Shown: positions 1-64,000 of the stretch, piece after piece
Layout of the letters: the number at the start of each line of letters is the position of its first letter
Position numbering within the stretch: the first letter of the stretch is position 1
NCBI GenBank assembly: GCA_023474345.1
Contig: JAMCXS010000030.1
Location: forward strand, 1 to 64,000
Direction of reading: 5' to 3'
DNA length: 64,000 bases
DNA from: Acidobacteriota bacterium
GTDB lineage: Bacteria; Acidobacteriota; Terriglobia; UBA7540
Program-made: the position numbers and the translations under genes
The notes under the pieces: model-generated
What the model was told of the DNA's origin: nothing
Databases searched by the model: none
Seen by the model: the letters and a program-made list of their open reading frames with translations, nothing else

Positions 1-2497
1 GCGCTCCCAGCGCCATGCGGATGCCGATCTCGTGCGTGCGCTGGGCAACGGCGTAGGCCATGAGCCCGTACAAACCGATACAGGCAAGGAGAACGGCAAG
101 CGCAGCAAAGAAACTGGAGAGCCGTCCAAAAAGGCGTTCCTGCATCAAGGTTTCGGCAATCTGCTGAGTCTGAGTCTTCACGTCCGAGAGCGGCAGGTCA
201 GGGTCGAGATTTTGGACAACGCGGCGCACCAGTGGGACGGAAGCTAGAGGATTGCCCGCTGTCCTCATTTCAAAGTGGATTCTCGTTAGGGGGAATGGCA
301 CTTGGGTGTACGGAATGTAGACGGTGGGATGAGGCGCATTTCGGAGCCTTGCGAACTTGGCATCCTGGACCATCCCCACGACCTCGTACTCCGGGCTCGT
401 TTGCCTTAAGAAGGACTCGAACCTGAAGTGGTGCCCGATGGGGTTCTGACCTCCCAGAGTATGCCGCGCGAAGGCCTCGTTGACGACGGCCGCTTTGAGA
501 GAAGCCGCTGTGTCACGCGATTCGACACCGCGTCCCATCACGAGCCGGATTCCCATCGTCTTAAAGAATGACGGCCCCACGTTGTTCCAATCGACGTTCA
601 TGCTCTGCCCCGGCCCTGGCTTATAGCCTGCGATAGAAATTGGCCAATTCGCTCCGTAGCCAGAGAGCAAGGTGTCCGTGGACATGGTCGCCGATGTTAC
701 ACCCGGCAACGCCTGAAGTTGGGCGAGCAAACGCGCATAAAAATCGGTCAGTCGCTCGCCTCGGTAGCCGTTCTGGGTGGGATCGACAGCAAAAAGCAGC
801 AGGTGATGCTGGTCGAAGCCGAGATTCTGATCTTCGAGATTTGTGAGCGTGCGCACGAACAAGCCCGCGCCGATCGCCAACAGCAGCGCCAACCCCACTT
901 GAATGGCGGCCAGCGAGTTTCCCAAACGCATCCGCCTTCGCCCACCCAGGGTTGACGCACCCACGCCACCTTTGAGCGCAGGCGTTAGATCGAGTCGGGT
1001 CGAGCGTAAAGCGGGGGCAAGGCCGAACAAGACTCCTGTGAGAATCGAAACGGCGGCCGTAAATCCCAGCACTCTCGCATCCACCTGCACGCTTAGATTT
1101 AGAGGCTGGGCGCCGCTGGACATCAGCAGGACTAGGACACGGCTCGCCCAATGGGCAAAAAGGAGTCCGATTCCGCCGCCCACACCGCCCAGTACAACGC
1201 TTTCGATCAGCAATTGCCGGACGAGTCGCGCCCGCGAAGCCCCGAGCGAAAGGCGCACAGCAACCTCCTTCTGTCGCCGCGTGGCACGGGCCACGAGCAG
1301 GGTCGCTACGTTCGCGCAGGCAATCAGCAACACCGTGCTAACGATGATCATCAGGACCCGCAGAGGCTTCGAAAATCTCTTCCTCAACGCATCAAGGCCT
1401 TTGGCCGCGGGCTCCAGTTGGATGTGCGGAACGAATTGAGGACCTTGGGAAGCTCTGAGGGCTCCTCCGATGCTTTGTTGGAAGAGCACGTCGAGCTGAG
1501 CGCTAGCTTGTCGGGTATCCACCCTGGGTTTAAGCCGTCCCATCATCATCAGCCACCACCAGGTCCGCGACGTAAAGGGAGAGGTCACACTGGGGATGTG
1601 ATTTGCGCCCCAAGGCAGCAGCTTTGGGTTTTGAGTGAGGGGAACCCATACGTCCACGGTGCGTCCGGGGGTAACGCCGAAGAAACGAGGCGGAGCCACT
1701 CCCACAATCGTGCAGGGGACGCCGTTGATGGTAATGCCCTTGCCCACAGCTGCCGGGCTGTGGCCGAATTGGCGCGACCAATAGCCGTAGCTGATGACCG
1801 CTACGCCGGGAGCCGCGGCTTTCTCGTCTTCGTTGGTTATAGCACGTCCTAAAATCGGCGAGACGCCCAAACCCGAGAAATATTTGCCGGTTACAAGTTC
1901 CCCTGCGGCCAAACTTGCTTGGCCGTCGGTGTTGACGGTCACCTTGCCTAGTGACTCGAACCCGAAAAAACTGGAAAAGACCTGATTGCCCTTCCGAAAT
2001 TCATTAAACGATGGATATGAAAACGAGGGGCTGACCGCTCGTCCGGTTGGATCCTCGCTTACATATCCGGTCAACACTTTGGCTGGTTGCTTTTGAGAAA
2101 CCCAGTTCAGAAGTACAAGCTGATCAGGATTTCTTACCGGCAGCATCTTTAGCATCACAGCGTCGATCAGACTGAAGATGGCGGTGTTGGCGCCAATGCC
2201 CAGGGCAAGGGTGAGAACCGCGACAACCGTGAAGCCGGGGTTGCGGCGGAGCTGGCGGAGGCCGTAGCGGACGTCCTGAATCAGTTCTTCAAGGAAGCGC
2301 ACGCCCCAAGCTTCGCGGCACTCCTCCTTAAGCGCTCCCACATTGCCGAACAAGCGCAGAGCCGCATAGCGGGCTTCTTTGGCGCTCATGCCGTTGGCGA
2401 TGTTCTGCTCGATCTGCTTCTCCAGATGAAAGCGCAGTTCTTCATCCATTTCTTGCTCGACTCGACTTTTCCGAATCAGTGCTCGCAGGTTGATCAT
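1..2497 (-). CDS. ADOP-type ABC transporter permease, 3' end beyond window
   Basis: Integral-membrane permease of the acidobacterial duplicated orphan permease (MacB/FtsX-like) family. The frame is open from the start to the left edge, about 832 codons; the family usually has 800-900 residues, so only a short C-terminal piece is missing. Visible in order: a soluble prefix with [13 protein letters not shown] near residue 13, a first membrane segment after RRNPGFT (about 80-105), a MacB-like extracytoplasmic part, the first FtsX core with [10 protein letters not shown] and [13 protein letters not shown] (about 385-420), and the second core ending in IGIRMALGA at the edge. I chose ATG 2497 because GGAGG lies five bases upstream; ATG 2509 is in frame but has no ribosome site. 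A broken membrane-fusion gene lies 5' on the same strand, a likely former partner. The transported substrate cannot be read from the sequence. Confidence 0.93.
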
Positions 2498-2509
2498 CTT
2501 TGCCTCCAT

Positions 2510-2821
2510 GGTTTCTGCTGTAGCGGCGAACTGCGTTCGCCGGTTCTTCCTTTAAATAAAAGCCGGCGATCTGGAAAACAACCGGCGATCATAGATCGCC
2601 GCTACAAAAAGCTGCTCGCGCGGCGAGAAGGCCGGCGGTGAGGACACCGCCGCTACAGCGCAGCCTTCGCGATTTCAGATTACATATTGCAAATGCGCAA
2701 TTCGTCACTCGTAATCAAGATTCGCCACTTCAGATTGAAGATTGCAGCTATCAAAATAGGCAACTCCAGATTGCATATTTGAGATTACAAGGCCGAACAA
2801 CCCCCCTTCGTAATTCATGGC
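2510..2821. other. Intergenic region with stem-loop repeats and degenerate A/T-rich repeats
   Basis: No gene is visible. The left half holds two stem-loop repeats (separate entry). The right half (about 2675-2805) is a degenerate run built from variants of AGATTGCA, CAGATT and GCAATT, a texture seen again at about 19545-19605 and, in a related form, at 21480-21550. Confidence 0.6.
2582..2657. repeat. Two copies of a GC-rich stem-loop repeat ending in GCTACA
   Basis: Copy A (2582-2606) contains the hairpin GGCGATC-ATA-GATCGCC. Copy B (2632-2657) contains GGCGGTG-AGGA-CACCGCC. Each is preceded by CC and followed by GCTACA. The same 26 bases as copy A with its preceding A recur at 28877-28902, and a diverged copy is at 14892-14917. 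This looks like a REP-type dispersed intergenic element; no transposase is linked to it here. Confidence 0.75.
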
Positions 2822-4075
2822 TCATTCCAGCCGAATGCGGTCGAAGCCGTCCCAGCGCGACATGTCGGACAGAATCACCTGGTCGCCGACCGCAAGCCCT
2901 TTGATAATCTGGACCGTATCGACCGACGCGCGGCCGAGCTCTACCTTTATGCGCACTGCCTGGGCTCTGCCGTTTACCAGCTTGAACAGGCTGATGGTGC
3001 TGCCTGACTGCCCGAACGCCGGGCGGCCCACGTACAACACATTGGTCAGGTGCGAAATCTCAATCGTCCCGTCCACGCTCAGGTCCGGCACGGCGCCCGG
3101 CGGCAGCGGGCCATCCAGCTTGACGTCCACGGTGCGAGTGCCGTCCTAGACGGCGGGATCGATGCGAATGACGTGTCCCGCAATCACGCCGTTGTGGGTA
3201 TCGACTTCCGCACGCTGGCCAAGCTGGATGTCCTTGGCCTGCGTTTCAGCGATCTGGAGCTGTGCCTTCAGATGATTGGGCTGCGCCACCTTGGCAAGAA
3301 TTGCACCGGCGGTTACCTGCTGTCCGACTTCCACGGGCAATTCCTGGAGTACTCCTTCTGCGCCGGCCCGGACGGTGAGAGAGTCAAGCTGGTCTTGCTT
3401 CAGGTTCGAGAGCGCGCGAAGCTGCTCGATCTTGGCTTTCTGCGCCGCCAGTTGCGCCCGGATGGAATCAGCCAGCACCCTCACCTGCTGATCAGCAATT
3501 CGGGCTCGCGTTGCGGAGACTTCCGCTTTTGCCTGGGAAAGCTCCGCGGTGATTTTCGGTCCGAGGCCGTCGCGGGCGAGTTGCGCGTCAGCCGCCGCCT
3601 GCAATCTGGCCTGAAGATCGTCGGACTTGGCGGTGGCGGCGGAAGCTCGCTGGTCGAGAAGCTGGCTGGAAAGTTGCGCCTCCAGGCTGCTGTAATCCGC
3701 TTCGGCGGCCTTCAGTTGCCATTGGGTGTCGAGCGCCGCCTGCTCAATCTCCGGGTTGGTCAGAACCAGCAGCACGGTCTCCGGCTCCGTGGCCATGCCG
3801 GGCAGAACCATTTTCTGTTCGACGCGGCCCTCGACCGGAGCCGGAATCCACAGGATCTTTTCCGGTACCAGCTTGCCGAGGCCGCGAACCTGAATGTCCA
3901 TCGCCCCGCGCTTCACCGTGTCAATCCACACCGTCGAGCGGTCAACTTCCGGCGCTGCTGGTTTCAGGCGCGAAAGTCCCAGCGTGGTGGCCAGAATCAG
4001 GGCGATGCCGCCGAGCGCGAGACCAGCACGCCGCAGCCGCCGCTTGCCGAGATCGATTTTGCGCGGGATGTCCAT
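2822..4075 (-). pseudogene. HlyD/MacA-like membrane fusion protein interrupted by an amber codon
   Basis: Periplasmic adaptor of an RND or MacB-type exporter. Both halves are in one frame. The N-terminal part (4075 to 3149) has a membrane anchor (LALGGIALILATTLGL), a lipoyl-type segment with APVEGRVEQ, a long Ala/Gln-rich coiled coil and the returning barrel strands. The C-terminal part (3145 to 2822) has the beta-barrel and membrane-proximal strands and ends in RIRLE. Between them TAG stands at 3146-3148, within the reading DPAV-stop-DGTRTVDVKLD. From memory of related proteins this position is usually Gln (DPAVQNGT), so a single CAG to TAG change would explain it. ATG 4075 (MDIPRK) is preferred; a TTG at 4096 is also in frame. 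Product expected: truncated adaptor. A polymorphism or assembly error could mimic this. Confidence 0.85.
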
Positions 4076-4144
4076 TATCACGACCGGCCGCGCCAAAGAG
4101 CATGAGGAATTTACGCGGGCCCAATGCGCCTGAGCGGCATTGTC

Positions 4145-4586
4145 CTAGACATTCGACAGCACGACAATAACGCCCTTCCCATAGAATGTCAAGGGGAAAG
4201 TCGCGCAGCCTTTTGCCCCGCAGCGCCTCATAAAAAAACGCAACCGCGGCGATTGGGTGAAGTAGGTTTGTTGGGCGGCATCGGCGCGTGATAAAGCGTC
4301 CAAGTAAGCTGCCAGCCAGCCGTCATGCTTCTTGAGCAACTGTAAACTTTTTCGGCGAACCCGGGCTTACACCTACCAGATTTTCCCAGGCGGGTTTGAC
4401 GGAAGGCCCTCCAGGAACCACTACGTGTCCAGATTGGATCGAAATCAGGTTTCCGTAGTAGTCGAGAACCGCCGCGAGTGGAATGGGCTACTCCAGTCCC
4501 CGGGTTTGTCGCGGCAGCGCCCGGGTCTGTTGCGACGACACCCCAATAGCGAAAATAAAATCAAGCCGGTGCCGGGAGTGTAACAT
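4145..4586 (-). pseudogene. Decayed remnant of an unidentified protein gene
   Basis: On the minus strand, fragments of protein-like sequence fall in two frames. ATG 4586 begins MLHSRHRLDFIFAIGVSS and stops at TAG; the same frame continues with VLDYYGNLISIQSGHVVVPG and PAWENLVGVSPGSPKKFTV, then stops. A one-frame shift near 4340 gives LLKKHDGWLAAYLDAL and AQQTYFTQSPRLRFF. The join reads naturally as SPKKFTV followed by LLKKHDGWLAAYLDAL. The tail reminds me of a large acidobacterial repeat protein family, but I cannot name it with certainty. One stop plus one frameshift in about 440 bases indicates a dead gene fragment. Confidence 0.45.
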
Positions 4587-4820
4587 TGACGGGCGGGTTG
4601 ATTCAATGTGGTTTATCCGCCGTCACCTGACCCCGAAAGCACTCGCCATCCAGCTTTGCCTTACCCATGAGTGCCGCAACCCCGCCGCCACGCCTGCAAA
4701 GCCCGGGTCACATGCCATGACTGGTGTAACATCGCCCGCTCTTTGACAGCAAGACGAACGCCTTCGTTCAAAAAGCTCAATGATTTCATCTTGATTGCGG
4801 ATTTGGTGCCAAGCGCGGCG

Positions 4821-4976
4821 CTAACTCTCCTTGGCGCGCGGTGGGTTTCCCTGCAGCACCACTTTGCCGCATTTCCAGCACATCAGGTTTATGCCGCTTG
4901 GTGAGATCCATAGCGGACCTTCGCCGCAGTAAGGGCAAGGGTCTCCCTTTTGTAACGTACTCGTTTCTGGCTTCAA
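4821..4976 (-). CDS. Small zinc-ribbon protein, 51 residues
   Basis: Short frame with two CxxC knuckles 22 residues apart: CPYC about residues 14-17 and CWKC about 36-39, a spacing fitting one rubredoxin-type zinc ribbon. It ends with VVLQGNPPRAKES. No ATG is available at the front; the best start is TTG 4976, with an AGAGAG stretch about 15 bases upstream, which is a poor distance. The frame itself stays open back to 5030, overlapping the end of the next small gene, so translational coupling is possible. Function unknown; nucleic-acid or protein binding would be usual for lone zinc ribbons. It could also be a gene fragment. Confidence 0.42.
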   Translation of the reverse strand: MKPETSTLQKGDPCPYCGEGPLWISPSGINLMCWKCGKVVLQGNPPRAKES

Positions 4977-4999
4977 AATGGTCGCAGTATACTCTCTTG

Positions 5000-5167
5000 T
5001 TAGCGGGACATCAAACTTTTCCTTAGCAGCTCAGTGGCCTCGTCCAGGCGCTCGTGCACGTAAGTCTCGTATAGTCTGATCTTCTTTTTAAACAAGCTGA
5101 TGCGAACAACGGACAAGGCATGACTCACCATAAACCCAATCGCGAATGCGAGAAGCTCCTTTTCCAT
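5000..5167 (-). CDS. Small single-span membrane protein, 55 residues
   Basis: ATG 5167 is preceded by GAGGG four bases upstream. Residues 5-25 form a hydrophobic helix (LLAFAIGFMVSHALSVV), followed by a basic stretch KKKIRLYE and an amphipathic helix rich in Glu, Leu and Arg (HERLDEATELLRKSLMSR). This gives one membrane span with a short charged tail. I do not recognise a family. It lies directly upstream of the zinc-ribbon ORF on the same strand, and the two may form a small transcription unit. Confidence 0.45.
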   Translation of the reverse strand: MEKELLAFAIGFMVSHALSVVRISLFKKKIRLYETYVHERLDEATELLRKSLMSR

Positions 5168-5757
5168 ATTCCCTCAGATTTTCCAAAAAGATCGCTAAGC
5201 ACCGTTGCCGTCGCTGGAGAGCACCTGAATGAAACGTTACGCGGCTGTTTGTCACACTTCTGTTTTCCAAGAGGTTTGGACGCCCGGGCTCTAGCGGCGA
5301 AGAAGGCACTACTACAGGAACAGGAGCAAATTACTGAAGTGTGCAGCAACGCCCTTCAAATTATGCCCCCTTGTGATCAGCATGGCAGCTGGAATAACAT
5401 CCATTGAAATCTGAGCTTCCTCCTGTCCGCCGCGTGAGGCGGAGTTAATAAGCTATCACCTTTGCCGCATAGCGCAGCAAGTGAGCTGCCAAAGCCGCGC
5501 TTGCTTATATGCTGATTTCAAAAGACTACCTAGGCTAAACATTTATCATTTCTTTAGTCTAAATGCAACTTTGGCCGGTGATAGGAAATTTCTTCACTCG
5601 CCCGTGTAACTGAAACCTCGCGCGACCTGGTTTCGCCTGTGATGCCTAAACTACAAAATAATGCTGGAAGTCAGCCGCCGTCTCGGGTTTTAATTGGTCG
5701 AGTTCAGCTTTAGCCCCAAGCATCTTGATAAGAACTTCTGAAAGAGAAGAGTGGCCT
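5168..5757. other. Intergenic region, no convincing gene
   Basis: About 590 bases. ORFs here show no domain signs and start poorly. A GC-rich imperfect hairpin with GCAAGTGAGCTGCC is near 5479-5510. The segment 5515-5640 is A/T-rich and may hold the promoter of the next gene, but I see no clear -35/-10 pair. Confidence 0.5.
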
Positions 5758-7938
5758 ATGCTTGGCAAGCGGATCTTACTCGCTGCGATGATCGGGCTTA
5801 GTATCACGCCTTTTTTCGCTCAAGACACGAAATACCCCCCGCAGGATGAGCAGATACCGGGACCTCCTATCTATCCTGAGAGGTCACGTTCCTGCTGCAA
5901 CGGTTTAAATCGGCAAGAGTATGCGGTCAAGGTTTTTGAGGAATGGCTTGCGGACATCAAACATTTCCGAATGGAGCGCTTGATTCGCGCGGGCTATGAT
6001 GCTGCGCAATATAGTCGGCCGGAGCTCAAGTGGACTCAAAGTTCATTTATTCAGCCGCAACTGATGATCCAAGACCGCTATTTCTATGACCCGGTTACGC
6101 ATGAATATACGGTCGGGCGGTACCTCGACGACCTGAAGAGGCGTTATGGCGGGACCGATGCCGTTCTGATCTGGCCTACTTACCCCAACCTCGGAATTGA
6201 CAATCGCAACCAGTACGATTGGCTGCGGGACATGCCGGGAGGCCTCGCAGGCGTGCGGCAAATGATCGAGGATTTTCACCGCCATGGCGTGCGGGTGCTT
6301 TTCCCGGTCATGCTCTGGGATCAGGGAACACGGGACGAAGGGATACCTAACTGGGTGGCCACCGCGCGGTTGCTCGCGAACGTCGGCGCTGATGGGGTTA
6401 ACGGTGACACGCTCCACGAAGTGCCACTGGCCTTCCGGAAAGCTTCGGATGCCACCGGCCATCCCCTCGCCTTTGAGCCGGAACTTTCGCTCGAGAATCC
6501 ATCCGAAGCCCTAGCCTGGAACAACATGAGCTGGGGCTATTGGAAGTACCCTTTTGAACCGATGGTAAGCCTTTACAAGTGGCTTGAGCCCCGGCACATG
6601 GTAAATGTTTGCGACCGCTGGGCTCGCGATAAGATCGACAATTTGCAATTTGCCTTTTTCAACGGTGTCGGCTACGAAAGCTGGGAAGACATCTGGGGCA
6701 TTTGGAATGGAATTAAGCCCCGGGACGGCGAGGCGATCCGCTGCGTGGCAACCATCGAACGCGCCTTCCCCGAACTGCTTACCAGTCGCGATTGGACGCC
6801 CCATACGCCAACCTTGCAATACGGCATCTTTGCCAGTAAATTCCCTGGAGAAAATGAAACTCTCTGGACCATTGTCAACCGCAATGAGTACGATGTTCAC
6901 GGCAAGCAGATTGAAGTTCCTTACGAGGCCGGCACTCGCTATTTTGACCTTTGGCACGGGGTTGAACTGAAGCCCGCCGTCGAGGGCAAGATGGCCGTCC
7001 TGAGTTTTGAAGTTGAGGCTCGCGGCTTTGGCGCCATTCTGGCAACGTCCCATGAAGCGGACCAGAAGCTCAGCAGACTTCTGAGCACGATGCATGAACT
7101 TTCGCAAAGGCCGCTGAGTTCTTTTACGAACCAACGGACCTTTCTTCCACAACATATCGTGGAAATCCCTCGCACTAAACCTGCCGCCAGTGCCCCGCCG
7201 TGCATGGTCCGGATTCCGGGCGGTGAGTTTGTGTTCAACGTTCATGGAATTGAAATCGAAGGCGGCAACGCCGTCGGGGTGGATGTCCAGGAGCCTTGGG
7301 AGGATTCGCCCCGGCGCTTCCATCGTCATCGGATGTACATTGACAGCTTTTACATCGACCGCTATCTAGTCACCAATGCTGCGTACAAGAAATTTCTCGC
7401 GGCCACCGATTATCACCCCGAGGATGACCACAACTTCCTGAAAGACTGGAAGGACGGCACATACCCTGAGGGTTGGGGTAACAAACCTGTAACCTGGGTT
7501 TCGCTTAAAGACGCGCGCGCCTACGCCGCGTGGGCCGGCAAGCGGTTGCCGCACGAGTGGGAATGGCAGTACGCCGCGCAGGGAACGGACGGGCGAATTT
7601 ATCCATGGGGCAACAAGTGGGACCCTGCCGCCGTGCCGAAGCTAGACACCAGACGGGATCTTCCTCCGCCAGCCGACGTTGACGCTCATCCCAAAGGCGC
7701 CAGCCCTTTTGGCGTAATGGACATGGTCGGGAACGTGTGGCAATGGACGGACGAATTTGAGGGCGCTCACACTCGTGCGGCCATTCTGCGCGGAGGCAGC
7801 CACTATCATCCGCATGGTTCAGGTTGGTATTTCCCGGAGGCGTTCCGGCTGGATGAACACGGCAAGTTCTTGCTTATGGCTCCCAGCACCGACCGCTCCG
7901 GAACCGTCGGTTTCCGATGCGCGGTGGATGCCGAATAA
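5758..7938 (+). CDS. Secreted GH-like protein fused to an FGE/SUMF1-like domain
   Basis: 726 residues from ATG 5758, which follows GAGAAGAG; an upstream ATG (5725) would spoil the signal peptide MLGKRILLAAMIGLSITPFFA. The N-terminal two thirds read like a TIM-barrel glycosidase-like domain: DAVLIWPTYPNLGIDNRNQYD, then GVRVLFPVMLWDQGTRDEG, GADGVNGDTLHE and a beta-rich end near 430. The C-terminal third (about 465-726) is an FGE-sulfatase fold: MVRIPGGEF, IDRYLVTNAAYKKFL, PVTWVSLKDARAYAAWAGKRLP, GNVWQWT, GGSHYHPHGSGWYF, GFRCAVD. The two cysteines used by true formylglycine-generating enzymes, expected just after GGS, are absent, so sulfatase activation is unlikely; such domains often bind or modify other substrates. 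A permease, a sulfatase-fold gene and a GH27 gene follow on the same strand. Substrate unknown. Confidence 0.82.
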   Translation: MLGKRILLAAMIGLSITPFFAQDTKYPPQDEQIPGPPIYPERSRSCCNGLNRQEYAVKVFEEWLADIKHFRMERLIRAGYDAAQYSRPELKWTQSSFIQPQLMIQDRYFYDPVTHEYTVGRYLDDLKRRYGGTDAVLIWPTYPNLGIDNRNQYDWLRDMPGGLAGVRQMIEDFHRHGVRVLFPVMLWDQGTRDEGIPNWVATARLLANVGADGVNGDTLHEVPLAFRKASDATGHPLAFEPELSLENPSEALAWNNMSWGYWKYPFEPMVSLYKWLEPRHMVNVCDRWARDKIDNLQFAFFNGVGYESWEDIWGIWNGIKPRDGEAIRCVATIERAFPELLTSRDWTPHTPTLQYGIFASKFPGENETLWTIVNRNEYDVHGKQIEVPYEAGTRYFDLWHGVELKPAVEGKMAVLSFEVEARGFGAILATSHEADQKLSRLLSTMHELSQRPLSSFTNQRTFLPQHIVEIPRTKPAASAPPCMVRIPGGEFVFNVHGIEIEGGNAVGVDVQEPWEDSPRRFHRHRMYIDSFYIDRYLVTNAAYKKFLAATDYHPEDDHNFLKDWKDGTYPEGWGNKPVTWVSLKDARAYAAWAGKRLPHEWEWQYAAQGTDGRIYPWGNKWDPAAVPKLDTRRDLPPPADVDAHPKGASPFGVMDMVGNVWQWTDEFEGAHTRAAILRGGSHYHPHGSGWYFPEAFRLDEHGKFLLMAPSTDRSGTVGFRCAVDAE

Positions 7939-8009
7939 TCCAAGGTAATCAGGCGCACGCGTGATGTTACGATCCGGTCGAAATCCTTACGTGACGAAGG
8001 ATGTCAACA

Positions 8010-9002
8010 ATGTTCGTGCCCACTGCCTATAGTGCTGCTCTTTTGATGATGATTCTCAGCATGGTTTGTTGGGGAAGTTGGGCCAATACTCAGAAGCTTT
8101 GCAAGAACTGGCGCTTTGAGCTCTTTTACTGCGACTACATGTGGGGCATCCTGCTGATCTCCGTATTCATGGGATTCACTCTGGGCCGAACCGATCTCGC
8201 GAGCCCGGAGAGCTTTATGGCTAACCTCGGCGCGGCGGACGTCCACCATCTGCTGCTGGCATTCCTGGGGGGAATTATCTTTAACGTCGCCAACATCCTC
8301 CTGGTGGCAGCAATCGCCATTGCGGGCTTGGCTGTCGCTTTTCCTATTGGCATTGGCCTGGCTTTGGTGATCGGGTCGGTTCTCAATTACCTCGTCACGC
8401 CGGCAGGGAACCCGGTGTTGCTGTTCAGTGGAATCTTTCTGGTTTGCGTGGCAATTGTGCTGGACGCCATGGCTTATCGGAAAGTCTCGCAGGATTTGAA
8501 GCTGAGCACCAAAGGCATTCTGTTGAGCCTGCTATGCGGCGTGGGAATGGGGCTGTTTTATCCCTTCGTCGCCAAGGCCCTGACGGGCAAAAATCACCTG
8601 GGGCCTTACACGGTGGCCTATGTTTTCGCGCTTGGCGCGCTGGCCTGCGCGCTTCCGCTCAACTATGCCATGATGCGAAAACCGGTTTCCGGTCCGCCCG
8701 TTTCGATCGTTGACTACTTGCGGGGGACCAAGTCTTTGCACTTCTGGGGTGTCCTTGGAGGAATGATCTGGGGAGTCGGAACGATTTCGAATTTTGTCGC
8801 TTCCTATGTGCGGATGGTCGGTCCCGCCACTTCCTACGGTTTGGGCCAGGGCGCTACGATGGTTTCGGCGATTTGGGGAGTATTTGTGTGGAAGGAGTTC
8901 GCTGGGGCCGACCGTAGCGCCAAGCGCCTCCTGGCGATGATGTTCGTGGTTTTCATTCTGGGACTTTCCTTGGTTGCCTTGGCGCCCGTGGTCAAGTTCT
9001 AG
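8010..9002 (+). CDS. DMT-superfamily permease, ureide-permease-like
   Basis: About 330 residues with roughly ten hydrophobic segments, starting MFVPTAYSAALLMMILSMVCWGSWANTQKL. The CWGSWANTQK motif and overall pattern match ureide-permease-like or GRP-type members of the drug/metabolite transporter superfamily. ATG 8010 has AAGGA eight bases upstream; ATG 8001, three codons earlier, sits directly on that sequence and is less likely. The neighbours suggest import of a sugar or another breakdown product. The stop codon TAG lies inside the left terminal repeat of a small repeat element (9000-9089). Confidence 0.75.
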   Translation: MFVPTAYSAALLMMILSMVCWGSWANTQKLCKNWRFELFYCDYMWGILLISVFMGFTLGRTDLASPESFMANLGAADVHHLLLAFLGGIIFNVANILLVAAIAIAGLAVAFPIGIGLALVIGSVLNYLVTPAGNPVLLFSGIFLVCVAIVLDAMAYRKVSQDLKLSTKGILLSLLCGVGMGLFYPFVAKALTGKNHLGPYTVAYVFALGALACALPLNYAMMRKPVSGPPVSIVDYLRGTKSLHFWGVLGGMIWGVGTISNFVASYVRMVGPATSYGLGQGATMVSAIWGVFVWKEFAGADRSAKRLLAMMFVVFILGLSLVALAPVVKF

Positions 9003-9089
9003 CAGGTTATTGAGAAGGTCGATGTTGTCATGCTGAGCCCCTTCGCCTTGCTCAGAATGATAAGCTCCAAAACCTTTTTCAGCAACCTG
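9000..9089. repeat. 90-bp element with terminal inverted repeats (copy 1)
   Basis: The left end TAGCAGGTTATTGAGAAGG and right end AACCTTTTTCAGCAACCTG are inverted repeats of each other with few mismatches. The interior carries a smaller inverted pair around TGCTGAGC and GCTCAGAATGA. A second element with the same ends but a different, longer interior is at 19397-19533. No ORF inside; MITE-like. Confidence 0.65.
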
Positions 9090-9212
9090 GCGGGAGAATG
9101 GAAAATTGGAACCCAAAATTCCGCGTTGCCCTTCAGCACGCGGGTCGCGCCGGGAGATGCCCCAGTTATATTATCTTGTTGCATTTATCACAGCACTGAC
9201 ACGGAGGCTCCG

Positions 9213-11111
9213 ATGAGATTGAAGTTTGGCAAATCCTTTTTGCATACCGTCATGGTCTCAGCATTTTTCTTTATCCCGAAATTAGCCCTCGCCGCACAGG
9301 GAAAAACTACCCCTCCTTATAACATCATCTTGCTTACCCCCGATCAGTTGCGGGCGGACTTCATGCACACATACGGATATCCTTATCCGGATACGCCTAA
9401 CATCGACCAGTTAGCGAGTGAAGGAACCGCCTTCACCAGGATGTATGCGGGAGCGCCGTGGACCACGCCCTCGTTCGGTGTTATTCTCACCGGTCTATTC
9501 CCAACCGTTCACGGAATGACCCTTCCTCCCTACGAGGGTTGCGGTCCTTCGATCAGCCGCCCGCTCACCAACGGCGAGATCCCGACCGTTCCGTCGCTAT
9601 TGCTGCTCTCTCCGTATAAGCTTATCATTCCCGAGGTGCTGAAGAAGGACGGCATGGTCGCGGCCGTGGACGATGCCAACTGCTGGTCCATCTGGGACGT
9701 GGTGAATCGGGGCTGGGATGATTTTAAGTTTTTCCCAGGCTACCAGTTACCGGCCCCGGGGCATCCGGGCTCGAGCAGTTTCTACTTGACGGCACCGAAG
9801 ACGACCGCCTGGGCCGAGCAGTGGCTAACGGCTCATCGCGATCAGCGGTTCTTCTTTTGGATCCATTATATGGAACCGCACGCTCCTTATAACGAGCCCG
9901 CCGCGTACGACCGCTTCAAGACTCCGGATGATTTCCCGAATGAGCCCGACGGCAGAACCCTTCATAGTCTTGCGAAGTTACAGAACATTCACGCCATCCG
10001 GCGGTTGCAAGAGCTGTATGCCGGAAAGATTTTGTACATGGACCATTTTGTTGGTCAGCTCCTCAACACTGTTCACACGCTTGGGCTCGACAAGAACACG
10101 ATCATTATTCTGACGTCTGACCACGGGCAGCTTCTTTATTCCCATCCTAAGGACTTTAATACGGACGACCATCGCTCACTTTATAACGCTGATTTACACG
10201 TCCCATTAATTTTCCGCGGGCCGGGTATCCCCTCAGGCAAAAGATTAGAAGATCTTGCAAGCAACTATGACATCTTGCCCACCATACTGGACCTGGAAAA
10301 CCTGCTGCCGCCTGCCCACACGGACGGTGTCAGCCTCAAGGGGATCATCCAGGGAACCACGTCCGAGCCTCCGAATCATTACCTTTACTGCGAAGAGAGC
10401 AATCTCACACCCCAGTACTCTATTCGAAACCTCCACTACAAGTTGATTGAGACGATGCCCACAGGAAAGATCCAATGTTTCGACGAAGCCACCGACCCGA
10501 GGGAGCTCCACAACATCTGCGCGCAGATTCCTGAGGAAGCAGCGAAATTGAAGGCGGCGCTGGACCTGCACATTCAGTTGCTCATCCGCCAGGCAAAGTC
10601 ATACCCGGACTGGCGGAACAATTTGGCGTTGGCAGTGCTCGATCAACGGGACTCGAAGGCGCTGAACATGCTTGCGCCACACCGTTTGATAGTTGCACCT
10701 ACCGGCGGATCACACTACCAACTGACTGGTCGGGCGTGGTCCATCGTCAAGGGATTGAATAAATTTGGCAATTTGGCTTATTGGGCCCCACCAGGGCCTG
10801 CCACGGCATACGTTATCTGGAGATCTGATACGCCGCTGATTGGAGAGTACGAGATCTCGGTGTGGTATGGAGGCACTGGCCAGATCGGCATGAAACAGGC
10901 CACCGATGCGGACTACACGGTTCGCTTTAAAGGAGGCTCTCTGTCTTTTCCTTTTAACCAGAACGAGGGGCAGGGAGAGTGGCATTCACTTGGTAGCTTT
11001 CATGATCCCGCCTCGGTGGAACTGACCAACCGAGCCGACGGTGCGGTGGTCGCCGGGGCCGTCCGATTTGTACGGGTTCAACAGGCGGAAGTCCGCCCGG
11101 CATCTCGCTAG
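9213..11111 (+). CDS. Secreted sulfatase-fold hydrolase with golvesin-like C-terminal domain
   Basis: 632 residues from ATG 9213, with GGAGG six bases upstream. The signal peptide ends near residue 28 (KLALAAQG). Alkaline-phosphatase superfamily, sulfatase branch: metal-site strand IILLTPDQLRADF (about 39-50), nucleophile region APWTTPSFGVILTG (81-94), and LTSDHGQL further on. In classical sulfatases the nucleophile motif is C/S-x-P-x-R; here it reads T84-T-P-S-F, so there is no residue that could become formylglycine and the Arg is replaced. Thr may be the nucleophile, as in related phosphodiesterases. Residues about 500-625 (YEISVWYGG, FNQNEGQGEWHSLGSF, AGAVRFV) look like the golvesin/Xly carbohydrate-binding-like domain. 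Could be a phosphodiesterase, phosphatase or atypical sulfatase. Linked to glycosidases. Confidence 0.82.
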   Translation: MRLKFGKSFLHTVMVSAFFFIPKLALAAQGKTTPPYNIILLTPDQLRADFMHTYGYPYPDTPNIDQLASEGTAFTRMYAGAPWTTPSFGVILTGLFPTVHGMTLPPYEGCGPSISRPLTNGEIPTVPSLLLLSPYKLIIPEVLKKDGMVAAVDDANCWSIWDVVNRGWDDFKFFPGYQLPAPGHPGSSSFYLTAPKTTAWAEQWLTAHRDQRFFFWIHYMEPHAPYNEPAAYDRFKTPDDFPNEPDGRTLHSLAKLQNIHAIRRLQELYAGKILYMDHFVGQLLNTVHTLGLDKNTIIILTSDHGQLLYSHPKDFNTDDHRSLYNADLHVPLIFRGPGIPSGKRLEDLASNYDILPTILDLENLLPPAHTDGVSLKGIIQGTTSEPPNHYLYCEESNLTPQYSIRNLHYKLIETMPTGKIQCFDEATDPRELHNICAQIPEEAAKLKAALDLHIQLLIRQAKSYPDWRNNLALAVLDQRDSKALNMLAPHRLIVAPTGGSHYQLTGRAWSIVKGLNKFGNLAYWAPPGPATAYVIWRSDTPLIGEYEISVWYGGTGQIGMKQATDADYTVRFKGGSLSFPFNQNEGQGEWHSLGSFHDPASVELTNRADGAVVAGAVRFVRVQQAEVRPASR

Positions 11112-11172
11112 GTGGTGAGTCCGCACCGGGCGTTAGTGACCGGAAAGCTTATCCCATGAGGAGGTTAAAAAC

Positions 11173-12342
11173 ATGAGGCTTCGAGCTCGGCAGGTTTGGA
11201 GTACCACCTTCCTCATGGCGGTGTTCATAGGCGTATGGGCGGGGACGCGCAGTTACGGTCAGGCGTCCCGGCTGGCTTCGACGCCGCCCATGGGTTGGAA
11301 CGATTGGTATCAGTATGGATGCACCGTTAGCGACGCCATCGTTCGGGCAAACGTTGATGTGTTGGTCAGCAGCGGAATGCGGGACGCCGGTTATAAATAT
11401 GTCAATATTGACGACTGCTGGCAGGGAAAACGTGATGCGCAGGGATTCATTCACCCGAACAGCCGCTTCCCGGATATGAAGGCACTCGCTGATTACATTC
11501 ATAGTAAAGGTTTGAAATTTGGCCTTTATTCTTCACCCGGTCCCAAAACGTGCGCGGGTTACGAAGGCAGTTATCAGTACGAGAGACGGGACGCAGAAAC
11601 TTACGCCAAGTGGGGCGTGGATTTCCTCAAGTACGATTGGTGCAGCGCCTCGAGGGTGTACGCGCCGGACCAGATGCAGGCAGCTTACAGGAAAATGCAC
11701 GAGGCGCTTGAAAGCACGGGCCGTCCGATTCTCTTCAGCCTTTGTCAGTATGGACTGGAAGGCGTGTGGCGTTGGGGAGCCTCGGTGGGCGGCAATATGT
11801 GGCGTACAACTCCTGACATCGGTGGCAATTACGACCGCGTTTCTTTATTCGGGTTTATGCAGAATGGGCTAGAGACGTATACTGGTCCCGGGCATTGGAA
11901 CGATCCGGACATTCTGCAGATCGGTCTGGGCAGGCTCAATCACGACGAAGAGCTCACGCAAATGAGTTTATGGTGCTTGCTTGCCGCTCCCCTTCTGGCC
12001 GGAAACAACTTGACCAAAATGAGCAACGACACTCTCAAAATCCTGACTAATCCGGAAGTTATTGCAGTGGATCAGGATCCTGAGGGGATTGAGGGGCATC
12101 GCGTCTGGCAGGAAGGGCCTCTGGAAGTTTGGGTCAAGCCGCTTTCGGACCGCAGCATGGTGGTAGGCTTGTTTAACCGGAGCGAGTCGCCTCTGCCGAT
12201 TACCGTGAGGTTCAAAGCGATCCGCATGAAAGACAACGTCCGAGTCCGTGACCTTTGGGCGCGAAAGGACCTAGGCGACTTCCACGGGCATTACACTGCC
12301 AAAGTTCCGCGCCATGGCGTTGTGCTGCTTAAGTTGGAATGA
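11173..12342 (+). CDS. GH27 alpha-galactosidase, secreted
   Basis: 389 residues with AGGAGG nine bases before ATG 11173 and a signal peptide ending near SYGQA (residue 31). Glycoside hydrolase family 27, a retaining clan GH-D enzyme that removes terminal alpha-galactosyl (or related) residues. Motifs: TPPMGWNDW (38-45), NIDDCWQ (78-84), nucleophile Asp155 in FLKYDWC, acid/base Asp215 in WRTTPDIGGNYD, then PGHWNDPDILQIG. A C-terminal beta-sandwich ends the protein. Length matches single-domain GH27 enzymes. It follows the sulfatase-fold gene by 62 bases and precedes a RhaT-like transporter by 61 bases on the same strand, so a shared transcript is likely. GH27 also includes beta-L-arabinopyranosidases; the exact sugar is not certain. 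Confidence 0.93.
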   Translation: MRLRARQVWSTTFLMAVFIGVWAGTRSYGQASRLASTPPMGWNDWYQYGCTVSDAIVRANVDVLVSSGMRDAGYKYVNIDDCWQGKRDAQGFIHPNSRFPDMKALADYIHSKGLKFGLYSSPGPKTCAGYEGSYQYERRDAETYAKWGVDFLKYDWCSASRVYAPDQMQAAYRKMHEALESTGRPILFSLCQYGLEGVWRWGASVGGNMWRTTPDIGGNYDRVSLFGFMQNGLETYTGPGHWNDPDILQIGLGRLNHDEELTQMSLWCLLAAPLLAGNNLTKMSNDTLKILTNPEVIAVDQDPEGIEGHRVWQEGPLEVWVKPLSDRSMVVGLFNRSESPLPITVRFKAIRMKDNVRVRDLWARKDLGDFHGHYTAKVPRHGVVLLKLE

Positions 12343-12402
12343 AAGCCATCAGCTTCAAACGGAAACTGTCACGATCGTAACGACCGCCGGAAGGAGCAAC
12401 CT

Positions 12403-13431
12403 GTGATCGATCATTTCTGGCTTGGCATGGCTGTTATTTTTCTCAGCGGCGCGCTGAACGGTAGCTTCGCGCTGCCCATGAAGTACACTCGGCGCTGGCG
12501 ATGGGAAAACACCTGGCTGGTTTTCACGATTATCAGCTTGATCATTCTGCCGTGGTTGCTGGCTTCGGGGTTTGTTCCACGGCTGCACGACCTTTACCGT
12601 CAGTCGCCCCGCGAAATCCTGGTCTATCCCCTAGCCTTCGGGTTTTTGTGGGGCATCACGCAGACGACATTTGGAATAGGAATTAGCGCTGTAGGCATGG
12701 CGCTCGCCTTCACAGTGGTTTCAGGCTTGGCTTGCCTTTCGGGTTCACTCGTGCCGCTCCTGGCCCTGAGCCCAGGCGAACTTTTTCAGCCCCGGGGAAT
12801 CCTGCTTCTCACCAGCATGCCTATCCTCTTTCTGGGTCTATTTTTTTACGGCAAGGCGGGGCGCCGGCGAGAGCGTGAACAGCCTGCCCGCCCGCCTGAG
12901 CCTGGTGGAATCAGTTACAGCTTCGCCGTCGGGCTCGGGATCTGCATCTTCACAGGCATTGTGGGCTCAGCCTGGAACGTTGGCTTTGCTTTCAGCGGTC
13001 CCCTGATCCGCCGGAGCGCGGAACTGGGCGCAGCGTCGCTCGCGGCCCCCTACGCCGTCTGGGCGCTGATTTTTACCGCGGGCTTTATCCCAAACCTGCT
13101 TTACTGCGCTTATCTTCTTTCGCGGAACGGAACGTGGTCGTTATTCAGCGAGGCGGGGTCGGTAAAAGAGACGATGCTCGGCTTAGCGATGGCCCTGCTT
13201 TGGCTTGCGGGAGTTGTCGGCTACGGCATCGGCGCGACTTTCGTGGGAAGGTACGGGACGTCGATCGGCTTCACGCTTTTTGTTGCCGCTCAGATTTTGG
13301 CGTCAAATATGCTAGGAATTCTGGCCGGCGAGTGGAAGGCGACTTCGGCGACGACGAAACGGGTCCTGGCTGGGGCGGTGGGTTTTACACTTCTTTCGGT
13401 CATTATCCTCAATCTTGGCGGGCTTTTCTGA
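12403..13431 (+). CDS. L-rhamnose/proton symporter family transporter
   Basis: 342 residues, about ten transmembrane segments, matching RhaT of the DMT superfamily: FLSGALNGSFALPMKY near the start, FGFLWGITQTTFGIG (about 79-93), NVGFAFSGPLI (about 190-200). GTG 12403 is supported by GGAAGGAG six bases upstream. Its position at the end of the glycosidase run suggests it imports a released monosaccharide, with rhamnose as the family default. No rhamnose isomerase, kinase or aldolase gene is seen nearby, so the substrate could differ. Confidence 0.85.
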   Translation: MIDHFWLGMAVIFLSGALNGSFALPMKYTRRWRWENTWLVFTIISLIILPWLLASGFVPRLHDLYRQSPREILVYPLAFGFLWGITQTTFGIGISAVGMALAFTVVSGLACLSGSLVPLLALSPGELFQPRGILLLTSMPILFLGLFFYGKAGRRREREQPARPPEPGGISYSFAVGLGICIFTGIVGSAWNVGFAFSGPLIRRSAELGAASLAAPYAVWALIFTAGFIPNLLYCAYLLSRNGTWSLFSEAGSVKETMLGLAMALLWLAGVVGYGIGATFVGRYGTSIGFTLFVAAQILASNMLGILAGEWKATSATTKRVLAGAVGFTLLSVIILNLGGLF

Positions 13432-13481
13432 CCTGCATGCACGCGGTTGCGCCGAGCTTGTCAGGCACTTGCTGCGCTTAC

Positions 13482-14834
13482 TTACCAATCCTGGACACTG
13501 CCGTCTTTTCGGCGAGCCAGAGGCAGATAAGAACGGCGATAGGGATATTTTTTCGCCAATTCTTCGTTGACGTCGGTCCCGAGTCCCGGCGAATCGTCCA
13601 CATCCATATAACCATCCCGAAAGCTTGTGCCGCCGGGCATCACTTCGCGCGCCACTTCCGGGAAGAAGACCATCTCCTGGATGCCGAAGTTCTGGAGTGA
13701 AATATCCAGATGGACGCTGGCTGCGTGCGCCGCTGGGCCCACGTCCGCAGGCCCGTGCCAAGCCGTCTTAACCTGGTAGAATTCGGCCAGTGTGGCAAGT
13801 TTGCGCGCCGCCGTAAGGCCGCCCACGTGGGTTACCGCACACCGAATGTAATCGATCAGGCGTTCGGTAATCAGGGGCAGAAATTCCATCGGAGAATGGA
13901 TCAATTCTCCTATCGCGAGCGGCGTTCCCGAGCGCTGTCGAATCAAACGCAAGCCATCTTTGGCTTCCGGCGGAACGGGGTCTTCGAGAAAAAGTAAGTG
14001 GTACGGCTCAAGTTCGCATGCCAGTTGCGCGGCCTCGATCGGCCGGAGCTTCTGATGAACATCATGGAGCAGTTCGACTTCCTCTCCGAGTTGAGTGCGG
14101 AGATGCTCGAACAGCTTCGGAATATGCCGCAGGTACGGACCCGGCTCAAAAACTTCCGTGGCCGGAAGCTCAGCCTGCAAGTCCACGCGGCCGGCGGTCT
14201 CCTCGGACGTCCTTGTGGAAGAAGTTCCGTAGGTTCCCTCGAGTCCCGGAATCGCCACCTGCGCGCGCACGCACTTGAAGCCCCGCGCCATGGCGCGCCG
14301 GACGGCCTCTTCGGTTTCGTTGAAATCCCTTCCGCTCGCGTGAGTATAGGCGATGGCGCCGCGCCTCGCTCGGCCGCCCAGCAGTTGATATACGGGCATT
14401 CCCGCGCGCTTGCCCTTGATGTCCCACAAAGCGAGATCGACGCCCGCGAGCGCCGTCATCTGAATAGGTCCGGCTCGCCAGTAGGGAGCCCGGTAAAGAC
14501 ATTGCCAGATATCTTCCACCTGCTCGGGGTCGCGCCCGATCAGCGTGGGCGCGATATGCTGCTCGAGTGCGGTGGCCACCGCCAATTCGCGCCCGTTCAG
14601 AGTGGCGTCGCCCACGCCATAAAGCCCCGGCTCGCTGGTGAGAATTTTAACCAGTACATAGTTGCGATCCGGGCAGGTCACGACGACTCGCACGCCCGTG
14701 ATTTTGAGAGATGGTAACCCGCGGCGCCTTGCGTCCGCGGACCCAACCGGAACGCTGCGCATGGGTAACAGTTCATCGTCGTTTCTTGTGTGGGCTTTCC
14801 GCATAGGCCGATCAGATTTATCCTTCGGGCTCAT
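13482..14834 (-). CDS. Mannonate dehydratase-like enolase superfamily enzyme
   Basis: 450 residues from ATG 14834 (longer and shorter in-frame starts exist and no ribosome site decides). Enolase superfamily, ManD/RspA branch: LKITGVRVVVTCPDRNYV capping strand, GVGDATLNGRELAV, IGRDPEQVEDIWQCLYRAPYW, ALAGVDLALWDIKGKRAGMP, LLHDVHQKLRP and LFLEDPVPPE. Members dehydrate D-mannonate or related sugar acids to 2-keto-3-deoxy acids; some paralogues have weak activity. It converges on the RhaT-like gene (50-base gap) and lies downstream of the six-hairpin glycosidase on the same strand, which fits uronate or aldonate breakdown. The N-terminal tail of about 40 residues is longer than usual and without a signal peptide. 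Confidence 0.85.
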   Translation of the reverse strand: MSPKDKSDRPMRKAHTRNDDELLPMRSVPVGSADARRRGLPSLKITGVRVVVTCPDRNYVLVKILTSEPGLYGVGDATLNGRELAVATALEQHIAPTLIGRDPEQVEDIWQCLYRAPYWRAGPIQMTALAGVDLALWDIKGKRAGMPVYQLLGGRARRGAIAYTHASGRDFNETEEAVRRAMARGFKCVRAQVAIPGLEGTYGTSSTRTSEETAGRVDLQAELPATEVFEPGPYLRHIPKLFEHLRTQLGEEVELLHDVHQKLRPIEAAQLACELEPYHLLFLEDPVPPEAKDGLRLIRQRSGTPLAIGELIHSPMEFLPLITERLIDYIRCAVTHVGGLTAARKLATLAEFYQVKTAWHGPADVGPAAHAASVHLDISLQNFGIQEMVFFPEVAREVMPGGTSFRDGYMDVDDSPGLGTDVNEELAKKYPYRRSYLPLARRKDGSVQDW

Positions 14835-14891
14835 CGTTTTCACTAATCTAAGAAGCGTTTTCTGTAGCGGCCCTGCCCTCAGCACCGCAAA

Positions 14892-14917
14892 CCGCCGGTG
14901 AGCTCACCGGCACTACA
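14892..14917. repeat. Stem-loop repeat, diverged copy
   Basis: Perfect 18-base palindrome GCCGGTGAGCTCACCGGC at 14894-14911 followed by ACTACA. Same layout (CC, hairpin, CTACA) as the copies at 2582, 2632 and 28877. It lies between the ManD-like gene and the six-hairpin glycosidase. Confidence 0.6.
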
Positions 14918-15013
14918 TATGAGATTGTCACTATATTTTGCAATCCTCGATAACTCCCCCGTTGTCCAGGAAATTGTTTGGTGCCCTTAACTGAAAGCGC
15001 CAGCGTCTTGCCT

Positions 15014-17263
15014 TCACGCCTTCCATGTCGCAATCCAGGAAGTTGTTTCCGGAGCCACCAGAACAATATTTCCCTTCTGGTGCGCTGGGGCGTTTTCGAC
15101 TCCCACGAAATGAAAACGCCGTCCCAGGTACAGCGGTAATTGAACGCTGGCAGGTGTCGGCCCTGTTCCGCGTTTGAATATTAGTTTCCATCCTTGCTTG
15201 CGATCCAGGGGTTCGAGCTTCATGCTGACTCGCCCGAACTTCGTGGGAGAATCATCGAGCGTGAACGGGTCTTGCCCGAGAAGCTCGAAATCTCCAATGC
15301 CGGCCAGCAGCCGCAGGTCTTCGTCATCTTCGAGCGCCAGCATGTGGCGCAAATAAAGCACGCATTCAGCGCTCGCCCAATTGTGCGGCATGTCGCCAAC
15401 ATAGCCGGCCACCAGAGATCCGCGCAATGGCTGTTCCTCGCGCCAGCAGTAAAGCGGGCTGGCGTGGTTGAGAAACCCGTTGAACGTCATGCGTCCCCAA
15501 TCCTTCAGGCCGGCCCACAGATAAACATGCGCGACAAAGGGAGCGTTGTACGTCCACAATCCTCCATGATGCAGCCAGCCCGTTTCCGCCGGGACATCTT
15601 CCTTCGTGCACGCTTGCATCAGCTTAATGTGCCCTTGCACGATGAAATCCTGCTTGTCGAAGACCAGTCCGGGATAAATGGCATGGGAAAGGGCCCACTG
15701 GCCCGTCTGGGGCCGAGGCCGGTCCCATTTATTCGGGAGCGACCACGCCGGGTCTTCGTTCATCAGCATGGGCAGGTATTCAAAGCCCGTTTTGTAGCGC
15801 CGCATTTCTTTTCGGGCAGCGGCAAAGAAGGAGCTGCGCAGCTCGTGGTAAAACTCACCCGTGGATTCAAATTCCGGAAGCTTCAGCCGATCGGCGGCCC
15901 GCGTGACTGCCCTTAATCCTGCCAGCACCCAGAGAGTGTTCGTAAATTCGTCCTGAATGCCTCCCAGGCCGCCATCGCCAAACCCCGGCGGGAGCAATCC
16001 ATATTTGCCATTCAGGCTTTTACCTTCTCTTGCCTGGGCGCGAAGGTCTCTCAAGAAGTCAACTGCCCGCAACACGTTGGGAGTCATTTTGCGGAAATAA
16101 CTCCAGTCCTGGCTTAGTTCAGCCTGCCGGACCATCGTGAACATTGCGATGCCGGTATCTTTCCAGTGCTCACGTCCGGCTGAGGCAACGATCTGGCCAT
16201 CGGGGTTCTGGCGAGACCACTCGGTTTCCAAACCCTGCTGCGCGTCGGCATCGTAGCCTAGGTAACGCGCCGCTTCCAAAATAAAGTTGCCATCTACAAT
16301 CCAGAGCCCACGATAGACTGTCGGGCCCACCTGGAACGTCAGTTTTCCGTCGCGCACTTCGCGCGCCTGCTGGATATTGCGCGCGCAGGCCACCAGGAAT
16401 TGCCCGTAGCGATCCGGCAGGTGCCAGGAAACCTTGCCGCCATATGGGCTCCAGGCTTGCCAGTAGTCTCGTGCGGACGCCAATAGGTGCTCCGGTCTTT
16501 TCAACCCGTCCGCTAGTCTTTCAAGTCCCTGGCCCTCCTGCGGGAAGCGGCAAAAGTAGGTTAAAGGGCGATCACCGCTTGTAACTCCATCCTTCAACAC
16601 CAGCCTGTCGCCTGCGCCGGTCTGTCCGTTGCCGGAGGATGTGTTTATAACCAGAAACAGCGAGCCGGCCTCTTCGCCCAGGTTGACCGTCGTCGTATTT
16701 GCCGTGCTCGTGATTTGCAATTCGTGCCCGGTCGTTATTTCGAGCAGCGGGGTGGCATGGAGTTCCTTCTGGGTTCGCGGCCAGACTTCCATGATCACGT
16801 TATCCACGCGCCCTTCCGCCGGGTCATTAGTGGCAAACGTGGTCAGCTCCAGATAGGCTTCCGGACGGTCGATCCGGGTATGGACAATCGGCACGCCGGG
16901 AGCCTCCAGTTGCTGACTGGCCACCTTGTCGGCTTCCATCCCGAGCAGGGAAAACTTTACTATTTCCGGAAAATAGTAAAGTGGTTTGCCTCGGCCGGGA
17001 TTGCCGTAACGCAGTTCGCCGAGTTGGCCAATCAGGCTCTTATGGTGATCGTCAGGGAAGCAGTAGGCGGTCTGCCAGGCAAGCGGCGCATACCGGAAAT
17101 CGATTGCCGCAGGTCTGTCCTGCGTTTCCACGGCAACGCCTTCTGCCGTTGCGTCTACCACTTGGTTTGCCGGGGCTGGCGCGGTGACGTCGCGCGGCAG
17201 TACAGTCGCCCCGAGACCCGCGCTCAACACAGCTAAAAAATCTCTCCGGTCTACGTTTTTCAT
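15014..17263 (-). CDS. Secreted six-hairpin glycosidase-like protein
   Basis: 749 residues, with GGGAGGAAAG upstream of ATG 17263. The N-terminus MKNVDRRDFLAVLSAG is a Tat-type signal (RRDFL). After a beta-rich front part (about 50-280), the rest is an alpha/alpha toroid as in six-hairpin glycosidases: QVGPTVYRGLWIVDGNFILE, WKDTGIAMFTMVRQ, GLLPPGFGDGGLGG, QDEFTNTLWVLAGLRA, ETGWLHHGGLWTY and NWASAECVLYLRHML. Acidic residues in the DGNF and QDEF segments are candidates for catalysis. No exact GH family can be assigned by eye; rhamnosidase-like or unsaturated-uronide-like activities are options. It sits 5' of the ManD-like gene on the same strand. Confidence 0.75.
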   Translation of the reverse strand: MKNVDRRDFLAVLSAGLGATVLPRDVTAPAPANQVVDATAEGVAVETQDRPAAIDFRYAPLAWQTAYCFPDDHHKSLIGQLGELRYGNPGRGKPLYYFPEIVKFSLLGMEADKVASQQLEAPGVPIVHTRIDRPEAYLELTTFATNDPAEGRVDNVIMEVWPRTQKELHATPLLEITTGHELQITSTANTTTVNLGEEAGSLFLVINTSSGNGQTGAGDRLVLKDGVTSGDRPLTYFCRFPQEGQGLERLADGLKRPEHLLASARDYWQAWSPYGGKVSWHLPDRYGQFLVACARNIQQAREVRDGKLTFQVGPTVYRGLWIVDGNFILEAARYLGYDADAQQGLETEWSRQNPDGQIVASAGREHWKDTGIAMFTMVRQAELSQDWSYFRKMTPNVLRAVDFLRDLRAQAREGKSLNGKYGLLPPGFGDGGLGGIQDEFTNTLWVLAGLRAVTRAADRLKLPEFESTGEFYHELRSSFFAAARKEMRRYKTGFEYLPMLMNEDPAWSLPNKWDRPRPQTGQWALSHAIYPGLVFDKQDFIVQGHIKLMQACTKEDVPAETGWLHHGGLWTYNAPFVAHVYLWAGLKDWGRMTFNGFLNHASPLYCWREEQPLRGSLVAGYVGDMPHNWASAECVLYLRHMLALEDDEDLRLLAGIGDFELLGQDPFTLDDSPTKFGRVSMKLEPLDRKQGWKLIFKRGTGPTPASVQLPLYLGRRFHFVGVENAPAHQKGNIVLVAPETTSWIATWKA

Positions 17264-17643
17264 GGTTAGCTTTCCTCCCTGCCGTTTAGCTCCACAATGA
17301 TGCTCCGTCGCTTTGCCGACTCGCGAAATTTGACCGTTTCGGATTTCTCCAATGTTATCCTGTTTCCCGGTAAGTTATTAAGGTTGCGGAAAAAGGTCAC
17401 GCCTCATGCTGAGATCTTATGGCCCACTCAGGACGACAGGCGAAGTCCCAGGATGACGTCGCGCGAATGGCGTTTCAGCAACCCGCGGCGCGCCGAATGC
17501 TTCAGGCGGGAACCGGTGCCAAGGCAGTGGCGCTCCGAGCGTAAGGCGATATTGTACGCTGGGATGGAGTTTGATTGGAGCAGTAAATTTTGCTTTATCT
17601 GCCCGCCGGTTTCCCGTAAGAGGTGGCCTATGCCACCTGCGGG
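17264..17643. other. Intergenic region with a strong hairpin near its left-strand gene end
   Basis: About 380 bases between the start of the six-hairpin gene and the stop of the S10 peptidase. No gene is visible. Bases 17400-17465 resemble the CTCAGGATGA-type repeat debris seen at 9030-9060. A hairpin is listed separately. Confidence 0.5.
17621..17638 (-). terminator. Hairpin downstream of the S10 peptidase gene
   Basis: Perfect stem AGGTGGC / GCCACCT with a four-base loop, five bases past the stop codon of the S10 gene. Outer bases CCCG and CGGG extend it imperfectly. No T-run follows on the minus strand, so it may act as a 3' stabilising or Rho-type end rather than a standard intrinsic terminator. 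Confidence 0.4.
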
Positions 17644-19215
17644 TTACTGGTTGCTTGAGGCTTGTTTGATAAAGTTATTGATGTTCCGGCTGAGCACAGG
17701 CAGTGCCTTCGGGTTGAGGTAGAGCATGTGCCCGCAATTGTAATAATCTGTCGTGATACGTTTCCACACGTTCGCTGGAAGGCTCGTGTGCTGCAGGGTG
17801 TATTCCGTGGCGAAAAACGGCGTCGCCATGTCGAAATAGCCGTTGTTGTTCATCAATTCCAGTCCTGGATCATTTGTCATGGCGCGGGCGAGCGCCGGCG
17901 CGACGTTCAGGAACATTGCCCCCCCTCCGAGAAGATCCTGGACGGGCGGGCTGTATTTCCAGTCCCAGGCTCCATTCACTTTATAGCTAAGCTGGCGGTA
18001 ATGATGCTCGCTGTGGTAGTTCAGGTGGCGCTCGAGATAATCGTTGAAGCTGGCGGTCAGCGCGCCCCAGGTGGCGCTGGTGGTGGCGCCGACGTTGCTC
18101 GAACCGTTAATGGGCATCAGGGGTTGGAGCTCATCAAGGGTGTAGCGCGAATCGTAGCGGCCGGTGAACTGGTCGGCGGAGCCGAGCACGCGCCGCCGGA
18201 ACAGGCGCAAAGGAATGCGCAGGTTGCTCTTGAGACATAGCGAAGCGGGCAGACCCGTGAACGCGGCCAGTTGTTTAGCTACAGACTCGCGCTCGGCCTC
18301 GCTGAGCGCTGAACCCTGGAACAGCGCGCTCGCGTAAGGGCCGGCGGCAAAAGCCTCCGCCTTCTTTACAAGGTCGGGCAGGCTTTTGGGTTCGGGATTC
18401 AGCCGATGATGGTACCATGCGGTTGCCGCGTAAGAAGGAAGATACAGGATGTAGGGCAAATCGTCGCCGGGCGCAAAGGTGATCGTGGGAAAATTAAGAA
18501 CCGTCGAGCAGAGAACCACCCCATTCAGGTAGATGCCGTGCTGAATCAGTTCCTGAGCCAGCACCGCCGAGCGCGTAGTGCCGTAGCTCTCGCCCAGCAG
18601 GAATTTCGGCGAGCCCCAGCGGCCGTATTTTGAGATGTATCGTTCAATAAATTGGGTGAAGGCGGAGCTGTCCTGTTTGACGCCATAAAACATCTTGGGT
18701 GTTCCGTGGGGCGGAAGGATGCGGCTGTACCCGGTTCCTATCGCGTCGATAAACACCAAGTCTGTTGTGGCCAGCAGTGTAGCTGGATTGGGCTTCATCT
18801 CATAAGGAGGGCGGACTGCGACGGTGCTGCCCGGCTGCGGCCAGACGAGCTTCCGCGGGCCGAAACCTCCAATATCCACCAAGGCCGAGGCCGCTCCGGG
18901 ACCGCCGTTGTAGCTGAAAGTTACTGGACGCGTGGCTGGATTGCTGACGTGGTCCTTTGTATAGGCGATGTAAAACATTTTTGCCGTGGGCTTATCCTTC
19001 GCGTCATGCAGGATGATCGTTCCCGCCGTTGCCGTGTAAGCCAAGGGCTGGCCGTTAATTATCACCGTATGGTGGGTTGAAACGGCGCGAGCTTTCACTT
19101 TCGTCTTCGTTGCTGCCGCTTTAGGTTTGGGCGATGGCTTGGGGGTGGTCGTTTTCGCTATCCCCAAAAGAGGAATGCCCGCTGCCAGAACCAAATACCA
19201 GACAAATTTGCGCAT
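17644..19215 (-). CDS. Serine carboxypeptidase, peptidase family S10
   Basis: 523 residues with a signal peptide (MRKFVWYLVLAAGIPLLGIA) and then a Lys/Pro/Ala-rich linker (about 21-48). Alpha/beta-hydrolase fold of family S10: SYNGGPGAAS oxyanion strand (101-110), FIDAIGTGYS, catalytic Ser210 in GESYGT, Asp462 in NGYFDMATPF and His496 in NCGHMLYL. All three catalytic residues are present, so it should release C-terminal residues from peptides outside the cytoplasm. The length fits bacterial S10 proteins. No clear ribosome site is seen before ATG 19215. It is probably not functionally tied to the sugar genes. Confidence 0.92.
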   Translation of the reverse strand: MRKFVWYLVLAAGIPLLGIAKTTTPKPSPKPKAAATKTKVKARAVSTHHTVIINGQPLAYTATAGTIILHDAKDKPTAKMFYIAYTKDHVSNPATRPVTFSYNGGPGAASALVDIGGFGPRKLVWPQPGSTVAVRPPYEMKPNPATLLATTDLVFIDAIGTGYSRILPPHGTPKMFYGVKQDSSAFTQFIERYISKYGRWGSPKFLLGESYGTTRSAVLAQELIQHGIYLNGVVLCSTVLNFPTITFAPGDDLPYILYLPSYAATAWYHHRLNPEPKSLPDLVKKAEAFAAGPYASALFQGSALSEAERESVAKQLAAFTGLPASLCLKSNLRIPLRLFRRRVLGSADQFTGRYDSRYTLDELQPLMPINGSSNVGATTSATWGALTASFNDYLERHLNYHSEHHYRQLSYKVNGAWDWKYSPPVQDLLGGGAMFLNVAPALARAMTNDPGLELMNNNGYFDMATPFFATEYTLQHTSLPANVWKRITTDYYNCGHMLYLNPKALPVLSRNINNFIKQASSNQ

Positions 19216-19707
19216 CGACGATAGTCCCTCCGAACACCTTATGATTCACAAACCCCCATGAAGTGTTTTCCAGCAAGCGCAAAATGTGCCGCCCGCTCTC
19301 TGTAAAGCCGATTTATATCGCCAGCGTTTCGATGTGTTCACCGCCGCTTTCTGTAACCATGATCGCCGACCATTTTCTGGGGTACCTGTGAAGTCCTAAC
19401 AGGTTGCTGAAAGAGTCCTGGAAGCAGCTCGATGAGCGCTTTCCGTGCCGCTAAGTTATTGATTCTCGGTCCGCGCTAGCGTTAAATTCGCCAGCGTATC
19501 GCCCTCGAAAAGCGTTTTTCAGCAACCTGCTAAATCTGAAGGTTCAAATCCTCCGTTGATTTCCAGTTGCCCTCCGCAATTTCAAATCTGGCATTTCAAA
19601 CCAGTGCGCCCCCTCCGACACGGTAATTTCCATGCTTGCCCATCTCCACACGCGGATCTTCGTAGGCAACGAAACCGCGCGCCGACCGCGGTAACCGATC
19701 GACCAGT
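19216..19707. other. Intergenic region with a repeat element and degenerate A/T repeats
   Basis: About 490 bases with no gene. Holds the second TIR-bounded element (19397-19533) and, at about 19545-19605, a degenerate run with GCAATTTCAAATC-like units similar to 2675-2805. A tRNA T-arm-like string at 19548-19561 has no tRNA around it. Confidence 0.5.
19397..19533. repeat. 137-bp element with terminal inverted repeats (copy 2)
   Basis: Left end TAACAGGTTGCTGAAAGAG and right end CGTTTTTCAGCAACCTGCTA are near-perfect inverted repeats. The ends match those of the 90-bp element at 9000-9089; the interior (rich in GCGCT/AGCGC) is unrelated. MITE-like; no ORF. Confidence 0.65.
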
Positions 19708-20475
19708 TCAAACCTTTGCCATGGGGACCGTGACCAAGAAGATGAGCGCACTTGTGAGGATCACCAGCGGACCAGCCGGGAGGCCGGTAAAGGTTGAAGA
19801 AAGAATGCCTATGATCGCGGCGACTATTCCGAGGCTGCCCGATGCTAATCCGTACTGTACAAGTGTTTTGCTCACATTTCTTGCTGCTGCGGCGGGAATG
19901 GCTACCAACGCGGCAGTCATAAGGCCGCCTACCAGGTCAACTCCTAAAGCCACGATGATCGCGATTGCCGATAAATATACGAGATTATAGAACCTTACAT
20001 TGATCCCTTCGGTTTTTGCCAGATCTTCGTGAATGCTGATCAGCATGATTTTCGAATAGCAGCTCTTAACAGCGACGAAGACTAGTAAACCGAGAATTAC
20101 GGAGGCCATTGTTGCATGGACTCCGACTTTGGAAATGTCCCCGACCAATGCTGCTTCCGCCTTATCGATCGGCAGGAAAAGAAAAGCGGCTGCTACCCCC
20201 GTAGCGAAAACGATGGCGGTCAAGGCTTCCATCTGAAGTTTGGTCCTGATTTCAAGCAGCCATATCAGCAGGATCCCAGCCACGACAAATGGAAATGCGC
20301 CTAAGGAGATGCTGAACCCATAGACCAACGCCAACGCGGCTCCTGGCAGCGCAAGATGGCCTAACGGCCCGGCAACCACGGCCATTTTCTTCGATAACAT
20401 GAGAGTCCCCAGGTATGCAGCTGAACCCGCAATGAAGACCCCGCTGATCAGGCTCAGGACCAATTGGTGCGTCAT
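19708..20475 (-). CDS. ABC-3 family metal transporter permease (ZnuB/MntB-like)
   Basis: 255 residues with about eight membrane segments, matching ABC-3 permeases for Zn, Mn or Fe uptake: LGTLMLSKKMAVVAGPLGHLALPGAAL near residues 23-48 (the usual DALSH motif reads GHLAL here), then VGGLMTAALVAIPAAAARN around 180-200. ATG 20475. It pairs with the ABC ATPase gene upstream on the same strand (169-base gap). No substrate-binding protein gene is next to it, which is unusual for these uptake systems. Confidence 0.88.
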   Translation of the reverse strand: MTHQLVLSLISGVFIAGSAAYLGTLMLSKKMAVVAGPLGHLALPGAALALVYGFSISLGAFPFVVAGILLIWLLEIRTKLQMEALTAIVFATGVAAAFLFLPIDKAEAALVGDISKVGVHATMASVILGLLVFVAVKSCYSKIMLISIHEDLAKTEGINVRFYNLVYLSAIAIIVALGVDLVGGLMTAALVAIPAAAARNVSKTLVQYGLASGSLGIVAAIIGILSSTFTGLPAGPLVILTSALIFLVTVPMAKV

Positions 20476-20644
20476 CGGGCAAAATACCTTTCTGGGGATT
20501 CCGAAAACAGTGCGAAAACGAATGTTGAGCGGCGCCCTTTGATCGCCAGTTTTTCTTTTATGTAAAGGCCAGCGCTCACGTAAGCAGTGCTTACCACCGA
20601 GCGACGTTACGGATGATGAATGTCAATTGATTTCGCAATCCTCA

Positions 20645-21334
20645 TTAGTGTGTGTGAAACTTGATCTCCGTTCCGTAAACATCACTCAGTACCTCTGGCG
20701 TCAATACCTCCTTTGGAATGCCGTAGCAACAGTGTCCGAACCTTGACAGACAAAGCACATGGGTGGAATGCGCGAACACGATGTTCAGGTCATGGGTGAC
20801 ATTAAAGATGGTCAGTTTCTGTTCGCGCCAGACATCTCTCAGGAGCGAATAGATCGTCTCGCCGCCGGCGATGTCCACGGCCGTTGTGGGCTCATCCAGA
20901 AACAGCACGTTTGGACGTGAGGCAAGAACCCAGGCAACAAGCATCCTCTGAAATTCCCCACCTGACAAGTAACCCGCTCTCTTGTTCAGCACAGGCTTTG
21001 CCAGCCCTACTAGAGCGAGATAGTTCAATATCTCACCCTGCTTCAATTTCTTAAGGGTGAAAAAATCTTTCACCGTCAGCGGCATTTCTCTTACAGACAT
21101 TTGGTTGAGTCCCTGCGGAAGGTATCCGATCCTCGGTTTCTTGTGCCAGTTTAGCTCCCCGCTGTAAGGCAACAGGTCCAGCAGGGCCTTGACTAGTACT
21201 GTTTTCCCCGAGCCGTTCGGCCCCAGGATGGTCAAGAATTCACCCTCGCCAACCGTGAAGTTCAGGTCAGACAGTATCGGAGATTCTTCTAGAGTCACCT
21301 TGAAATTCTTGACTTCCAGCAGAATTTCACTCAT
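20645..21334 (-). CDS. ABC transporter ATPase (ZnuC-like)
   Basis: 229 residues from ATG 21334 (MSEILLEVKNFKV), the start that aligns with the family; an earlier in-frame start at 21421 would add 29 residues without similarity. Walker A GPNGSGKT (38-45), signature LSGGEFQRM, Walker B VLFLDEPTTAVD, and switch His in NVTHDL are all present. The C-terminus has HCCYG and ends HTH, metal-ligand residues common in this branch. Supplies ATP hydrolysis for the ABC-3 permease downstream. No convincing Zur, Fur or MntR box could be seen upstream. Confidence 0.9.
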   Translation of the reverse strand: MSEILLEVKNFKVTLEESPILSDLNFTVGEGEFLTILGPNGSGKTVLVKALLDLLPYSGELNWHKKPRIGYLPQGLNQMSVREMPLTVKDFFTLKKLKQGEILNYLALVGLAKPVLNKRAGYLSGGEFQRMLVAWVLASRPNVLFLDEPTTAVDIAGGETIYSLLRDVWREQKLTIFNVTHDLNIVFAHSTHVLCLSRFGHCCYGIPKEVLTPEVLSDVYGTEIKFHTH

Positions 21335-21749
21335 GAGATCAACATCTGTTCCCGCCGGCTGGCGCGTACCCTGATGCGTCTGGCCGTGAACTGCGACTTT
21401 TGCGTTGTGTGTGACAACCACGACGTAAAGGCGATGCGGGCATACATCTTGAGTACTTCAAACGCAACCGATACCCAAAAACCAATTATGAATTATCGAG
21501 TATGAAGCATGAATTGTGAAACAGAATTTGTGAATGTGAATTACGATTGCTAAACGATGAGCGCACCGCTCGGTTCTTAGCGCGTTTTCTGTAGCGATGT
21601 CCTTACCGTCCCTTCTGTGGGGGGGACAATACATGAGTTACCCCTGCTTTTTGAAAAAGTTGTACTTGTCCGCCCTGATCCTCTAATTTATGCGTCGGAG
21701 CGATTCGAGAATCGCCCCGTCCTTTCGCTGACTGCCGCGCGGGTCCCTG
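21335..21749. other. Intergenic region, A/T-rich repeats
   Basis: About 415 bases. Bases 21480-21550 carry near-repeats of TGAATT and TTGTGAA. A partial TGTAGCGATG string near 21591 resembles the dispersed stem-loop repeat. No gene or clear operator. Confidence 0.45.
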
Positions 21750-23792
21750 TCATTGGCGCGGCGACTCCACATTGTCAGGTACGTGCCCGAGGCATGGACA
21801 TTTGCGGGCGCGCTCCGGTGCAGCTACAGGTTCCACGAAATGAGTTTGGCGCACCTTGGTAGGGCTTGCCATGGCGATAAAGCGGTCCAAATCAAAATAC
21901 TTATATAAGTCTAGGCAGAAGAGCTCCGGCGCTTTGCGGAAGGGAACCGGCGCGTCGAGCAGGTAAGCCAGGCTTCGCATTCCGTCATGCGTCACGATTT
22001 TTGAAAAGGCAGTCGGATCAATGTCCGTCGCCACGAGCGCCACGACCTGGCTTCGAATGCCCGTTGTTTCCAAGCGAATGTAGTCGCGGTTCGAGACGCG
22101 CCTCAGCCAGTTTGCAGCTCCGATAAGCTGAGCAGCCTCAAGACCGAGCGTGCGGTCGCCTGTGGCATCAACAAGGGGTTCGTAGTCCACAGGGTCGGGG
22201 TTTTGGGGGCGCATTTCGCCATTGAAGATCAAATCCAGCGCCAAAACCTGCTCTCCGCGGTTGACGCGGTCTGAGACTACGTCAACCGCTGCTTTACGGC
22301 CGTTATCGTTCAGCACGATAGTTGCGGGAGCGGTTGCCGGAACCGAGACTGGCTTTATCCACACACCGCTGGCGCTGAGCCCGTTATTGAAATCCAGCCG
22401 ATACGCAAGCGTTTCCACTCCCATCGCTTTGGTATATCCGATTCGCCAGGCGTTCTCGACCACGACGGGTTGATACCTCACGACCGATTTGAGCTTAGCC
22501 TTTTCCGCGGAAACCCATTGCTCTCGTGCGGCCGGTTCCGCGGGAATCGGCGCCCGCTCGATTTTGCTCGCGAGTTCACGGGCCAGCCTCAACACGGTAA
22601 GGTTGTCCGCGGGGAGCCCCACTTCAAGCTCCTTGTAACTTTTGATCTCCGCGTCGCTCGGAATCTCCTTTTTCGTAACCGGCATATGAAAGTAACGAGT
22701 GAAAAAGGCGTAGGCGTGCTGGCGATTATCGATCTGGTAGTTATGCGTGCCGGGATGGAGGTTTTCATGCCAGGCGAGCGCATCCGGTTTTTCATAAAGC
22801 CGGAAGAACGGCTTGATGTCGTCATAGATATACGGTTTCACAATCCCAGATCGATAAACCTGGTCCTTGGCATTGTACATCAAAAGAGTAGGGCGAGGAG
22901 CGCGCATGGCCACGAGGTAGGAGTAATCCTTTCCTTGGCAAAAATCTGGTGCATCAATTTCAACCTCCCGCATGCCATGCGGATTGAGCGCCCCGGAAGT
23001 CAGGGACTCAAACCCTGCGACCTCTACCGCAGACTTCACGCGGGGGTCCAGAGCCCCCAGCACAATGGTCTGCCAGCCACCACCCGAGAGCCCCGTAACG
23101 CCCAGCCGCGTGGTGTCAACTTCCGGAAGGTTCGCCAGGTAATCCATGCCCCGCCGCATCGCCAGGTAAAACAGCCCCAGCACATTCGTCCCCACCAGAT
23201 CGAGGTCTGCTCCGTAATCATGAGAATCTTGCGGGGTCCAGAGTTCCCCAAAGCCAATCCATTCAAGGTTCAGCACCAGAATGCCCCGCTTGGCAAGGTT
23301 AATGCACAGCTTCTGGACCCATTCGTCCGCTTTACCCAGGCGGAAATGCCCGTCGAGATTCAAGACAGCCGGGACTTTGCCCCGAATTTCCCTGGGCTCG
23401 TACAGAAGCGCGGTGGACCAGAACCCTGGCACGATTTCGTACCGGAACTTCAGCAAGCGATAACTTCCATCCGTCACCAGCGCGCCCATCGGCTGAAATA
23501 CGGGCGGTGACTTAATCCACGCGCGCGGCCATCCATGAAACGCAATATCGTTCAGGAAATGCTTCCGGAGGCGCGCTTCCTCGGTGGTCCATTGGGCGCC
23601 GGTCGCTGGTACCGCGGGCAATTTCGGTACCCGCCGCAATAAGAATCTTTGCACCTGAAATGCAGTGACTGCGGCAGATTGGATCTTTTGCGCCAGGAGA
23701 GGGCGCACGGATTCCGGCGTCGTCTGGGCGGTGGCAAATGGTGGGAGACAGAAATACGGGAGAACCCATACCAACAAAAATCTGAGCTTCAT
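21750..23792 (-). CDS. Secreted two-domain alpha/beta-hydrolase, acetyl-xylan-esterase-like
   Basis: 680 residues from ATG 23792, giving signal peptide MKLRFLLVWVLPYFCLPPFATAQ. The first half (about 90-380) is an alpha/beta-hydrolase of the acetyl-xylan-esterase/dienelactone type: PAVLNLDGHF, RGILVLNLEWIGFGE, nucleophile Ser in GVTGLSGGGWQT, then a late Asp/His region with HPGTHNYQ. The second half (about 430-660) follows the same strand order (VPATAPATIVLNDNGRK, VLALDLIFNGE, VVALVATDIDPTAF) but has no G-x-S-x-G, so it appears a degenerate repeat of the fold. Likely removes ester groups from a plant or algal polysaccharide. Same strand as the next GH27 gene (122-base gap). Confidence 0.8.
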   Translation of the reverse strand: MKLRFLLVWVLPYFCLPPFATAQTTPESVRPLLAQKIQSAAVTAFQVQRFLLRRVPKLPAVPATGAQWTTEEARLRKHFLNDIAFHGWPRAWIKSPPVFQPMGALVTDGSYRLLKFRYEIVPGFWSTALLYEPREIRGKVPAVLNLDGHFRLGKADEWVQKLCINLAKRGILVLNLEWIGFGELWTPQDSHDYGADLDLVGTNVLGLFYLAMRRGMDYLANLPEVDTTRLGVTGLSGGGWQTIVLGALDPRVKSAVEVAGFESLTSGALNPHGMREVEIDAPDFCQGKDYSYLVAMRAPRPTLLMYNAKDQVYRSGIVKPYIYDDIKPFFRLYEKPDALAWHENLHPGTHNYQIDNRQHAYAFFTRYFHMPVTKKEIPSDAEIKSYKELEVGLPADNLTVLRLARELASKIERAPIPAEPAAREQWVSAEKAKLKSVVRYQPVVVENAWRIGYTKAMGVETLAYRLDFNNGLSASGVWIKPVSVPATAPATIVLNDNGRKAAVDVVSDRVNRGEQVLALDLIFNGEMRPQNPDPVDYEPLVDATGDRTLGLEAAQLIGAANWLRRVSNRDYIRLETTGIRSQVVALVATDIDPTAFSKIVTHDGMRSLAYLLDAPVPFRKAPELFCLDLYKYFDLDRFIAMASPTKVRQTHFVEPVAAPERARKCPCLGHVPDNVESPRQ

Positions 23793-23914
23793 CCGTGTCC
23801 ACCATCCCCCGTGCCATCGTGGCGGCAATTTGCATCGCGGGCGTTTCTCAGATCCCTGCAGAATTCCTCCCTGCTCAACCGGCGGACAGAGAGAAAATTC
23901 TCACTCGTCGCCAG

Positions 23915-25573
23915 TCAGTTTGGCAGCGACCAGATCTGGTTCGGTTGGTTGTGCCCGCAGGGCTGTACCTGGAGGCTCTGCGAATCGCTCTGTGGCCAGG
24001 CGGCGCTCAAGCACTGATGGCTTGCGCCGTTGATTAAGTTGCCTCTCAGCGTGTAGCGCCAGCGCTGGGCGCTTATGGAGCGGCAGGCTTCGATTGCCGG
24101 CTTGCCGTTGGCAACGGACAAGCAACGATTGTCTGAAGAAAGTAGCTCGCCGCTTGGGGTGACCGTCCATTTCTCGGCGGCGGTGCCCGCGCAGGCTTCC
24201 ACCTGCCCTGGCGCCGCCAGGCATCGGGTGTAACTCGCGATAGTGGTAGCACGATGCTGCACGTTGTTGGTCAGTGTAATCGTGCCGGTCCGTGCCGGCC
24301 GGCCGCAGTCTGCGGAAGCGTGAATGCGCCAGATGGCGGTGTCGTGTGGCGCGACCTCTGCCGCGAGCGCGGAGAGCGCAGACTCGCGCGCTCCGTTCCA
24401 GAGATTCTGCGCATCCAGGCGGCATGCGGGATTCGCCGCAAAGCCGAAATCGGTTGGGTACAGGTCAACCTGGACAGGTGCCTCGCCGTGATTCAGTACC
24501 GCGACCGCATCGTCGCCGTTCGCGAGCCGTTTGAATAAAACGTCGGTATCCGGACTCCGCCGCACCAGCGTGGCCATGCGGCCTAGCGGGTCCTGGTCAA
24601 TGGCGATCACTGCTTTGTTGCCGAGAATGGCGATCGCCGCGGGGCTGAGTTTCGCGATGTCCGAACTCAGGATCAATGGAGCGGACATCATGGACCACAG
24701 GGCCAACTGGCTCCGGGATTCGGACAAACTCATGCCGCTATCACCACCGATGATAAAATCCGCGTCGTTCCAATTGCCGGGCTTCTGGAATCGGGCCAGC
24801 GGAAGGTTGTAGGCGTAGTTCCAGAGCACGCTAGGGAAACGCGGGGCGTCGGGGTCGTTGGCATGGTAGTTGGCCATGTCAGAGCCTTCCCGCCACAGTT
24901 GGCCGTAATAGCGGACCCAAGTTAGCACGTCGTACCATTCCGGGGTGCCTTGGAAGTACGCGGGGGCTGATTCTGAAAAAACGACGGGACGGCCCACGGA
25001 TTTGAGCGCCTCGTTTTCGGCGGCATAGGCCCGACGGTAGGCAGCTTCTCTGGTGCTGCCGGGCGGCACGTAAACGTTGCATCCGTCCAATTTTAGATAA
25101 TCCACGCCCCAGGAAGCGAAAAGGCGTGCATCCTGAAGAAAGTGGTATGGGCCGCCGCCTTTCGGCTGGCCGCTGCCCGCCAGCTTGTCGCAGGTGGCGT
25201 AGCCCGCGTCTTCATAGATGCCGAACTTCAGACCCAGCGCGTGGATAGCCTGGGCGACTGGTTTCATTCCCTGCGGAAACCGCTGTGGATTCGCCTGCAG
25301 GTTCCCGCTGGCGTCGCGGTCTTTTTGCATCCAGCAGTCGTCGATTGTCACCGTGTTGTAGCCGCGCGCGGCGAGGCCGGTCTTGACCAGTTCTCGGGCG
25401 TTTTCGAGGATCGTTTGTGCCGTGTAACCGCACTGGTAATGGGCCCAGTCGTTCCATCCCATCGGCGGAGTCGCAGCCAGCAGCTTCGCGCCGCCAGGAG
25501 GTGCGCCAAGGGCGGAGACCGCCGCGCCCGAGACCGAAGCCAGAAACAGCAAAAGCAGAACGGCGCAGTGCAT
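23915..25573 (-). CDS. GH27 alpha-galactosidase with C-terminal ricin-type lectin domain
   Basis: 552 residues from ATG 25573, with GGAG four bases upstream and signal peptide MHCAVLLLLFLASVSGA. GH27 motifs: TPPMGWNDWAHYQCGY, TIDDCWM, nucleophile Asp163 in DYLKLDGC, likely acid/base Asp232 in WREGSDMANY, PGNWNDADFI. The last 125 residues (TRCLAAPGQVEACAG, NRCLSVANGKPAIEAC, QRWRYT, HQCLSAAWPQ, QIWSLPN) form a CBM13/ricin-B-type beta-trefoil with QxW repeats and Cys pairs. An alternative GTG start at 25690 has a better site (AAGGAG, seven bases away) and would add 39 residues before the hydrophobic segment. Likely exported and bound to galactosyl polysaccharide. Confidence 0.92.
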   Translation of the reverse strand: MHCAVLLLLFLASVSGAAVSALGAPPGGAKLLAATPPMGWNDWAHYQCGYTAQTILENARELVKTGLAARGYNTVTIDDCWMQKDRDASGNLQANPQRFPQGMKPVAQAIHALGLKFGIYEDAGYATCDKLAGSGQPKGGGPYHFLQDARLFASWGVDYLKLDGCNVYVPPGSTREAAYRRAYAAENEALKSVGRPVVFSESAPAYFQGTPEWYDVLTWVRYYGQLWREGSDMANYHANDPDAPRFPSVLWNYAYNLPLARFQKPGNWNDADFIIGGDSGMSLSESRSQLALWSMMSAPLILSSDIAKLSPAAIAILGNKAVIAIDQDPLGRMATLVRRSPDTDVLFKRLANGDDAVAVLNHGEAPVQVDLYPTDFGFAANPACRLDAQNLWNGARESALSALAAEVAPHDTAIWRIHASADCGRPARTGTITLTNNVQHRATTIASYTRCLAAPGQVEACAGTAAEKWTVTPSGELLSSDNRCLSVANGKPAIEACRSISAQRWRYTLRGNLINGASHQCLSAAWPQSDSQSLQVQPCGHNQPNQIWSLPN

Positions 25574-26324
25574 GCGGCTCCGGCGTGAAGCGGCAAACGC
25601 CCCGGAGCCTCTTCCGCGGCGGAGACTTGCATCTGTGCCAGCAGCGCGAGGATATGCAACACCAAGGACGATCAAATAAGGAATACTCACGTGAGAACTC
25701 CTTTTTGGCAACGCGAAGGGCCCCTGCCCCGAAGCATGAATAACCACCCACAAGCGTACAACTGCGGCGCGGGCCGTTGTCAAGCTATTTTCACAATCCG
25801 CCCGCCGGACTGGGATGTGCGGCGGCGCCAAACAAAGTTGTCCTTACTAATATAATGAAATAGCTCGCAAAGAGAGTGGATTGCGCGAACACTTTAAAGA
25901 CCCTTTCTCGGAAAGCTCGGGCGGGCAAAATAGGTGCAATCTCGCTGCTTCTTCTGAAATCAAGAAATAGATTCAGGTTTAGATGGGTCTCAAGTCGTTC
26001 CTTAACGTGTCTATGCAGTCGCAGAACTGCGTCGGTAGGCACGCAGTATTCCGAGGCCTCGCAGTTCCTTATGTGGCAAAACCGTAACGTCCGCTTGTGA
26101 GCGACGGCGACTTTCGCCACTGCGCACAGAATTGTTGCCGTGGCCGGAAACGCGGTTGGCGATTGCATTCGGGGGCCGGCAAGTGTATGTTGCTGATCGG
26201 GTCGGAGTCCATAATGGCAGTCGGATTGAGAAGAATTGTTTGGCCGGGAGCCGGCCTCCTGAAGTGGAAGCCTGCGGGCTAGCGGAAAATGATGGAAAAT
26301 AACCGGGTTGGAGAGGAGGAGACA
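25574..26324. other. Divergent intergenic region, no clear gene
   Basis: About 750 bases (or 630 if the GTG 25690 start of the GH27 gene is used) between divergently oriented genes. ORFs here lack domain signs. It must contain both promoters, but I see no convincing hexamer pair or operator. Confidence 0.4.
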
Positions 26325-27245
26325 ATGGAGGGTATCAAGAGAAGAACCATGATTACTCGTCGTCAGGTCTTGGGAACCACGATAGGGCTGGCGGCGGGGC
26401 TAGGCGTCCAGAAGATTGCTCTGGGCCAGGGTTGCGCGGCGAAGCAAGGAACCGTACGCGACCGGCTGTGGTTGTTTGCCGTCCCGGCGAATGCTGACTA
26501 TCCCTATCACCATCGCCGGTCCTTAATGACTCCTGCCGAGGGAGCGTTCTATCTTGCGATCCCTAACATCCTGATGATTCAGGTGCATTCTCCGTACGGA
26601 GAGTTTAAGCCTCCTTTGTCTCAATATGCGATTGCCCTGCGGCCGCTGAAACGGGTGGTCTGGTCAATTGTTGGGAGCAGTGGTTACACGACGCCGGAAT
26701 ATAGAAGGGAAGTCATGGAGATGGCGAAGCATACTCCCAACTTTGTGGGGCTGTACATGGACGACTTCTTTTTCACGGGCAAGAAGCGGGAGGAAGAGGG
26801 CAGACAGGCAGCGTTGACAGTGGAGGAGCTAAGGGAAATTCGCCGGCAGGCCACGGTACCTGGTAAGAAATTGGATATCTGGGTTACTTTCTACACGAGC
26901 TTATTGAATCTGCCTTTGGGTGAGTATTTGAAGCTGATCGACGTTCTCACCCTTTGGACCTGGAGGTCAGAAGACCTAAAAAACCTGGAGTCCAATTTTC
27001 AGAAAACTCAACATCTGGGCTCTCGCCTAAGGAAGACCTTGGGGTGTTACTTTTTTGACTACACGGAGAGGAAACCCTTGTCAATTGCCGATATGAAGCT
27101 GCAATGTGAGGCGGGACTGGAGTGGCTGCGTCAGGGCAAGATCGAAGGAATCGTTTTCCTTGCTAACACGGAGGAAGACTTGGGGTTCGAGAGCGTAGAG
27201 TGGACGCGAGAATGGATTCGGAAAGTGGGCGATGTGAAGCTTTGA
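26325..27245 (+). CDS. Tat-exported protein of unknown function, possible TIM barrel
   Basis: 306 residues from ATG 26325, preceded by GGAGGAG. The N-terminus MEGIKRRTMITRRQVLGTTI is a Tat-type signal (TRRQVLG) with a hydrophobic stretch and cleavage likely near ALGQG. The mature part alternates strands and helices: RLWLFAVPANADYPY, RVVWSIVGSSGYTTPEYR, NFVGLYMDDFFFTGK, KLDIWVTFYTSLLNLPL, LIDVLTLWTWRSEDL, KTLGCYFFDYTERKPLS, KIEGIVFLANTEEDLG. The paired acids in YMDDFF and the strand-end residues resemble glycosidase-like TIM barrels, but I cannot place a family. The flanking secreted glycosidase region supports a role on carbohydrates. Confidence 0.7.
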   Translation: MEGIKRRTMITRRQVLGTTIGLAAGLGVQKIALGQGCAAKQGTVRDRLWLFAVPANADYPYHHRRSLMTPAEGAFYLAIPNILMIQVHSPYGEFKPPLSQYAIALRPLKRVVWSIVGSSGYTTPEYRREVMEMAKHTPNFVGLYMDDFFFTGKKREEEGRQAALTVEELREIRRQATVPGKKLDIWVTFYTSLLNLPLGEYLKLIDVLTLWTWRSEDLKNLESNFQKTQHLGSRLRKTLGCYFFDYTERKPLSIADMKLQCEAGLEWLRQGKIEGIVFLANTEEDLGFESVEWTREWIRKVGDVKL

Positions 27246-27674
27246 GCGGACTCGCGCTTCGGCTCGGGAACTTTATTATCTCCTTGCCGTTTTAATTTCC
27301 TAATTTCGGCGCCGAGGTGATTCGTGGATCGCACCGGGCGTCACGTAGCGGTGAGCTGACAGCCCGCCAGCGTTTCGTGTGCGCCTTACCTCGCCGTTCG
27401 GTCGCGGCAAGTCGCCGCTGGAGGATCCTTATGCCGCTGTAGCCGAGGGGGGCTCGTGCTGCCGTGCTGGCTGTCAGCGTCTTGCGGCTGTGGAGGGAAG
27501 GGAGTAAGCTTGCGTTTGTTGCGCCAGCACCCGCTAGTGGTTCCTGGTAGGCGTTATCTTGTTTACAGTGCGCTACGTTGTATGAGTTGCTGGAGGATGG
27601 TGATATCGTGCGTGTACGCCGGCTGTGGTTTGAAGGTTTGCGGAGCGGATTTCGCTGGTCCTGAGTGGTCGACT
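27246..27674. other. Intergenic region with an inverted repeat
   Basis: An open frame runs into the next gene from 27456 but its N-terminal part is Cys/Arg-rich and not protein-like. Inverted repeat: GCTGACAGCC at 27355-27364 against GGCTGTCAGC at 27468-27477, about 105 bases apart. Otherwise nothing recognisable. Confidence 0.4.
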
Positions 27675-28796
27675 ATGAAGCTGAAGCTTACTATGGGGAA
27701 ATGTTTTTCAAGACTCAATTGGATAGGCTACTTGAGTTCTTTTTGTAAACGGACCGGCGCATTGGTTCTGGTGCTAGCTTTTTTTGGCTTCGCCGCAATG
27801 ACACTTTCGGCGCAGCCTGGATCTTCATCTGGCGATGCGGCGATGGCGCGGGCGGAATCGCTGCTGAACGCGAGGAAATTCAAGGAAGCCATCAAGGCCT
27901 TCAATGAGGTGAATGCCCGGCAAGATAATACGTGTGACGCTTGTTACTGGGGCATTGCGCAAGCCTACTGGGGGTTGGCAGACTACAAGAACACGGAGGA
28001 GAACTGCGACCGGGTATTGCAGTACGCTGGTGCGAACGTCCGGCTGGAAGTGCTTGCCCATGCACTGAAGGGCGTGGCGGCCCACGCAAGAGCTGTCCAA
28101 GGCGATCGTGGGCGCTTTAAAGAAGCCGAGCGGGAATTCCAGGCAGCTTACAAACTCGACAGCGGAGATCCCCACCGGGCGACGTTTCTGTTCAACCTTG
28201 GCCTTACCGAGCTGCAAAATGGCGAAAAAGTCGAGGGAATCGCGACACTCAAGAGTTACCTTGGTCAGGTTCCGACCGGCCAAGCGGCGGATCTGGCGCG
28301 CCGGATAATTGCCAACCCACGCTTGGCCAGCGCCGAGTTGGCGCCGGACTTCTCCCTCAGGGCGCTTGACGGGCAGACCTACAGCTTGGGGCAATTGCGT
28401 GGCAAGATTGTCCTCCTGGATTTCTGGGCCTCCTGGTGCCCACCTTGCCGTGACTCAGTCCTTTTCGTGTCTGAATTGGCGAAAAGGTTTTCCGGCGAAC
28501 CGTTCGTCATCATCAGCATTAGCTCCGATACCGACGCCAAAGTGTGGCGGGCCTTTATCCAGAAGCACAAGATGGTTTGGCCGCAGTATCGCGACAGCGG
28601 CTACCGGATGCGAGCGACTTATAACGTACACGTCCTTCCCACTTTCATTCTGATTGACCAGGACGGTGCCGTCCTGACCCGCCAAAGCGGTTGGGGGGTC
28701 TCGGCGGCGGTGGTGATCGAGAATCTAATTTCAGAAGGCTTGGCGACACTTGCCAGCCAAAACGCGCAGTCGTCGAAATTGCAAACCGAAAAGTGA
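27675..28796 (+). CDS. TPR-thioredoxin fusion, TlpA-like
   Basis: 373 residues if started at ATG 27675 (ATG 27690 also possible; neither has a good ribosome site). A hydrophobic segment (TGALVLVLAFFGFAAMTLSA) serves as signal or anchor. The middle (about 55-215) holds TPR-like helices such as ARAESLLNARKFKEAIKAFNEV and EREFQAAYKLDSGDPHRATFLFNLGLTEL. The C-terminal domain is a TlpA/ResA-type thioredoxin: APDFSLRALDGQTYSL, then LLDFWASWCPPCRDS with the redox CPPC, and the cis-Pro in HVLPTFILID. Likely a periplasmic thiol-disulfide reductase on a repeat scaffold. Its relation to the sugar genes is not clear. Confidence 0.87.
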   Translation: MKLKLTMGKCFSRLNWIGYLSSFCKRTGALVLVLAFFGFAAMTLSAQPGSSSGDAAMARAESLLNARKFKEAIKAFNEVNARQDNTCDACYWGIAQAYWGLADYKNTEENCDRVLQYAGANVRLEVLAHALKGVAAHARAVQGDRGRFKEAEREFQAAYKLDSGDPHRATFLFNLGLTELQNGEKVEGIATLKSYLGQVPTGQAADLARRIIANPRLASAELAPDFSLRALDGQTYSLGQLRGKIVLLDFWASWCPPCRDSVLFVSELAKRFSGEPFVIISISSDTDAKVWRAFIQKHKMVWPQYRDSGYRMRATYNVHVLPTFILIDQDGAVLTRQSGWGVSAAVVIENLISEGLATLASQNAQSSKLQTEK

Positions 28797-28828
28797 AATG
28801 CGCGGCCCCGCGCTGAAGCAAAGTCCAC

Positions 28829-28902
28829 CGCTTAGGCAAGCAGTGCTTGCCTAAGCCGCGCTACCGCCGGCGAAAGACCGGCGATCATAGATCGCCGCTA
28901 CA
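28829..28902. repeat. Two adjacent palindromic repeats
   Basis: First a palindrome built on AGGCAAGCAGTGCTTGCCT (28836-28854) with CGCTTAGG/CCTAAGCCG ends; a related GTAAGCAGTGCTTAC occurs at 20580-20594. Then 28877-28902, identical over 26 bases to 2581-2606 (GGCGATC-ATA-GATCGCC hairpin plus GCTACA). Intergenic, between convergent genes. Confidence 0.7.
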
Positions 28903-28928
28903 GACTGGCGGGCGCACGGCCTACCGAA

Positions 28929-29597
<669 letters not shown>

Positions 29598-29806
29598 TCA
29601 GCCAATCCGGTTCGAGTTTTACACCTCGTCGGGTTGTCTCTATCTAGTCCTTGCGTACCTCCTGACTGTTTGTGCTGTCAAACTTCGAACGACCGGGACC
29701 GATTCCATGGGAGCTGCATAGACCTCACATGCAACCGGGTCAAGCTCGCCTTCCGTCCTGCAACTCCTTTTGTTTACAAGTCAACGGAGCAATGCCAATC
29801 CGGTCT

Positions 29807-30043
29807 TCAAGCTCGGCCTGATGCCGTTGCCATGGCCGCGCGGCCGGCCTCCGTGGCAACATAAGTCTCGTTTTTCTGCTGCGCCAGGCCCGCCTCCGCC
29901 AGTTCCCGCGCAGCGCTGCGGATGCGATAAAGAGGCAGTCCGGTCTTCTCCGCCACCTCGTTGAGCGGGACGCCGTCTGCCATGACGGCCAGGATTTTCC
30001 TGGCCATTTCGGTCAGTTCGCCACTGCTATCCTTACAGGGCAT
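29807..30043 (-). CDS. Small winged-helix DNA-binding-like protein
   Basis: 78 residues from ATG 30043, with AAAGGAG seven bases upstream; a longer frame to 30157 overlaps the peroxiredoxin gene and is less likely. ELTEMARKILAVMADGVPLNEVAEKTGLPLYRIRSAARELAEAGLAQQKNETYVATEAGRAAM reads as a helix-turn-helix with a wing (about 12-70), close to small ArsR/MarR-like single domains. No metal or cysteine sensor site is seen apart from Cys3. It lies 73 bases after the peroxiredoxin stop on the same strand and could regulate it. Confidence 0.72.
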   Translation of the reverse strand: MPCKDSSGELTEMARKILAVMADGVPLNEVAEKTGLPLYRIRSAARELAEAGLAQQKNETYVATEAGRAAMATASGRA

Positions 30044-30116
30044 TGTTAGCTCCTTTATGGGCGAGGACGGTAGTGAAATGGTCCCCGCTTTCGGTTTCGG
30101 TAAGAGGAAACCGTCT

Positions 30117-30773
30117 TTAGAGCGATTTCTTTGAGAAGTACCAGTCTTTGGTCTCAAAGCCCGCTTTCATGCGCTCGTCAGCCCCCTCCGCAGTTGTCGG
30201 CGGCGGAACAATCACCTTCTCGCTCGGTTTCCAATTTGCAGGGGTTGCTACGCCATGTTTGTCAGTTGTCTGCAAGGCATCGATCAGGCGCAGAATCTCC
30301 TGCATGTTGCGGCCGGTGGTCAGCGGGTAATAAATCATGGCGCGCAGAATGCCGTTCGGATCGATGACAAAGACGCAACGACTGGCTTCTGTTTTGCTCT
30401 CGCCGGGCATGATCATCCCGTAAAGCGTCGCCACTTCTTTGTTCAGGTCAGCAATCACCGGGAATGGAATCTTTACGCCAAAGTTCTGTTCGATGTTTCG
30501 AATCCAGGCAATGTGGGAATAGGTGCTGTCGATGCTCAAACCGCACAATTCCACGCCGCGTTTTTTCAGTTCCGGAGCAAGCTCCGCAAAGGCAACGAAC
30601 TCTGTGGTGCAAACCGGCGTAAAGTCCGCCGGATGGGAAAAGAGAATCAGCCAGCTTCCTTTGAAGTCTTCCAGGCGCAGAATTCCATGGGTGGTCTGAG
30701 CCTCAAAAGCCGGCGCCGGTTGGCCAAGCCGAGGGAAACCCGGAGTGGATTTTTCCTGACCAGTTGTTTCCAT
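30117..30773 (-). CDS. 1-Cys peroxiredoxin (Prx6 type)
   Basis: 218 residues from ATG 30773, preceded by CAGGAGG. Reduces peroxides in the cytoplasm. Peroxidatic Cys55 lies in HPADFTPVCTTEF; the Prx6-type C-terminal dimerisation extension is present (GVATPANWKPSEKVIVPP, DWYFSKKSL). A second Cys at about 78 (ELCGLSID) is not at the position of a standard resolving cysteine. Length matches the subfamily. The context with a wHTH protein, aquaporin and redox enzymes supports an oxidative-stress role. Confidence 0.94.
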   Translation of the reverse strand: METTGQEKSTPGFPRLGQPAPAFEAQTTHGILRLEDFKGSWLILFSHPADFTPVCTTEFVAFAELAPELKKRGVELCGLSIDSTYSHIAWIRNIEQNFGVKIPFPVIADLNKEVATLYGMIMPGESKTEASRCVFVIDPNGILRAMIYYPLTTGRNMQEILRLIDALQTTDKHGVATPANWKPSEKVIVPPPTTAEGADERMKAGFETKDWYFSKKSL

Positions 30774-31104
30774 TTTCTAACCTCCTGAACATTTACGGCT
30801 AATTAACGATGCCCACAACCTTCAAGGATGGCAGGATCTCACACCCCAGCGGTGCGAGCAATTTGTCCCCTGCCTGGAGGGGAGTACAAAAATCACCCCC
30901 CGTTGGCACAATTATATCTGGGATTTCCAGTTTATAAAAGTCCAGGATTCTTACGAGTAACTGGTGTGCTAATGCTTGCACCGGCAGACCACCAAGGAAA
31001 AACGGCAGGCACAGGCTCTTTCTGTCAGGTCAGCGGGTGGGCTTTATCGGCAGTAGCCTGCCGGACTTCTAGATGCAAAGAAGCTGCTCCGCACTCGGCG
31101 GTAA
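30774..31104. other. Intergenic region; possible 60-codon remnant
   Basis: A minus-strand frame at 30799-30981 starts at GTG and reads LLVRILDFYKLEIPDIIVPT then PLQAGDKLLAPLG. The PTGG...LQAGDKLL pattern recalls the end of a TrkA-C domain, but it is too short to assign. Otherwise no gene seen; the peroxiredoxin promoter should lie here. Confidence 0.3.
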
Positions 31105-31644
31105 TCAGTTGGCCGTACGCGCCAAGCGCTGGTACTCCCGCTCTGATTCGGCAGGGAGTAGCACCCATAGTGTATAGATTCCCAAGGCCGTTCCAAATGG
31201 AAAATGAATCAACGAGATGACGCCCAGAATCAGGGCCAGTACCCGAGCCCACGGGCGATAATTCAGCAGACCCCATCCAGCGAGCAACCCTAGCACAGCA
31301 CTTGCCAGCAGGAAGATTCCGATGGCGCCGGCGATCGGCCAAAGGAAGGCACGCAAAGGAAAGCCGAATTGAAGATGAAGCGGAATAAAGTGCATTGCCA
31401 TACCGCTTCCAAAAAAGAACCAGAATGAGGGGATTAGGCCAAAGACAGAAACCGCCAGCCAGAGGATGGCAAGGATCTTGGTATGCTTTTCGATGCGGCT
31501 CAGCGCGGGCGGCAAAGGCGTGACGCTGGGAGGAGTTGGTGGGGCTTGTGCCGAAGGTGCTACGCCCGCCACGAGTTGTTTCCCGCAATTGCTGCAGAAA
31601 TTCTGACCTGTCGTAATAGCCGCTCCGCAGTTGCTGCAAAACAT
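31105..31644 (-). CDS. Zinc-ribbon membrane protein, unknown function
   Basis: 179 residues from ATG 31644, where GAGG is six bases upstream (ATG 31650 is two codons earlier). Starts with a zinc ribbon, MFCSNCGAAITTGQNFCSNCGKQL, two CxxC knuckles. A Pro/Ala linker follows, then about four hydrophobic segments (ILAILWLAVSVFGLIPSFWF, FLWPIAGAIGIFLLASAVLG, VLALILGVISLIHFPFG, LGIYTLWVLL). Proteins of this layout are common in Acidobacteriota and have no assigned role. Confidence 0.75.
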   Translation of the reverse strand: MFCSNCGAAITTGQNFCSNCGKQLVAGVAPSAQAPPTPPSVTPLPPALSRIEKHTKILAILWLAVSVFGLIPSFWFFFGSGMAMHFIPLHLQFGFPLRAFLWPIAGAIGIFLLASAVLGLLAGWGLLNYRPWARVLALILGVISLIHFPFGTALGIYTLWVLLPAESEREYQRLARTAN

Positions 31645-31861
31645 TTCCATCCTCTTTCCGTTTTATAATAGATTACGCACGCCGCAGAGGATTGGTTCCC
31701 CATTATTTTTCGGGCTGCCCCAGGTGGCCGACGGTTGATGGAGAACGGCCCACTGTTGGAAATCGACAGTCGCCGGCTGCCGGCCGAAACGTCGCCATGC
31801 GGAGGGGCATCCAAGAGTGTTACACAACTGTTGTGAATTCAACCGATCCGTGAGGAGAGAA

Positions 31862-32974
31862 ATGCCAAACCTGTTTGATCCGCTTACGATCCGCGACTTG
31901 ACGTTGCGCAACCGCATTGTGGTTTCGCCCATGTGCCAGTATTCAAGCGCCGACGGTTACGCGAACGAATGGCATCTGGTGCACTTGGGCAGCCGGGCGG
32001 TAGGCGGCGCCGCGCTGGTAATGACCGAAGCTACCGCAGTCCTTCCGGAAGGGAGGATTAGCCCGCAAGACCTCGGTATCTGGGATGACGGCCACGTCGA
32101 AATGCTCGCGCGGATTGTGCGATTTATCCACGAGCGCGGAGCTTTTGCAGGGATGCAACTGGCTCACGCCGGGCGCAAGGCGAGCACCTACACGCCTTGG
32201 AAAGGCCAGGGCGCCGTTCCGGAAAACGAGGGTGGCTGGCAAGTGCTAGGTCCCAGCGAAGACCCATTCAGCGAGGATTACCCCAAGCCGCAGCCATTGA
32301 CGGTAGAGGGCATTCGCCGCGTGACGGCAGCGTTTGCACAGGCGGCGCGGCACGCCCGCCAGGCGGGATTTGATGTGATCGAGATTCACGCCGCACATGG
32401 CTACCTGGTCCACGAATTCCTTTCGCCCCTCAGTAATCACCGTCAGGACCAGTACGGCGGCTCCTTTGAGAATCGTACGCGTCTGGCGCGTGAAGTGGTC
32501 GAAGCTGTCCGTAAGACGTGGCCCGAACGCTCGCCGCTATATATTCGAATTTCGGCAACGGATTGGGAAGAAGGCGGATGGGATCCGGCTCAGTCTGTGG
32601 AACTTGCCCGGCAGCTTAAAGCGCTGGGAATTGATCTGGTGGATTGCTCTTCGGGCGGGAATCTGTCGCTTGCTCGCATTCCCGCCGGCCCTGGCTTCCA
32701 GACACCCTTTGCGGAGCGCATTCGCCGCGAGGCAGGCGTGCTGACTGGAACGGTCGGGTTCATCACGGCCTCCGCGCAGGCCGACCACATCATTCGGAGC
32801 GGCCAAGCGGACCTGGTGCTGCTGGCGCGGGAAATGCTTCGCGATCCTTATTGGCCGCTAAGAGCCGCGCGCGAACTCGGATATCCCACCACCTGGCCCG
32901 TTCAGTACCTGCGTGCCGCGCCACCAGGTTCCGAGCCTCGCCAGCCGGCCACCGGCTCAAAACCTGGGCGCTAA
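31862..32974 (+). CDS. Old Yellow Enzyme family NADH:flavin oxidoreductase (YqjM-like)
   Basis: 370 residues from ATG 31862, after GAGGAGAG. FMN-binding TIM barrel reducing activated C=C bonds. Thermophilic-like/YqjM class: SPMCQYS (about 20-26, Cys instead of Thr near FMN), GMQLAHAGRKAS, catalytic pair in IEIHAAHGYLVHEFLSP, NRTRLAREVVEAVR, GTVGFITA and LVLLAREMLRDPYWP. Length is typical. It is transcribed away from the zinc-ribbon gene and converges on the polyferredoxin gene. Likely role: detoxification of electrophiles. Confidence 0.94.
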   Translation: MPNLFDPLTIRDLTLRNRIVVSPMCQYSSADGYANEWHLVHLGSRAVGGAALVMTEATAVLPEGRISPQDLGIWDDGHVEMLARIVRFIHERGAFAGMQLAHAGRKASTYTPWKGQGAVPENEGGWQVLGPSEDPFSEDYPKPQPLTVEGIRRVTAAFAQAARHARQAGFDVIEIHAAHGYLVHEFLSPLSNHRQDQYGGSFENRTRLAREVVEAVRKTWPERSPLYIRISATDWEEGGWDPAQSVELARQLKALGIDLVDCSSGGNLSLARIPAGPGFQTPFAERIRREAGVLTGTVGFITASAQADHIIRSGQADLVLLAREMLRDPYWPLRAARELGYPTTWPVQYLRAAPPGSEPRQPATGSKPGR

Positions 32975-33024
32975 GAGTCTGCGCAGATGGGATGCACTTG
33001 CCTGCCGGCTGAGCGCAGGAATTT

Positions 33025-34152
33025 TCAGGGCATGGGATGCTGGGCCTCGCTAGGATGCGGGATGAGCTGCCGGTAGACGGCGTTGGAAACATGGGATTGC
33101 CAGTGGCCTGTGGCTTTGGCGAATCCAACGAGACCGAGGAAAAGCAGGGCGATCCCGGCAGCCATCGCCCAAGCAGGCAGGCCATTTCTCATTCTTTTTG
33201 ATTCCAACCGCCTTGGCAATGACATCGCGAGTGCGCTTTCAACAGGGCACACCGCAACGCATGCCAGGCATCCTGTACACTCAGCCGAGCGGACGCTGCC
33301 CAGGCGGTCCACGGGCAGCCACGCAGGGCAAACCTTGGCGCATTTTTCGCAATCGATGCACGTTTCGGCGTTGCGCCGGATGCGAAGCGGGCTCGCGAGC
33401 GAGACCAAACCGAGCAGGGCTCCGTAAGGGCAAAAATAACGGCACCAGAAGTTTTCTACGAACAGTGACGCCACCACCAGCAGGCTGACCACCACTAGCC
33501 CCGTGACTCCCAGGAAGCGGAAAAAGTCGAGCATCTTGACATCAACGATCAGCCCGTAGGGGGTGTGCATGAAGTTCGCGATCGCATCCGCCGACATGTC
33601 GGCGACGGCCCAGAGGAAGAATCCGAGTAGCAGATACTTGAGCCCGCGCAAGGGAATGTCCAGCCAGGCTGGCAGACGGAAGTTTCGCCGGAAGATTCTA
33701 CGCCCGGCGCGCCAGAGATACTCGGAAATCGTTCCCACCGGGCAGAGCCAACTACAGAATGCCTTGCGGAACAGGAAGGCGATGGAAAGAAAGGCGAGCA
33801 GCAGAAACATGGCTGCGGGATGGATGGCTGGAATGTGCCCGGTTGCGAGCCAGTATTTTAGGTTCATCATTCCGGCAACGGGCAGCCAGCCCTCCACGCC
33901 CGCCGGGCGCTTGAGCGAATACGCGGAGCTGGTGACCTCAAATTGGCGGACCCAGAGATAAAAGTCGCCACCCAACCAGATATTCACCAGCAGAAACACG
34001 GCTTGAAAGACGAGGCGAAGCTGCTGCGAATGGTCGTGCGCACGACGGCGCAGGGACTTCTTCTTCGGCTTGTTCTTCAAAGCCGGCGGTGCCGGATCAG
34101 GCGCGATCAACGGATTCGCTGTTGCACTGCCGGAGTGGCTCTGGGGTACCAT
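33025..34152 (-). CDS. Membrane-bound 4Fe-4S polyferredoxin (NapH/CcoG-like)
   Basis: 375 residues from ATG 34152, with GAGGAAA five bases upstream. About six membrane segments. Two membrane-proximal cysteine pairs, CSWLCPVG (about 135-142) and CRYFCPYG (about 240-247), precede two cytoplasmic [4Fe-4S] sites, CIDCEKCAKVCP (about 270-281) and CTGCLACVAVCP (about 296-307). This is the layout of NapH/NosR/CcoG-type electron-transfer proteins. The partner is unknown; no nap, nos or cytochrome oxidase genes are near. Its promoter region has a Crp/FNR-type palindrome at 34199-34214, 47 bases upstream of the start. Confidence 0.9.
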   Translation of the reverse strand: MVPQSHSGSATANPLIAPDPAPPALKNKPKKKSLRRRAHDHSQQLRLVFQAVFLLVNIWLGGDFYLWVRQFEVTSSAYSLKRPAGVEGWLPVAGMMNLKYWLATGHIPAIHPAAMFLLLAFLSIAFLFRKAFCSWLCPVGTISEYLWRAGRRIFRRNFRLPAWLDIPLRGLKYLLLGFFLWAVADMSADAIANFMHTPYGLIVDVKMLDFFRFLGVTGLVVVSLLVVASLFVENFWCRYFCPYGALLGLVSLASPLRIRRNAETCIDCEKCAKVCPAWLPVDRLGSVRSAECTGCLACVAVCPVESALAMSLPRRLESKRMRNGLPAWAMAAGIALLFLGLVGFAKATGHWQSHVSNAVYRQLIPHPSEAQHPMP

Positions 34153-34198
34153 AACGTTTCCTCAAGAAGAAACAATAAAGGACTCGCTCGCTACGGAA

Positions 34199-34214
34199 TG
34201 TGACTTTCGTCACA
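34199..34214. promoter_or_regulatory. Crp/FNR-family palindrome
   Basis: TGTGAC-TTTC-GTCACA, a perfect 6+6 inverted repeat that matches the Crp consensus TGTGA-N6-TCACA. Located between the divergent polyferredoxin and unknown-AAA operons, nearer the first. In Crp/FNR-family regulons this would be a regulator site; which regulator acts here cannot be told. Confidence 0.65.
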
Positions 34215-34347
34215 GCAAAGCGGCTGAGGGATTGCCGATAATCACTATGAGATCCTTCTCCGGAAGGACGGTAGCGACCTTGAGAGTTTTCCGACGGCAG
34301 GTGATGTGTAGAGCGAGGATCGCGGTGACGGTGAGAAAAAGTTTTTA

Positions 34348-34362
34348 TAGTTGTAACTACAA
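34348..34362. promoter_or_regulatory. Overlapping A/T-rich inverted repeats
   Basis: TAGTT-GT-AACTA (34348-34359) overlaps TTGTA-AC-TACAA (34351-34362). A possible second operator in the shared divergent control region. Confidence 0.35.
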
Positions 34363-34388
34363 TTATTTGTTTGCGTCTAAGACGATCT

Positions 34389-34410
34389 GTAGTGGTAATA
34401 TTGCCACTAC
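34389..34410. promoter_or_regulatory. 22-bp near-perfect palindrome over a possible -10 box
   Basis: Half-sites GTAGTGG and CCACTAC flank an 8-base centre TAATATTG, with one mismatched pair. TAATAT (34396-34401) could be a -10 hexamer, with a weak TTGCGT at 34371 as -35 (19-base spacer). The ribosome site of the next gene begins right after. A repressor operator is the simplest reading. Confidence 0.45.
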
Positions 34411-34425
34411 GAGGTGAGGCCACGG

Positions 34426-34848
34426 ATGGCCTTTATACGGAAACGCGGCCAGTGTTATTATCTGGTGCACAACGTACGGAAAGGAGGCCGCGTACGGCAG
34501 TTGCACTTGGCGCGGCTGGGCCGGCGTCCTCATATCAGTGACGATGTGATTCGGGGAGTTGCTTCCCGGCATCCCTTTGTGGATGTGGATTGGAAAGGGC
34601 TGCGGCAGAAGGCTTCCCAAGAGTTGATTAGGCCTTTTGAAAACGACTCGCGATATCTGCACGACCTGCTTGCCAGCATACACAACCTCCACCTGGATAT
34701 TGGTGACCTGCACCTACCCGTTCTCGCGATGACGCAAGATCGTGAGCTGGTGAGGCAATTGGCTTCCAGCCTGAAGCTGTTGCGTTCGACACTCGACGTG
34801 AAACTCAGTCAACTGCGGCGAAGCAAAGCGCAGGCTTATTCCGCATGA
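34426..34848 (+). CDS. Unknown protein with YLVHNVRKGGRVRQ motif, upstream of AAA+ gene
   Basis: 140 residues from ATG 34426, after GAGGTGAGG. MAFIRKRGQCYYLVHNVRKG and then GRVRQLHLARLGRRP form a basic beta-hairpin-like front, similar in feel to the first residues of some IS1634-type transposases. The rest (HPFVDVDWKGLRQKASQELI, then DSRYLHDLLASIHNLHLDIG, ELVRQLASSLKLLRSTLDVKLSQLRRS) is helical and probably coiled-coil. No catalytic motif and no membrane segment. It is 18 bases from the AAA+ gene start, so the two are almost surely co-transcribed and may interact as adaptor and unfoldase (inference). Confidence 0.75.
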   Translation: MAFIRKRGQCYYLVHNVRKGGRVRQLHLARLGRRPHISDDVIRGVASRHPFVDVDWKGLRQKASQELIRPFENDSRYLHDLLASIHNLHLDIGDLHLPVLAMTQDRELVRQLASSLKLLRSTLDVKLSQLRRSKAQAYSA

Positions 34849-34866
34849 GTCAGGGAGGGAAATGCC

Positions 34867-35979
34867 ATGAGCGCATTCCAAACGGTGCTTGATCCGACGC
34901 TCCATAGCCCGGAGGTTAGAGAGTTTGAACGGGCGTTGGGGCGGCGCGTGGTCGGTCAGGGGCGAGCCATTCGGCGCCTGGCACGAATTTACCAGGTTTA
35001 CAAGGCGGGGCTTTCAGTGCCGGGACGACCACTGGCCAACCTGCTGTTCCTGGGGCCGACCGGTTCCGGCAAGACACGGCTGGTGGAAGCGGCCGGGGAG
35101 GTGTTGTTTGGTAATGCCCGTGCAGTTCTCAAGATCGATTGCGCGGAGTTTCAGCACAGCCATGAAATCGCCAAGCTGATCGGTTCGCCGCCTGGCTACC
35201 TGGGCCACCGTGAGACGCAACCGCTGATTACGCAGGAGACCTTGGAGGAACATTACACGCAAACCACGAAGCTTTCCTTCGTGCTTTTCGACGAGATCGA
35301 AAAGGCTTCCGATGCGCTCTGGCACCTGCTGCTGGGTATCCTGGACAAAGCCACCTTGACGCTCGGTGACAACCGGAAGGTAGATTTTTCCCGCGCGATC
35401 ATTTTCCTTACCTCGAACCTCGGCTCCCAGGAGGTTTCCAGACTGATGACAGGCGGCATGGGGTTCTCCTCGGCATCGAGTGTAGAGGATGAGGATCTCG
35501 ACCACAAAATCTATCAAGTGGCCATGGAGGCGGCGCGGCGGAAGTTCTCGCCGGAGTTTATGAACCGCATCGACAAAGTCATCGTTTTCCGGTCCTTGCG
35601 GCGCGAGCATCTGGAAAAGATCCTGGACATCGAACTCGCCAACGTGCAGGACCGGATTATCAGCGCCGCGCCGGGGAACCAGTTTGTCTTCAAATGCACG
35701 GCGGCGGCCCGCGAACTGCTGCTCCGCGAGGGCACTGATCCCCATTTCGGCGCGCGCCACCTGAAGCGGGCCATCGAACGCCACCTGGTCTTTCCGCTCT
35801 CGAATCTGCTGGCGACCAAACAGATTCGCCTGGGAGACTTGATCAGCGTCGATGCGAACCCGGCAAGTTCAAAACTGACTTTTGCGCGGGAAGAGCAGGG
35901 AGTTCTGGTGGGAGCGGCGGCAGCAACTTCCAAGCAGATGGCTCTGGTGCCGGTCTCAACCGGGCCAGTGGCTGGGTAG
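34867..35979 (+). CDS. Single-ring ClpB/ClpA-like AAA+ ATPase
   Basis: 370 residues from ATG 34867, with GGGAGGG seven bases upstream. One AAA+ module of the Clp D2 type plus its small C-terminal domain: VVGQGRAIRRLAR (about 28-40), Walker A GPTGSGKT (63-70), pore loop GYLG (110-113), Walker B VLFDEIEKA (139-147), sensor-1 LTSN (181-184), NRID arginine region, and FGARHLKRAIERHL near 295. Missing are the Clp N-domain, D1, the M-domain and a ClpP-binding IGF loop. It is therefore a stand-alone unfoldase or remodelling ATPase, not a normal ClpB. The tail after about 325 is unstructured. Confidence 0.88.
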   Translation: MSAFQTVLDPTLHSPEVREFERALGRRVVGQGRAIRRLARIYQVYKAGLSVPGRPLANLLFLGPTGSGKTRLVEAAGEVLFGNARAVLKIDCAEFQHSHEIAKLIGSPPGYLGHRETQPLITQETLEEHYTQTTKLSFVLFDEIEKASDALWHLLLGILDKATLTLGDNRKVDFSRAIIFLTSNLGSQEVSRLMTGGMGFSSASSVEDEDLDHKIYQVAMEAARRKFSPEFMNRIDKVIVFRSLRREHLEKILDIELANVQDRIISAAPGNQFVFKCTAAARELLLREGTDPHFGARHLKRAIERHLVFPLSNLLATKQIRLGDLISVDANPASSKLTFAREEQGVLVGAAAATSKQMALVPVSTGPVAG

Positions 35980-36123
35980 GCTCTTGCCGTGCGAATCTCC
36001 GGCGATTAATGAAAGACAACTGCGGTGGGGCAAACCTGCCGCTGTGGTGCTCGAATGCCGCGATAATCGTAGTGGGGGCTTCATGCCACCAGCGCGCTAT
36101 TACGGCCGAACGGTGAAGAGGTG

Positions 36124-38022
36124 TCAGAAGTCGATAAGGCGTTTGGGAGGCAGCGCGGCGCGAATCGCGTTCAGGATGGCCAAAAGGTCGATGACCTCCT
36201 GCGTAATGGCTCCGGCAACAGGGGACAGATAGCCAGCGGCGGCAACCAGCATGCCGAGGATGCTCAAAGCCATCCCTCCGACTGCGCTTTGCAGGGCAAT
36301 CGAGCGCATGCGTATGGCGATGTGAAAAAACTCATCTACCTTTTCAAGCGAAGCATCCATGATCACGGCGCCCGCTGATTCCGTGGTGATATCACTGTGA
36401 TGCCCGAAAGCGAGTCCGACTGACGCCGTCATAAGGGCGGGAGCATCGTTGATGCCATCGCCGAGGAAAAGAGTCTTTTCTTTCCGGGTGACTTCGCGAA
36501 CCAGTGTGACTTTTTCTTCCGGGCTTTGAGAAGCGTAGACTTCGTTCACTCCCACGAGATCGGCCAGATATTTCACCTCGCTTTCGCGGTCGCCAGAAAC
36601 CAGCATCAGGCGGTCAAAAGCGTGTTTGCGGCCAAGGTGCTCCACGAAAGACTTACTTTCCCGGCGCGGCGCGTCATGGAAGACGTAAGTGGCGGCGTAA
36701 GAGCCGTCGATCGCGATCTCGCACGCAAGGCCCGACGCGACCCGTGGCAGGAGGGATTCCGATACGCCCAATTCTTTGAGCAGAGTAGCGCGGCTGGTAA
36801 TGCGGATTGCCCTTCCTAGGACGATGCCTTGAAGGCCCCGGCCCGGCGCCTCGCTGATTTTGGCGGCGTTTTCAAGGGGCAAATGCAGCTCGCGCGCAGC
36901 ATTCAGGATGGCCCGGGCAAGCGGGTGTTTGGAATATTGCTCCAGACTGGCCACTAGCTTGAGTACTTCGGTTTCATCGAAGCCGGGCGCAACAATCTGC
37001 TGGGTTAGTTGCGGAAGCCCGTACGTGAGCGTGCCGGTCTTGTCAAAGATGATGGTGCGGCAGGTATCCAGTTGCTCAAGCACCGAAGGGTCTTTGACCA
37101 CGATGCCCCGGCGGGCCGAGAGCGAGACAGCGCCAATGATGCTGACGGGAATAGCAATCAGCAGGGGACAAGGAGTTGCGATCACCAGCACGGCCAGGAA
37201 GCGGATGGCCTGGCCGCTCACGAACCACGCTACGAGCGCCAAGGCGACGGCGATCGGCGTATAATAAGCTCCCAGTTGATCACCCAGGCGGCGGATGCGC
37301 GGGCGTTTCTGCTGGGCAGTTTGCATCACCCGCATGATCATCGCGTAACGCGAATCCACCGGCAATTTTTCTGCCTTAATGATCAGAGCCTCCTCGCCGT
37401 TGATCGCACCCGATAAGACTTCTGCGCCGGGCGTCTTGGAGATCTCAAACGGCTCGCCGGTCAAGTAGGACTCATCCATGATGCCGTGGCCATCAATGAC
37501 GACGCCATCCACGGGGCAGATTTCATGAGGATAGATTACCAGCGTGTCTCCGATGCCGATGTCGTCAAGTTTGACGTCGGAAATCCCTCCCTTCTGTTTG
37601 CGGTGCGCGACGCTGGGCACACGTTTGGCCAGCGCCTCCAATACTGACGAGGCGCTGCGAACCGCATAAGCTTCCAAAACATTGCCACCGGAGAGCATCA
37701 GAACTACCAGCGTCCCGGCCAGGTATTGCCCCAGAATCACTGATACTACAATCGAGAGACCTGCAAGCAGATCAGAGCCGAATTCTTTGCGCAACGTTTT
37801 CACCGCCAGGCCGTATACAAGAGGCGTACCACCTAGAAACAAGGCAGCAAAAAGGGGAATGTCATAGGTTAGTTGCGAGGAGTTCAGAAGAAACCGAAAA
37901 ATAAGGTGAATCGCGATACCGGCAAGCGCGACGCCGGCAACGGCGGTTTCTACGGAGTGCTTCTTCACAGGGAAAGAAGACTTTTGACCTTTTGCGAGTT
38001 TCACTTTGTCCTTTTTCTGCAT
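36124..38022 (-). CDS. P1B-type metal-transporting ATPase
   Basis: 632 residues from ATG 38022 (an in-frame TTG at 38049 is possible; no clear ribosome site for either). P-type ATPase with TGEP actuator loop, membrane motif TPCPLLIA (TPC at about 283-285), phosphorylated Asp327 in DKTGTLT, SKHPLA and GDGINDAPAL. There is no N-terminal CxxC metal-binding domain. The TPC signature differs from CPC (Cu, Zn) and SPC (Co) types and has been linked to the P1B-5 group, yet the C-terminal hemerythrin domain of that group is lacking. Metal unknown. The protein ends with two membrane helices and QEVIDLLAILNAIRAALPPK. It converges on the AAA+ gene. Confidence 0.9.
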   Translation of the reverse strand: MQKKDKVKLAKGQKSSFPVKKHSVETAVAGVALAGIAIHLIFRFLLNSSQLTYDIPLFAALFLGGTPLVYGLAVKTLRKEFGSDLLAGLSIVVSVILGQYLAGTLVVLMLSGGNVLEAYAVRSASSVLEALAKRVPSVAHRKQKGGISDVKLDDIGIGDTLVIYPHEICPVDGVVIDGHGIMDESYLTGEPFEISKTPGAEVLSGAINGEEALIIKAEKLPVDSRYAMIMRVMQTAQQKRPRIRRLGDQLGAYYTPIAVALALVAWFVSGQAIRFLAVLVIATPCPLLIAIPVSIIGAVSLSARRGIVVKDPSVLEQLDTCRTIIFDKTGTLTYGLPQLTQQIVAPGFDETEVLKLVASLEQYSKHPLARAILNAARELHLPLENAAKISEAPGRGLQGIVLGRAIRITSRATLLKELGVSESLLPRVASGLACEIAIDGSYAATYVFHDAPRRESKSFVEHLGRKHAFDRLMLVSGDRESEVKYLADLVGVNEVYASQSPEEKVTLVREVTRKEKTLFLGDGINDAPALMTASVGLAFGHHSDITTESAGAVIMDASLEKVDEFFHIAIRMRSIALQSAVGGMALSILGMLVAAAGYLSPVAGAITQEVIDLLAILNAIRAALPPKRLIDF

Positions 38023-38350
38023 CGTAGGGTACCATTGTTCTTTTTTCAACCCTTTCCGTTACGCGTTCGATTAAGGTTGAGCCTACATGGCAGAGATGCC
38101 GGGTGCCGCGTGGGGGGAAGAACGATTCTTTGAAGGCCTTACCGAACCTATTCACAAGTTGTCAATTGCCGTATGCAATAACTTATGTACCTCGGACCGA
38201 CGGGGAGCTTTGACAGGAGGCTTTTCATGGTTTGAATGGTAGCGTAGAATACCATAGAAGGATGTTTGCCCTGCACGTGGGCGACCGTGTTAGTTGGGTT
38301 GTGAGGGAGGAAAAGAGCTCGGTGTAGCGAGCAGGTGGGCGGAAACGACG
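38023..38350. other. Intergenic region before ffh
   Basis: About 330 bases without a gene. TTGACA is at 38210-38215 but no good -10 hexamer is 16-18 bases on. ATGGTA / TACCAT form a short inverted repeat around 38236-38256. Confidence 0.35.
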
Positions 38351-39700
38351 ATGTTTGAAGCGCTCCAAGATAAATTTCAGCAAGCGTTTAAAACTCTCCG
38401 AGGCCGGGGAACGCTGACTCCGGAGACGATTGACGAAACGCTGCGCGACGTGCGCATGGCGTTGCTGGAAGCTGACGTCAACTTCAATGTGGTGAAAGCC
38501 TTGCTCGAAAGGGTTCGCGTGCGGGCTCTGGGCGGGGAAATCGGGGCCAGCTTCACGCCGGCCCAGGAAGTGGTGCGCATCGTTCGTGATGAGCTGGTTG
38601 AAATTCTGGGGCATGACGCTTCGCTGCTGACGTTCTCCAAAGAGTATCCCAGCGTTTTGCTCATCGTAGGTTTGCAAGGTTCCGGGAAGACCACGAGTTC
38701 CGGGAAGCTGGCGCTGTGGCTTGCGAAGCGGAAAAAACGCCCCATGCTGGTGTCGACCGACGTATATCGACCAGCAGCGCGGGAACAACTGGCCGTGATC
38801 GCGAAAGAGGTCGGAATTCCTTGCTTCGCGGGCGATGGGATTGATTCTCCCGTGGAATTGGCGCTGGCCGCTCGGAAAGACGCTGCTGACCGCGGTCATG
38901 ACGTTCTGATTGTCGACACGGCGGGGCGGTTGCATATTGACGAAGCCCTGATGCAGGAAGTTGCCGAGCTGCGCACGCGCCTGCGTCCCAGTGAGGTGCT
39001 GTTGGTGGCCGACGCGATGGTGGGGCAGGACGCAGTGAGAAGCGCGCAGGAATTCCATGAACGTCTGGGAACCAGCGGCGTGATATTGACCAAGCTGGAC
39101 GGAGACGCGCGCGGTGGGGCGGCTCTCAGTATCCGTCACGTAACCGGACAGCCGATCAAGTTTATTGGCGTGGGGGAAAAGTACGATGCCCTTGAGGTCT
39201 TTTATCCGGACCGCATTGTTTCGCGTATCCTGGGAATGGGAGATCTCCTTTCTCTGATTGAGAAAGCCGAAGAGGCAATCGACAAGAAGAAAGCCCTGGA
39301 GGTGCATCGCAAGCTTCAGACCGACACGTTTTCGCTGGCCGATTTCCGCGACCAGTTGCGGCAGATGCGTTCCCTTGGCCCGCTCGATCAGATGTTGGGG
39401 ATGCTGCCGAAAGTGGGCATGTTCCGGGACGCGGGCAAGGTGCATGTGGAGGAAAAGGAACTGGTGCGGATCGAGGCGATTATCAATTCCATGACGGCGA
39501 AAGAACGTGAGAGGCATGAAATCATCAATGGCAAACGCCGAAAACGAATTGCCCGAGGGAGCGGAACCAGTGTCCAGCAGGTGAACCAGGTGTTGAAGCA
39601 GTACGTCCAAATGCGAAAGATGATGAAATCTATGACCCGGGGGCTGCTGGGGAAGCATTTGAATCGCTTCAAGATTCCGGTGGGCTCGTCAGGGCTCTAA
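38351..39700 (+). CDS. ffh: Signal recognition particle protein Ffh
   Basis: 449 residues from ATG 38351. Co-translational targeting GTPase that binds signal sequences and SRP RNA. The N-domain helices (1-95) lead into the G-domain: GLQGSGKTT (107-115), DVYRPAAREQL, IVDTAGRLHID, TKLDGDARGG and GVGEK. The Met-rich M-domain follows with RIARGSGTSVQQVNQVLKQY and MRKMMKSM. Full length and intact. First gene of a conserved ffh-rpsP-khpA-rimM-trmD-rplS-rnhB block; the 4.5S RNA gene is not seen in the window. Confidence 0.98.
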   Translation: MFEALQDKFQQAFKTLRGRGTLTPETIDETLRDVRMALLEADVNFNVVKALLERVRVRALGGEIGASFTPAQEVVRIVRDELVEILGHDASLLTFSKEYPSVLLIVGLQGSGKTTSSGKLALWLAKRKKRPMLVSTDVYRPAAREQLAVIAKEVGIPCFAGDGIDSPVELALAARKDAADRGHDVLIVDTAGRLHIDEALMQEVAELRTRLRPSEVLLVADAMVGQDAVRSAQEFHERLGTSGVILTKLDGDARGGAALSIRHVTGQPIKFIGVGEKYDALEVFYPDRIVSRILGMGDLLSLIEKAEEAIDKKKALEVHRKLQTDTFSLADFRDQLRQMRSLGPLDQMLGMLPKVGMFRDAGKVHVEEKELVRIEAIINSMTAKERERHEIINGKRRKRIARGSGTSVQQVNQVLKQYVQMRKMMKSMTRGLLGKHLNRFKIPVGSSGL

Positions 39701-39829
39701 GCGATTTTGTTATGACGGTTTGGATTTCAGACTATTCGGAAAGGATTAACGGGTGGATTTCAGGATGAGTTATCGAGTGAGAAGCTCTCCCGAGGTGACC
39801 ACCTAAATTTTGGGCTTAAGGGAGGAAGA

Positions 39830-40075
39830 TTGTTAAGAATACGGCTGGCTCGGACAGGAGCTAGGAAAAAACCGAGTTACAGAATTGTTGTTATTGAGCG
39901 TGAACGCGCTCGCGACGGCGGATTTGTGGAGATTTTAGGGCAATATAACCCGCGGCGCGAGCCTGTGGAGCTGACGGTCAAGCAGGATCGCGTGAACTAC
40001 TGGTTGGGCCGTGGTGCGCAGCCCTCCGAGACGGTTCGGAGCCTCCTTAAAAGAACAGAGCAGGCACAAGGCTAG
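39830..40075 (+). CDS. rpsP: 30S ribosomal protein S16
   Basis: 81 residues: MLRIRLARTGARKKPSYRIV, then RARDGGFVEILGQYNPR, the standard S16 fold. The start codon is TTG 39830, fixed by GGAGGAAG just upstream and by the family N-terminus; no ATG is available. Located 129 bases after ffh, in the usual order with khpA, rimM and trmD. Confidence 0.98.
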   Translation: MLRIRLARTGARKKPSYRIVVIERERARDGGFVEILGQYNPRREPVELTVKQDRVNYWLGRGAQPSETVRSLLKRTEQAQG

Positions 40076-40187
40076 GACAGGTCCCGGAGCTTGGACCCAC
40101 TACGCCGCGCGGTTAAAAGTCGTGACTTGTTGAGCACTCTTTCGTTAGGGGCGGGAGTACGAAACGCAGTATGGCAGGAGGGACCAA

Positions 40188-40424
40188 GTGGAGATGAAGG
40201 ATCTGATTGCGGAAATAGCGAAGGCGCTTGTGGATAATCCTGACCAAGTGTCTGTCCGGCCTGTGGAGGGAGAACAGATCACGGTCTTGGAGCTTCGGGT
40301 TCACCCGTCAGACCTGGGGAAAGTTATCGGCAAGCAGGGTCGAACGGCGCGTTCGATTCGGACGATTCTTGGGGCTGCGGGGATGAAGCTCAAGAAGCGT
40401 TTTACCCTGGAAATATTGGAGTAG
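40188..40424 (+). CDS. khpA: KH-domain RNA-binding protein KhpA
   Basis: 78 residues starting at GTG 40188, with GGAGGG five bases upstream (an ATG two codons on is less well spaced). A single KH domain with the GxxG loop in [20 protein letters not shown] (about 44-63). KhpA binds RNA, usually with KhpB, and lies between rpsP and rimM in many phyla. Intact. Confidence 0.95.
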
Positions 40425-40496
40425 GGGATTCCCGGCGTTCCTCGCAATCAGCACGGTGAGCAGCCAGGCGGAAGAAAGCCTGCGCCCTCGAGCGGC

Positions 40497-41030
40497 GTGG
40501 CGAGCGATTTCGTAGCTATCGCTTGTGTTCTGCGCCCGCAGGGGCGGCGCGGTGAAGTGTTAGCTGCAATCCTTAGTGATTTTCCCTCGCGCTTTGAAAA
40601 GCTTCGCCGAGCGTTCGTGGACCAACCTGCTTGTCCACCTGTGGCCGTCGCCATAGAACATGCATGGCTGCATAAGGGCAAGGTGGTGTTAAAGTTTTCC
40701 GGAGTGGATTCTATTGACGATGCCGAAAGTTTGAAAGGATGCTACATATTTGTTCCGCAGGAGGAAAAGATCGCGCTCTCCGCGGGGCAGTTTTATTTAT
40801 GCGAGCTGGAAGGTTGCCGGGTGGTGGTTCTGGAAGAGGGAAGAGAGAGAACGTTGGGTACTGTGACGGATATCGAAAAGACTGGCGGAGTCGATCTGCT
40901 CCATGTATCCGATGCGCGTCGGGAGATCCTAATTCCGCTGGCTCAGGAGATTTGCAAGCGGATTGATCCCACCGCTAGATTGATTGTAGTTGATCCGCCG
41001 CCGGACCTGCTTGACCTGAATCTGAAGTGA
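40497..41030 (+). CDS. rimM: Ribosome maturation factor RimM
   Basis: 177 residues from GTG 40497. Helps assemble the 30S head around S19. N-terminal RimM barrel (FVAIACVLRPQGRRGEVLAA), then the PRC-like C-terminal barrel with AGQFYLCELEGCRVV, TVTDIEKTGGVDLLHV and EILIPLAQEIC. Ends DPPPDLLDLN. Ribosome site weak; the start is set by alignment. Conserved position between khpA and trmD. Confidence 0.95.
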   Translation: MASDFVAIACVLRPQGRRGEVLAAILSDFPSRFEKLRRAFVDQPACPPVAVAIEHAWLHKGKVVLKFSGVDSIDDAESLKGCYIFVPQEEKIALSAGQFYLCELEGCRVVVLEEGRERTLGTVTDIEKTGGVDLLHVSDARREILIPLAQEICKRIDPTARLIVVDPPPDLLDLNLK

Positions 41031-41084
41031 CGTGATTTAATAGCATAGGTTGTGGTGGTGGATCTGAAGGAAGCTCCGAAGGCA

Positions 41085-41876
41085 ATGCAACTCGATGTTG
41101 TTTCAATTTTCCCGGACTTCTTCCGGGGTATTCTAGACTGCGGGTTAATAAAGCGCGCCCAGTCCGGCGGGCAACTGCGCATTTTGCTACACGACCTTCG
41201 TGATTATACTGAAGACCGGCACCGAACTGTTGATGACCGTCCTTTCGGCGGCGGGCCCGGCATGGTTTTTAAGCCTCTGCCTGTCTTTCGGGCCGTGGAA
41301 GCAATAAAGTCGGGTGAGCCGGAAGCGGCGATTCCTGTGATCCTGCTCTCGCCGCAAGGTCGGCTGTTGCGTCAACCGGTCGTGGAGGAACTTTCGCGGC
41401 ACCGGCGGCTGATCCTGATCTGCGGACGTTACGAGGGGGTGGACGAGCGCGTCGCAGAGTATCTGGCAACCGACGAGCTATCCATCGGAGACTATATTCT
41501 AAGTGGTGGAGAACTGGCTGCGGCGGTGGTGATGGAATCCGTTGCGCGCCTGCTGCCGGGCGTGCTTGGCAATGAGGAGTCAGTGGCGCAGGATTCCTTC
41601 GGGCTGCACAGAGTTCCCGGTGAGCCAGCCGCACAGGGGCTGTTTGATTGCCCTCATTACACCCGGCCGGCTGACTTCCGCGGGATGAGGGTACCGGAGG
41701 TTTTGCTTTCTGGAGATCACGAGGAGATTCGGCGGTGGCGCCACCGACGCGCGCTCGAAAAGACCTGGCGAAAAAGGCCGGACTTGCTAAACGACGTTGA
41801 CTTCAGCGAAGAGGACCAGCGGTTGCTGGAGGAACTTAAACAGGCTTCCTCGCCGATTCTCTCCCAAGGGGGCTGA
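41085..41876 (+). CDS. trmD: tRNA (guanine37-N1)-methyltransferase TrmD
   Basis: 263 residues from ATG 41085 (MQLDVVSIFPDFF); a GTG at 41052 is in frame but precedes the family start. SPOUT methyltransferase with the trefoil knot: DDRPFGGGPGMV, LLSPQGRLLRQP, LILICGRYEGVDERV, ELSIGDYILSGGELAA and PHYTRPADFRGM. Methylates G37 of tRNAs reading CNN codons, preventing +1 frameshifts. Intact. Confidence 0.97.
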   Translation: MQLDVVSIFPDFFRGILDCGLIKRAQSGGQLRILLHDLRDYTEDRHRTVDDRPFGGGPGMVFKPLPVFRAVEAIKSGEPEAAIPVILLSPQGRLLRQPVVEELSRHRRLILICGRYEGVDERVAEYLATDELSIGDYILSGGELAAAVVMESVARLLPGVLGNEESVAQDSFGLHRVPGEPAAQGLFDCPHYTRPADFRGMRVPEVLLSGDHEEIRRWRHRRALEKTWRKRPDLLNDVDFSEEDQRLLEELKQASSPILSQGG

Positions 41877-41953
41877 TGCTCGGGTCCGGCACCGACGCAG
41901 CGTCCGTACCGCAATAGGTCGGATTAAATTTTTCAGGATGGAGTGTTACGACC

Positions 41954-42310
41954 ATGAACATTTTAGAAAAAGTCGAAGAGCAGCAAATGAAGAAGGACGT
42001 CCCGCATTTCCATGCGGGCGATACGGTGCGGGTGCACGTTAAAATCAAAGAAGGGGACAAAGAGCGGATTCAGGTCTTTGAAGGAACGGTTATCGGGCAG
42101 CACCGCGCTCAGAACCACTCTACCTTCACTGTTCGGAAAATGTCCTTCGGTCACGGAGTCGAAAGGATCTTTCCTTTGCACTCTCCCGTCATTGACAAAA
42201 TCGAGAGAGTTCGTGTTGGCGAGGTGCGGCGTGCTAAGCTCAACTACTTGCGCGGTCGCCGAGGGAAAGCCGCTCGCATCCGCGAAGCGGGGAGTGAGCG
42301 CGAGGCCTGA
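41954..42310 (+). CDS. rplS: 50S ribosomal protein L19
   Basis: 118 residues: [67 protein letters not shown] and [18 protein letters not shown]. Full-length L19, which sits at the 30S-50S interface. ATG 41954 aligns with the family. Between trmD and rnhB as usual. Confidence 0.98.
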
Positions 42311-42400
42311 CCAGAGGTGCAACTTGCTGCCAAACACCAGGTTGCGAAGAAATCCGAATTGTCCACTTGAGGTTTGACGAAAAACTCTGAGAGCTATTTG

Positions 42401-43078
42401 ATGCCCCGTTTGCGTGAACCCAAAGATCTTCAGTGCTCCTGGCGGCTGGAAGAACGCGTGCTGGGCCGAGGTCTTAGGTCCGTTGCGGGTACCGATGAGG
42501 CTGGGCGCGGCTGCTTGTTAGGTCCGTTATACGTCGCGGCGGTCATTCTCGATCAAACGCGGCGCATTCCCGGTATCGATGATTCCAAGAAGCTCTCCGC
42601 TCAACAACGGTCGAACCTTGCCATGGAGATTCGCGAGAAGGCTCTGGCTTATAAAGTGGTCGCAGTCCCAGCATCGCAAGTTGACGCGTTGAACATTTAC
42701 GAGGCCACACGCCGTGCAATGATCCAATCCCTGCTGGCCCTTGACCCGCATCCGGAATTCGTCTTGACCGACGCGATGCGCCTTCAAAGCCCTGGGCGCA
42801 AGCCGGGCTTTACGATTCCTTATTGGGCCATTATCCACGGCGACGCGCGCTCGGTGTCCATCGCGGCTGCGTCCATCCTTGCCAAAGTCGATCGCGATGC
42901 CCATCTCGATCAGCTCGACCGCCAATATCCCCAATATTGCCTGGCGCGAAACAAGGGTTATGGGACACGCGCACACCTTGAAGCCCTGGCGCGCTACGGA
43001 CCCTGCCCGGAACATCGACGAACTTACCAGCCGGTAAAGGATTTGCTGGTTCCCCGTTTGCCCTTTGCTTCGGCATGA
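42401..43078 (+). CDS. rnhB: Ribonuclease HII
   Basis: 225 residues from ATG 42401 (GAGAG eight bases upstream; TTG 42374 is in frame). Cleaves RNA in RNA-DNA hybrids, including single ribonucleotides. Active-site strand AGTDEAGRG (29-37), IDDSKKLS, HGDARSVSIAAASILAKVDRD, and NKGYGTRAH with PCPEHRRTYQPVK at the end. Intact. Confidence 0.96.
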   Translation: MPRLREPKDLQCSWRLEERVLGRGLRSVAGTDEAGRGCLLGPLYVAAVILDQTRRIPGIDDSKKLSAQQRSNLAMEIREKALAYKVVAVPASQVDALNIYEATRRAMIQSLLALDPHPEFVLTDAMRLQSPGRKPGFTIPYWAIIHGDARSVSIAAASILAKVDRDAHLDQLDRQYPQYCLARNKGYGTRAHLEALARYGPCPEHRRTYQPVKDLLVPRLPFASA

Positions 43079-43152
43079 TCCGTCGCGGAATTCGGAGGTC
43101 ACGCCGGCCAAGTGATATACTCATCCCATCGGTTTTGACTGAGGTGGATTCG

Positions 43153-44433
43153 GTGCCTTCACTGCTCATCAAAGGCGGGCGTCTTCTCTCACCGGAGGAT
43201 GCCTTGGATGGCGAACTGGATCTATTGGCTGATGGCGGCAAGGTCCAGGCGATCGCCCCGCGCATCCGGGCTTCGGCCGATCAAGTCATTGAAGCCGGGG
43301 GACAGTTTATTTCCCCGGGTTTCATTGATACGCATGTTCACTTGCGGGAGCCCGGAGGCGAGATCTCGGAAACCCTGGAGACCGGCCTTCTTGCGGCAGT
43401 AGCGGGCGGATTCACGAGCGTCTGCCCCATGCCGAACACCCGGCCCGTCAACGACAATCCCGCACTTACACGCCATCTGATCGAACGAGCGAGATCCCTG
43501 GGGCTGGCACGTGTTTTCCCCATAGCGGCTGTTACCCTGGGGAGCGAAGGGAAATCTCTCGCGGATTTCAAAGCCCTTGTTGCGGCCGGCGCAATCGGCT
43601 TTTCAGATGACGGGAAACCGGTGAGAACAGCGTCATTGATGAAGGAAGCTCTGGAGAGGACGAAGGAGCTTGACGTTTCTATCATCGATCACTGCGAGGT
43701 GCCGGAGTTGAGCGCGGGAGGTGTGATCAACGAGGGCAAGTTCTCCGCGCGACTGGGCTTGAAGGGAATTCCGAATATTGCGGAAGACCGCTGCGTTGAG
43801 CGGGATCTTGAAATGGCAGAGGTCACAGGAGGCCATTTGCACGTCGCTCATCTTACAACTGCCGGCGCTGTCGCGCTAGTTCGGGATGCCAAGCGGCGCG
43901 GAGTCCACACAACCTGTGAGGTCACGCCGCATCACTTTACACTGACCGATGCGGCGGTGGCTCAATACGGCGCGAACGCAAAAATGAATCCTCCCTTGCG
44001 CAGCGCCGACGATCTTGAAGCCGTCCTAGCTGCTATTCAGGACGGCACGGTGGATGTGATTGTTACCGATCATGCGCCGCACGCACCTGAGCTGAAGGCG
44101 AAGCCTATGGCCCAAGCGCCCTTTGGGGTGACAGGCCTAGAGACTTCCTTTGCTCTGGCTATGAAGCAACTGGTCCATTCCAAAAGGATTTCACTTGCGC
44201 AGTTGATTCTCCTCTTCAGTTCCAACCCCGCGCGGCTCATTCACCAGCCGCTCGGGCGGATCAAGGTAGGTGGCACGGCTGACTTGACTCTGTTCGACCC
44301 GGATCTGGAGTGGACTTACCTGGCGAAGGAGGGCTTCTCCAAAAGCCGCAATTCCCCTTTTGACGGCTGGGAATTTCGAGGGGCTGTAACCTCTACCATC
44401 GTCGCCGGCCGGATCGTTTACAAGCGTAAGTAA
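43153..44433 (+). CDS. pyrC: Dihydroorotase
   Basis: 426 residues from GTG 43153, with GAGGT seven bases upstream. Third step of pyrimidine synthesis, carbamoyl-aspartate to dihydroorotate. Class I amidohydrolase: FIDTHVHLREPG with metal ligands His61 and His63, PMPNTRPVNDNP, GFSDDGKPV, DHCEVPEL, LHVAHLTTAGAV, TCEVTPHHF and DVIVTDHAPH. All metal ligands appear present, so it is probably active rather than a pseudo-dihydroorotase. It follows rnhB by 74 bases; no pyrB is adjacent. Confidence 0.95.
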   Translation: MPSLLIKGGRLLSPEDALDGELDLLADGGKVQAIAPRIRASADQVIEAGGQFISPGFIDTHVHLREPGGEISETLETGLLAAVAGGFTSVCPMPNTRPVNDNPALTRHLIERARSLGLARVFPIAAVTLGSEGKSLADFKALVAAGAIGFSDDGKPVRTASLMKEALERTKELDVSIIDHCEVPELSAGGVINEGKFSARLGLKGIPNIAEDRCVERDLEMAEVTGGHLHVAHLTTAGAVALVRDAKRRGVHTTCEVTPHHFTLTDAAVAQYGANAKMNPPLRSADDLEAVLAAIQDGTVDVIVTDHAPHAPELKAKPMAQAPFGVTGLETSFALAMKQLVHSKRISLAQLILLFSSNPARLIHQPLGRIKVGGTADLTLFDPDLEWTYLAKEGFSKSRNSPFDGWEFRGAVTSTIVAGRIVYKRK

Positions 44434-44559
44434 ATGCGTTCCTGGACATCCGTGCCGGGCGGACCATCAATTCCTTTACCCTTGGCAATAACTGTCAGAC
44501 TGAATCCCCGCAGTTGTAAATGGGGCAAAAGCTATTCCCAGAACAGTTTGCACGATCCG

Positions 44560-44576
44560 TCAGGAATTTATCCTGA
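44560..44576. terminator. Hairpin between convergent genes
   Basis: TCAGGA-ATTTA-TCCTGA, a perfect six-base stem, in the 248-base gap between pyrC and the convergent TPR gene. No T-run; at best a weak bidirectional terminator. Confidence 0.3.
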
Positions 44577-44681
44577 TGGTCTCCGTCGAATCCATGCCAG
44601 GATTTGTGAAACGAGACATCGACGGCATGCCTTCGCCCCAGGGGTGTATCGCAAATGTGAACCGCTTCATTGGATAGGTTC

Positions 44682-45977
44682 TTAGCGCGTGCTTGCTTCT
44701 GAAGCAGGCGAGGGAGTAAGTACGACGTCGTCCAGCCAAACTCTGCCGGCGACTTGGTTGTCCAGCTTTTCACTCGGCAAGCGTGCCAGCGTCACGATAA
44801 TCAGGTTCGTTTTGGGTCCTGTCTTGAAGTCCAAGGTCAGAGGATTCCACCCTTCGCTGGTTCCTGTCATGTCCGGGGAAAACTTGTCGAGCGCGGCAGG
44901 ATTATAGGCATCGCGGACTTCTAAGCGCGGTCCGCTATCGGTGGTGATTCCCTCGGTTTTCATGAAGGCCTGGAGGTGGTATGCGTGGTTCGGAGATACC
45001 TTAACAAACTGATAGATTTGTCGATAGTCGAGGTTTTGCTTTCCGGAGAACGTCACCGCTAAAGAATGACCTGGTGAATGGAAAGTGGAAGTATCCAAAC
45101 CAGCGTAAACGCCTTCGACAGGAATAATTCTCCAATCAAAGCCCATCATCAAAAGGTTATCTTCGAAATCACCATTTGTTATGAGATTTGGCATGTCTCC
45201 GTTGGCGGGATTGCGGATCAATCCCCGAGCTTCAAGGTCAGACCAAACTTGATAGGCCTGAGCAGGATGCTGAGCCCTCAGCAGGGTATCAATGTATGCT
45301 CCTGCTTGCTGCGGGTCAAACCTTTGGGGACTGCTTGCTATCCGCTTCCAAACCGCATTGGCATCGGGGAATTTTTGGAGTGACGCGAGGTAATTAAGGT
45401 AACTGAATTCTGCAGGCAGGTTGTGAGGAATAAGCTCTTGCAAAATCTGGCTGGCGTCGCCAGAGGCTTTCCAAGCGACGTTGAAGACAGTCTGGTCATA
45501 TTGGCGTGATCCCGCAAGAACCACCTTCAAATGACGAAAAGCTTCCTGGGTGTTTCCGTGGAGCAGAAAATAGTTCCCTATGGTCCATTGGTAAATGGGG
45601 AGATGGGGCGCTAGGGCGGAGGCGTGGCGCAGATAGCTTTCAGCCCTAGAGGTCTGTCCCTCAAACTCCAGAGCGGCAGCCAAGTTAAGCCAGGCTTGCG
45701 GATCATACGGATCCAGCTCGGCCGCCGTACGAAATTGTTCTATCGCCTGCTGTGCTCTTGCGTTCGTGACGCTGTACTGGTATAAGCGGCCTAACTGAAT
45801 GTGGTAATTGGCGTTGCCAGAATCAAGTTCCGTCGCCAACTGGAGGTTATGGACGGTTATCGTATAGGACAGGTGATTAGCAATGTAGGTCCTGGCGATC
45901 CACACCGTAGCCACCAAGAAGGCTACCATCAGGGGAATTATCAGCGATAGCTGAGCAAATCGACTCCTTAGAGTCAT
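44682..45977 (-). CDS. TPR protein with a carbohydrate-binding-like C-terminal domain
   Basis: 431 residues from ATG 45977. A signal anchor (LSLIIPLMVAFLVATVWIA, about 10-28) is followed by TPR helices (GNANYHIQLGRLYQY, AQQAIEQFRTAAELDPYDPQ, AWLNLAAALEFEGQTSRAES) up to about 270. From LITNGDFEDNLLMMGFDWRI on, a beta-sandwich like CBM4/9-type domains runs to the end (HSPGHSLAVTFSG, YRQIYQFVKVSPNHAYHLQ, VWLDDVVLTP). Family members are often tied to exopolysaccharide export or O-antigen polymerisation. Its partner is not next to it. A divergent NodB deacetylase lies upstream. Confidence 0.78.
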   Translation of the reverse strand: MTLRSRFAQLSLIIPLMVAFLVATVWIARTYIANHLSYTITVHNLQLATELDSGNANYHIQLGRLYQYSVTNARAQQAIEQFRTAAELDPYDPQAWLNLAAALEFEGQTSRAESYLRHASALAPHLPIYQWTIGNYFLLHGNTQEAFRHLKVVLAGSRQYDQTVFNVAWKASGDASQILQELIPHNLPAEFSYLNYLASLQKFPDANAVWKRIASSPQRFDPQQAGAYIDTLLRAQHPAQAYQVWSDLEARGLIRNPANGDMPNLITNGDFEDNLLMMGFDWRIIPVEGVYAGLDTSTFHSPGHSLAVTFSGKQNLDYRQIYQFVKVSPNHAYHLQAFMKTEGITTDSGPRLEVRDAYNPAALDKFSPDMTGTSEGWNPLTLDFKTGPKTNLIIVTLARLPSEKLDNQVAGRVWLDDVVLTPSPASEASTR

Positions 45978-46306
45978 CTGTATCCTGCCTTGTTATCCTC
46001 AACTTGAGGTTCTCGCCAACAGAACCGGCCTTCCAAACCCACTGCATGACCTTGCCTTGGCGAACAGCCTCAGGTCTTGAACCCGGTGCCGCAAAGTATA
46101 ACAGATTATGCGCAGAAATTTACCACGATGGGAACCCGCATGTTAAAGAATGACTTCCGATATAGCTCACTTCTTGCGACGGCATTATTGTGGTAGGATG
46201 GATACCTGCTCCAGAAAAGTCCTCTGCGGTGCCGTCGGGTGGGTGAGCCCAACGGTTCCAGGACGTGGTCCCCGGGGCTTGCATCAAACTTGTTCATAAC
46301 GACTTC
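45978..46306. other. Divergent intergenic region
   Basis: About 330 bases with no gene. Promoters for the TPR gene and the deacetylase should lie here; I see no convincing hexamers or operators. Confidence 0.35.
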
Positions 46307-47014
46307 ATGATGGTTTTAGCTGTCGGACTTCTGGTAATTGCGGGGTGCGGAGCAGTGATGGCTTACGCCTGCGTGGCCCCCACGGCGAGGATTTTCCGGC
46401 CGGTGCTGGTTCGTGGACCCGCTCAAAGCCGCGACGTTGTCCTGACTTTTGATGACGGTCCCACCTCGCCTTTTACTGAGCAAATCCTTGATATCCTTGC
46501 GGAGCACAAAGTTCCAGCAACTTTCTTTATGTGTGGGAAAAATGTTGAACGCCACCCGGAAATCGCCCGGCGTGTCGTCCGTGAAGGGCATACGATTGGT
46601 AACCACACGTATTCGCATCCGTTCCTTTACCTGCGTACGCCGCAATTCATGGCCAACGAAATCGACCGCACGCAGGAAACGATCGAGAGAGTTACGGGGG
46701 TGCGGCCAAACTTGTTTCGACCTCCTTATGGCGCCCGGTGGTTCAGCTTGATGCCAATTCTCAAGGCTAGGGGGCTGAAAATGGTGATGTGGTCGGCGGC
46801 TGGATATGACTGGATGTATCATACCCAGGCGATCATCAAAGCTACTACACGTGGAATGCGGTCTGGCTCAGTGATTCTGCTCCATGACGGCCATGAACGC
46901 CAGCCACCAGAAAAGGTTGACCGGTCAAATACCGTCGAGGCATTGCCTGCCATAATAAGTGCGGCGACGAAAGCCGGCCTTAAATTTGTGCCTATCGAGA
47001 AATTTACGTTTTAG
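46307..47014 (+). CDS. Polysaccharide deacetylase (NodB family)
   Basis: 235 residues from ATG 46307 (a second ATG follows at once). Signal anchor MMVLAVGLLVIAGCGAVMAYA, then the CE4 barrel: VVLTFDDGPTSP with the metal Asp pair (about 46-51), NHTYSHPFLY with metal His residues, RPPYGARW, and late ILLHDGHE. Removes N- or O-acetyl groups from a cell-envelope or exported polysaccharide. All core CE4 motifs are present, so it should be active. No good ribosome site seen. Confidence 0.92.
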   Translation: MMVLAVGLLVIAGCGAVMAYACVAPTARIFRPVLVRGPAQSRDVVLTFDDGPTSPFTEQILDILAEHKVPATFFMCGKNVERHPEIARRVVREGHTIGNHTYSHPFLYLRTPQFMANEIDRTQETIERVTGVRPNLFRPPYGARWFSLMPILKARGLKMVMWSAAGYDWMYHTQAIIKATTRGMRSGSVILLHDGHERQPPEKVDRSNTVEALPAIISAATKAGLKFVPIEKFTF

Positions 47015-47291
47015 GCGGTGGTTTGACTTGTTTTTGAGTCCCTCGGCTGCTGATTTGCTATTTTATGCCAGATGTAACCGACCGTGGAAAATTGTGCCAC
47101 ATTAAATACAGTCACTTGGCGGGGTGTTTCAAATTGACACAGACCAGCGGAGACCGGTACCTGTTCTATCTTAATGAATAAGTGTATTATGCACAAAATA
47201 CATCAGATAGCTAAAGACGCGAATTTGGACTCCGACATGCAGAAGGCCACACCTGTTGGGCGGTTAAAATTTTTCCGTCACGGGTGGGTCA

Positions 47292-47681
47292 GTGGGCTCA
47301 AGACGCGTGCTGGTTGTGGATGATGACCAAGAAAGCCGAGACTTGCTTTCGGAAGTTCTTCGTGCGAACGGATATCCAGTGCAGGCCGTTGAAGGAAGCG
47401 AGGCTGCTTGGGATGCTCTTAACCGAGAGAGTAGCCGGGCAATTATCCTGATTGATTTACGAATGCCGGGGGAAAGCGGACTGGAATTATTGCGCAAACT
47501 GCAACAGCAGAATATAAAGTATGATGCAATTCTGATGAGCTCTTTCATCAGCGGGGCGGAGCGGAAGCTTGCCCAGGAGCTTGGGGTTGAGGGATTTCTG
47601 GAAAAGCCGTTTCGATTATCCGAACTGCTGCGTGTTGTCGGTGAACTGGCGGCCAGGAATCCCATCGAAATATCGTCGTAA
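47292..47681 (+). CDS. Stand-alone response regulator receiver domain
   Basis: 129 residues from GTG 47292. CheY-like fold only: VLVVDDDQESRDLL with the acidic pair, phospho-acceptor Asp about 56 in IILIDLRMPGESG, Ser near 83 in ILMSSFISG, and conserved Lys in FLEKPFRLSEL. No output domain. No kinase gene is nearby. It is 50 bases upstream of the ACP gene on the same strand and may belong to the same transcript. Confidence 0.87.
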   Translation: MGSRRVLVVDDDQESRDLLSEVLRANGYPVQAVEGSEAAWDALNRESSRAIILIDLRMPGESGLELLRKLQQQNIKYDAILMSSFISGAERKLAQELGVEGFLEKPFRLSELLRVVGELAARNPIEISS

Positions 47682-47731
47682 AGATCACAAGGGAAGTGGT
47701 CCAGTATTAGAACCAGCAAGAAGGAGCAGAT

Positions 47732-48022
47732 ATGGACGCAGGCGAAAAGGTCATGGAAATTATTGCACGTGAACAGCATCTTGAGCCGAGCAAAGTGACG
47801 ATGGATTCAACTTTTGCTGAACTGGGAATTGACTCTTTAGATGGAGTGAACATTCTGTTTGCCCTTGAGGAAGAGTTCAAGATCGACATCCCAGATGCTG
47901 TGGCTCAGAACATGAAGAGCGTCCGGCAAGTCGTAGACAGTCTCACACGGGTGCTCGAAGGGAAAGATGTTTCCGACTTGACGGCAATGGCCAAAGGCGG
48001 GACGCCGGCGGTCAGCAACTAA
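47732..48022 (+). CDS. Acyl carrier protein
   Basis: 96 residues from ATG 47732, with AAGGAG upstream. Four-helix ACP with the phosphopantetheine Ser35 in ELGIDSLDGVNI. Somewhat long at the C-terminus (LEGKDVSDLTAMAKGGTPAVSN). It lies 20 bases before a FabF-like gene, and no fabD, fabG or malonyl-transferase is nearby, so it is probably a dedicated carrier for this cluster rather than the housekeeping AcpP (inference). Confidence 0.93.
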   Translation: MDAGEKVMEIIAREQHLEPSKVTMDSTFAELGIDSLDGVNILFALEEEFKIDIPDAVAQNMKSVRQVVDSLTRVLEGKDVSDLTAMAKGGTPAVSN

Positions 48023-48041
48023 GGTCCTTCAGGAGTCTACA

Positions 48042-49274
48042 GTGCGCAGGGTAGTTATAACAGGGATGGGTGTTTTCAGCGCAGCGGGGAAGAACAAGGA
48101 GTCTTTTTTTCAGAATCTTACGCGAGGCGAATCAGGGATTCGCCGCATCACGCAATTTGATCCCGCCCCCTTGAGCGTTCAAATCGCGGCGGAAATTTCC
48201 GACTACAATCCCAATGATTATTTTCCTGCCAAGCGCCAGGACCTGCTGGATCGCTTTGCGCAATTTGCGTTGATAGCCGCCGGGGAGGCGATGGAGAGCA
48301 GCGGGATCACGGTCAAGGAGGAGGATCGGCCGCGTTTCGGGGTTGTTATGGGCTCCGGCATGGGTGGGGCGGGAAGTTTTGATGCCGGTTACCACAATCT
48401 CTATGCCCGGCAGGCTACACGGTTGCATCCCTTTACGATTCCCAAGATCATGCACAATGCTGCTACGTCGCAGGTTTGCATGGAGTACGGAGCGCAAGGG
48501 CCTGCGCTGGCAACGGCGACGGCGTGTTCGTCGTCCGGCCATGCCATCGGCGAGGCATTCCACCTGATCAAGTTCGGTTTGGCGGACGTTATGCTGGCGG
48601 GCGGGGCCGATGCTCCAATCACTTATGGGATGATGCGCTGCTGGGAGTCGGTGCGCATACTTGCTTTGGGAAATGGGAATCCCCGCACGGCATGCCGTCC
48701 TTTTTCCGCGGACCGCGAAGGGTTGGTCATCGGCGAAGGCGCCGGGGTCCTGTTGCTTGAAGAACTCAGTCATGCAACCAGGCGCGGGGCCAGAATTTAT
48801 GGGGAGGTTGCCGGCTATGGCATGAGCTCCGACGCCACACATATTACGCAGCCGACTGTGGACGGACCGGCGCGCGCCATTCGAATGGCCCTTGAGGAGG
48901 CCGGTCATCGCCCTGAAGAAATTGATTACATTAATGCGCACGGGACCGGGACCCGGTTGAATGACCCGACGGAAACCCAGGTGGTCAAAGCCGTCTTTAA
49001 GGACCACGCCCGGAAGGTGGCGATCAGTTCGACAAAATCAATGCATGGGCACGTGATGGGCGCGACGGGAGCGGTTGAGCTAGTTGCCACTGTCATGGCG
49101 CTTGAATGCGGGGTCATCCCGCCCACCGCGAACTACACCCAGCCGGATCCCGAGTGTGATCTTGACTACGTTCCCAATCAGGCGCGGGAGAAGCCGATCC
49201 AGGTGGCGCTCTCAAACTCTTTTGCCTTCGGGGGGCTTAATGCCGTTTTGCTGGTTCGGCGTTGGGATGGGTAG
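48042..49274 (+). CDS. Beta-ketoacyl-ACP synthase II-like (FabF family)
   Basis: 410 residues from GTG 48042. Condenses malonyl-ACP with an acyl chain. Thiolase fold with catalytic Cys162 in ATACSSSGHA, His300 in NAHGTGT, Lys332 and His337 in TKSMHGHVMGA, all intact. Near-full match to FabF layout, including the late NSFAFGGLNAVLL. Downstream of the ACP, upstream of a glycosyltransferase, all in one direction. It may be a secondary KAS for a special lipid. Confidence 0.94.
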   Translation: MRRVVITGMGVFSAAGKNKESFFQNLTRGESGIRRITQFDPAPLSVQIAAEISDYNPNDYFPAKRQDLLDRFAQFALIAAGEAMESSGITVKEEDRPRFGVVMGSGMGGAGSFDAGYHNLYARQATRLHPFTIPKIMHNAATSQVCMEYGAQGPALATATACSSSGHAIGEAFHLIKFGLADVMLAGGADAPITYGMMRCWESVRILALGNGNPRTACRPFSADREGLVIGEGAGVLLLEELSHATRRGARIYGEVAGYGMSSDATHITQPTVDGPARAIRMALEEAGHRPEEIDYINAHGTGTRLNDPTETQVVKAVFKDHARKVAISSTKSMHGHVMGATGAVELVATVMALECGVIPPTANYTQPDPECDLDYVPNQAREKPIQVALSNSFAFGGLNAVLLVRRWDG

Positions 49275-49325
49275 CCACTGTCCCGTGAAGGCCGGGTGCC
49301 GGGTAGAATTTGATTCGGAGCGGGC

Positions 49326-50513
49326 ATGGAAATCAAACGGATCGCGATCCTGACGCTCAGCGTGGGAGCAGGGCACTTGCGAGCGAGCCAGGCTATTCAC
49401 CAGGCCCTTCATGACGGTGCTGACAATGTTGATGCACGGCTGATTGATGCATTGGAACTGGCGAAGCCTTGGTTTCATCGCATTTACGGTCACCCTTACT
49501 GGAGGGCGGTTCGGCGTACCCGATGGGCTTGGCGGAACGCATTTGCACGGCGGCAGTGGAAGCGGCACGAAGCCACGGCGCTGGACTGGGTTTTTCGACG
49601 CGGCTGTCGGGGGGGCCTTGAGCAACTCCGGGCATTTAGGCCACACTTGGTAATTGCAACTGAGGTAGGCGCGGCCGAGCTTGCCGCACTTGGCCGGCGC
49701 GAGGGGTGGTTTGATGCCTCTATTCTGGCCGCCCAGACGGATTTTCATACGGGATACCCGTGGGTCAAGTCGGAGATCGATATTTATTGTGTTGGCAGTG
49801 ATGAGGCGAAGCGCCAACTGATTGCCTGGGGTGTTTCAGCGAACCGCATTTTGACTTGTGGAATTTCTGTCGACCCGGCCTTTGCCCTGAATTTTGACCG
49901 CACGGAGTTGCGCCGCGCGTTGGGCCTGGATGTAAAGCGGCCGGTGATATTGGTGATGGGAGGCGGCATGCAGCCCGCTTCGCTCGATGCCGTTGTCCGA
50001 AGCTTGGAGGTGTGCAGGCAGCCGCTCCAGGTTATCGCCGTAGCGGGACGGAGTAGGACTTTACGTTTGCAGTTGGAGGCGCTACGCAGACAGATCGCCT
50101 TGGACCTCCATATTTTTGGCTGGACAGACGCCGTTCCGGAATTAATGGGAGCAGCGAGTGTGTTGATTACAAGGCCGGGGGGTGTCAAGACTGCCGAGGC
50201 CATGGCTGCGGGCGTTCCGATGATTTTGACTCCCCCAATTCGAGGCGCTGAAGAGCGGCATCTTCAGTGGCTTGTTCAACAGAAGGTAGCGCTTTCGGCC
50301 GAGCGGCCTGAAGAGATCCCGGTCTTGGTTTCCCGCTTGTTGGAGAGTCCCGAGCAGCGTGAGTTATTGGAGAAACACGCTAGAGAGATGGCGCGTCCTG
50401 ACGCCGCTTACGCAGTTGCTCAGGTGGCCAGGGCATTGCTTGAAAAAGCTACCTTCATCGATCTTCTGGCGGCGCCTTCAGCAAAGGGATGCGATTCCGC
50501 GTATGTGATGTAA
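49326..50513 (+). CDS. MGDG-synthase/MurG-like glycosyltransferase
   Basis: 395 residues from ATG 49326. The N-terminal domain has the diacylglycerol-glucosyltransferase opening (IAILTLSVGAGHLRASQAIH) and FRPHLVIATEVGAAEL; the C-terminal domain is GT28-like (VILVMGGGMQPASLDAVV, LHIFGWTDAVPELMGAASVL, ITRPGGVKTAEAMAAGVPMI). Transfers a sugar from a nucleotide donor, usually to diacylglycerol or another lipid. This points to a glycolipid as the product of the cluster. Sugar and acceptor cannot be told. Confidence 0.88.
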   Translation: MEIKRIAILTLSVGAGHLRASQAIHQALHDGADNVDARLIDALELAKPWFHRIYGHPYWRAVRRTRWAWRNAFARRQWKRHEATALDWVFRRGCRGGLEQLRAFRPHLVIATEVGAAELAALGRREGWFDASILAAQTDFHTGYPWVKSEIDIYCVGSDEAKRQLIAWGVSANRILTCGISVDPAFALNFDRTELRRALGLDVKRPVILVMGGGMQPASLDAVVRSLEVCRQPLQVIAVAGRSRTLRLQLEALRRQIALDLHIFGWTDAVPELMGAASVLITRPGGVKTAEAMAAGVPMILTPPIRGAEERHLQWLVQQKVALSAERPEEIPVLVSRLLESPEQRELLEKHAREMARPDAAYAVAQVARALLEKATFIDLLAAPSAKGCDSAYVM

Positions 50514-50615
50514 AGGTTGGCACCTGCCGTTAAATCAAGACTTCGATTTCGTTGTAAGAGAGGGTGGCAGAGGCTGTAAATGGAGGGTGCTCCACGAGTG
50601 CGGATTTAAAAAACG

Positions 50616-51932
50616 ATGGTAGGTGGCTTGCGACAATTCGTTGAACGCCGAGTGATCGGTGATTCAGTTCCCAGACTTGTGCGGTGGGGCAAGTCACTTC
50701 CGCCCACGCTGATCAGCAGAATGCAGGTGGACGCTTTCCGCCGGGTCGTCCTTTACGCTGCCTCGCGCCAGAAATTCTTTTCGCGGAAGCTCCAGCAAGC
50801 CGGCATTCGCGCCGATCGCGTTCGCAGGCCTGAAGATTTGGGGAGTATTTTCACAACGCCCGAGGACCTTCTGAGTTTTCCCGCCGAAGATTTTTTATGC
50901 GATGAGCCTCAGGCGGTATTTGAAACCACGGGAACATCAGGCGGGCCGAAACGTGTGGCGTTCAGCTACGAAGAGCTCGACCTTGCAGCGCGTTACGAAG
51001 CCGCAGCGTTTTATGAAAACGGCTTGCGCTCCGGCGACCGGGTGGTTTGCACTTTTGACGCTGGATACTGGATCAGCAGTTGGGTAACCTTTTTGGCTTG
51101 TAAGCAATTGGGAGTCTTCTGTTCGGCGGTGGGCAAGCCGCACCCGCAGGAAGTCTATGACCGGATCATTCGCTATCGATACAACGTCATCGTGGCGGAT
51201 CCCACCTGGTTGGTCAGCCTGAGCGAGATTGCTGAGAAGCGAGGAATATTGCCCGTGAAGCTGATCTTTGCTGCGGGTGACCGCATGACGAACGCCTATC
51301 GGGACTATGTCCAGCGGCTCTGGCAAGCCCCTGTGATCCTCGGTTACGGCTCGACGGAAATGGGCGGTGGGGCCGGGATGGAATGCCGCGTGCGCCAAGG
51401 CTACCATGTTGATGAATTCAATTTACTTTTTGAAATTATCGATCCCAACTCCGAGGGATATGGAGAACTTGTGATGACGACGCTCGCACGCCGAACCTGG
51501 CCACTAATCCGGTATCGAGTGCGGGATGTTACGCGCTTCCTCGAAGGTCCTTGTCCCTGTGGAGTGAGCGTCCGCCGGATTGCTCCAATCCGAGGGCGGC
51601 GCGATGAAATGGTGGTGATGGGTGCGGGGAACATGTACCCGGAGATTTTTGAGAAGGTCTTGGAGGGAGTTCAGGGTATTTCGGAAAATTGGCAGGTAGC
51701 GGTTCGGCAGGAGGGATTACGAGATGTTCTGGAGTTTCGTCTGGAATTGACCGACGGGATTACCGCTGCGACGGTCGAGCGTGAAGTGCAAAAGAATCTG
51801 GAATCGCGCTACCCGGATGTTTGGGCCAATCAAGCTTGCGGGATGTACAGGCTGGTTTTCCGTTTTTGTCCTCCCCAAACGCTCGTTCACGGGCGAAAGC
51901 GCAAGCGCCTCGTGGACGAGCGCGAGGAGTGA
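50616..51932 (+). CDS. PaaK-like AMP-binding ligase
   Basis: 438 residues from ATG 50616. Acyl-adenylate-forming family, phenylacetate-CoA ligase branch: P-loop FETTGTSGGPKR (about 102-113), FDAGYWISSW, LGYGSTEMGGG, and RYRVRDVTRF. A Cys pair GPCPCG near 310 is typical of the branch. Shorter C-terminal domain than FadD-type enzymes. Could load a carboxylic acid onto CoA or the ACP of the cluster. The substrate is not readable. Confidence 0.85.
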   Translation: MVGGLRQFVERRVIGDSVPRLVRWGKSLPPTLISRMQVDAFRRVVLYAASRQKFFSRKLQQAGIRADRVRRPEDLGSIFTTPEDLLSFPAEDFLCDEPQAVFETTGTSGGPKRVAFSYEELDLAARYEAAAFYENGLRSGDRVVCTFDAGYWISSWVTFLACKQLGVFCSAVGKPHPQEVYDRIIRYRYNVIVADPTWLVSLSEIAEKRGILPVKLIFAAGDRMTNAYRDYVQRLWQAPVILGYGSTEMGGGAGMECRVRQGYHVDEFNLLFEIIDPNSEGYGELVMTTLARRTWPLIRYRVRDVTRFLEGPCPCGVSVRRIAPIRGRRDEMVVMGAGNMYPEIFEKVLEGVQGISENWQVAVRQEGLRDVLEFRLELTDGITAATVEREVQKNLESRYPDVWANQACGMYRLVFRFCPPQTLVHGRKRKRLVDEREE

Positions 51933-52039
51933 GGGCGACAGGTGGAGGGGGAGCGTAGGGCGCGCAGGAGGGGGTAATTTTCTTTCCACCCTGCCACCTG
52001 ACCCTTTGTTGGTATTTATCGGGAAGAAGGGCGATTGAC

Positions 52040-52789
52040 TTGAAAGAAAATTTGAGCGTCTCACCTTGGAACTCATCTCCGGCACCGGTGGTCTTTTCGG
52101 ACTTTGACGGCACGATTTCGCTGGTTGACGTTGCCGATGCGATTCTCGAGCAATTCGCCGACCCTTCCTGGCGGAAGGTTGAGGAAGAATGGGTCCGAGG
52201 GTCAATCGGTTCCGAGGAGTGTCTCAGACGGCAAATGGCGCTGGTTAAGACGACCGCGAAACAGCTCAATGCGCTCATTGATGCGGTGCCGCTTGACCCC
52301 GATTTTTCCACGTTCTACCGTTTTGTCCAAATGCAACGGTTGCCCTTCTATATTGTCAGCGATAGTTTCGATTACGTGATCCGCAGGGCTCTGAAGCGGG
52401 CGGGCGCGGATGGCGAACTGCGCAATGGCAAGCATCTGTTTTCGAGCGCGCTCCGTTTGGTGAGAGGCGAGTTACACCTTAGTTTCCCACATAGCAAAAT
52501 CAACTGCCCGCACGGTTGCGCGACCTGCAAGGCGGCAATAATTCAACGTGTGAGAGGCGAGCGGTGCCCTGTGGTTTTTGTAGGTGACGGGCTTTCCGAC
52601 CGCTTCGCCGTGGAAGAAGCGGACATGATTTTTGCCAAAGAAGAATTGCTGGATTATTGCCACGAGAAGGGGCTTGATTGTGTCCCCTTTCAGACTTTCA
52701 GGGACGTACAGGCCGGCGTTGCCAAATTGTTGGGATTGGAAATGAGCGCGTGCGATGTTGCCCTGAATGTGGCAGCCCAAGGAGTGTAG
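52040..52789 (+). CDS. HAD-family phosphatase (MtnX/SerB-like)
   Basis: 249 residues, probable TTG start at 52040. HAD motif I VFSDFDGTIS (Asp21, Asp23), motif II IVSDSFDYVI, motif III/IV VVFVGDGLSDRFAVEEAD. A Cys-rich loop NCPHGCATCKAA precedes motif III, as in MtnX-like phosphatases. Hydrolyses a phosphomonoester; in the cluster it might dephosphorylate an intermediate. It follows the ligase by 107 bases and precedes an aminotransferase by 67. Confidence 0.88.
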   Translation: MKENLSVSPWNSSPAPVVFSDFDGTISLVDVADAILEQFADPSWRKVEEEWVRGSIGSEECLRRQMALVKTTAKQLNALIDAVPLDPDFSTFYRFVQMQRLPFYIVSDSFDYVIRRALKRAGADGELRNGKHLFSSALRLVRGELHLSFPHSKINCPHGCATCKAAIIQRVRGERCPVVFVGDGLSDRFAVEEADMIFAKEELLDYCHEKGLDCVPFQTFRDVQAGVAKLLGLEMSACDVALNVAAQGV

Positions 52790-52856
52790 CGCCGCATTGC
52801 AGGGCGGCGTGCCGGGCTGGGGCCCGGCTCTACTAGACATAGGGGAAAGAGCGGAA

Positions 52857-54248
52857 ATGGCATTTCCTGAGACGACGACACGAACGGCGGAGTTGCTGAC
52901 GCTGGAGCGGGAGTACTGTTCCTTTGGCGACACGGTGCACTACCTGGAGCCGCCTAAAGTTTTTGTGAACTGCGATGGCTCCTATCTTTATGACGAGCAA
53001 GGCACCGCCTATCTGGATCTCCAGATGTGGTACTCGGCGGCCAGCTTCGGATACAAGAATCCGCGGCTGAACGAAGCCCTCAAGCGGCAGGTTGACCGCC
53101 TGCCCCAGCTTGCTTGCCAATACCTTCACGCCGAAAAAATCGAGGTTGCGGCACGGATCGCGCAGTACTGTGAAAAGCGCTTTGGAGTCAAGGGCCGGGT
53201 GCACTTCAACGTAGGCGGCTCCCAGGCGATCGAAGATTCGCTCAAGATCGTCCGGAACGCCACGGGCAAGAACCTCATGTTTGCTTTTATGGGCGGCTAT
53301 CATGGCCGCACTCTTGGAGCGTCAGCCATCACTTCCAGTTACCGCTACCGCCGCCGTTACGGCCACTTTGGCGACCGCGCGCAGTTTGTTTTTTATCCTT
53401 ACTGCCATCGTTGCATTTATGGACTCAAGCCGGAAAGTTGCGGGCTTTATTGCGAAGAGCAGTTTGAAAAGCTGTTCGACTCTGAATATTACGGAGTGTG
53501 GGATTCGAAAGCCTCAGCCTCCGAATACGGCGCTTTCTACATCGAGTCGGTGCAGGGCACGGGCGGCTATGTCATCCCTCCCGCTGATTATTTCAGACGG
53601 CTCAAGGCGACCTGCGAGCGGCACAAAATCCTGATTGTCGATGATGAAATTCAGATGGGGTTTTACCGGACGGGAAAATTCTGGGGGATTGAGAATTTCG
53701 GCATCACGCCGGACATCATCGTGTTCGGCAAGGCGTTGACGAACGGCCTGAATCCCATTTCCGGCATTTGGGCGCGGGAAGGCTTAATCAAGCCCGAACT
53801 CTTTCCTCCGGGCTCGACGCACTCCACGTTTTCCGCCAACACGCTGGGCACCGCCGTGGCGCTCGAAACGCTGAAGATGATGGAAGAGGAAGATTACGAA
53901 ACCCTGGTGAATGGGAAGGGCGCATATTTCCTTTCCGGGCTCCGCGAACTCGAGCGGCGCCACCCGGACTCGATCGGGCAGGTGGATGGGCTAGGTTTGG
54001 CGTTGCGCATCGAAGTTTGCAAGCCGGACCGCATCACTCCTGACCGTGAGCTGACGGACCGTATTTTTTATGAAGGCTTGGCCGGAAACCTGGAAGCCGG
54101 GGGACGCAAGCTGGGCTTGGTGCTTGATGTCGGCGGGTACTACAAGAACGTTTTCACGATTGCTCCGGCTTTTTGCATTACTCGCGAGGAAATAGACCTC
54201 GCGATCGAACTCCTCGATCAGCTTTTCCGCCGCTGCACCCGAAAATAA
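52857..54248 (+). CDS. Class III PLP-dependent aminotransferase
   Basis: 463 residues from ATG 52857, with GGGGAAAG and GCGG before it. Fold type I, class III: VHFNVGGSQAIEDSLKIVRN, GGYHGRTLGASAITSS, IIESVQ-type segment YIESVQGTGGY, LIVDDEIQMGFYRTG, PLP Lys292 in VFGKALTNG, and THSTFSANTLGTAVAL. Moves an amino group to or from a terminal or oxo-carbon; related enzymes act on 4-aminobutyrate, diamines or beta-alanine. Last gene of the ACP-KAS cluster. It could install an amine on a keto-lipid or a headgroup (inference). Confidence 0.93.
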   Translation: MAFPETTTRTAELLTLEREYCSFGDTVHYLEPPKVFVNCDGSYLYDEQGTAYLDLQMWYSAASFGYKNPRLNEALKRQVDRLPQLACQYLHAEKIEVAARIAQYCEKRFGVKGRVHFNVGGSQAIEDSLKIVRNATGKNLMFAFMGGYHGRTLGASAITSSYRYRRRYGHFGDRAQFVFYPYCHRCIYGLKPESCGLYCEEQFEKLFDSEYYGVWDSKASASEYGAFYIESVQGTGGYVIPPADYFRRLKATCERHKILIVDDEIQMGFYRTGKFWGIENFGITPDIIVFGKALTNGLNPISGIWAREGLIKPELFPPGSTHSTFSANTLGTAVALETLKMMEEEDYETLVNGKGAYFLSGLRELERRHPDSIGQVDGLGLALRIEVCKPDRITPDRELTDRIFYEGLAGNLEAGGRKLGLVLDVGGYYKNVFTIAPAFCITREEIDLAIELLDQLFRRCTRK

Positions 54249-54456
54249 TGCGGAACAGGCGCAAACCCTACCCATGGCCAGACCTGACCTTGCGCCTGAG
54301 TCTTGTAACGTATTCCGCAATCTGCTCTCAATACACAAAACCCTTCAGCCCTCGGTCTAAACATCCCTTCAAGTCTCTCCGCTGAACTGACGATTGTCTC
54401 CGTACGCCGCCCAGAGGCCGTAAGCCAAGTATTGGGAGCCGGGGCAGCCGCAGGGG

Positions 54457-57400
54457 ATGTTGTTGAACGTTTTAGGGTTTCTCTTAGAGTGGAGCCGGAC
54501 GGTTGAATGGGCAAGAGTTCTTCTTCGTGTCTTCTGGGCAAGCTTGCTCATCCTGACCGTAGGGGTGCTCAGTGTGCGACCGGCCGTGAGTTTGAGGCAT
54601 GCGGCAGAATCAAACGCAATGGGCCGCTATGGTTCGCTGCCGCTCGTCTTCGAACTGAACCGGGGTCAGGCTGACCCGAGTGTCAAATTTCTGGCGCGCG
54701 GGAACGCCTCCACAGCTTTTCTTAATGCCAGAAGTATCCTCATCGCGCTGCGCCGAAGCAAGGCAAGTGTCAACGACGTGTTCGCGCCCCGGGAACTCCC
54801 TTCGTTCACCAGGTCTCGTGTGATAACGTGCACCGCTTTCGTCCGGGTTGGCCTGGTGGGAGCGAGCGCCTTGTCCCGTGCCGAAGGGATCGATCCCTTG
54901 GCAGGCAAGAGCAATTATTTTATTGGCAATGATCCCGCCAAATGGATCAAGAACGTCCCCACCTATGCCAAAGTGGAGTTTCCAGGGGTATATCCGGGGA
55001 TCGACGCCGTATATTACGGCAATCGGCGCAAGCTGGAGTTCGATTTCATCGTGTTCCCTGGAGCGAACCCTCGGGCGATCCGCTTGAAAATCATCGGAAA
55101 GACTACCCGTGCCAGTTTGCATGTTGATCAAACCGGAGACCTCGTGGTGCACACAGCGGCGGGCGACATACGCTTTCAGAAGCCTCGTGCCTACCAGATG
55201 GAGGGGACTCTGCAGAGCGGAGCGAAGCGGCTTGTGCAATCTCGCTACGTGGTCGAAAAGGACGGAACGGTCAGCTTCAATGTGGGCGACTACGACCGTA
55301 CGAAATCACTAACCATCGACCCGGTCCTGAGTTACTCGACTTACCTCGGTGGGAACGATCTCAATTACGCTTCTGGAATTGCCGTCGATGGGTCGGGCGA
55401 GACTTACATCACTGGCTATACGTCCTCAACGGACTTTCCGGTCGAGGGCGGGGTCCAGGACAATTTCTCGGGAGGCAGTTGCGATACAGATGTTAACACC
55501 TCTCCCTGTTTTGATGCCTTCGTGGCCAAGCTCAATCCCCAAGGTTCGGGACTTTTGTACTCCACTTACCTTGGAGGGACCGGCGACGATCGTGGAATTC
55601 GTATTGCTGTCGATGCCGCCGGAGAAGCCTACGTGGCTGGATTTACCGATTCGCTCGATTTTCCTGCGGCGAGCGCTTTTCAGGGTTCTCCCGGCGGGGG
55701 CAGTTGCGGTACGACGGCCTATCCATGCCCCTGCTTTGATGCGTTTGTTGCCAAGCTCAGCGCGTCCGGATCAAACTTGATATACGCAAGCTACTTGGGA
55801 GGGACGGGAGATGATTTTGCAAGCGATATTGCCGTGGATTCGGGCGGTAATGCCTACGTTGCCGGTTTCACATCCGCGGCAAATTTTCCCACCACTCACG
55901 GGGCACTGCAAACAAGCTTCGGAGGCGGACCGTTTGACGGCTTCATTACCAAGATTGGCCCCGCGGGCACGGCGCTGGTCTACTCGACCTACCTGGGCGG
56001 TAGCGGCGAAGATCATGTTGCGGCCATCGCGCTGGATGCTTCCGGCAACGCGTATTTGACAGGACAAACGAATTCAGCGAATTTCCCCACCGAAGGCGCG
56101 TTCCAGCCAAGTTACACTGCAACAACATGCGGTTCGGCGTTGAACAGCTTTCCCTGTTTTGAGGCCTTTGTCAGCAAATTAAATCCTGCCGGCACTGCCT
56201 TAATTTATTCGTCCTATTTGGGTGGGACCGCAGCAAGCTACGGCAACGGCATTGGTCTCGATACCTCCTGGAATGCTTACGTGACGGGTTGGACGACTTC
56301 AAAGGATTTTCCTGTCACCCCTTCAGCCTATGAAACGGCGTACAACGGATCGGACGAGGCTTTTGTTGCTAAAGTCACTCCTGCCGGCGACGCACTTGCG
56401 TACGCGACCTATCTTGGTGGCAGCAACCCTGATGTCGCTAATGCCGTTGCCGTCGATGCTACAGGCAACGCTTATATTGTCGGTTATGCTTACGGCGGAG
56501 GGTTTCCCGTTGTTTTGCCGCTCCAGATGAATAGCGGGGGCTTTTACGACGCCATCGTGACCGAGTTGAACGCGGCTGGTTCTGACCTTATCTCTTCGAC
56601 ATACTTGGGCGGGACGGGCGACGATTACGCCAACGATGTCGCCCTGGACGCTTCCGGCAACCTCTATGTCGCCGGCGACACTTTCTCAGCAGATTTTCCG
56701 ACTACACCGTCGGTTTTTACTACCGCTTACACCGGTGGGTCCTATGATGCCTGGATTGCAAAAATCAGTTCCCAGAACGCGCCGGGTCTGACCGCGGGTC
56801 CCAACCCTCTGGTTTTTTCCGGCCAGGAAGTTAACACCACCAGCGCTCCCTTAGTACTGAAGCTCGGAGATGCCGGCAGCGCGCCGCTGGGAATTTCAAA
56901 CATTGTGGTGGCGGGCGATTTTGCTCAAAAGAACAATTGTGGGGGGACGGTCGCGGCGGGCACAGCCTGTTCCATGAGTGTTACGTTCACTCCATCTGCG
57001 GCAGGCGTACGGACAGGCACGGTGACCTTTACGGATACCGCGGCCGGTAGCCCGCAGACGGTTAAGCTGACCGGCTACGGCACAAGCGGCGCGGTCAGCC
57101 TCTCCGCCAACAGCTTGGACTTCGGGTCGGTCACGATTGGAACAACCAGTGCGACTCAATCGGTGACATTGACGAACGTGGCGCAGTCACCGCTTGATAT
57201 CTCCAATATCCAAGCTGAAGGCGAGTACAGTGAGTCCAATACCTGTGGCAGCGTGGTTAACCCGGGCAGCGGTTGCACCATTACAATTACTTTTTCCCCC
57301 ACCTCTACGGGAACCATCGTCGGATCGGTGATGATCACCGATTCCGCCACCGACAGTCCGCAGACGATTGTTTTGACAGGAAGCGGTGCTTTGCCTTTTA

Positions 57401-58302
57401 CACTTACGGCGCAGCCGGCCTCGGTGAGCGTTCTGGAGGGAACCGACCAGGTCGAGTTTACGGTGTCCGCCTCAGCGACCGCCGGGTTTACGGGGTCGAT
57501 CGCTCTCGGCTGCTCAGACATTGCGCCGGCAACGTGTTCCTTTGACCCGGCAACGATTACGCCGGGAGGGGCCAGCACGCTTACGGTGGGAAATCTCAAT
57601 CAGGTGACCTCAACGTCACTCAGTTTTGCCGTGACAGGAACCATCGCTCAAACTTATAGCCCACTTACTTCCACGTCTGGCACAGCCTCGACAACAAACG
57701 GCACAACCACAGCAACACTGCCTCTTACAGTGAATTTTGAGGATTTCACGATTTCGGCTTCACCTTCTCAAGATTCAATCGGAGCGGGCCAGACGGCGAG
57801 CTATACGCTTACCCTTGCGCCGGTCAATGGATTCAACTTACCGGTGGAACTGGCGTGTGCGGGAGCTCCGCCCCAGGCTACCTGCACCCTTTCGCCCTCC
57901 TCGGTGAACATGGATGGTTCGACGCCGGCGAAGGTTACGCTGCAGCTTGCGACCACCGCACGATCCCTTGTTGAACCTCCTCCGGGCGTCTGGCTGTTTC
58001 CATGGGGTAGCCGCTGTTTGTGGTTGTTTGGCCTGTGGGGCTGGTGTGTTTTGGCAACCTTGGCTCGATTCGGAACCCGTAAACGGCAATCAGGAACCTG
58101 GTCGCCGATCAGAGGCGCAGGGTTGATGGTTCTAGTTTGCTTGTTGACGGCGTCATGTGGCGGGGGGGCGGGGGGCGGTGGCGTTGGTGCCGCGCCAGCG
58201 CCAAAAGAGCAGGGCACTCCTGCCGGGACTTATACATTGACTATAACCGCCACGGCAAAATCATTGAGCCACAGCGGGACGGTCACGTTAAGAGTCAATT
58301 GA
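54457..58302 (+). CDS. Large secreted SBBP-repeat protein with Ig-like domains and an internal membrane/CGGG insert
   Basis: 1281 residues from ATG 54457. Hydrophobic leader (FWASLLILTVGVLSVRPAVS), then a conserved N-terminal domain (YGSLPLVFELNRGQADP, KSNYFIGNDPAKW, PGVYPGIDAVYYGNRRKLEF). Seven SBBP units (YSTYLGG...GNAYVAGFT...FP) lie at about 290-770 and should form a beta-propeller. Two choice-of-anchor/ASPM-SPD2-Hydin-like domains (about 775-985) follow, then Ig-like domains. Near 1170-1250 an insert holds WLFPWGSRCLWLFGLWGWCVL, a basic run, and LVCLLTASCGGGAGGGG, after which the Ig-like sheet resumes (GTYTLTITATAKSLSHSGTV). Probably surface-exposed; function unknown. Confidence 0.88.
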   Translation: MLLNVLGFLLEWSRTVEWARVLLRVFWASLLILTVGVLSVRPAVSLRHAAESNAMGRYGSLPLVFELNRGQADPSVKFLARGNASTAFLNARSILIALRRSKASVNDVFAPRELPSFTRSRVITCTAFVRVGLVGASALSRAEGIDPLAGKSNYFIGNDPAKWIKNVPTYAKVEFPGVYPGIDAVYYGNRRKLEFDFIVFPGANPRAIRLKIIGKTTRASLHVDQTGDLVVHTAAGDIRFQKPRAYQMEGTLQSGAKRLVQSRYVVEKDGTVSFNVGDYDRTKSLTIDPVLSYSTYLGGNDLNYASGIAVDGSGETYITGYTSSTDFPVEGGVQDNFSGGSCDTDVNTSPCFDAFVAKLNPQGSGLLYSTYLGGTGDDRGIRIAVDAAGEAYVAGFTDSLDFPAASAFQGSPGGGSCGTTAYPCPCFDAFVAKLSASGSNLIYASYLGGTGDDFASDIAVDSGGNAYVAGFTSAANFPTTHGALQTSFGGGPFDGFITKIGPAGTALVYSTYLGGSGEDHVAAIALDASGNAYLTGQTNSANFPTEGAFQPSYTATTCGSALNSFPCFEAFVSKLNPAGTALIYSSYLGGTAASYGNGIGLDTSWNAYVTGWTTSKDFPVTPSAYETAYNGSDEAFVAKVTPAGDALAYATYLGGSNPDVANAVAVDATGNAYIVGYAYGGGFPVVLPLQMNSGGFYDAIVTELNAAGSDLISSTYLGGTGDDYANDVALDASGNLYVAGDTFSADFPTTPSVFTTAYTGGSYDAWIAKISSQNAPGLTAGPNPLVFSGQEVNTTSAPLVLKLGDAGSAPLGISNIVVAGDFAQKNNCGGTVAAGTACSMSVTFTPSAAGVRTGTVTFTDTAAGSPQTVKLTGYGTSGAVSLSANSLDFGSVTIGTTSATQSVTLTNVAQSPLDISNIQAEGEYSESNTCGSVVNPGSGCTITITFSPTSTGTIVGSVMITDSATDSPQTIVLTGSGALPFTLTAQPASVSVLEGTDQVEFTVSASATAGFTGSIALGCSDIAPATCSFDPATITPGGASTLTVGNLNQVTSTSLSFAVTGTIAQTYSPLTSTSGTASTTNGTTTATLPLTVNFEDFTISASPSQDSIGAGQTASYTLTLAPVNGFNLPVELACAGAPPQATCTLSPSSVNMDGSTPAKVTLQLATTARSLVEPPPGVWLFPWGSRCLWLFGLWGWCVLATLARFGTRKRQSGTWSPIRGAGLMVLVCLLTASCGGGAGGGGVGAAPAPKEQGTPAGTYTLTITATAKSLSHSGTVTLRVN

Positions 58303-58495
58303 GCCGGCGAGAAGAATCGCCGCGCCTGTCTCGACCGCAGAATCGGACAGCGAGGAGAGCCGCTGTGGCCAGGTCTCAACGGGAAGTAATCTACAGGCCA
58401 GTCTCCGATTTCATAAAGATGTCGGGCACAGCACGTTGAAGTCGGCACGAAAAAGACCGATATACATTTGGTAGCTGCCAAGAGGAACAACACGC

Positions 58496-58772
58496 ATGTT
58501 CTGGCGAAAATCGAGAAAACTCGTCGGCCTCGATGCCGGCTACGGGTTTTGGGGTCTTTATGATCTCCAACCTGAGCGCGAATTATGCGATCAATGCGGT
58601 GATTGCGGCGGCAGAAACGCGTGACGAGGCCAAGACAATTTCGCGCCCGTCAATCGTGACCCAGAACAACGTCGAGGGGACGGTGGTGCAAGGAGGACAG
58701 ATCCCCATTCAGACCACCATCAACAACACGATCAGCGCTCAATTTGTGATTCCCAAGGTACTGCCCACCTAG
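58496..58772 (+). pseudogene. Deletion scar joining the start of pilM to an internal piece of pilQ
   Basis: ATG 58496, with AGAGGAAC upstream, begins MFWRKSRKLVGLDAG, the typical start of the type IV pilus protein PilM, and then loses similarity. From about 58545, in another frame (that of ATG 58533), the sequence reads NLSANYAINAVIAAAETRDE and TISRPSIVTQNNVEGTVVQG with IPIQTTINNTISAQFV, a segment of a PilQ/GspD-type secretin. It then ends in unrelated residues and a stop at 58772. This looks like the two edges of a pilMNOPQ operon brought together by deletion, with the 3' end of pilQ also lost. Not expected to make a working protein. Confidence 0.78.
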
Positions 58773-58820
58773 CCCACTCCGGTTCGGCTTTAATCGTTGA
58801 ACTGTAGTAGAATCATTTAG

Positions 58821-58848
58821 AGGAGGAGGCAATGGCTTCCTCCTTTTT
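58821..58848 (+). terminator. Rho-independent terminator
   Basis: AGGAGGA pairs perfectly with TCCTCCT across a 10-base inner part, followed by five T residues. It sits 48 bases after the stop of the pilM/pilQ scar and just before the M24 peptidase gene; it may be the original terminator of the lost pil operon. Confidence 0.6.
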
Positions 58849-58859
58849 GTTTAAAGGCT

Positions 58860-59960
58860 ATGGCACAGGAAACCCATTCTCAATATTTCACGCTCAGACG
58901 CGAACGTCTTCTGGCGCAGCTTGAGGCACGGAAGCTCGCAGGCCTTTTGGTTACCAACCTGACCAATATCTTTTACTTAACCGGCTTCAGGGGAAGCGCT
59001 GGCGTGGCGCTGATAGGACCCTCGCGAAGCGTCCTTTGGGTAGATCCTCGCTATACCCTCCAGGCTCGCGAACAGGCGCAGGGCCTTGAGGTTAGGGAGG
59101 CAAAAGGAATCCTTGCTGAGGAGGCTGTTCGGTGGATTCGGAGGAAACGGCTTCACCGGGTGGGCTACGAAGACTCGACTCTCACCTGCCGAGAATTCTC
59201 TTTTCTTAAGCGGGAAGGTGGGCGCGAGCTTCGCTGGGTGCCGGCGGGTGGAGTGGTAGAAGACCTGCGAGTTGTGAAAGATGCCGAGGAGATCAACTCG
59301 ATTCGGAAGGCATGCCAGCTCACTGCGGAGGTTTTTGAGGAGGTGCGGCAAGAGATTCGACCGGGGATTCGAGAAGGTGACTTAGCGGCCGAAATCGAAT
59401 ATCGTATAAAGCGAAAGGGCGCCGAAGGGCTCGCTTTTGACACAATCGTGTGTTCGGGCAAGCGGAGTGCTTGGCCGCATGCTCGTCCTTCCGCCAAGTT
59501 ATTGGAGAAAAGCAACTTGGTAATCGTTGATCTCGGTGCTATACTTGGCGGATATGCAGCTGACATGACGCGAACCGTATACTTGGGAACCCCGGGACCG
59601 CGTGTCCGCAGGCTGTACGATGCTGTCCGGGACGCCCAGGAACAAGCGGTCGCAGCCGTTCGTGCCGGGAAGCGGGCGTGCGATATTGACCGAGTGGCAC
59701 GGAAGGTCCTGGAGCGTAGGAAGTTGGACAATTATTTTACTCATAGCACGGGACACGGTGTGGGACTGGAGATCCACGAGAGGCCACGGCTGGGGCGCAG
59801 CGACAAGACCCGCTTGGAAGACGGGTGCGTTATAACGGTTGAGCCAGGAGTGTACCTTGAAGGATTCGGGGGAGTCCGTGTTGAAGACACGGTCTTGGTG
59901 ACAGCCGGGATGTCTGAAGTGCTTACGCCGGCTGCAAAAGATATTTGGTTTACCAGTTAG
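58860..59960 (+). CDS. M24 family Xaa-Pro aminopeptidase
   Basis: 366 residues from ATG 58860. Creatinase-like N-domain (about 1-130: NLTNIFYLTGFRGSAGVALIG) and pita-bread catalytic domain with metal ligands in VDLGAILGGYAADMTRTV, HGVGLEIHERP, VEPGVYLEGFGGVRVEDTVL. Cytoplasmic peptidase releasing residues N-terminal to proline. Length typical of the short PepQ/PepP-like bacterial forms. Twenty bases before accB; in many bacteria this peptidase gene precedes accBC or efp. Confidence 0.95.
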   Translation: MAQETHSQYFTLRRERLLAQLEARKLAGLLVTNLTNIFYLTGFRGSAGVALIGPSRSVLWVDPRYTLQAREQAQGLEVREAKGILAEEAVRWIRRKRLHRVGYEDSTLTCREFSFLKREGGRELRWVPAGGVVEDLRVVKDAEEINSIRKACQLTAEVFEEVRQEIRPGIREGDLAAEIEYRIKRKGAEGLAFDTIVCSGKRSAWPHARPSAKLLEKSNLVIVDLGAILGGYAADMTRTVYLGTPGPRVRRLYDAVRDAQEQAVAAVRAGKRACDIDRVARKVLERRKLDNYFTHSTGHGVGLEIHERPRLGRSDKTRLEDGCVITVEPGVYLEGFGGVRVEDTVLVTAGMSEVLTPAAKDIWFTS

Positions 59961-59979
59961 GCTTTGACGGTAGGGAGCA

Positions 59980-60531
59980 ATGACAATGTCCGGCAAGAAA
60001 ATATCCCGCAGCAACGAGGGCACCGAGCGAAGCTGGGATCTGAAGGACATCCAGCAATTGATTGATTTGCTGATTCAGCGGGAAGTTGCCGAATTTGAAA
60101 TGGAAAAGGATGGGATGCGGATCCGCATCCTGCGCCGGGCGAGCGGTGGGACAGTCCTGTCCATGCCAACAGACGCGGCTCAATCCATTCCGGCGCCTTC
60201 CAACAACCACCTTCACGCCACGCCCGCGCAAGCTGATGCGCCGGCCGCGTCTGAGCCCGCATCCGAAGAGCCGTTGGAAGATCATCACGTGATCAAGTCC
60301 CCGATTGTAGGGACCTTTTATGCGTCGCCGGCGCCGGACGCTCCGCCTTTTGTCGATTTGGGCGACGATGTGGATGTGGGCCAGGTGCTCTGTATCGTTG
60401 AAGCGATGAAGCTGATGAACGAAATTGAATCCGAAGTTGCCGGACAGATCGTGCGCATCCATGTCGAAAACGGTCAGCCGGTGGAATACGGACAGCCCCT
60501 CTTTACCGTCAAGCCTTCTGAGCCGAAGTGA
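59980..60531 (+). CDS. accB: Acetyl-CoA carboxylase biotin carboxyl carrier protein
   Basis: 183 residues from ATG 59980; ATG 59986 has better spacing from GGGAG and may be used. N-terminal helix (DLKDIQQLIDLLIQREVAEF), an Ala/Pro-rich linker (about 60-100), and the biotinyl domain with Lys144 in EAMKLMNE, SPIVGTFYASPAPDAPPFV. Carries carboxybiotin between AccC and AccAD for malonyl-CoA synthesis. Followed by accC after 75 bases. Confidence 0.97.
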   Translation: MTMSGKKISRSNEGTERSWDLKDIQQLIDLLIQREVAEFEMEKDGMRIRILRRASGGTVLSMPTDAAQSIPAPSNNHLHATPAQADAPAASEPASEEPLEDHHVIKSPIVGTFYASPAPDAPPFVDLGDDVDVGQVLCIVEAMKLMNEIESEVAGQIVRIHVENGQPVEYGQPLFTVKPSEPK

Positions 60532-60606
60532 AAATTTGAAGTTCCGACCTGGCCGGTTGTAATCGGCTGGCTTGAGGGGCTGGAAACGCGTCGGCCAGCG
60601 TGACCT

Positions 60607-61953
60607 ATGTTTGGAAAGATTCTCATCGCCAATCGCGGGGAAATAGCGCTGCGGGTGCTTTGTGCCTGCAAGGAACTGGGGATTCGCACGGTCGCCGTCT
60701 ATTCCGAGCCTGACCGCTATTCGCTTCACGTGCGGTTTGCCGACGAAGCTGTTTGTATTGGGCCTGCCCGGAGTTCGGAAAGTTACCTGAATGTGGCCGC
60801 CATCATTTCTGCGGCGGAAATCACCGGGGCGGAGGCTATCCATCCCGGCTACGGTTTCCTGGCTGAGAATCCAAAATTTGCGGAGGTTTGTGAAACTTGC
60901 CGGCTGACTTTTATTGGACCACGGCCGGAATCCATTCGCTTGATGGGGGACAAAAACGCGGCGCGAAAGCGCATGGCGGAACTAGGTCTCCAAGTGCTCC
61001 CGGGAACAGAAGTTGTCAAGAGCGAGGCGGAGGCGTTAAAAGCCGCGGAACAAATCGGATACCCTGTTATGGTGAAGGCGGCCGCGGGTGGTGGTGGAAG
61101 GGGCATGCGCATTGTTGGTTCGGCGGATGAGTTGCCTGCCCTCTTGCAGACCGCTCAGAACGAGGCTGAAGCATCCTTTGGCTCTTCGGATGTGTACCTG
61201 GAAAAGTATATCGCTTCGCCTCGGCACATCGAATTCCAGGTGCTCGCAGACGAGCACGGAAGAGTTGTCCACCTCGGTGAGCGCGAATGCACGATCCAAC
61301 GGCGCCACCAGAAGGTATTGGAAGAATCGCCCTCCACACAGGTGGGGCCCGACCTTCGCCGCGAGGTAGGGGGCAAGGTCATTCAGGCGCTCAAGGCAAT
61401 CGGCTATAGGAACGCGGGTACGGTCGAATTCCTGATGGATGAAAACCGCAACCTTTATTTCCTTGAGATGAACACTCGAATTCAGGTCGAGCATGCTGTA
61501 ACGGAAATGGTGACGGGACTTGACTTGGTCAAGCTTCAAATCCAGGTTGCGGCCGGCGAAGCGCTGCCCATCGAGGGGGATACCATCGGGTTACGAGGGC
61601 ACGCCATCGAATGCCGGATTTGTGCCGAAGACGCAGAAAGCTTCACGCCTTCGGCCGGAAAGATTACGGGATTCCACGTGCCGGGCGGCACGGGAGTCAG
61701 AGTCGACACGGCCGCCTACGCGGAGTCCGTCATTCCGCCTTATTACGATTCCCTGATTGCCAAGCTGGTTGTCCATGGGAAAGACCGGACGGAAGCCATT
61801 CAACGAATGAGACGGGCGCTTGAAATGTTCATTGTTGAGGGCATCTCAACCTCAATCCCGCTCCATGAGAAGATCCTTGCCGACCCTGACTTTCAGGCAG
61901 GGAAGTTCAGCACGCAATTCCTGAGACGCTTTTCCCCGAACGGCGTGGGCTGA
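60607..61953 (+). CDS. accC: Acetyl-CoA carboxylase biotin carboxylase
   Basis: 448 residues from ATG 60607. ATP-grasp enzyme carboxylating the biotin of Acc[21 protein letters not shown] at the start, [41 protein letters not shown] glycine-rich loop, [37 protein letters not shown], and the C-terminal cap [18 protein letters not shown]. Intact and full length. accA and accD are not in the window. Confidence 0.98.
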
Positions 61954-61956
61954 TGA

Positions 61957-62610
61957 ATGGAATCCGCCCACACATGGCAATTTATGGGTTCGCGCATTCC
62001 CCACCTCTACGCCATAATCGATGCCGCCCAGATGGGGGCGAAATCGCCTCTCCTCGTTGCAGAAACACTTCTATTGGCGGGCGTCCGTCTGATTCAATAT
62101 CGTGACAAAACTGGGACTTCTCGCCGGCTTTACGATGTGAGCCAGGAGATCGCCGGACAGGCGAGGCGTTGGAACGCCCTTTTTATTGTCAACGACCGGG
62201 CTGACATTGCTCGATCGTCGGGGGCTCACGGGGTTCATCTAGGCCAGGAGGATCTGCCCGTGGAAATGGCGCGCCGGGTTCTCCGCGATGGCCAGCAAAT
62301 AGGCATTTCCACTCATACCTTGGCTCAAGTCAGCCAGGCGGAATCTTCCTCCGCCGATTACGTTGCCTTTGGACCGATCTTTGCCACCCGCAGCAAAGAT
62401 CGGCCGGATCCCGTGGTAGGGCTGGACGGCTTGCGTCAGGCACGCGCGCTGACCCGCAAGCCTCTGGTTGCAATTGGGGGGATTACGCTTACGAATGCCC
62501 CGGCGGTGATTGAGGCGGGGGCGGACTCTGTAGCGGTGATTCACGACTTGCTTGCCGCGGAGGACATCGGGGCGCGCGCACGGGAATTTTTGCGGCTCCT
62601 GGGCGAATGA
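61957..62610 (+). CDS. thiE: Thiamine-phosphate synthase
   Basis: 217 residues from ATG 61957, three bases after the accC stop; ATG 61984 (MGSRIPHLYAI) is also possible. TIM barrel joining HMP-PP and THZ-P. Motifs: LLLAGVRLIQYRDKTG, IVNDRADIARSSGAHGVHLGQEDLP, ISTHTLAQ, DYVAFGPIFATRSK, VAIGGITLTNAP. Tight linkage to accC suggests co-transcription. No TPP riboswitch is seen upstream in the operon. Confidence 0.93.
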   Translation: MESAHTWQFMGSRIPHLYAIIDAAQMGAKSPLLVAETLLLAGVRLIQYRDKTGTSRRLYDVSQEIAGQARRWNALFIVNDRADIARSSGAHGVHLGQEDLPVEMARRVLRDGQQIGISTHTLAQVSQAESSSADYVAFGPIFATRSKDRPDPVVGLDGLRQARALTRKPLVAIGGITLTNAPAVIEAGADSVAVIHDLLAAEDIGARAREFLRLLGE

Positions 62611-62635
62611 CAGAACTTCTTAGCGGATTTCGATT

Positions 62636-64000
62636 ATGGCCACGCCCGCTGCGAATAACCTAGCCACAGGGTCTTCTTCAGACGAATTGGTAGAAGGTCT
62701 TGGCCTGCTCGACTGTGCCACGATCGTCATGGGATCGATGATTGGGTCGGGCATCTTCATCGTGGCCGCAGAAATCGCGCGCGAGGTCGGTTCGCCAGCG
62801 CTGTTCCTGCTTTCCTGGGTTATTAGCGGGGTCATGACAATTTCGGCCGCCGTGACCTACGGTGAACTCGCTGGTATGATGCCGAAAGCAGGCGGGCAGT
62901 ACGTCTACCTGCGCGAAGCTTTCAGCCCTCTATTCGGCTTCCTCTACGGCTGGACTCTCTTCCTGGTGATTCAGACGGGCACTATCGCTGCGGTCGCGGT
63001 GGCGTTTGGCAAGTTTCTGGGCTTCTTCTTTCCCTGGGTTTCCGAACGCAACTACTTGCTGAATCTCGGAATGGTTAGCCTTCTGGGACATCGGATAGCC
63101 CTGACGGTTTCCTCAGAACAGGCCATTGGCATCGCCGTCTTGATGGGCCTGGGAGTGATCAATATTTTCGGCCTGCGAACGGGAGCGTGGATCCAGAACA
63201 TCTTTACGGTGGTCAAAGTCGGGGCCTTGGTGGGTCTGGTGGGCGCTGGACTGTGGTGGAGGTCCAGTCATGAGCCTGTTGTGGTCAGCCATCAGAGCTT
63301 TTGGGGGCACACACATTGGAATTCGGCAACGCTTACGATCCTTGCGGTTGCGCTGGTGGGGCCGCTGTTTTCCTCGGACGCCTGGAATAACGTCACTTTC
63401 ACCGGGGCCGAAGTCAAGAATGCCAAACGGAACCTTCCTTTGGCCTTGCTTATGGGAACGGCCATCGTGTGCGCCGTCTATTTTTTCTGCAACTTGATTT
63501 ATCTCCGTGTGTTGCCGTTTAGCGGGATTCAGCACGCCCCCTCAGACCGGGTGGCAACAGCGGTCATGGAAGTGATTCTGGGTGCCAAAGGCGCCGGTTT
63601 AATGGCGGCTGCAATTGTTATTTCCACTTTCGGCTGTATGAATGGCATGAGCTTGGCGGGAGCGCGCGTATACTATGCGATGGCGAAAGACCGGCTGTTT
63701 TTCTCCTCGGTCGGGAAGGTAAGCGAGAAGTACCGCACGCCGGCCGTCTCGCTGTTGGTCCAGGCGATATGGGCATCGCTACTGACGCTGAGCGGTACTT
63801 ACAGCGAGTTGCTTGATTATGTTATCTTTGCGGTGCTGTTCTTCTACATTTTGACTATTCTTGGTGTTTTCCGGCTGCGGCGGACGCGGCCGGATGCTCC
63901 ACGTCCGTACCGGGCGTGGGGATATCCGGTAGTGCCGGCGGTTTACATCGCGTTTGCGATATTCATCGAATGGGCTTTATTGTTGCACCGGCCGGTGCGC
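62636..64000 (+). CDS. APC-superfamily amino acid permease, 3' end beyond window
   Basis: Frame open from ATG 62636 to the right edge, 455 codons. About eleven membrane segments. LLDCATIVMGSMIGSGIFIV (TM1 with the G-S/A-G substrate loop), ISAAVTYGELAGMMPKAGGQYVYL, GFLYGWTLFLV, FSSDAWNNVTFTGAEVKNAKRNLP and PYRAWGYPVVP near the end are typical of the LAT/APC branch. Imports or exchanges amino acids. Probably lacks only a few residues at the C-terminus. It follows thiE by 25 bases. Confidence 0.94.
   Translation, partial: MATPAANNLATGSSSDELVEGLGLLDCATIVMGSMIGSGIFIVAAEIAREVGSPALFLLSWVISGVMTISAAVTYGELAGMMPKAGGQYVYLREAFSPLFGFLYGWTLFLVIQTGTIAAVAVAFGKFLGFFFPWVSERNYLLNLGMVSLLGHRIALTVSSEQAIGIAVLMGLGVINIFGLRTGAWIQNIFTVVKVGALVGLVGAGLWWRSSHEPVVVSHQSFWGHTHWNSATLTILAVALVGPLFSSDAWNNVTFTGAEVKNAKRNLPLALLMGTAIVCAVYFFCNLIYLRVLPFSGIQHAPSDRVATAVMEVILGAKGAGLMAAAIVISTFGCMNGMSLAGARVYYAMAKDRLFFSSVGKVSEKYRTPAVSLLVQAIWASLLTLSGTYSELLDYVIFAVLFFYILTILGVFRLRRTRPDAPRPYRAWGYPVVPAVYIAFAIFIEWALLLHRPVR

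Follow-up and report, generated by a model that had tools for sequence, protein, structure and literature searches.

A bacterial protein family joining an amylase-like barrel to a cysteine-less FGE-fold domain, and its link to ribose catabolism genes

Several described systems resemble the protein reported here, for which we use the name GH-FGE. Its C-terminal part has the fold of the formylglycine-generating enzyme (FGE/SUMF1, PF03781; human FGE and S. coelicolor FGE), and 222 residues could be aligned with the S. coelicolor structure 2q17 (Z 20.4, rmsd 3.3, 33% identity). In contrast to FGE, however, GH-FGE lacks both catalytic cysteines, is fused behind a glycosidase-like barrel and has no Cys-type sulfatase in its locus. 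SUMF2 (1y4j, Z 20.5), CalU17 (6vqp, Z 21.3), ToxD (7spq) and PvdO (5hha) share the FGE fold as well (Z 18.3-21.3), but their matched chains comprise 266-316 residues, have no GH-like barrel and belong to other pathways. The N-terminal part resembles the GH13 alpha-amylase TVAII (1jf5), which has the same barrel and β-sandwich fold and matches the model of this domain over nearly its whole length (Z 22.7, 338 aligned residues, rmsd 3.8). Yet the identity is 12%, the Arg two positions before the β4 Asp and the conserved β7 Asp of GH13 were not found in alignments A3 and A5, and there is no Pfam match. The GH129 3,6-anhydro-D-galactosidase ZgGH129 (5opq), compared by fold and not residue by residue, aligns with 326 residues of the full model (Z 19.4), but at 11% identity. 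All these structure matches were drawn from the Foldseek top 1000, and families beyond those could still match. As for gene content, the rus ribose-scavenging locus of Bacteroides thetaiotaomicron, reportedly described by Glowacki and colleagues in 2020, is said to consist of a receptor, a transporter, a ribokinase and ribose-releasing enzymes. The same logic is found here, and locus L095 is a SusC-SusD version of it with GH-FGE. A literature search, with subscription papers largely outside its scope, yielded no description of a barrel fused to an FGE fold.

The window, i.e. the whole stretch of 64,000 nucleotides from an Acidobacteriota bacterium that was analysed, contains the following features:

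5758-7938, + strand: GH-FGE, a putatively exported two-domain protein of 726 aa, from ATG at 5758 to the stop codon ending at 7938 (ORF calling, Pfam, model)
5758-5820, + strand: signal peptide-like segment MLGKRILLAAMIGLSITPFFA, followed by QD (by eye from the sequence)
5941-7092, + strand: alpha-amylase-like (β/α)8 barrel with C-terminal β-sandwich, residues 62-445 (fold model, structure matches, conservation)
7189-7935, + strand: FGE/SUMF1-fold domain without the catalytic Cys pair, residues 478-726 (Pfam, structure matches, alignments)
7789-7833, + strand: motif RGGSHYHPHGSGWYF, residues 678-692, the site of both cysteines in genuine FGEs (motif comparison)
8001-9002, + strand: RhaT/RbsU/ureide-permease-type sugar transporter, 62 bp 3' of GH-FGE (Pfam, NCBIfam)
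9213-11111, + strand: sulfatase-superfamily protein (PF00884) with Golvesin_C and Thr at the nucleophile position (Pfam, E 2e-45)
11173-12342, + strand: GH27 alpha-galactosidase-like protein (Pfam)
12403-13431, + strand: RhaT-type sugar symporter, the second in the window (Pfam, NCBIfam)

The fusion pointed out in a preliminary description of this DNA is real, as a single ORF encodes both the barrel (residues ~62-445) and the FGE fold (~478-726). An AlphaFold model of the full-length protein, built with 65 homologues, reached a pLDDT of 89.9 and a pTM of 0.88. The sole Pfam match is FGE-sulfatase PF03781 (residues 483-722, E 1e-36), which, together with the 2q17 match, bears out the assignment of the C-terminal fold; residues 1-440 gave no Pfam match. 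The protein would be periplasmic or outer-membrane-facing after export. On the 5' side, 1.6 kb (4106-5724) are free of ORFs of 100 aa or more, and a 749-aa ORF at 15014-17263 (- strand) has no Pfam or NCBIfam match.

The fusion had been regarded as an oddity. Full-length homologues in Acidobacteriota, Pseudomonadota and Bacteroidota reveal a conserved family instead of a chance fusion. Besides the window's own genome, 24 of 101 searched genomes have a GH-FGE match with E 9e-169 or better (in G022 and G037 in pieces), and the N-domain occurs in 22 of 297 genomes of a phylum sample. A GTDB scan yielded at least 79 loci, the best of 571 confirmed candidates. MAG contigs may carry a wrong taxon label. 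Among the GTDB loci are isolates, namely Edaphobacter lichenicola, Granulicella, Asticcacaulis, Duganella, Steroidobacter agaridevorans and Lysobacter arvi. Plasmids of Sphingopyxis (51% identity) and Spirosoma (33%) carry further homologues; a homologue of Sphingopyxis sp. FD7 is WP_120222584.1. All divergent members that were fetched possess both domains and measure 687-1129 aa. One divergent branch from other Acidobacteriota (L117-L126) is distinguished by an extra N-terminal region and a length of ~930-1130 aa, and it is surrounded by housekeeping genes (MreB, sigma-70, S66 peptidase, PIF1-like helicase). We found no ribokinase at this branch and no sugar-uptake genes among ten scanned neighbour proteins (nine of them from L117, L118, L119 and L125), one of which, at L125, resembles L-fucose isomerase. 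In locus L033, a 251-aa frame just 5' of a divergent member (6861-7613, - strand) gives a partial match to the N-domain profile (E 2.5e-9). At L050 and L052, one locus holds a pair of GH-FGE copies in divergent orientation, separated by FG-GAP/ASPIC, TPR and aldo-keto reductase genes. GH-FGE is a widespread, unstudied family of secreted bacterial proteins, and its link to ribose catabolism is the new finding.

This link, the informative clue, is the gene context of the relatives, which the preliminary description had missed while reading architecture, Cys loss and barrel correctly. When the neighbours in the best 79 of the 571 loci were clustered, ribokinases (pfkB kinases), ureide-permease/RhaT-type transporters and LacI-type regulators turned up at 22 loci or more each, outer-membrane receptors (OMP) at 17 or more, and ADP_ribosyl_GH proteins, several of which have signal peptide-like or lipoprotein-like starts, at seven or more. 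These counts are lower bounds, because the ORF caller chose antisense frames and missed genes such as the L113 ribokinase, which was found otherwise; many of the 79 loci also lie on truncated contigs. At 1e-60, all 22 clustered kinases match the two ribokinase models, TIGR02152 and PRK11142, and none of the other NCBIfam models. By tblastn, a transporter of the RhaT/RbsU type lies near GH-FGE at 28 of 82 loci. A typical order is LacI regulator, OMP, transporter, ribokinase and GH-FGE (L094, L109, L128).

How tight the linkage is depends on the lineage. Ribokinase adjoins GH-FGE in all nine genomes of the acidobacterial family f10 (all f10 genomes with full-length matches, leaving out G238 with its partial match in a 61-aa frame). 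Judging by their coordinates, G323 and G388 are one genome, which was counted once. In the window's family f1, represented by every genome whose match is full-length or nearly so, minus the window's bin G000, the two genes adjoin in five of 21 genomes (G006, G014, G022, G033, G037). The remaining 16 have the ribokinase on another contig, and some of the contigs with GH-FGE are long; the linkage is therefore far from universal. For comparison, a hand estimate with ~1.2 ribokinases per 5-Mb genome puts the chance of a ribokinase within 10 kb on either side near 0.5% per genome. Within 1.5 kb of 25 loci (L003-L027) we found the transporter ten times, ribokinase seven times and either of them twelve times. 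In a ribokinase search of 17 genomes, six of which (L080, L094, L109, L112, L060, L066) had been picked in the knowledge that they have a ribokinase, 13 possess the enzyme, and in all 13 one copy lies in the GH-FGE locus.

The pair also exists outside Acidobacteriota, in Steroidobacter and Lysobacter. On the Sphingopyxis plasmid a TonB receptor, a ribokinase (so named in its record), GH-FGE and a GH127-domain protein follow one another in this order, and the ribokinase and GH-FGE genes overlap by 4 bp. L095, labelled Bacteroidales, comprises, in this order, SusC, SusD, GH-FGE, an esterase, ribokinase, an ADP_ribosyl_GH protein and a transporter. The 38 kb around the Spirosoma homologue contain no annotated ribokinase. 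In the window itself no ribokinase was found; the transporter directly 3' of GH-FGE shares 59% identity with the L060 transporter that is linked to ribokinase. A pooled scan of 98 further neighbour proteins (drawn from 121 within the size limit, out of 142 candidates, after genes with the label GH-FGE, LacI, ribokinase or transporter had been set aside and further recurring or short ones had been removed manually) uncovered no family above 3/98. Since the GH-FGE genes so often lie beside genes for ribose transport and ribose burning, the protein probably functions in ribose scavenging and not in sulfatase activation. That it is tied to ribose or pentose catabolism in the broad sense we consider very probable.

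A more specific proposal, to which we give an even chance, is that GH-FGE is an exported ribose-releasing glycosidase for the scavenging of D-ribose (or a near pentose), with the FGE-like domain as substrate-binding module. A TonB/SusC-type outer-membrane receptor would admit a ribose-bearing compound, and the GH-FGE barrel would then cleave it outside the cytoplasm and free the pentose, with D217 and E242 as candidate carboxylates. The freed sugar would be imported by the RbsU/RhaT-type symporter and phosphorylated by the ribokinase, and a LacI-type repressor may control the whole gene set. The FGE-like domain could act as a fixed, highly conserved module that binds the substrate or shapes the active site. 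Whether the product is free D-ribose itself is, in our estimate, evenly balanced. Several observations speak against a ribose glycosidase. The linkage is patchy, and no ribokinase was detected at 1e-60 in the window's bin (75% complete), in two Duganella genomes and in one Asticcacaulis genome; the divergent branch beside housekeeping genes has none either. In addition, E242 is replaced by Gln in L044 and L107, and the profile similarity to GH13 is weak. Furthermore, amylase-fold enzymes act mostly on pyranosides, but ribose usually occurs as a furanoside. A bolder version, which we hold to be rather unlikely, is a new GH family in which the amylase-type barrel and the Cys-less FGE domain jointly build the active site and liberate D-ribose from an environmental ribose polymer or riboside. 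The exported protein would then be the first enzyme of a system for scavenging ribose, which gene transfer would have carried through Acidobacteriota, Pseudomonadota and Bacteroidota. If the ribose-releasing function is true, a large number of soil bacteria export a so far unrecognised enzyme that takes ribose from decaying matter, and the FGE fold has been reused inside a carbohydrate-active enzyme.

The same hydrolase logic could apply to another pentose, i.e. D- or L-arabinofuranose, apiose or 2-deoxyribose, although we regard this as unlikely. It would fit the furanosidase-like partners of some loci: the GH127-domain protein (beta-L-arabinofuranosidase domain) that follows GH-FGE in Sphingopyxis (L189, 5438-7228, + strand), and a DUF2961 protein directly after the ribokinase in L115 (5108-7393, + strand), DUF2961 being presumably GH172, the D-fructo/D-arabinofuranosidases. 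Locus L094 encodes glycerate-2-kinase-like and 5-keto-gluconate epimerase-like proteins and a split transketolase, which likewise leave room for another sugar. On the other hand, all 22 kinases fit the ribokinase models best and specifically, and the L094 locus has a ribose-5-phosphate isomerase B (RpiB, TIGR01120, 185.5 against a cut-off of 138.65) ~5 kb downstream.

Turning to the FGE-like domain, the segment after GGS in the window protein reads RGGS-HYHPHGSG-WYF (678-692), and the absence of cysteine there, which had been noted from the window alone, holds for the family. None of the 65 rows of alignment A2 and none of the 15 rows of A5 has a cysteine at residues 678-699; six rows are common to both, so that 74 distinct members were checked. 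A Cys pair at other positions does not exist either. The window protein has cysteines only at 46, 47, 285, 329, 482 and 721, of which C482 is present in one of 65 rows, and C721, in the GFRC motif, in 63 of 65; the GFRC cysteine also occurs in genuine FGEs of relatives. These genuine FGEs (L160, L161) carry the Cys pair in the segments RGGSWLCASNYC and KGGSFLCTDQYC. By motif, the catalytic positions correspond to GH-FGE residue 684, which is Q, R, K, H or another amino acid, and residue 689, where ten different amino acids occur. This correspondence rests on the motif and not on the MAFFT alignment, as MAFFT misplaced the GGS motif of the genuine FGEs. GH-FGE is thus almost certainly a Cys-less two-domain protein that is no FGE, and a role of the domain as an oxidase is not supported. 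To treat the missing pair as a distinguishing oddity was, however, the wrong emphasis: among 29 FGE-like ORFs of related genomes only L160 and L161 have it, and the 27 without it, one of them a GH-FGE member, indicate that Cys loss is ordinary for the FGE fold.

Eight residues of this domain (D534, Y552, W564, E602, W603, D655, W690, Y691) are fully conserved in A2 and A5. In 1995 of 2080 pairs the FGE-like domain has a higher identity than the barrel has (mean 68.9 vs 58.8%), and the same is true of 100 of 105 pairs of a wider set (54.6 vs 38.7%); as the better conserved half, it must be under strong constraint. That it binds the substrate we think possible, at slightly less than an even chance. 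The conservation could also mean that the main function, be it catalysis or binding, lies with the FGE-like domain, which would be C-type-lectin-like or PvdO/EgtB-like and act on a ribose-bearing compound, with the barrel as a degenerate accessory. In favour of this idea, FGE-like folds reportedly serve as ligand-binding scaffolds in the variable proteins of diversity-generating retroelements (PMC5006420, PMC6328139). It also agrees with the name "SUMF1/EgtB/PvdO family nonheme iron enzyme", under which both plasmid homologues are annotated. We nevertheless deem it quite unlikely. The copper ligands of FGE, i.e. both cysteines, are missing in every row, and the NCBIfam models for EgtB, SenA, OvoA and PvdO reach 22-62 bits, where their cut-offs lie at 360-500. 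For the sulfoxide/selenoxide synthases the equivalog cut-offs are far off (EgtB 62.4 vs 360, OvoA 27.2 vs 400, SenA 58.9 vs 420 bits), and the best stretch matched by any of these models is confined to the FGE-like domain. Moreover, the invariant carboxylates of the barrel persist through the divergent branch. The database name is probably misleading for GH-FGE.

The barrel had been called glycosidase-like from the sequence, in agreement with the alpha-amylase-type structure matches and with a confident model of the N-domain alone (residues 60-450; pLDDT 91.2, pTM 0.90). It could not be placed in a known GH family by Pfam. For residues 60-450 none of 33 members gave a credible hit (best E 0.027, to an unrelated family; GHL6 E 0.23), the Pfam Alpha-amylase model matched neither the window protein nor any of the 33, and profile searches of the PDB, started from two alignments of the N-domain, remained at chance level (best E 0.031 and 0.086). 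A profile comparison with GH13 proteins of related loci was weak (hhalign probability 20.6%, E 0.0011) and in register only at β2-β3. Alignments A3 and A5 show neither Arg at residue 215, two before D217, nor a conserved β7 Asp, so GH-FGE was not filed as GH13, while alignment A7 displays R186-x-D188 and N307-H-D309. The barrel is best read as an undescribed GH-like family that has no Pfam model.

Eleven barrel residues do not vary in any row of A2 or A5 (D148, H174, W187, D188, T191, D212, D217, N302, G303, G305, R335). In retaining alpha-glycosidases of the amylase fold, the nucleophile follows β4 and the acid/base follows β5. According to the model, D217 stands just after β4 (213-216) and E242 just after β5 (238-241), which makes them candidate catalytic carboxylates; E242 is kept in 63 of 65 and 15 of 15 rows. 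The motif W187-D188-x-x-T191, D212 and D217, present in 65 of 65 and 15 of 15 rows and thus in both branches, suggest catalysis, and we judge it fairly probable that the barrel is a hydrolase. They also argue against a mere glycan-binding protein of the cell surface or periplasm, in which both domains would have lost catalysis and a ribose-containing substrate would be captured for the receptor. Such a protein would be in line with the Cys-less FGE part, the missing GH13 Arg and β7 Asp, the Gln in place of E242 in two of 65 rows, and the match of the N-domain to amylase-fold CD98hc (8g0m, Z 19.5), which we take to be inactive. Given the invariant residues, and a SusD of its own already present in L095, we find this distinctly improbable.

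Finally, a function of GH-FGE as a formylglycine-generating enzyme for a neighbouring sulfatase, which the PF03781 domain and a PF00884 gene ~1.3 kb 3' might suggest, can practically be dismissed: no member has the catalytic cysteines, in the neighbour Thr stands in place of the nucleophilic Cys, and tblastn found a relative of it at only one of 82 loci. The preliminary description had seen no normal sulfatase nearby. This holds in a narrow sense only: the PF00884 protein is there, but it reads APW-T-TPSF at the site of the C/S-x-P-x-R motif of FGly sulfatases. In the window the gene is probably co-transcribed with GH-FGE. Together with GH27 and the second RhaT-type symporter, it looks like a local addition; GH27 and an enolase-superfamily protein were dropped as conserved partners, occurring at two and three of 82 loci, respectively. 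The window's bin G000 (75% complete) has two PF03781 proteins, GH-FGE and an OvoA/EgtB-like protein, and no genuine Cys-bearing FGE was found in it. The bin nonetheless encodes three sulfatase-family proteins with Cys at the expected place (L130, L133, L134), as well as at least four more sulfatase-superfamily proteins with Thr there (L131, L132, L135, L137).

Follow-up and report, generated by a model that had tools for sequence, protein, structure and literature searches.

The operon pilMNOPQ encodes the alignment subcomplex and the outer-membrane secretin of the type IV pilus, with PilM (PF11104), PilN (PF05137), PilO (PF04350) and the PilQ secretin (PF00263) as recognizable protein families. 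Reductive genome evolution is known to proceed with a deletional bias, leaving deletion scars and pseudogenes. Decay of type IV pilus genes was reported in subsets of closely related Francisella tularensis strains, involving a premature stop in pilT and, in another pilus gene, a frameshift together with a large internal deletion (PMC2682660). A literature search on pilMNOPQ in Acidobacteria returned no paper. The locus described here resembles the Francisella case in that pilus genes are decaying; there, single genes are affected, whereas here a five-gene operon has been removed and a second locus fused. It also resembles the scars of reductive evolution (operon fragments between intact neighbours, repeat-free joins and an excess of replacement changes) and does not differ from them in kind, being a genuine deletion scar produced by ordinary gene loss; the lineage is a largely uncultured environmental one and not a symbiont or pathogen.

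The window, the whole 64,000-nucleotide stretch analysed, is contig C22 of metagenome bin G000 (1.98 Mb in 33 contigs, 75% complete, contamination estimate 0.49%). With a probability of about 0.9, its positions 58496-58772 are what two separate deletions and decay have left of a complete pilMNOPQ operon. The region was compared with G001, the only other genome of the same genus (contig C407; coordinates are those of the reverse complement of locus L035), and is laid out as follows.

54457-58302, + strand: left neighbour, an intact gene for a 1281-aa repeat protein (blastn 74% over 3.9 kb, same order as in G001)
58409-58473, + strand: stretch similar to sequence before G001 pilM (blastn to L035 5533-5597, 80% over 65 nt), probably the remains of the operon leader or promoter
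58496-58534, + strand: pilM remnant, ATG and codons 1-13 (MFWRKSRKLVGLD), agreeing with the 5' end of G001 pilM at 31 of 38 nt
58535-58535, + strand: deletion join 1, a single unassigned base, where about 4.4 kb is absent (the rest of pilM, pilN, pilO, pilP and the first part of pilQ)
58536-58742, + strand: pilQ remnant, 69 codons near the start of the secretin domain (Pfam Secretin positions 1-41), 82% amino acid identity to PilQ of G001, G011 and G007
58743-58772, + strand: pilQ end beyond deletion join 2, its nine final codons and stop (FVIPKVLPT), by blastn to the end of G001 pilQ
58819-58850, + strand: intrinsic-terminator-like hairpin (58819-58846) and T tail just before the next gene (pattern scan)
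58860-59960, + strand: right neighbour, an intact M24 peptidase gene (pepP-like; Pfam Peptidase_M24, E 4e-72)

The initial annotation had read this region as a PilM-like N-terminus running into a secretin segment in another frame, and the comparison with relatives bears out both parts. The pilM piece MFWRKSRKLVGLD corresponds to MFWRKPRKLVGLDIGSS at the G001 pilM start (E 0.0065), the best other site for it on either strand of the 12-kb G001 locus reaching 20/38. The pilQ piece, which reads PATGFGVFMISNLSANYAINAVIAAAETRDEAKTISRPSIVTQNNVEGTVVQGGQIPIQTTINNTISAQ, has an intact reading frame different from that of the pilM piece, matches PilQ of G001, G011 and G007 with E of about 1e-29, and clears the Pfam Secretin cut-off (E 1.2e-6). 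Judged from these alignments, chance similarity of the pieces to pilM and pilQ is excluded. Of the two domains by which an intact pilMNOPQ would be recognized, a full PilM (PF11104) and a full secretin domain (PF00263, 169 positions), the scar retains only secretin positions 1-41, and because join 1 shifts the frame, neither PilM nor PilQ can be produced. The last nine pilQ codons, which end in FVTPKILPT before the stop in G001, had gone unremarked in the initial annotation; they lie beyond a second join (58742/58743), across which the frame is kept.

The intact operon of G001 is syntenic with the scar, behind the same left neighbour, and comprises the following genes.

6005-7060: pilM
7057-7665: pilN
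7681-8304: pilO
8320-8889: gene at the pilP position, without a Pfam match
8886-10958: pilQ

All three pieces of the scar align in order, collinear with G001 pilM and pilQ. Relative to G001, deletion 1 removed 4,369 bp, from pilM codon 13 to the middle of pilQ (4,410-4,421 bp when measured on G011, G029 and G024), and deletion 2 removed 309 bp in frame within the secretin domain, a length identical in G001, G011, G029 and G024. Subtracting both from the 4,954 nt of the G001 operon gives the 277 bp of the scar to within one base, an operon of about 5,000 bases having shrunk to 277, with 94% gone and no functional product left. Alignment with an intact operon of a close relative, the check proposed at the outset, thus upholds the loss from the pilM start to the pilQ interior, and replaces the single large deletion first suggested with two. 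Just before pilM (5793-5942), G001 alone has a small helix-turn-helix gene, which is absent from the window and from the loci of six other relatives. A third deletion upstream of pilM, by which the window would have lost this gene, was considered and dropped, an insertion in G001 being more likely given the presence of the gene in that genome only. G001 also has an IS200-type-like transposase gene directly after pilQ (11077-11505), where relatives have pepP.

The neighbours of the scar are conserved on both sides. The pepP gene lies directly 3' of pilQ in six more distant relatives, as it does at the scar, and accB and then accC follow the pepP-like gene downstream. The suggestion that the terminator marks the old operon end also holds up, in that a similar hairpin with a T run after it is found between pilQ and pepP in G007, G011, G023, G028 and G029. 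Because its counterparts have this position in five relatives, the hairpin at 58819-58846 is supported as the putative old operon end, though it may instead belong to the leader of pepP. A conserved GTAGTAGAATC motif, resembling a promoter -10 element, is present directly before the hairpin (58800-58850) in the window, G011 and G024, with a variant in G029; if this is a -10 element, the hairpin would stand at the very 5' end of the pepP transcript. Rfam gave zero matches in the scar region.

The short direct repeats that the initial annotation proposed to look for at the junction were found at neither join in comparison with the sequence of relatives. No more than one to a few bp align at the joins themselves; within 30 bp of them, the longest words in common are 4-9 bp in all relatives tested, and these do not coincide with the joins. 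Both deletions thus probably arose by repeat-independent (illegitimate) joining, and would be recent, on the branch leading to the present species. To create such joins unaided, a de Bruijn assembler would have to find shared words of at least about 21 bases. Since the joins have no words of this length, reads carrying both of them probably exist, and it is very unlikely that an intact operon lost about 4.7 kb in assembly. The presence of at least one probable foreign contig (C26) in the bin and the little decay of the pilQ piece count in favour of such an artefact, but two independent joins with shared words of at most 9 bp within 30 bp offer a word-based assembler nothing to collapse, the pilQ piece has an excess of private replacement changes, and no stray contig with pilM, pilO or pilQ was found in the bin.

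These private changes were counted at codon positions 1+2 versus 3, giving 6:1 for the pilQ piece and 5:13 for seven other genomes together (Fisher p 0.02), a ratio that points weakly to relaxed constraint, as in a deletion scar, the test being weak with 69 codons only. The dN between the pilQ piece and G001 is 0.082, compared with 0.043-0.071 between G001 and its G011-type relatives, and third-position divergence of the piece from relatives is normal. From these patterns, the pilQ piece appears to have evolved as a gene until recently. That the remnant now serves as a new small, translated and selected gene, either as a 79-aa frame (58533-58772) or as a 42-aa frame from the pilM start, is extremely improbable. 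The pilQ frame is open as far as the native stop and its dN/dS to G001 is 0.05, but such a low value is expected after a recent deletion, because most of the divergence is older than the deletion; moreover, the private changes tend towards replacement sites, the start codon at 58533 (ATG) sits at the join and is without an equivalent in the G001 parent, and the piece lacks both the rest of the secretin domain and a signal peptide.

Read as the scar of a deleted operon, the locus raises the question of whether the bin encodes pilMNOPQ elsewhere. The search for another pil set, also proposed initially, turned up no second pilMNOPQ in the 75% complete bin: the PilM profile had no match, PilO was not found, and neither a second PilQ secretin nor a duplicate of the scar region was found, the secretins of the bin being the scar piece and a Tad secretin on contig C7. 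Another set could be missing from the assembly at this completeness. In the family, the PilM profile matched in 38 of 39 genomes, G000 being the sole genome without a match, although two of the 38 (G016 and G032) have weak matches only, probably to FtsA-like proteins; full-length PilM (1-340) is present at about one copy per genome.

A further pilus locus, pilB-pilT-pilC-pilS-pilR-pilA, is present twice in the bin, intact on C26 (24.5 kb) and damaged on C11 (compared as C26:1-18000, L058; C11:25001-45000, L059; C12:72094-74957, L089). On C11 (33990-34920; L059:8990-9920), a frameshifted N-terminal part of pilT runs into the second half of pilC, a fusion that lies next to an intact pilB. The pilC remnant contains a stop and is heavily decayed: its dN to C26 is 0.24, compared with 0.04 between C26 and G001, and pilC private changes at positions 1+2 number 46 in C11 and 2 in C26. 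Counts of unique changes in C11 pilT were left out owing to cross-matches to pilB. The C11 genes pilB, pilS, pilR and pilA are open and apparently constrained (dN/dS 0.03-0.10). Because the pilT-pilC locus is broken in the same way as pilMNOPQ, the lineage would seem to be in the process of losing its type IV pilus, and pilus loss is likely. If C11 and C22 belong together, as their binning and parallel damage suggest, two type IV pilus loci are broken in this lineage.

It is unlikely, in turn, that the scar is real while the pilus is kept, with intact pilB, pilT and pilC supplied by C26 and another pilMNOPQ located in the quarter of the genome missing from the assembly. The incompleteness of the bin leaves room for such an operon, and C26 is in the bin, where the pilB tree places it beside C11 as its sister (0.99). 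However, the pil part of C26 lines up collinearly with some 20 kb of C11 at about 80%, and C12 carries a duplicate, at 82%, of the thrC-thrB end that makes up the remainder of C26, while the rarity of more than one full-length PilM per family genome also argues against a second operon. Given that nearly the whole of C26 has a duplicate at about 80% on other contigs of the bin, this contig is, by sequence comparison, most likely a stray contig of a sister species, which explains both duplications better than two fused segmental duplications. The contamination estimate of 0.49% may miss C26, and composition (tetranucleotides, codon usage) could not separate C11 from C26. The few pilus genes in such a bin should not be taken to indicate a working pilus, above all where a contig that is probably stray carries the intact copies.

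Loss of the pilus is the likely reading of both scars, but two observations count against it. The pilQ piece is less decayed than C11 pilC, so either one loss is older than the other or C22 and C11 derive from different organisms, and the constrained C11 pilB, pilS, pilR and pilA fit poorly with an old and complete pilus loss. This constraint may reflect a lag, trans-complementation by unassembled genes, or another use; that PilB, PilA and the regulators PilS-PilR are kept under selection for a use without the type IV pilus machine, the scaffold, secretin, platform protein PilC and retraction motor PilT being gone, is a very improbable form of the last. These retained genes are the only part of specialist interest. 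The scar itself is of modest interest, in that nearly all other sequenced relatives in the family retain the operon, and, taken with C11, it gives two separate scarred loci that document how one species has likely lost an appendage found almost universally.

C7 carries the only full secretin in the bin, a Tad one, and the Tad genes there are open. They form an apparently intact Tad pilus locus (C7:44000-55096, L060), with an RcpA-type secretin, CpaE, TadA, TadB and TadC.
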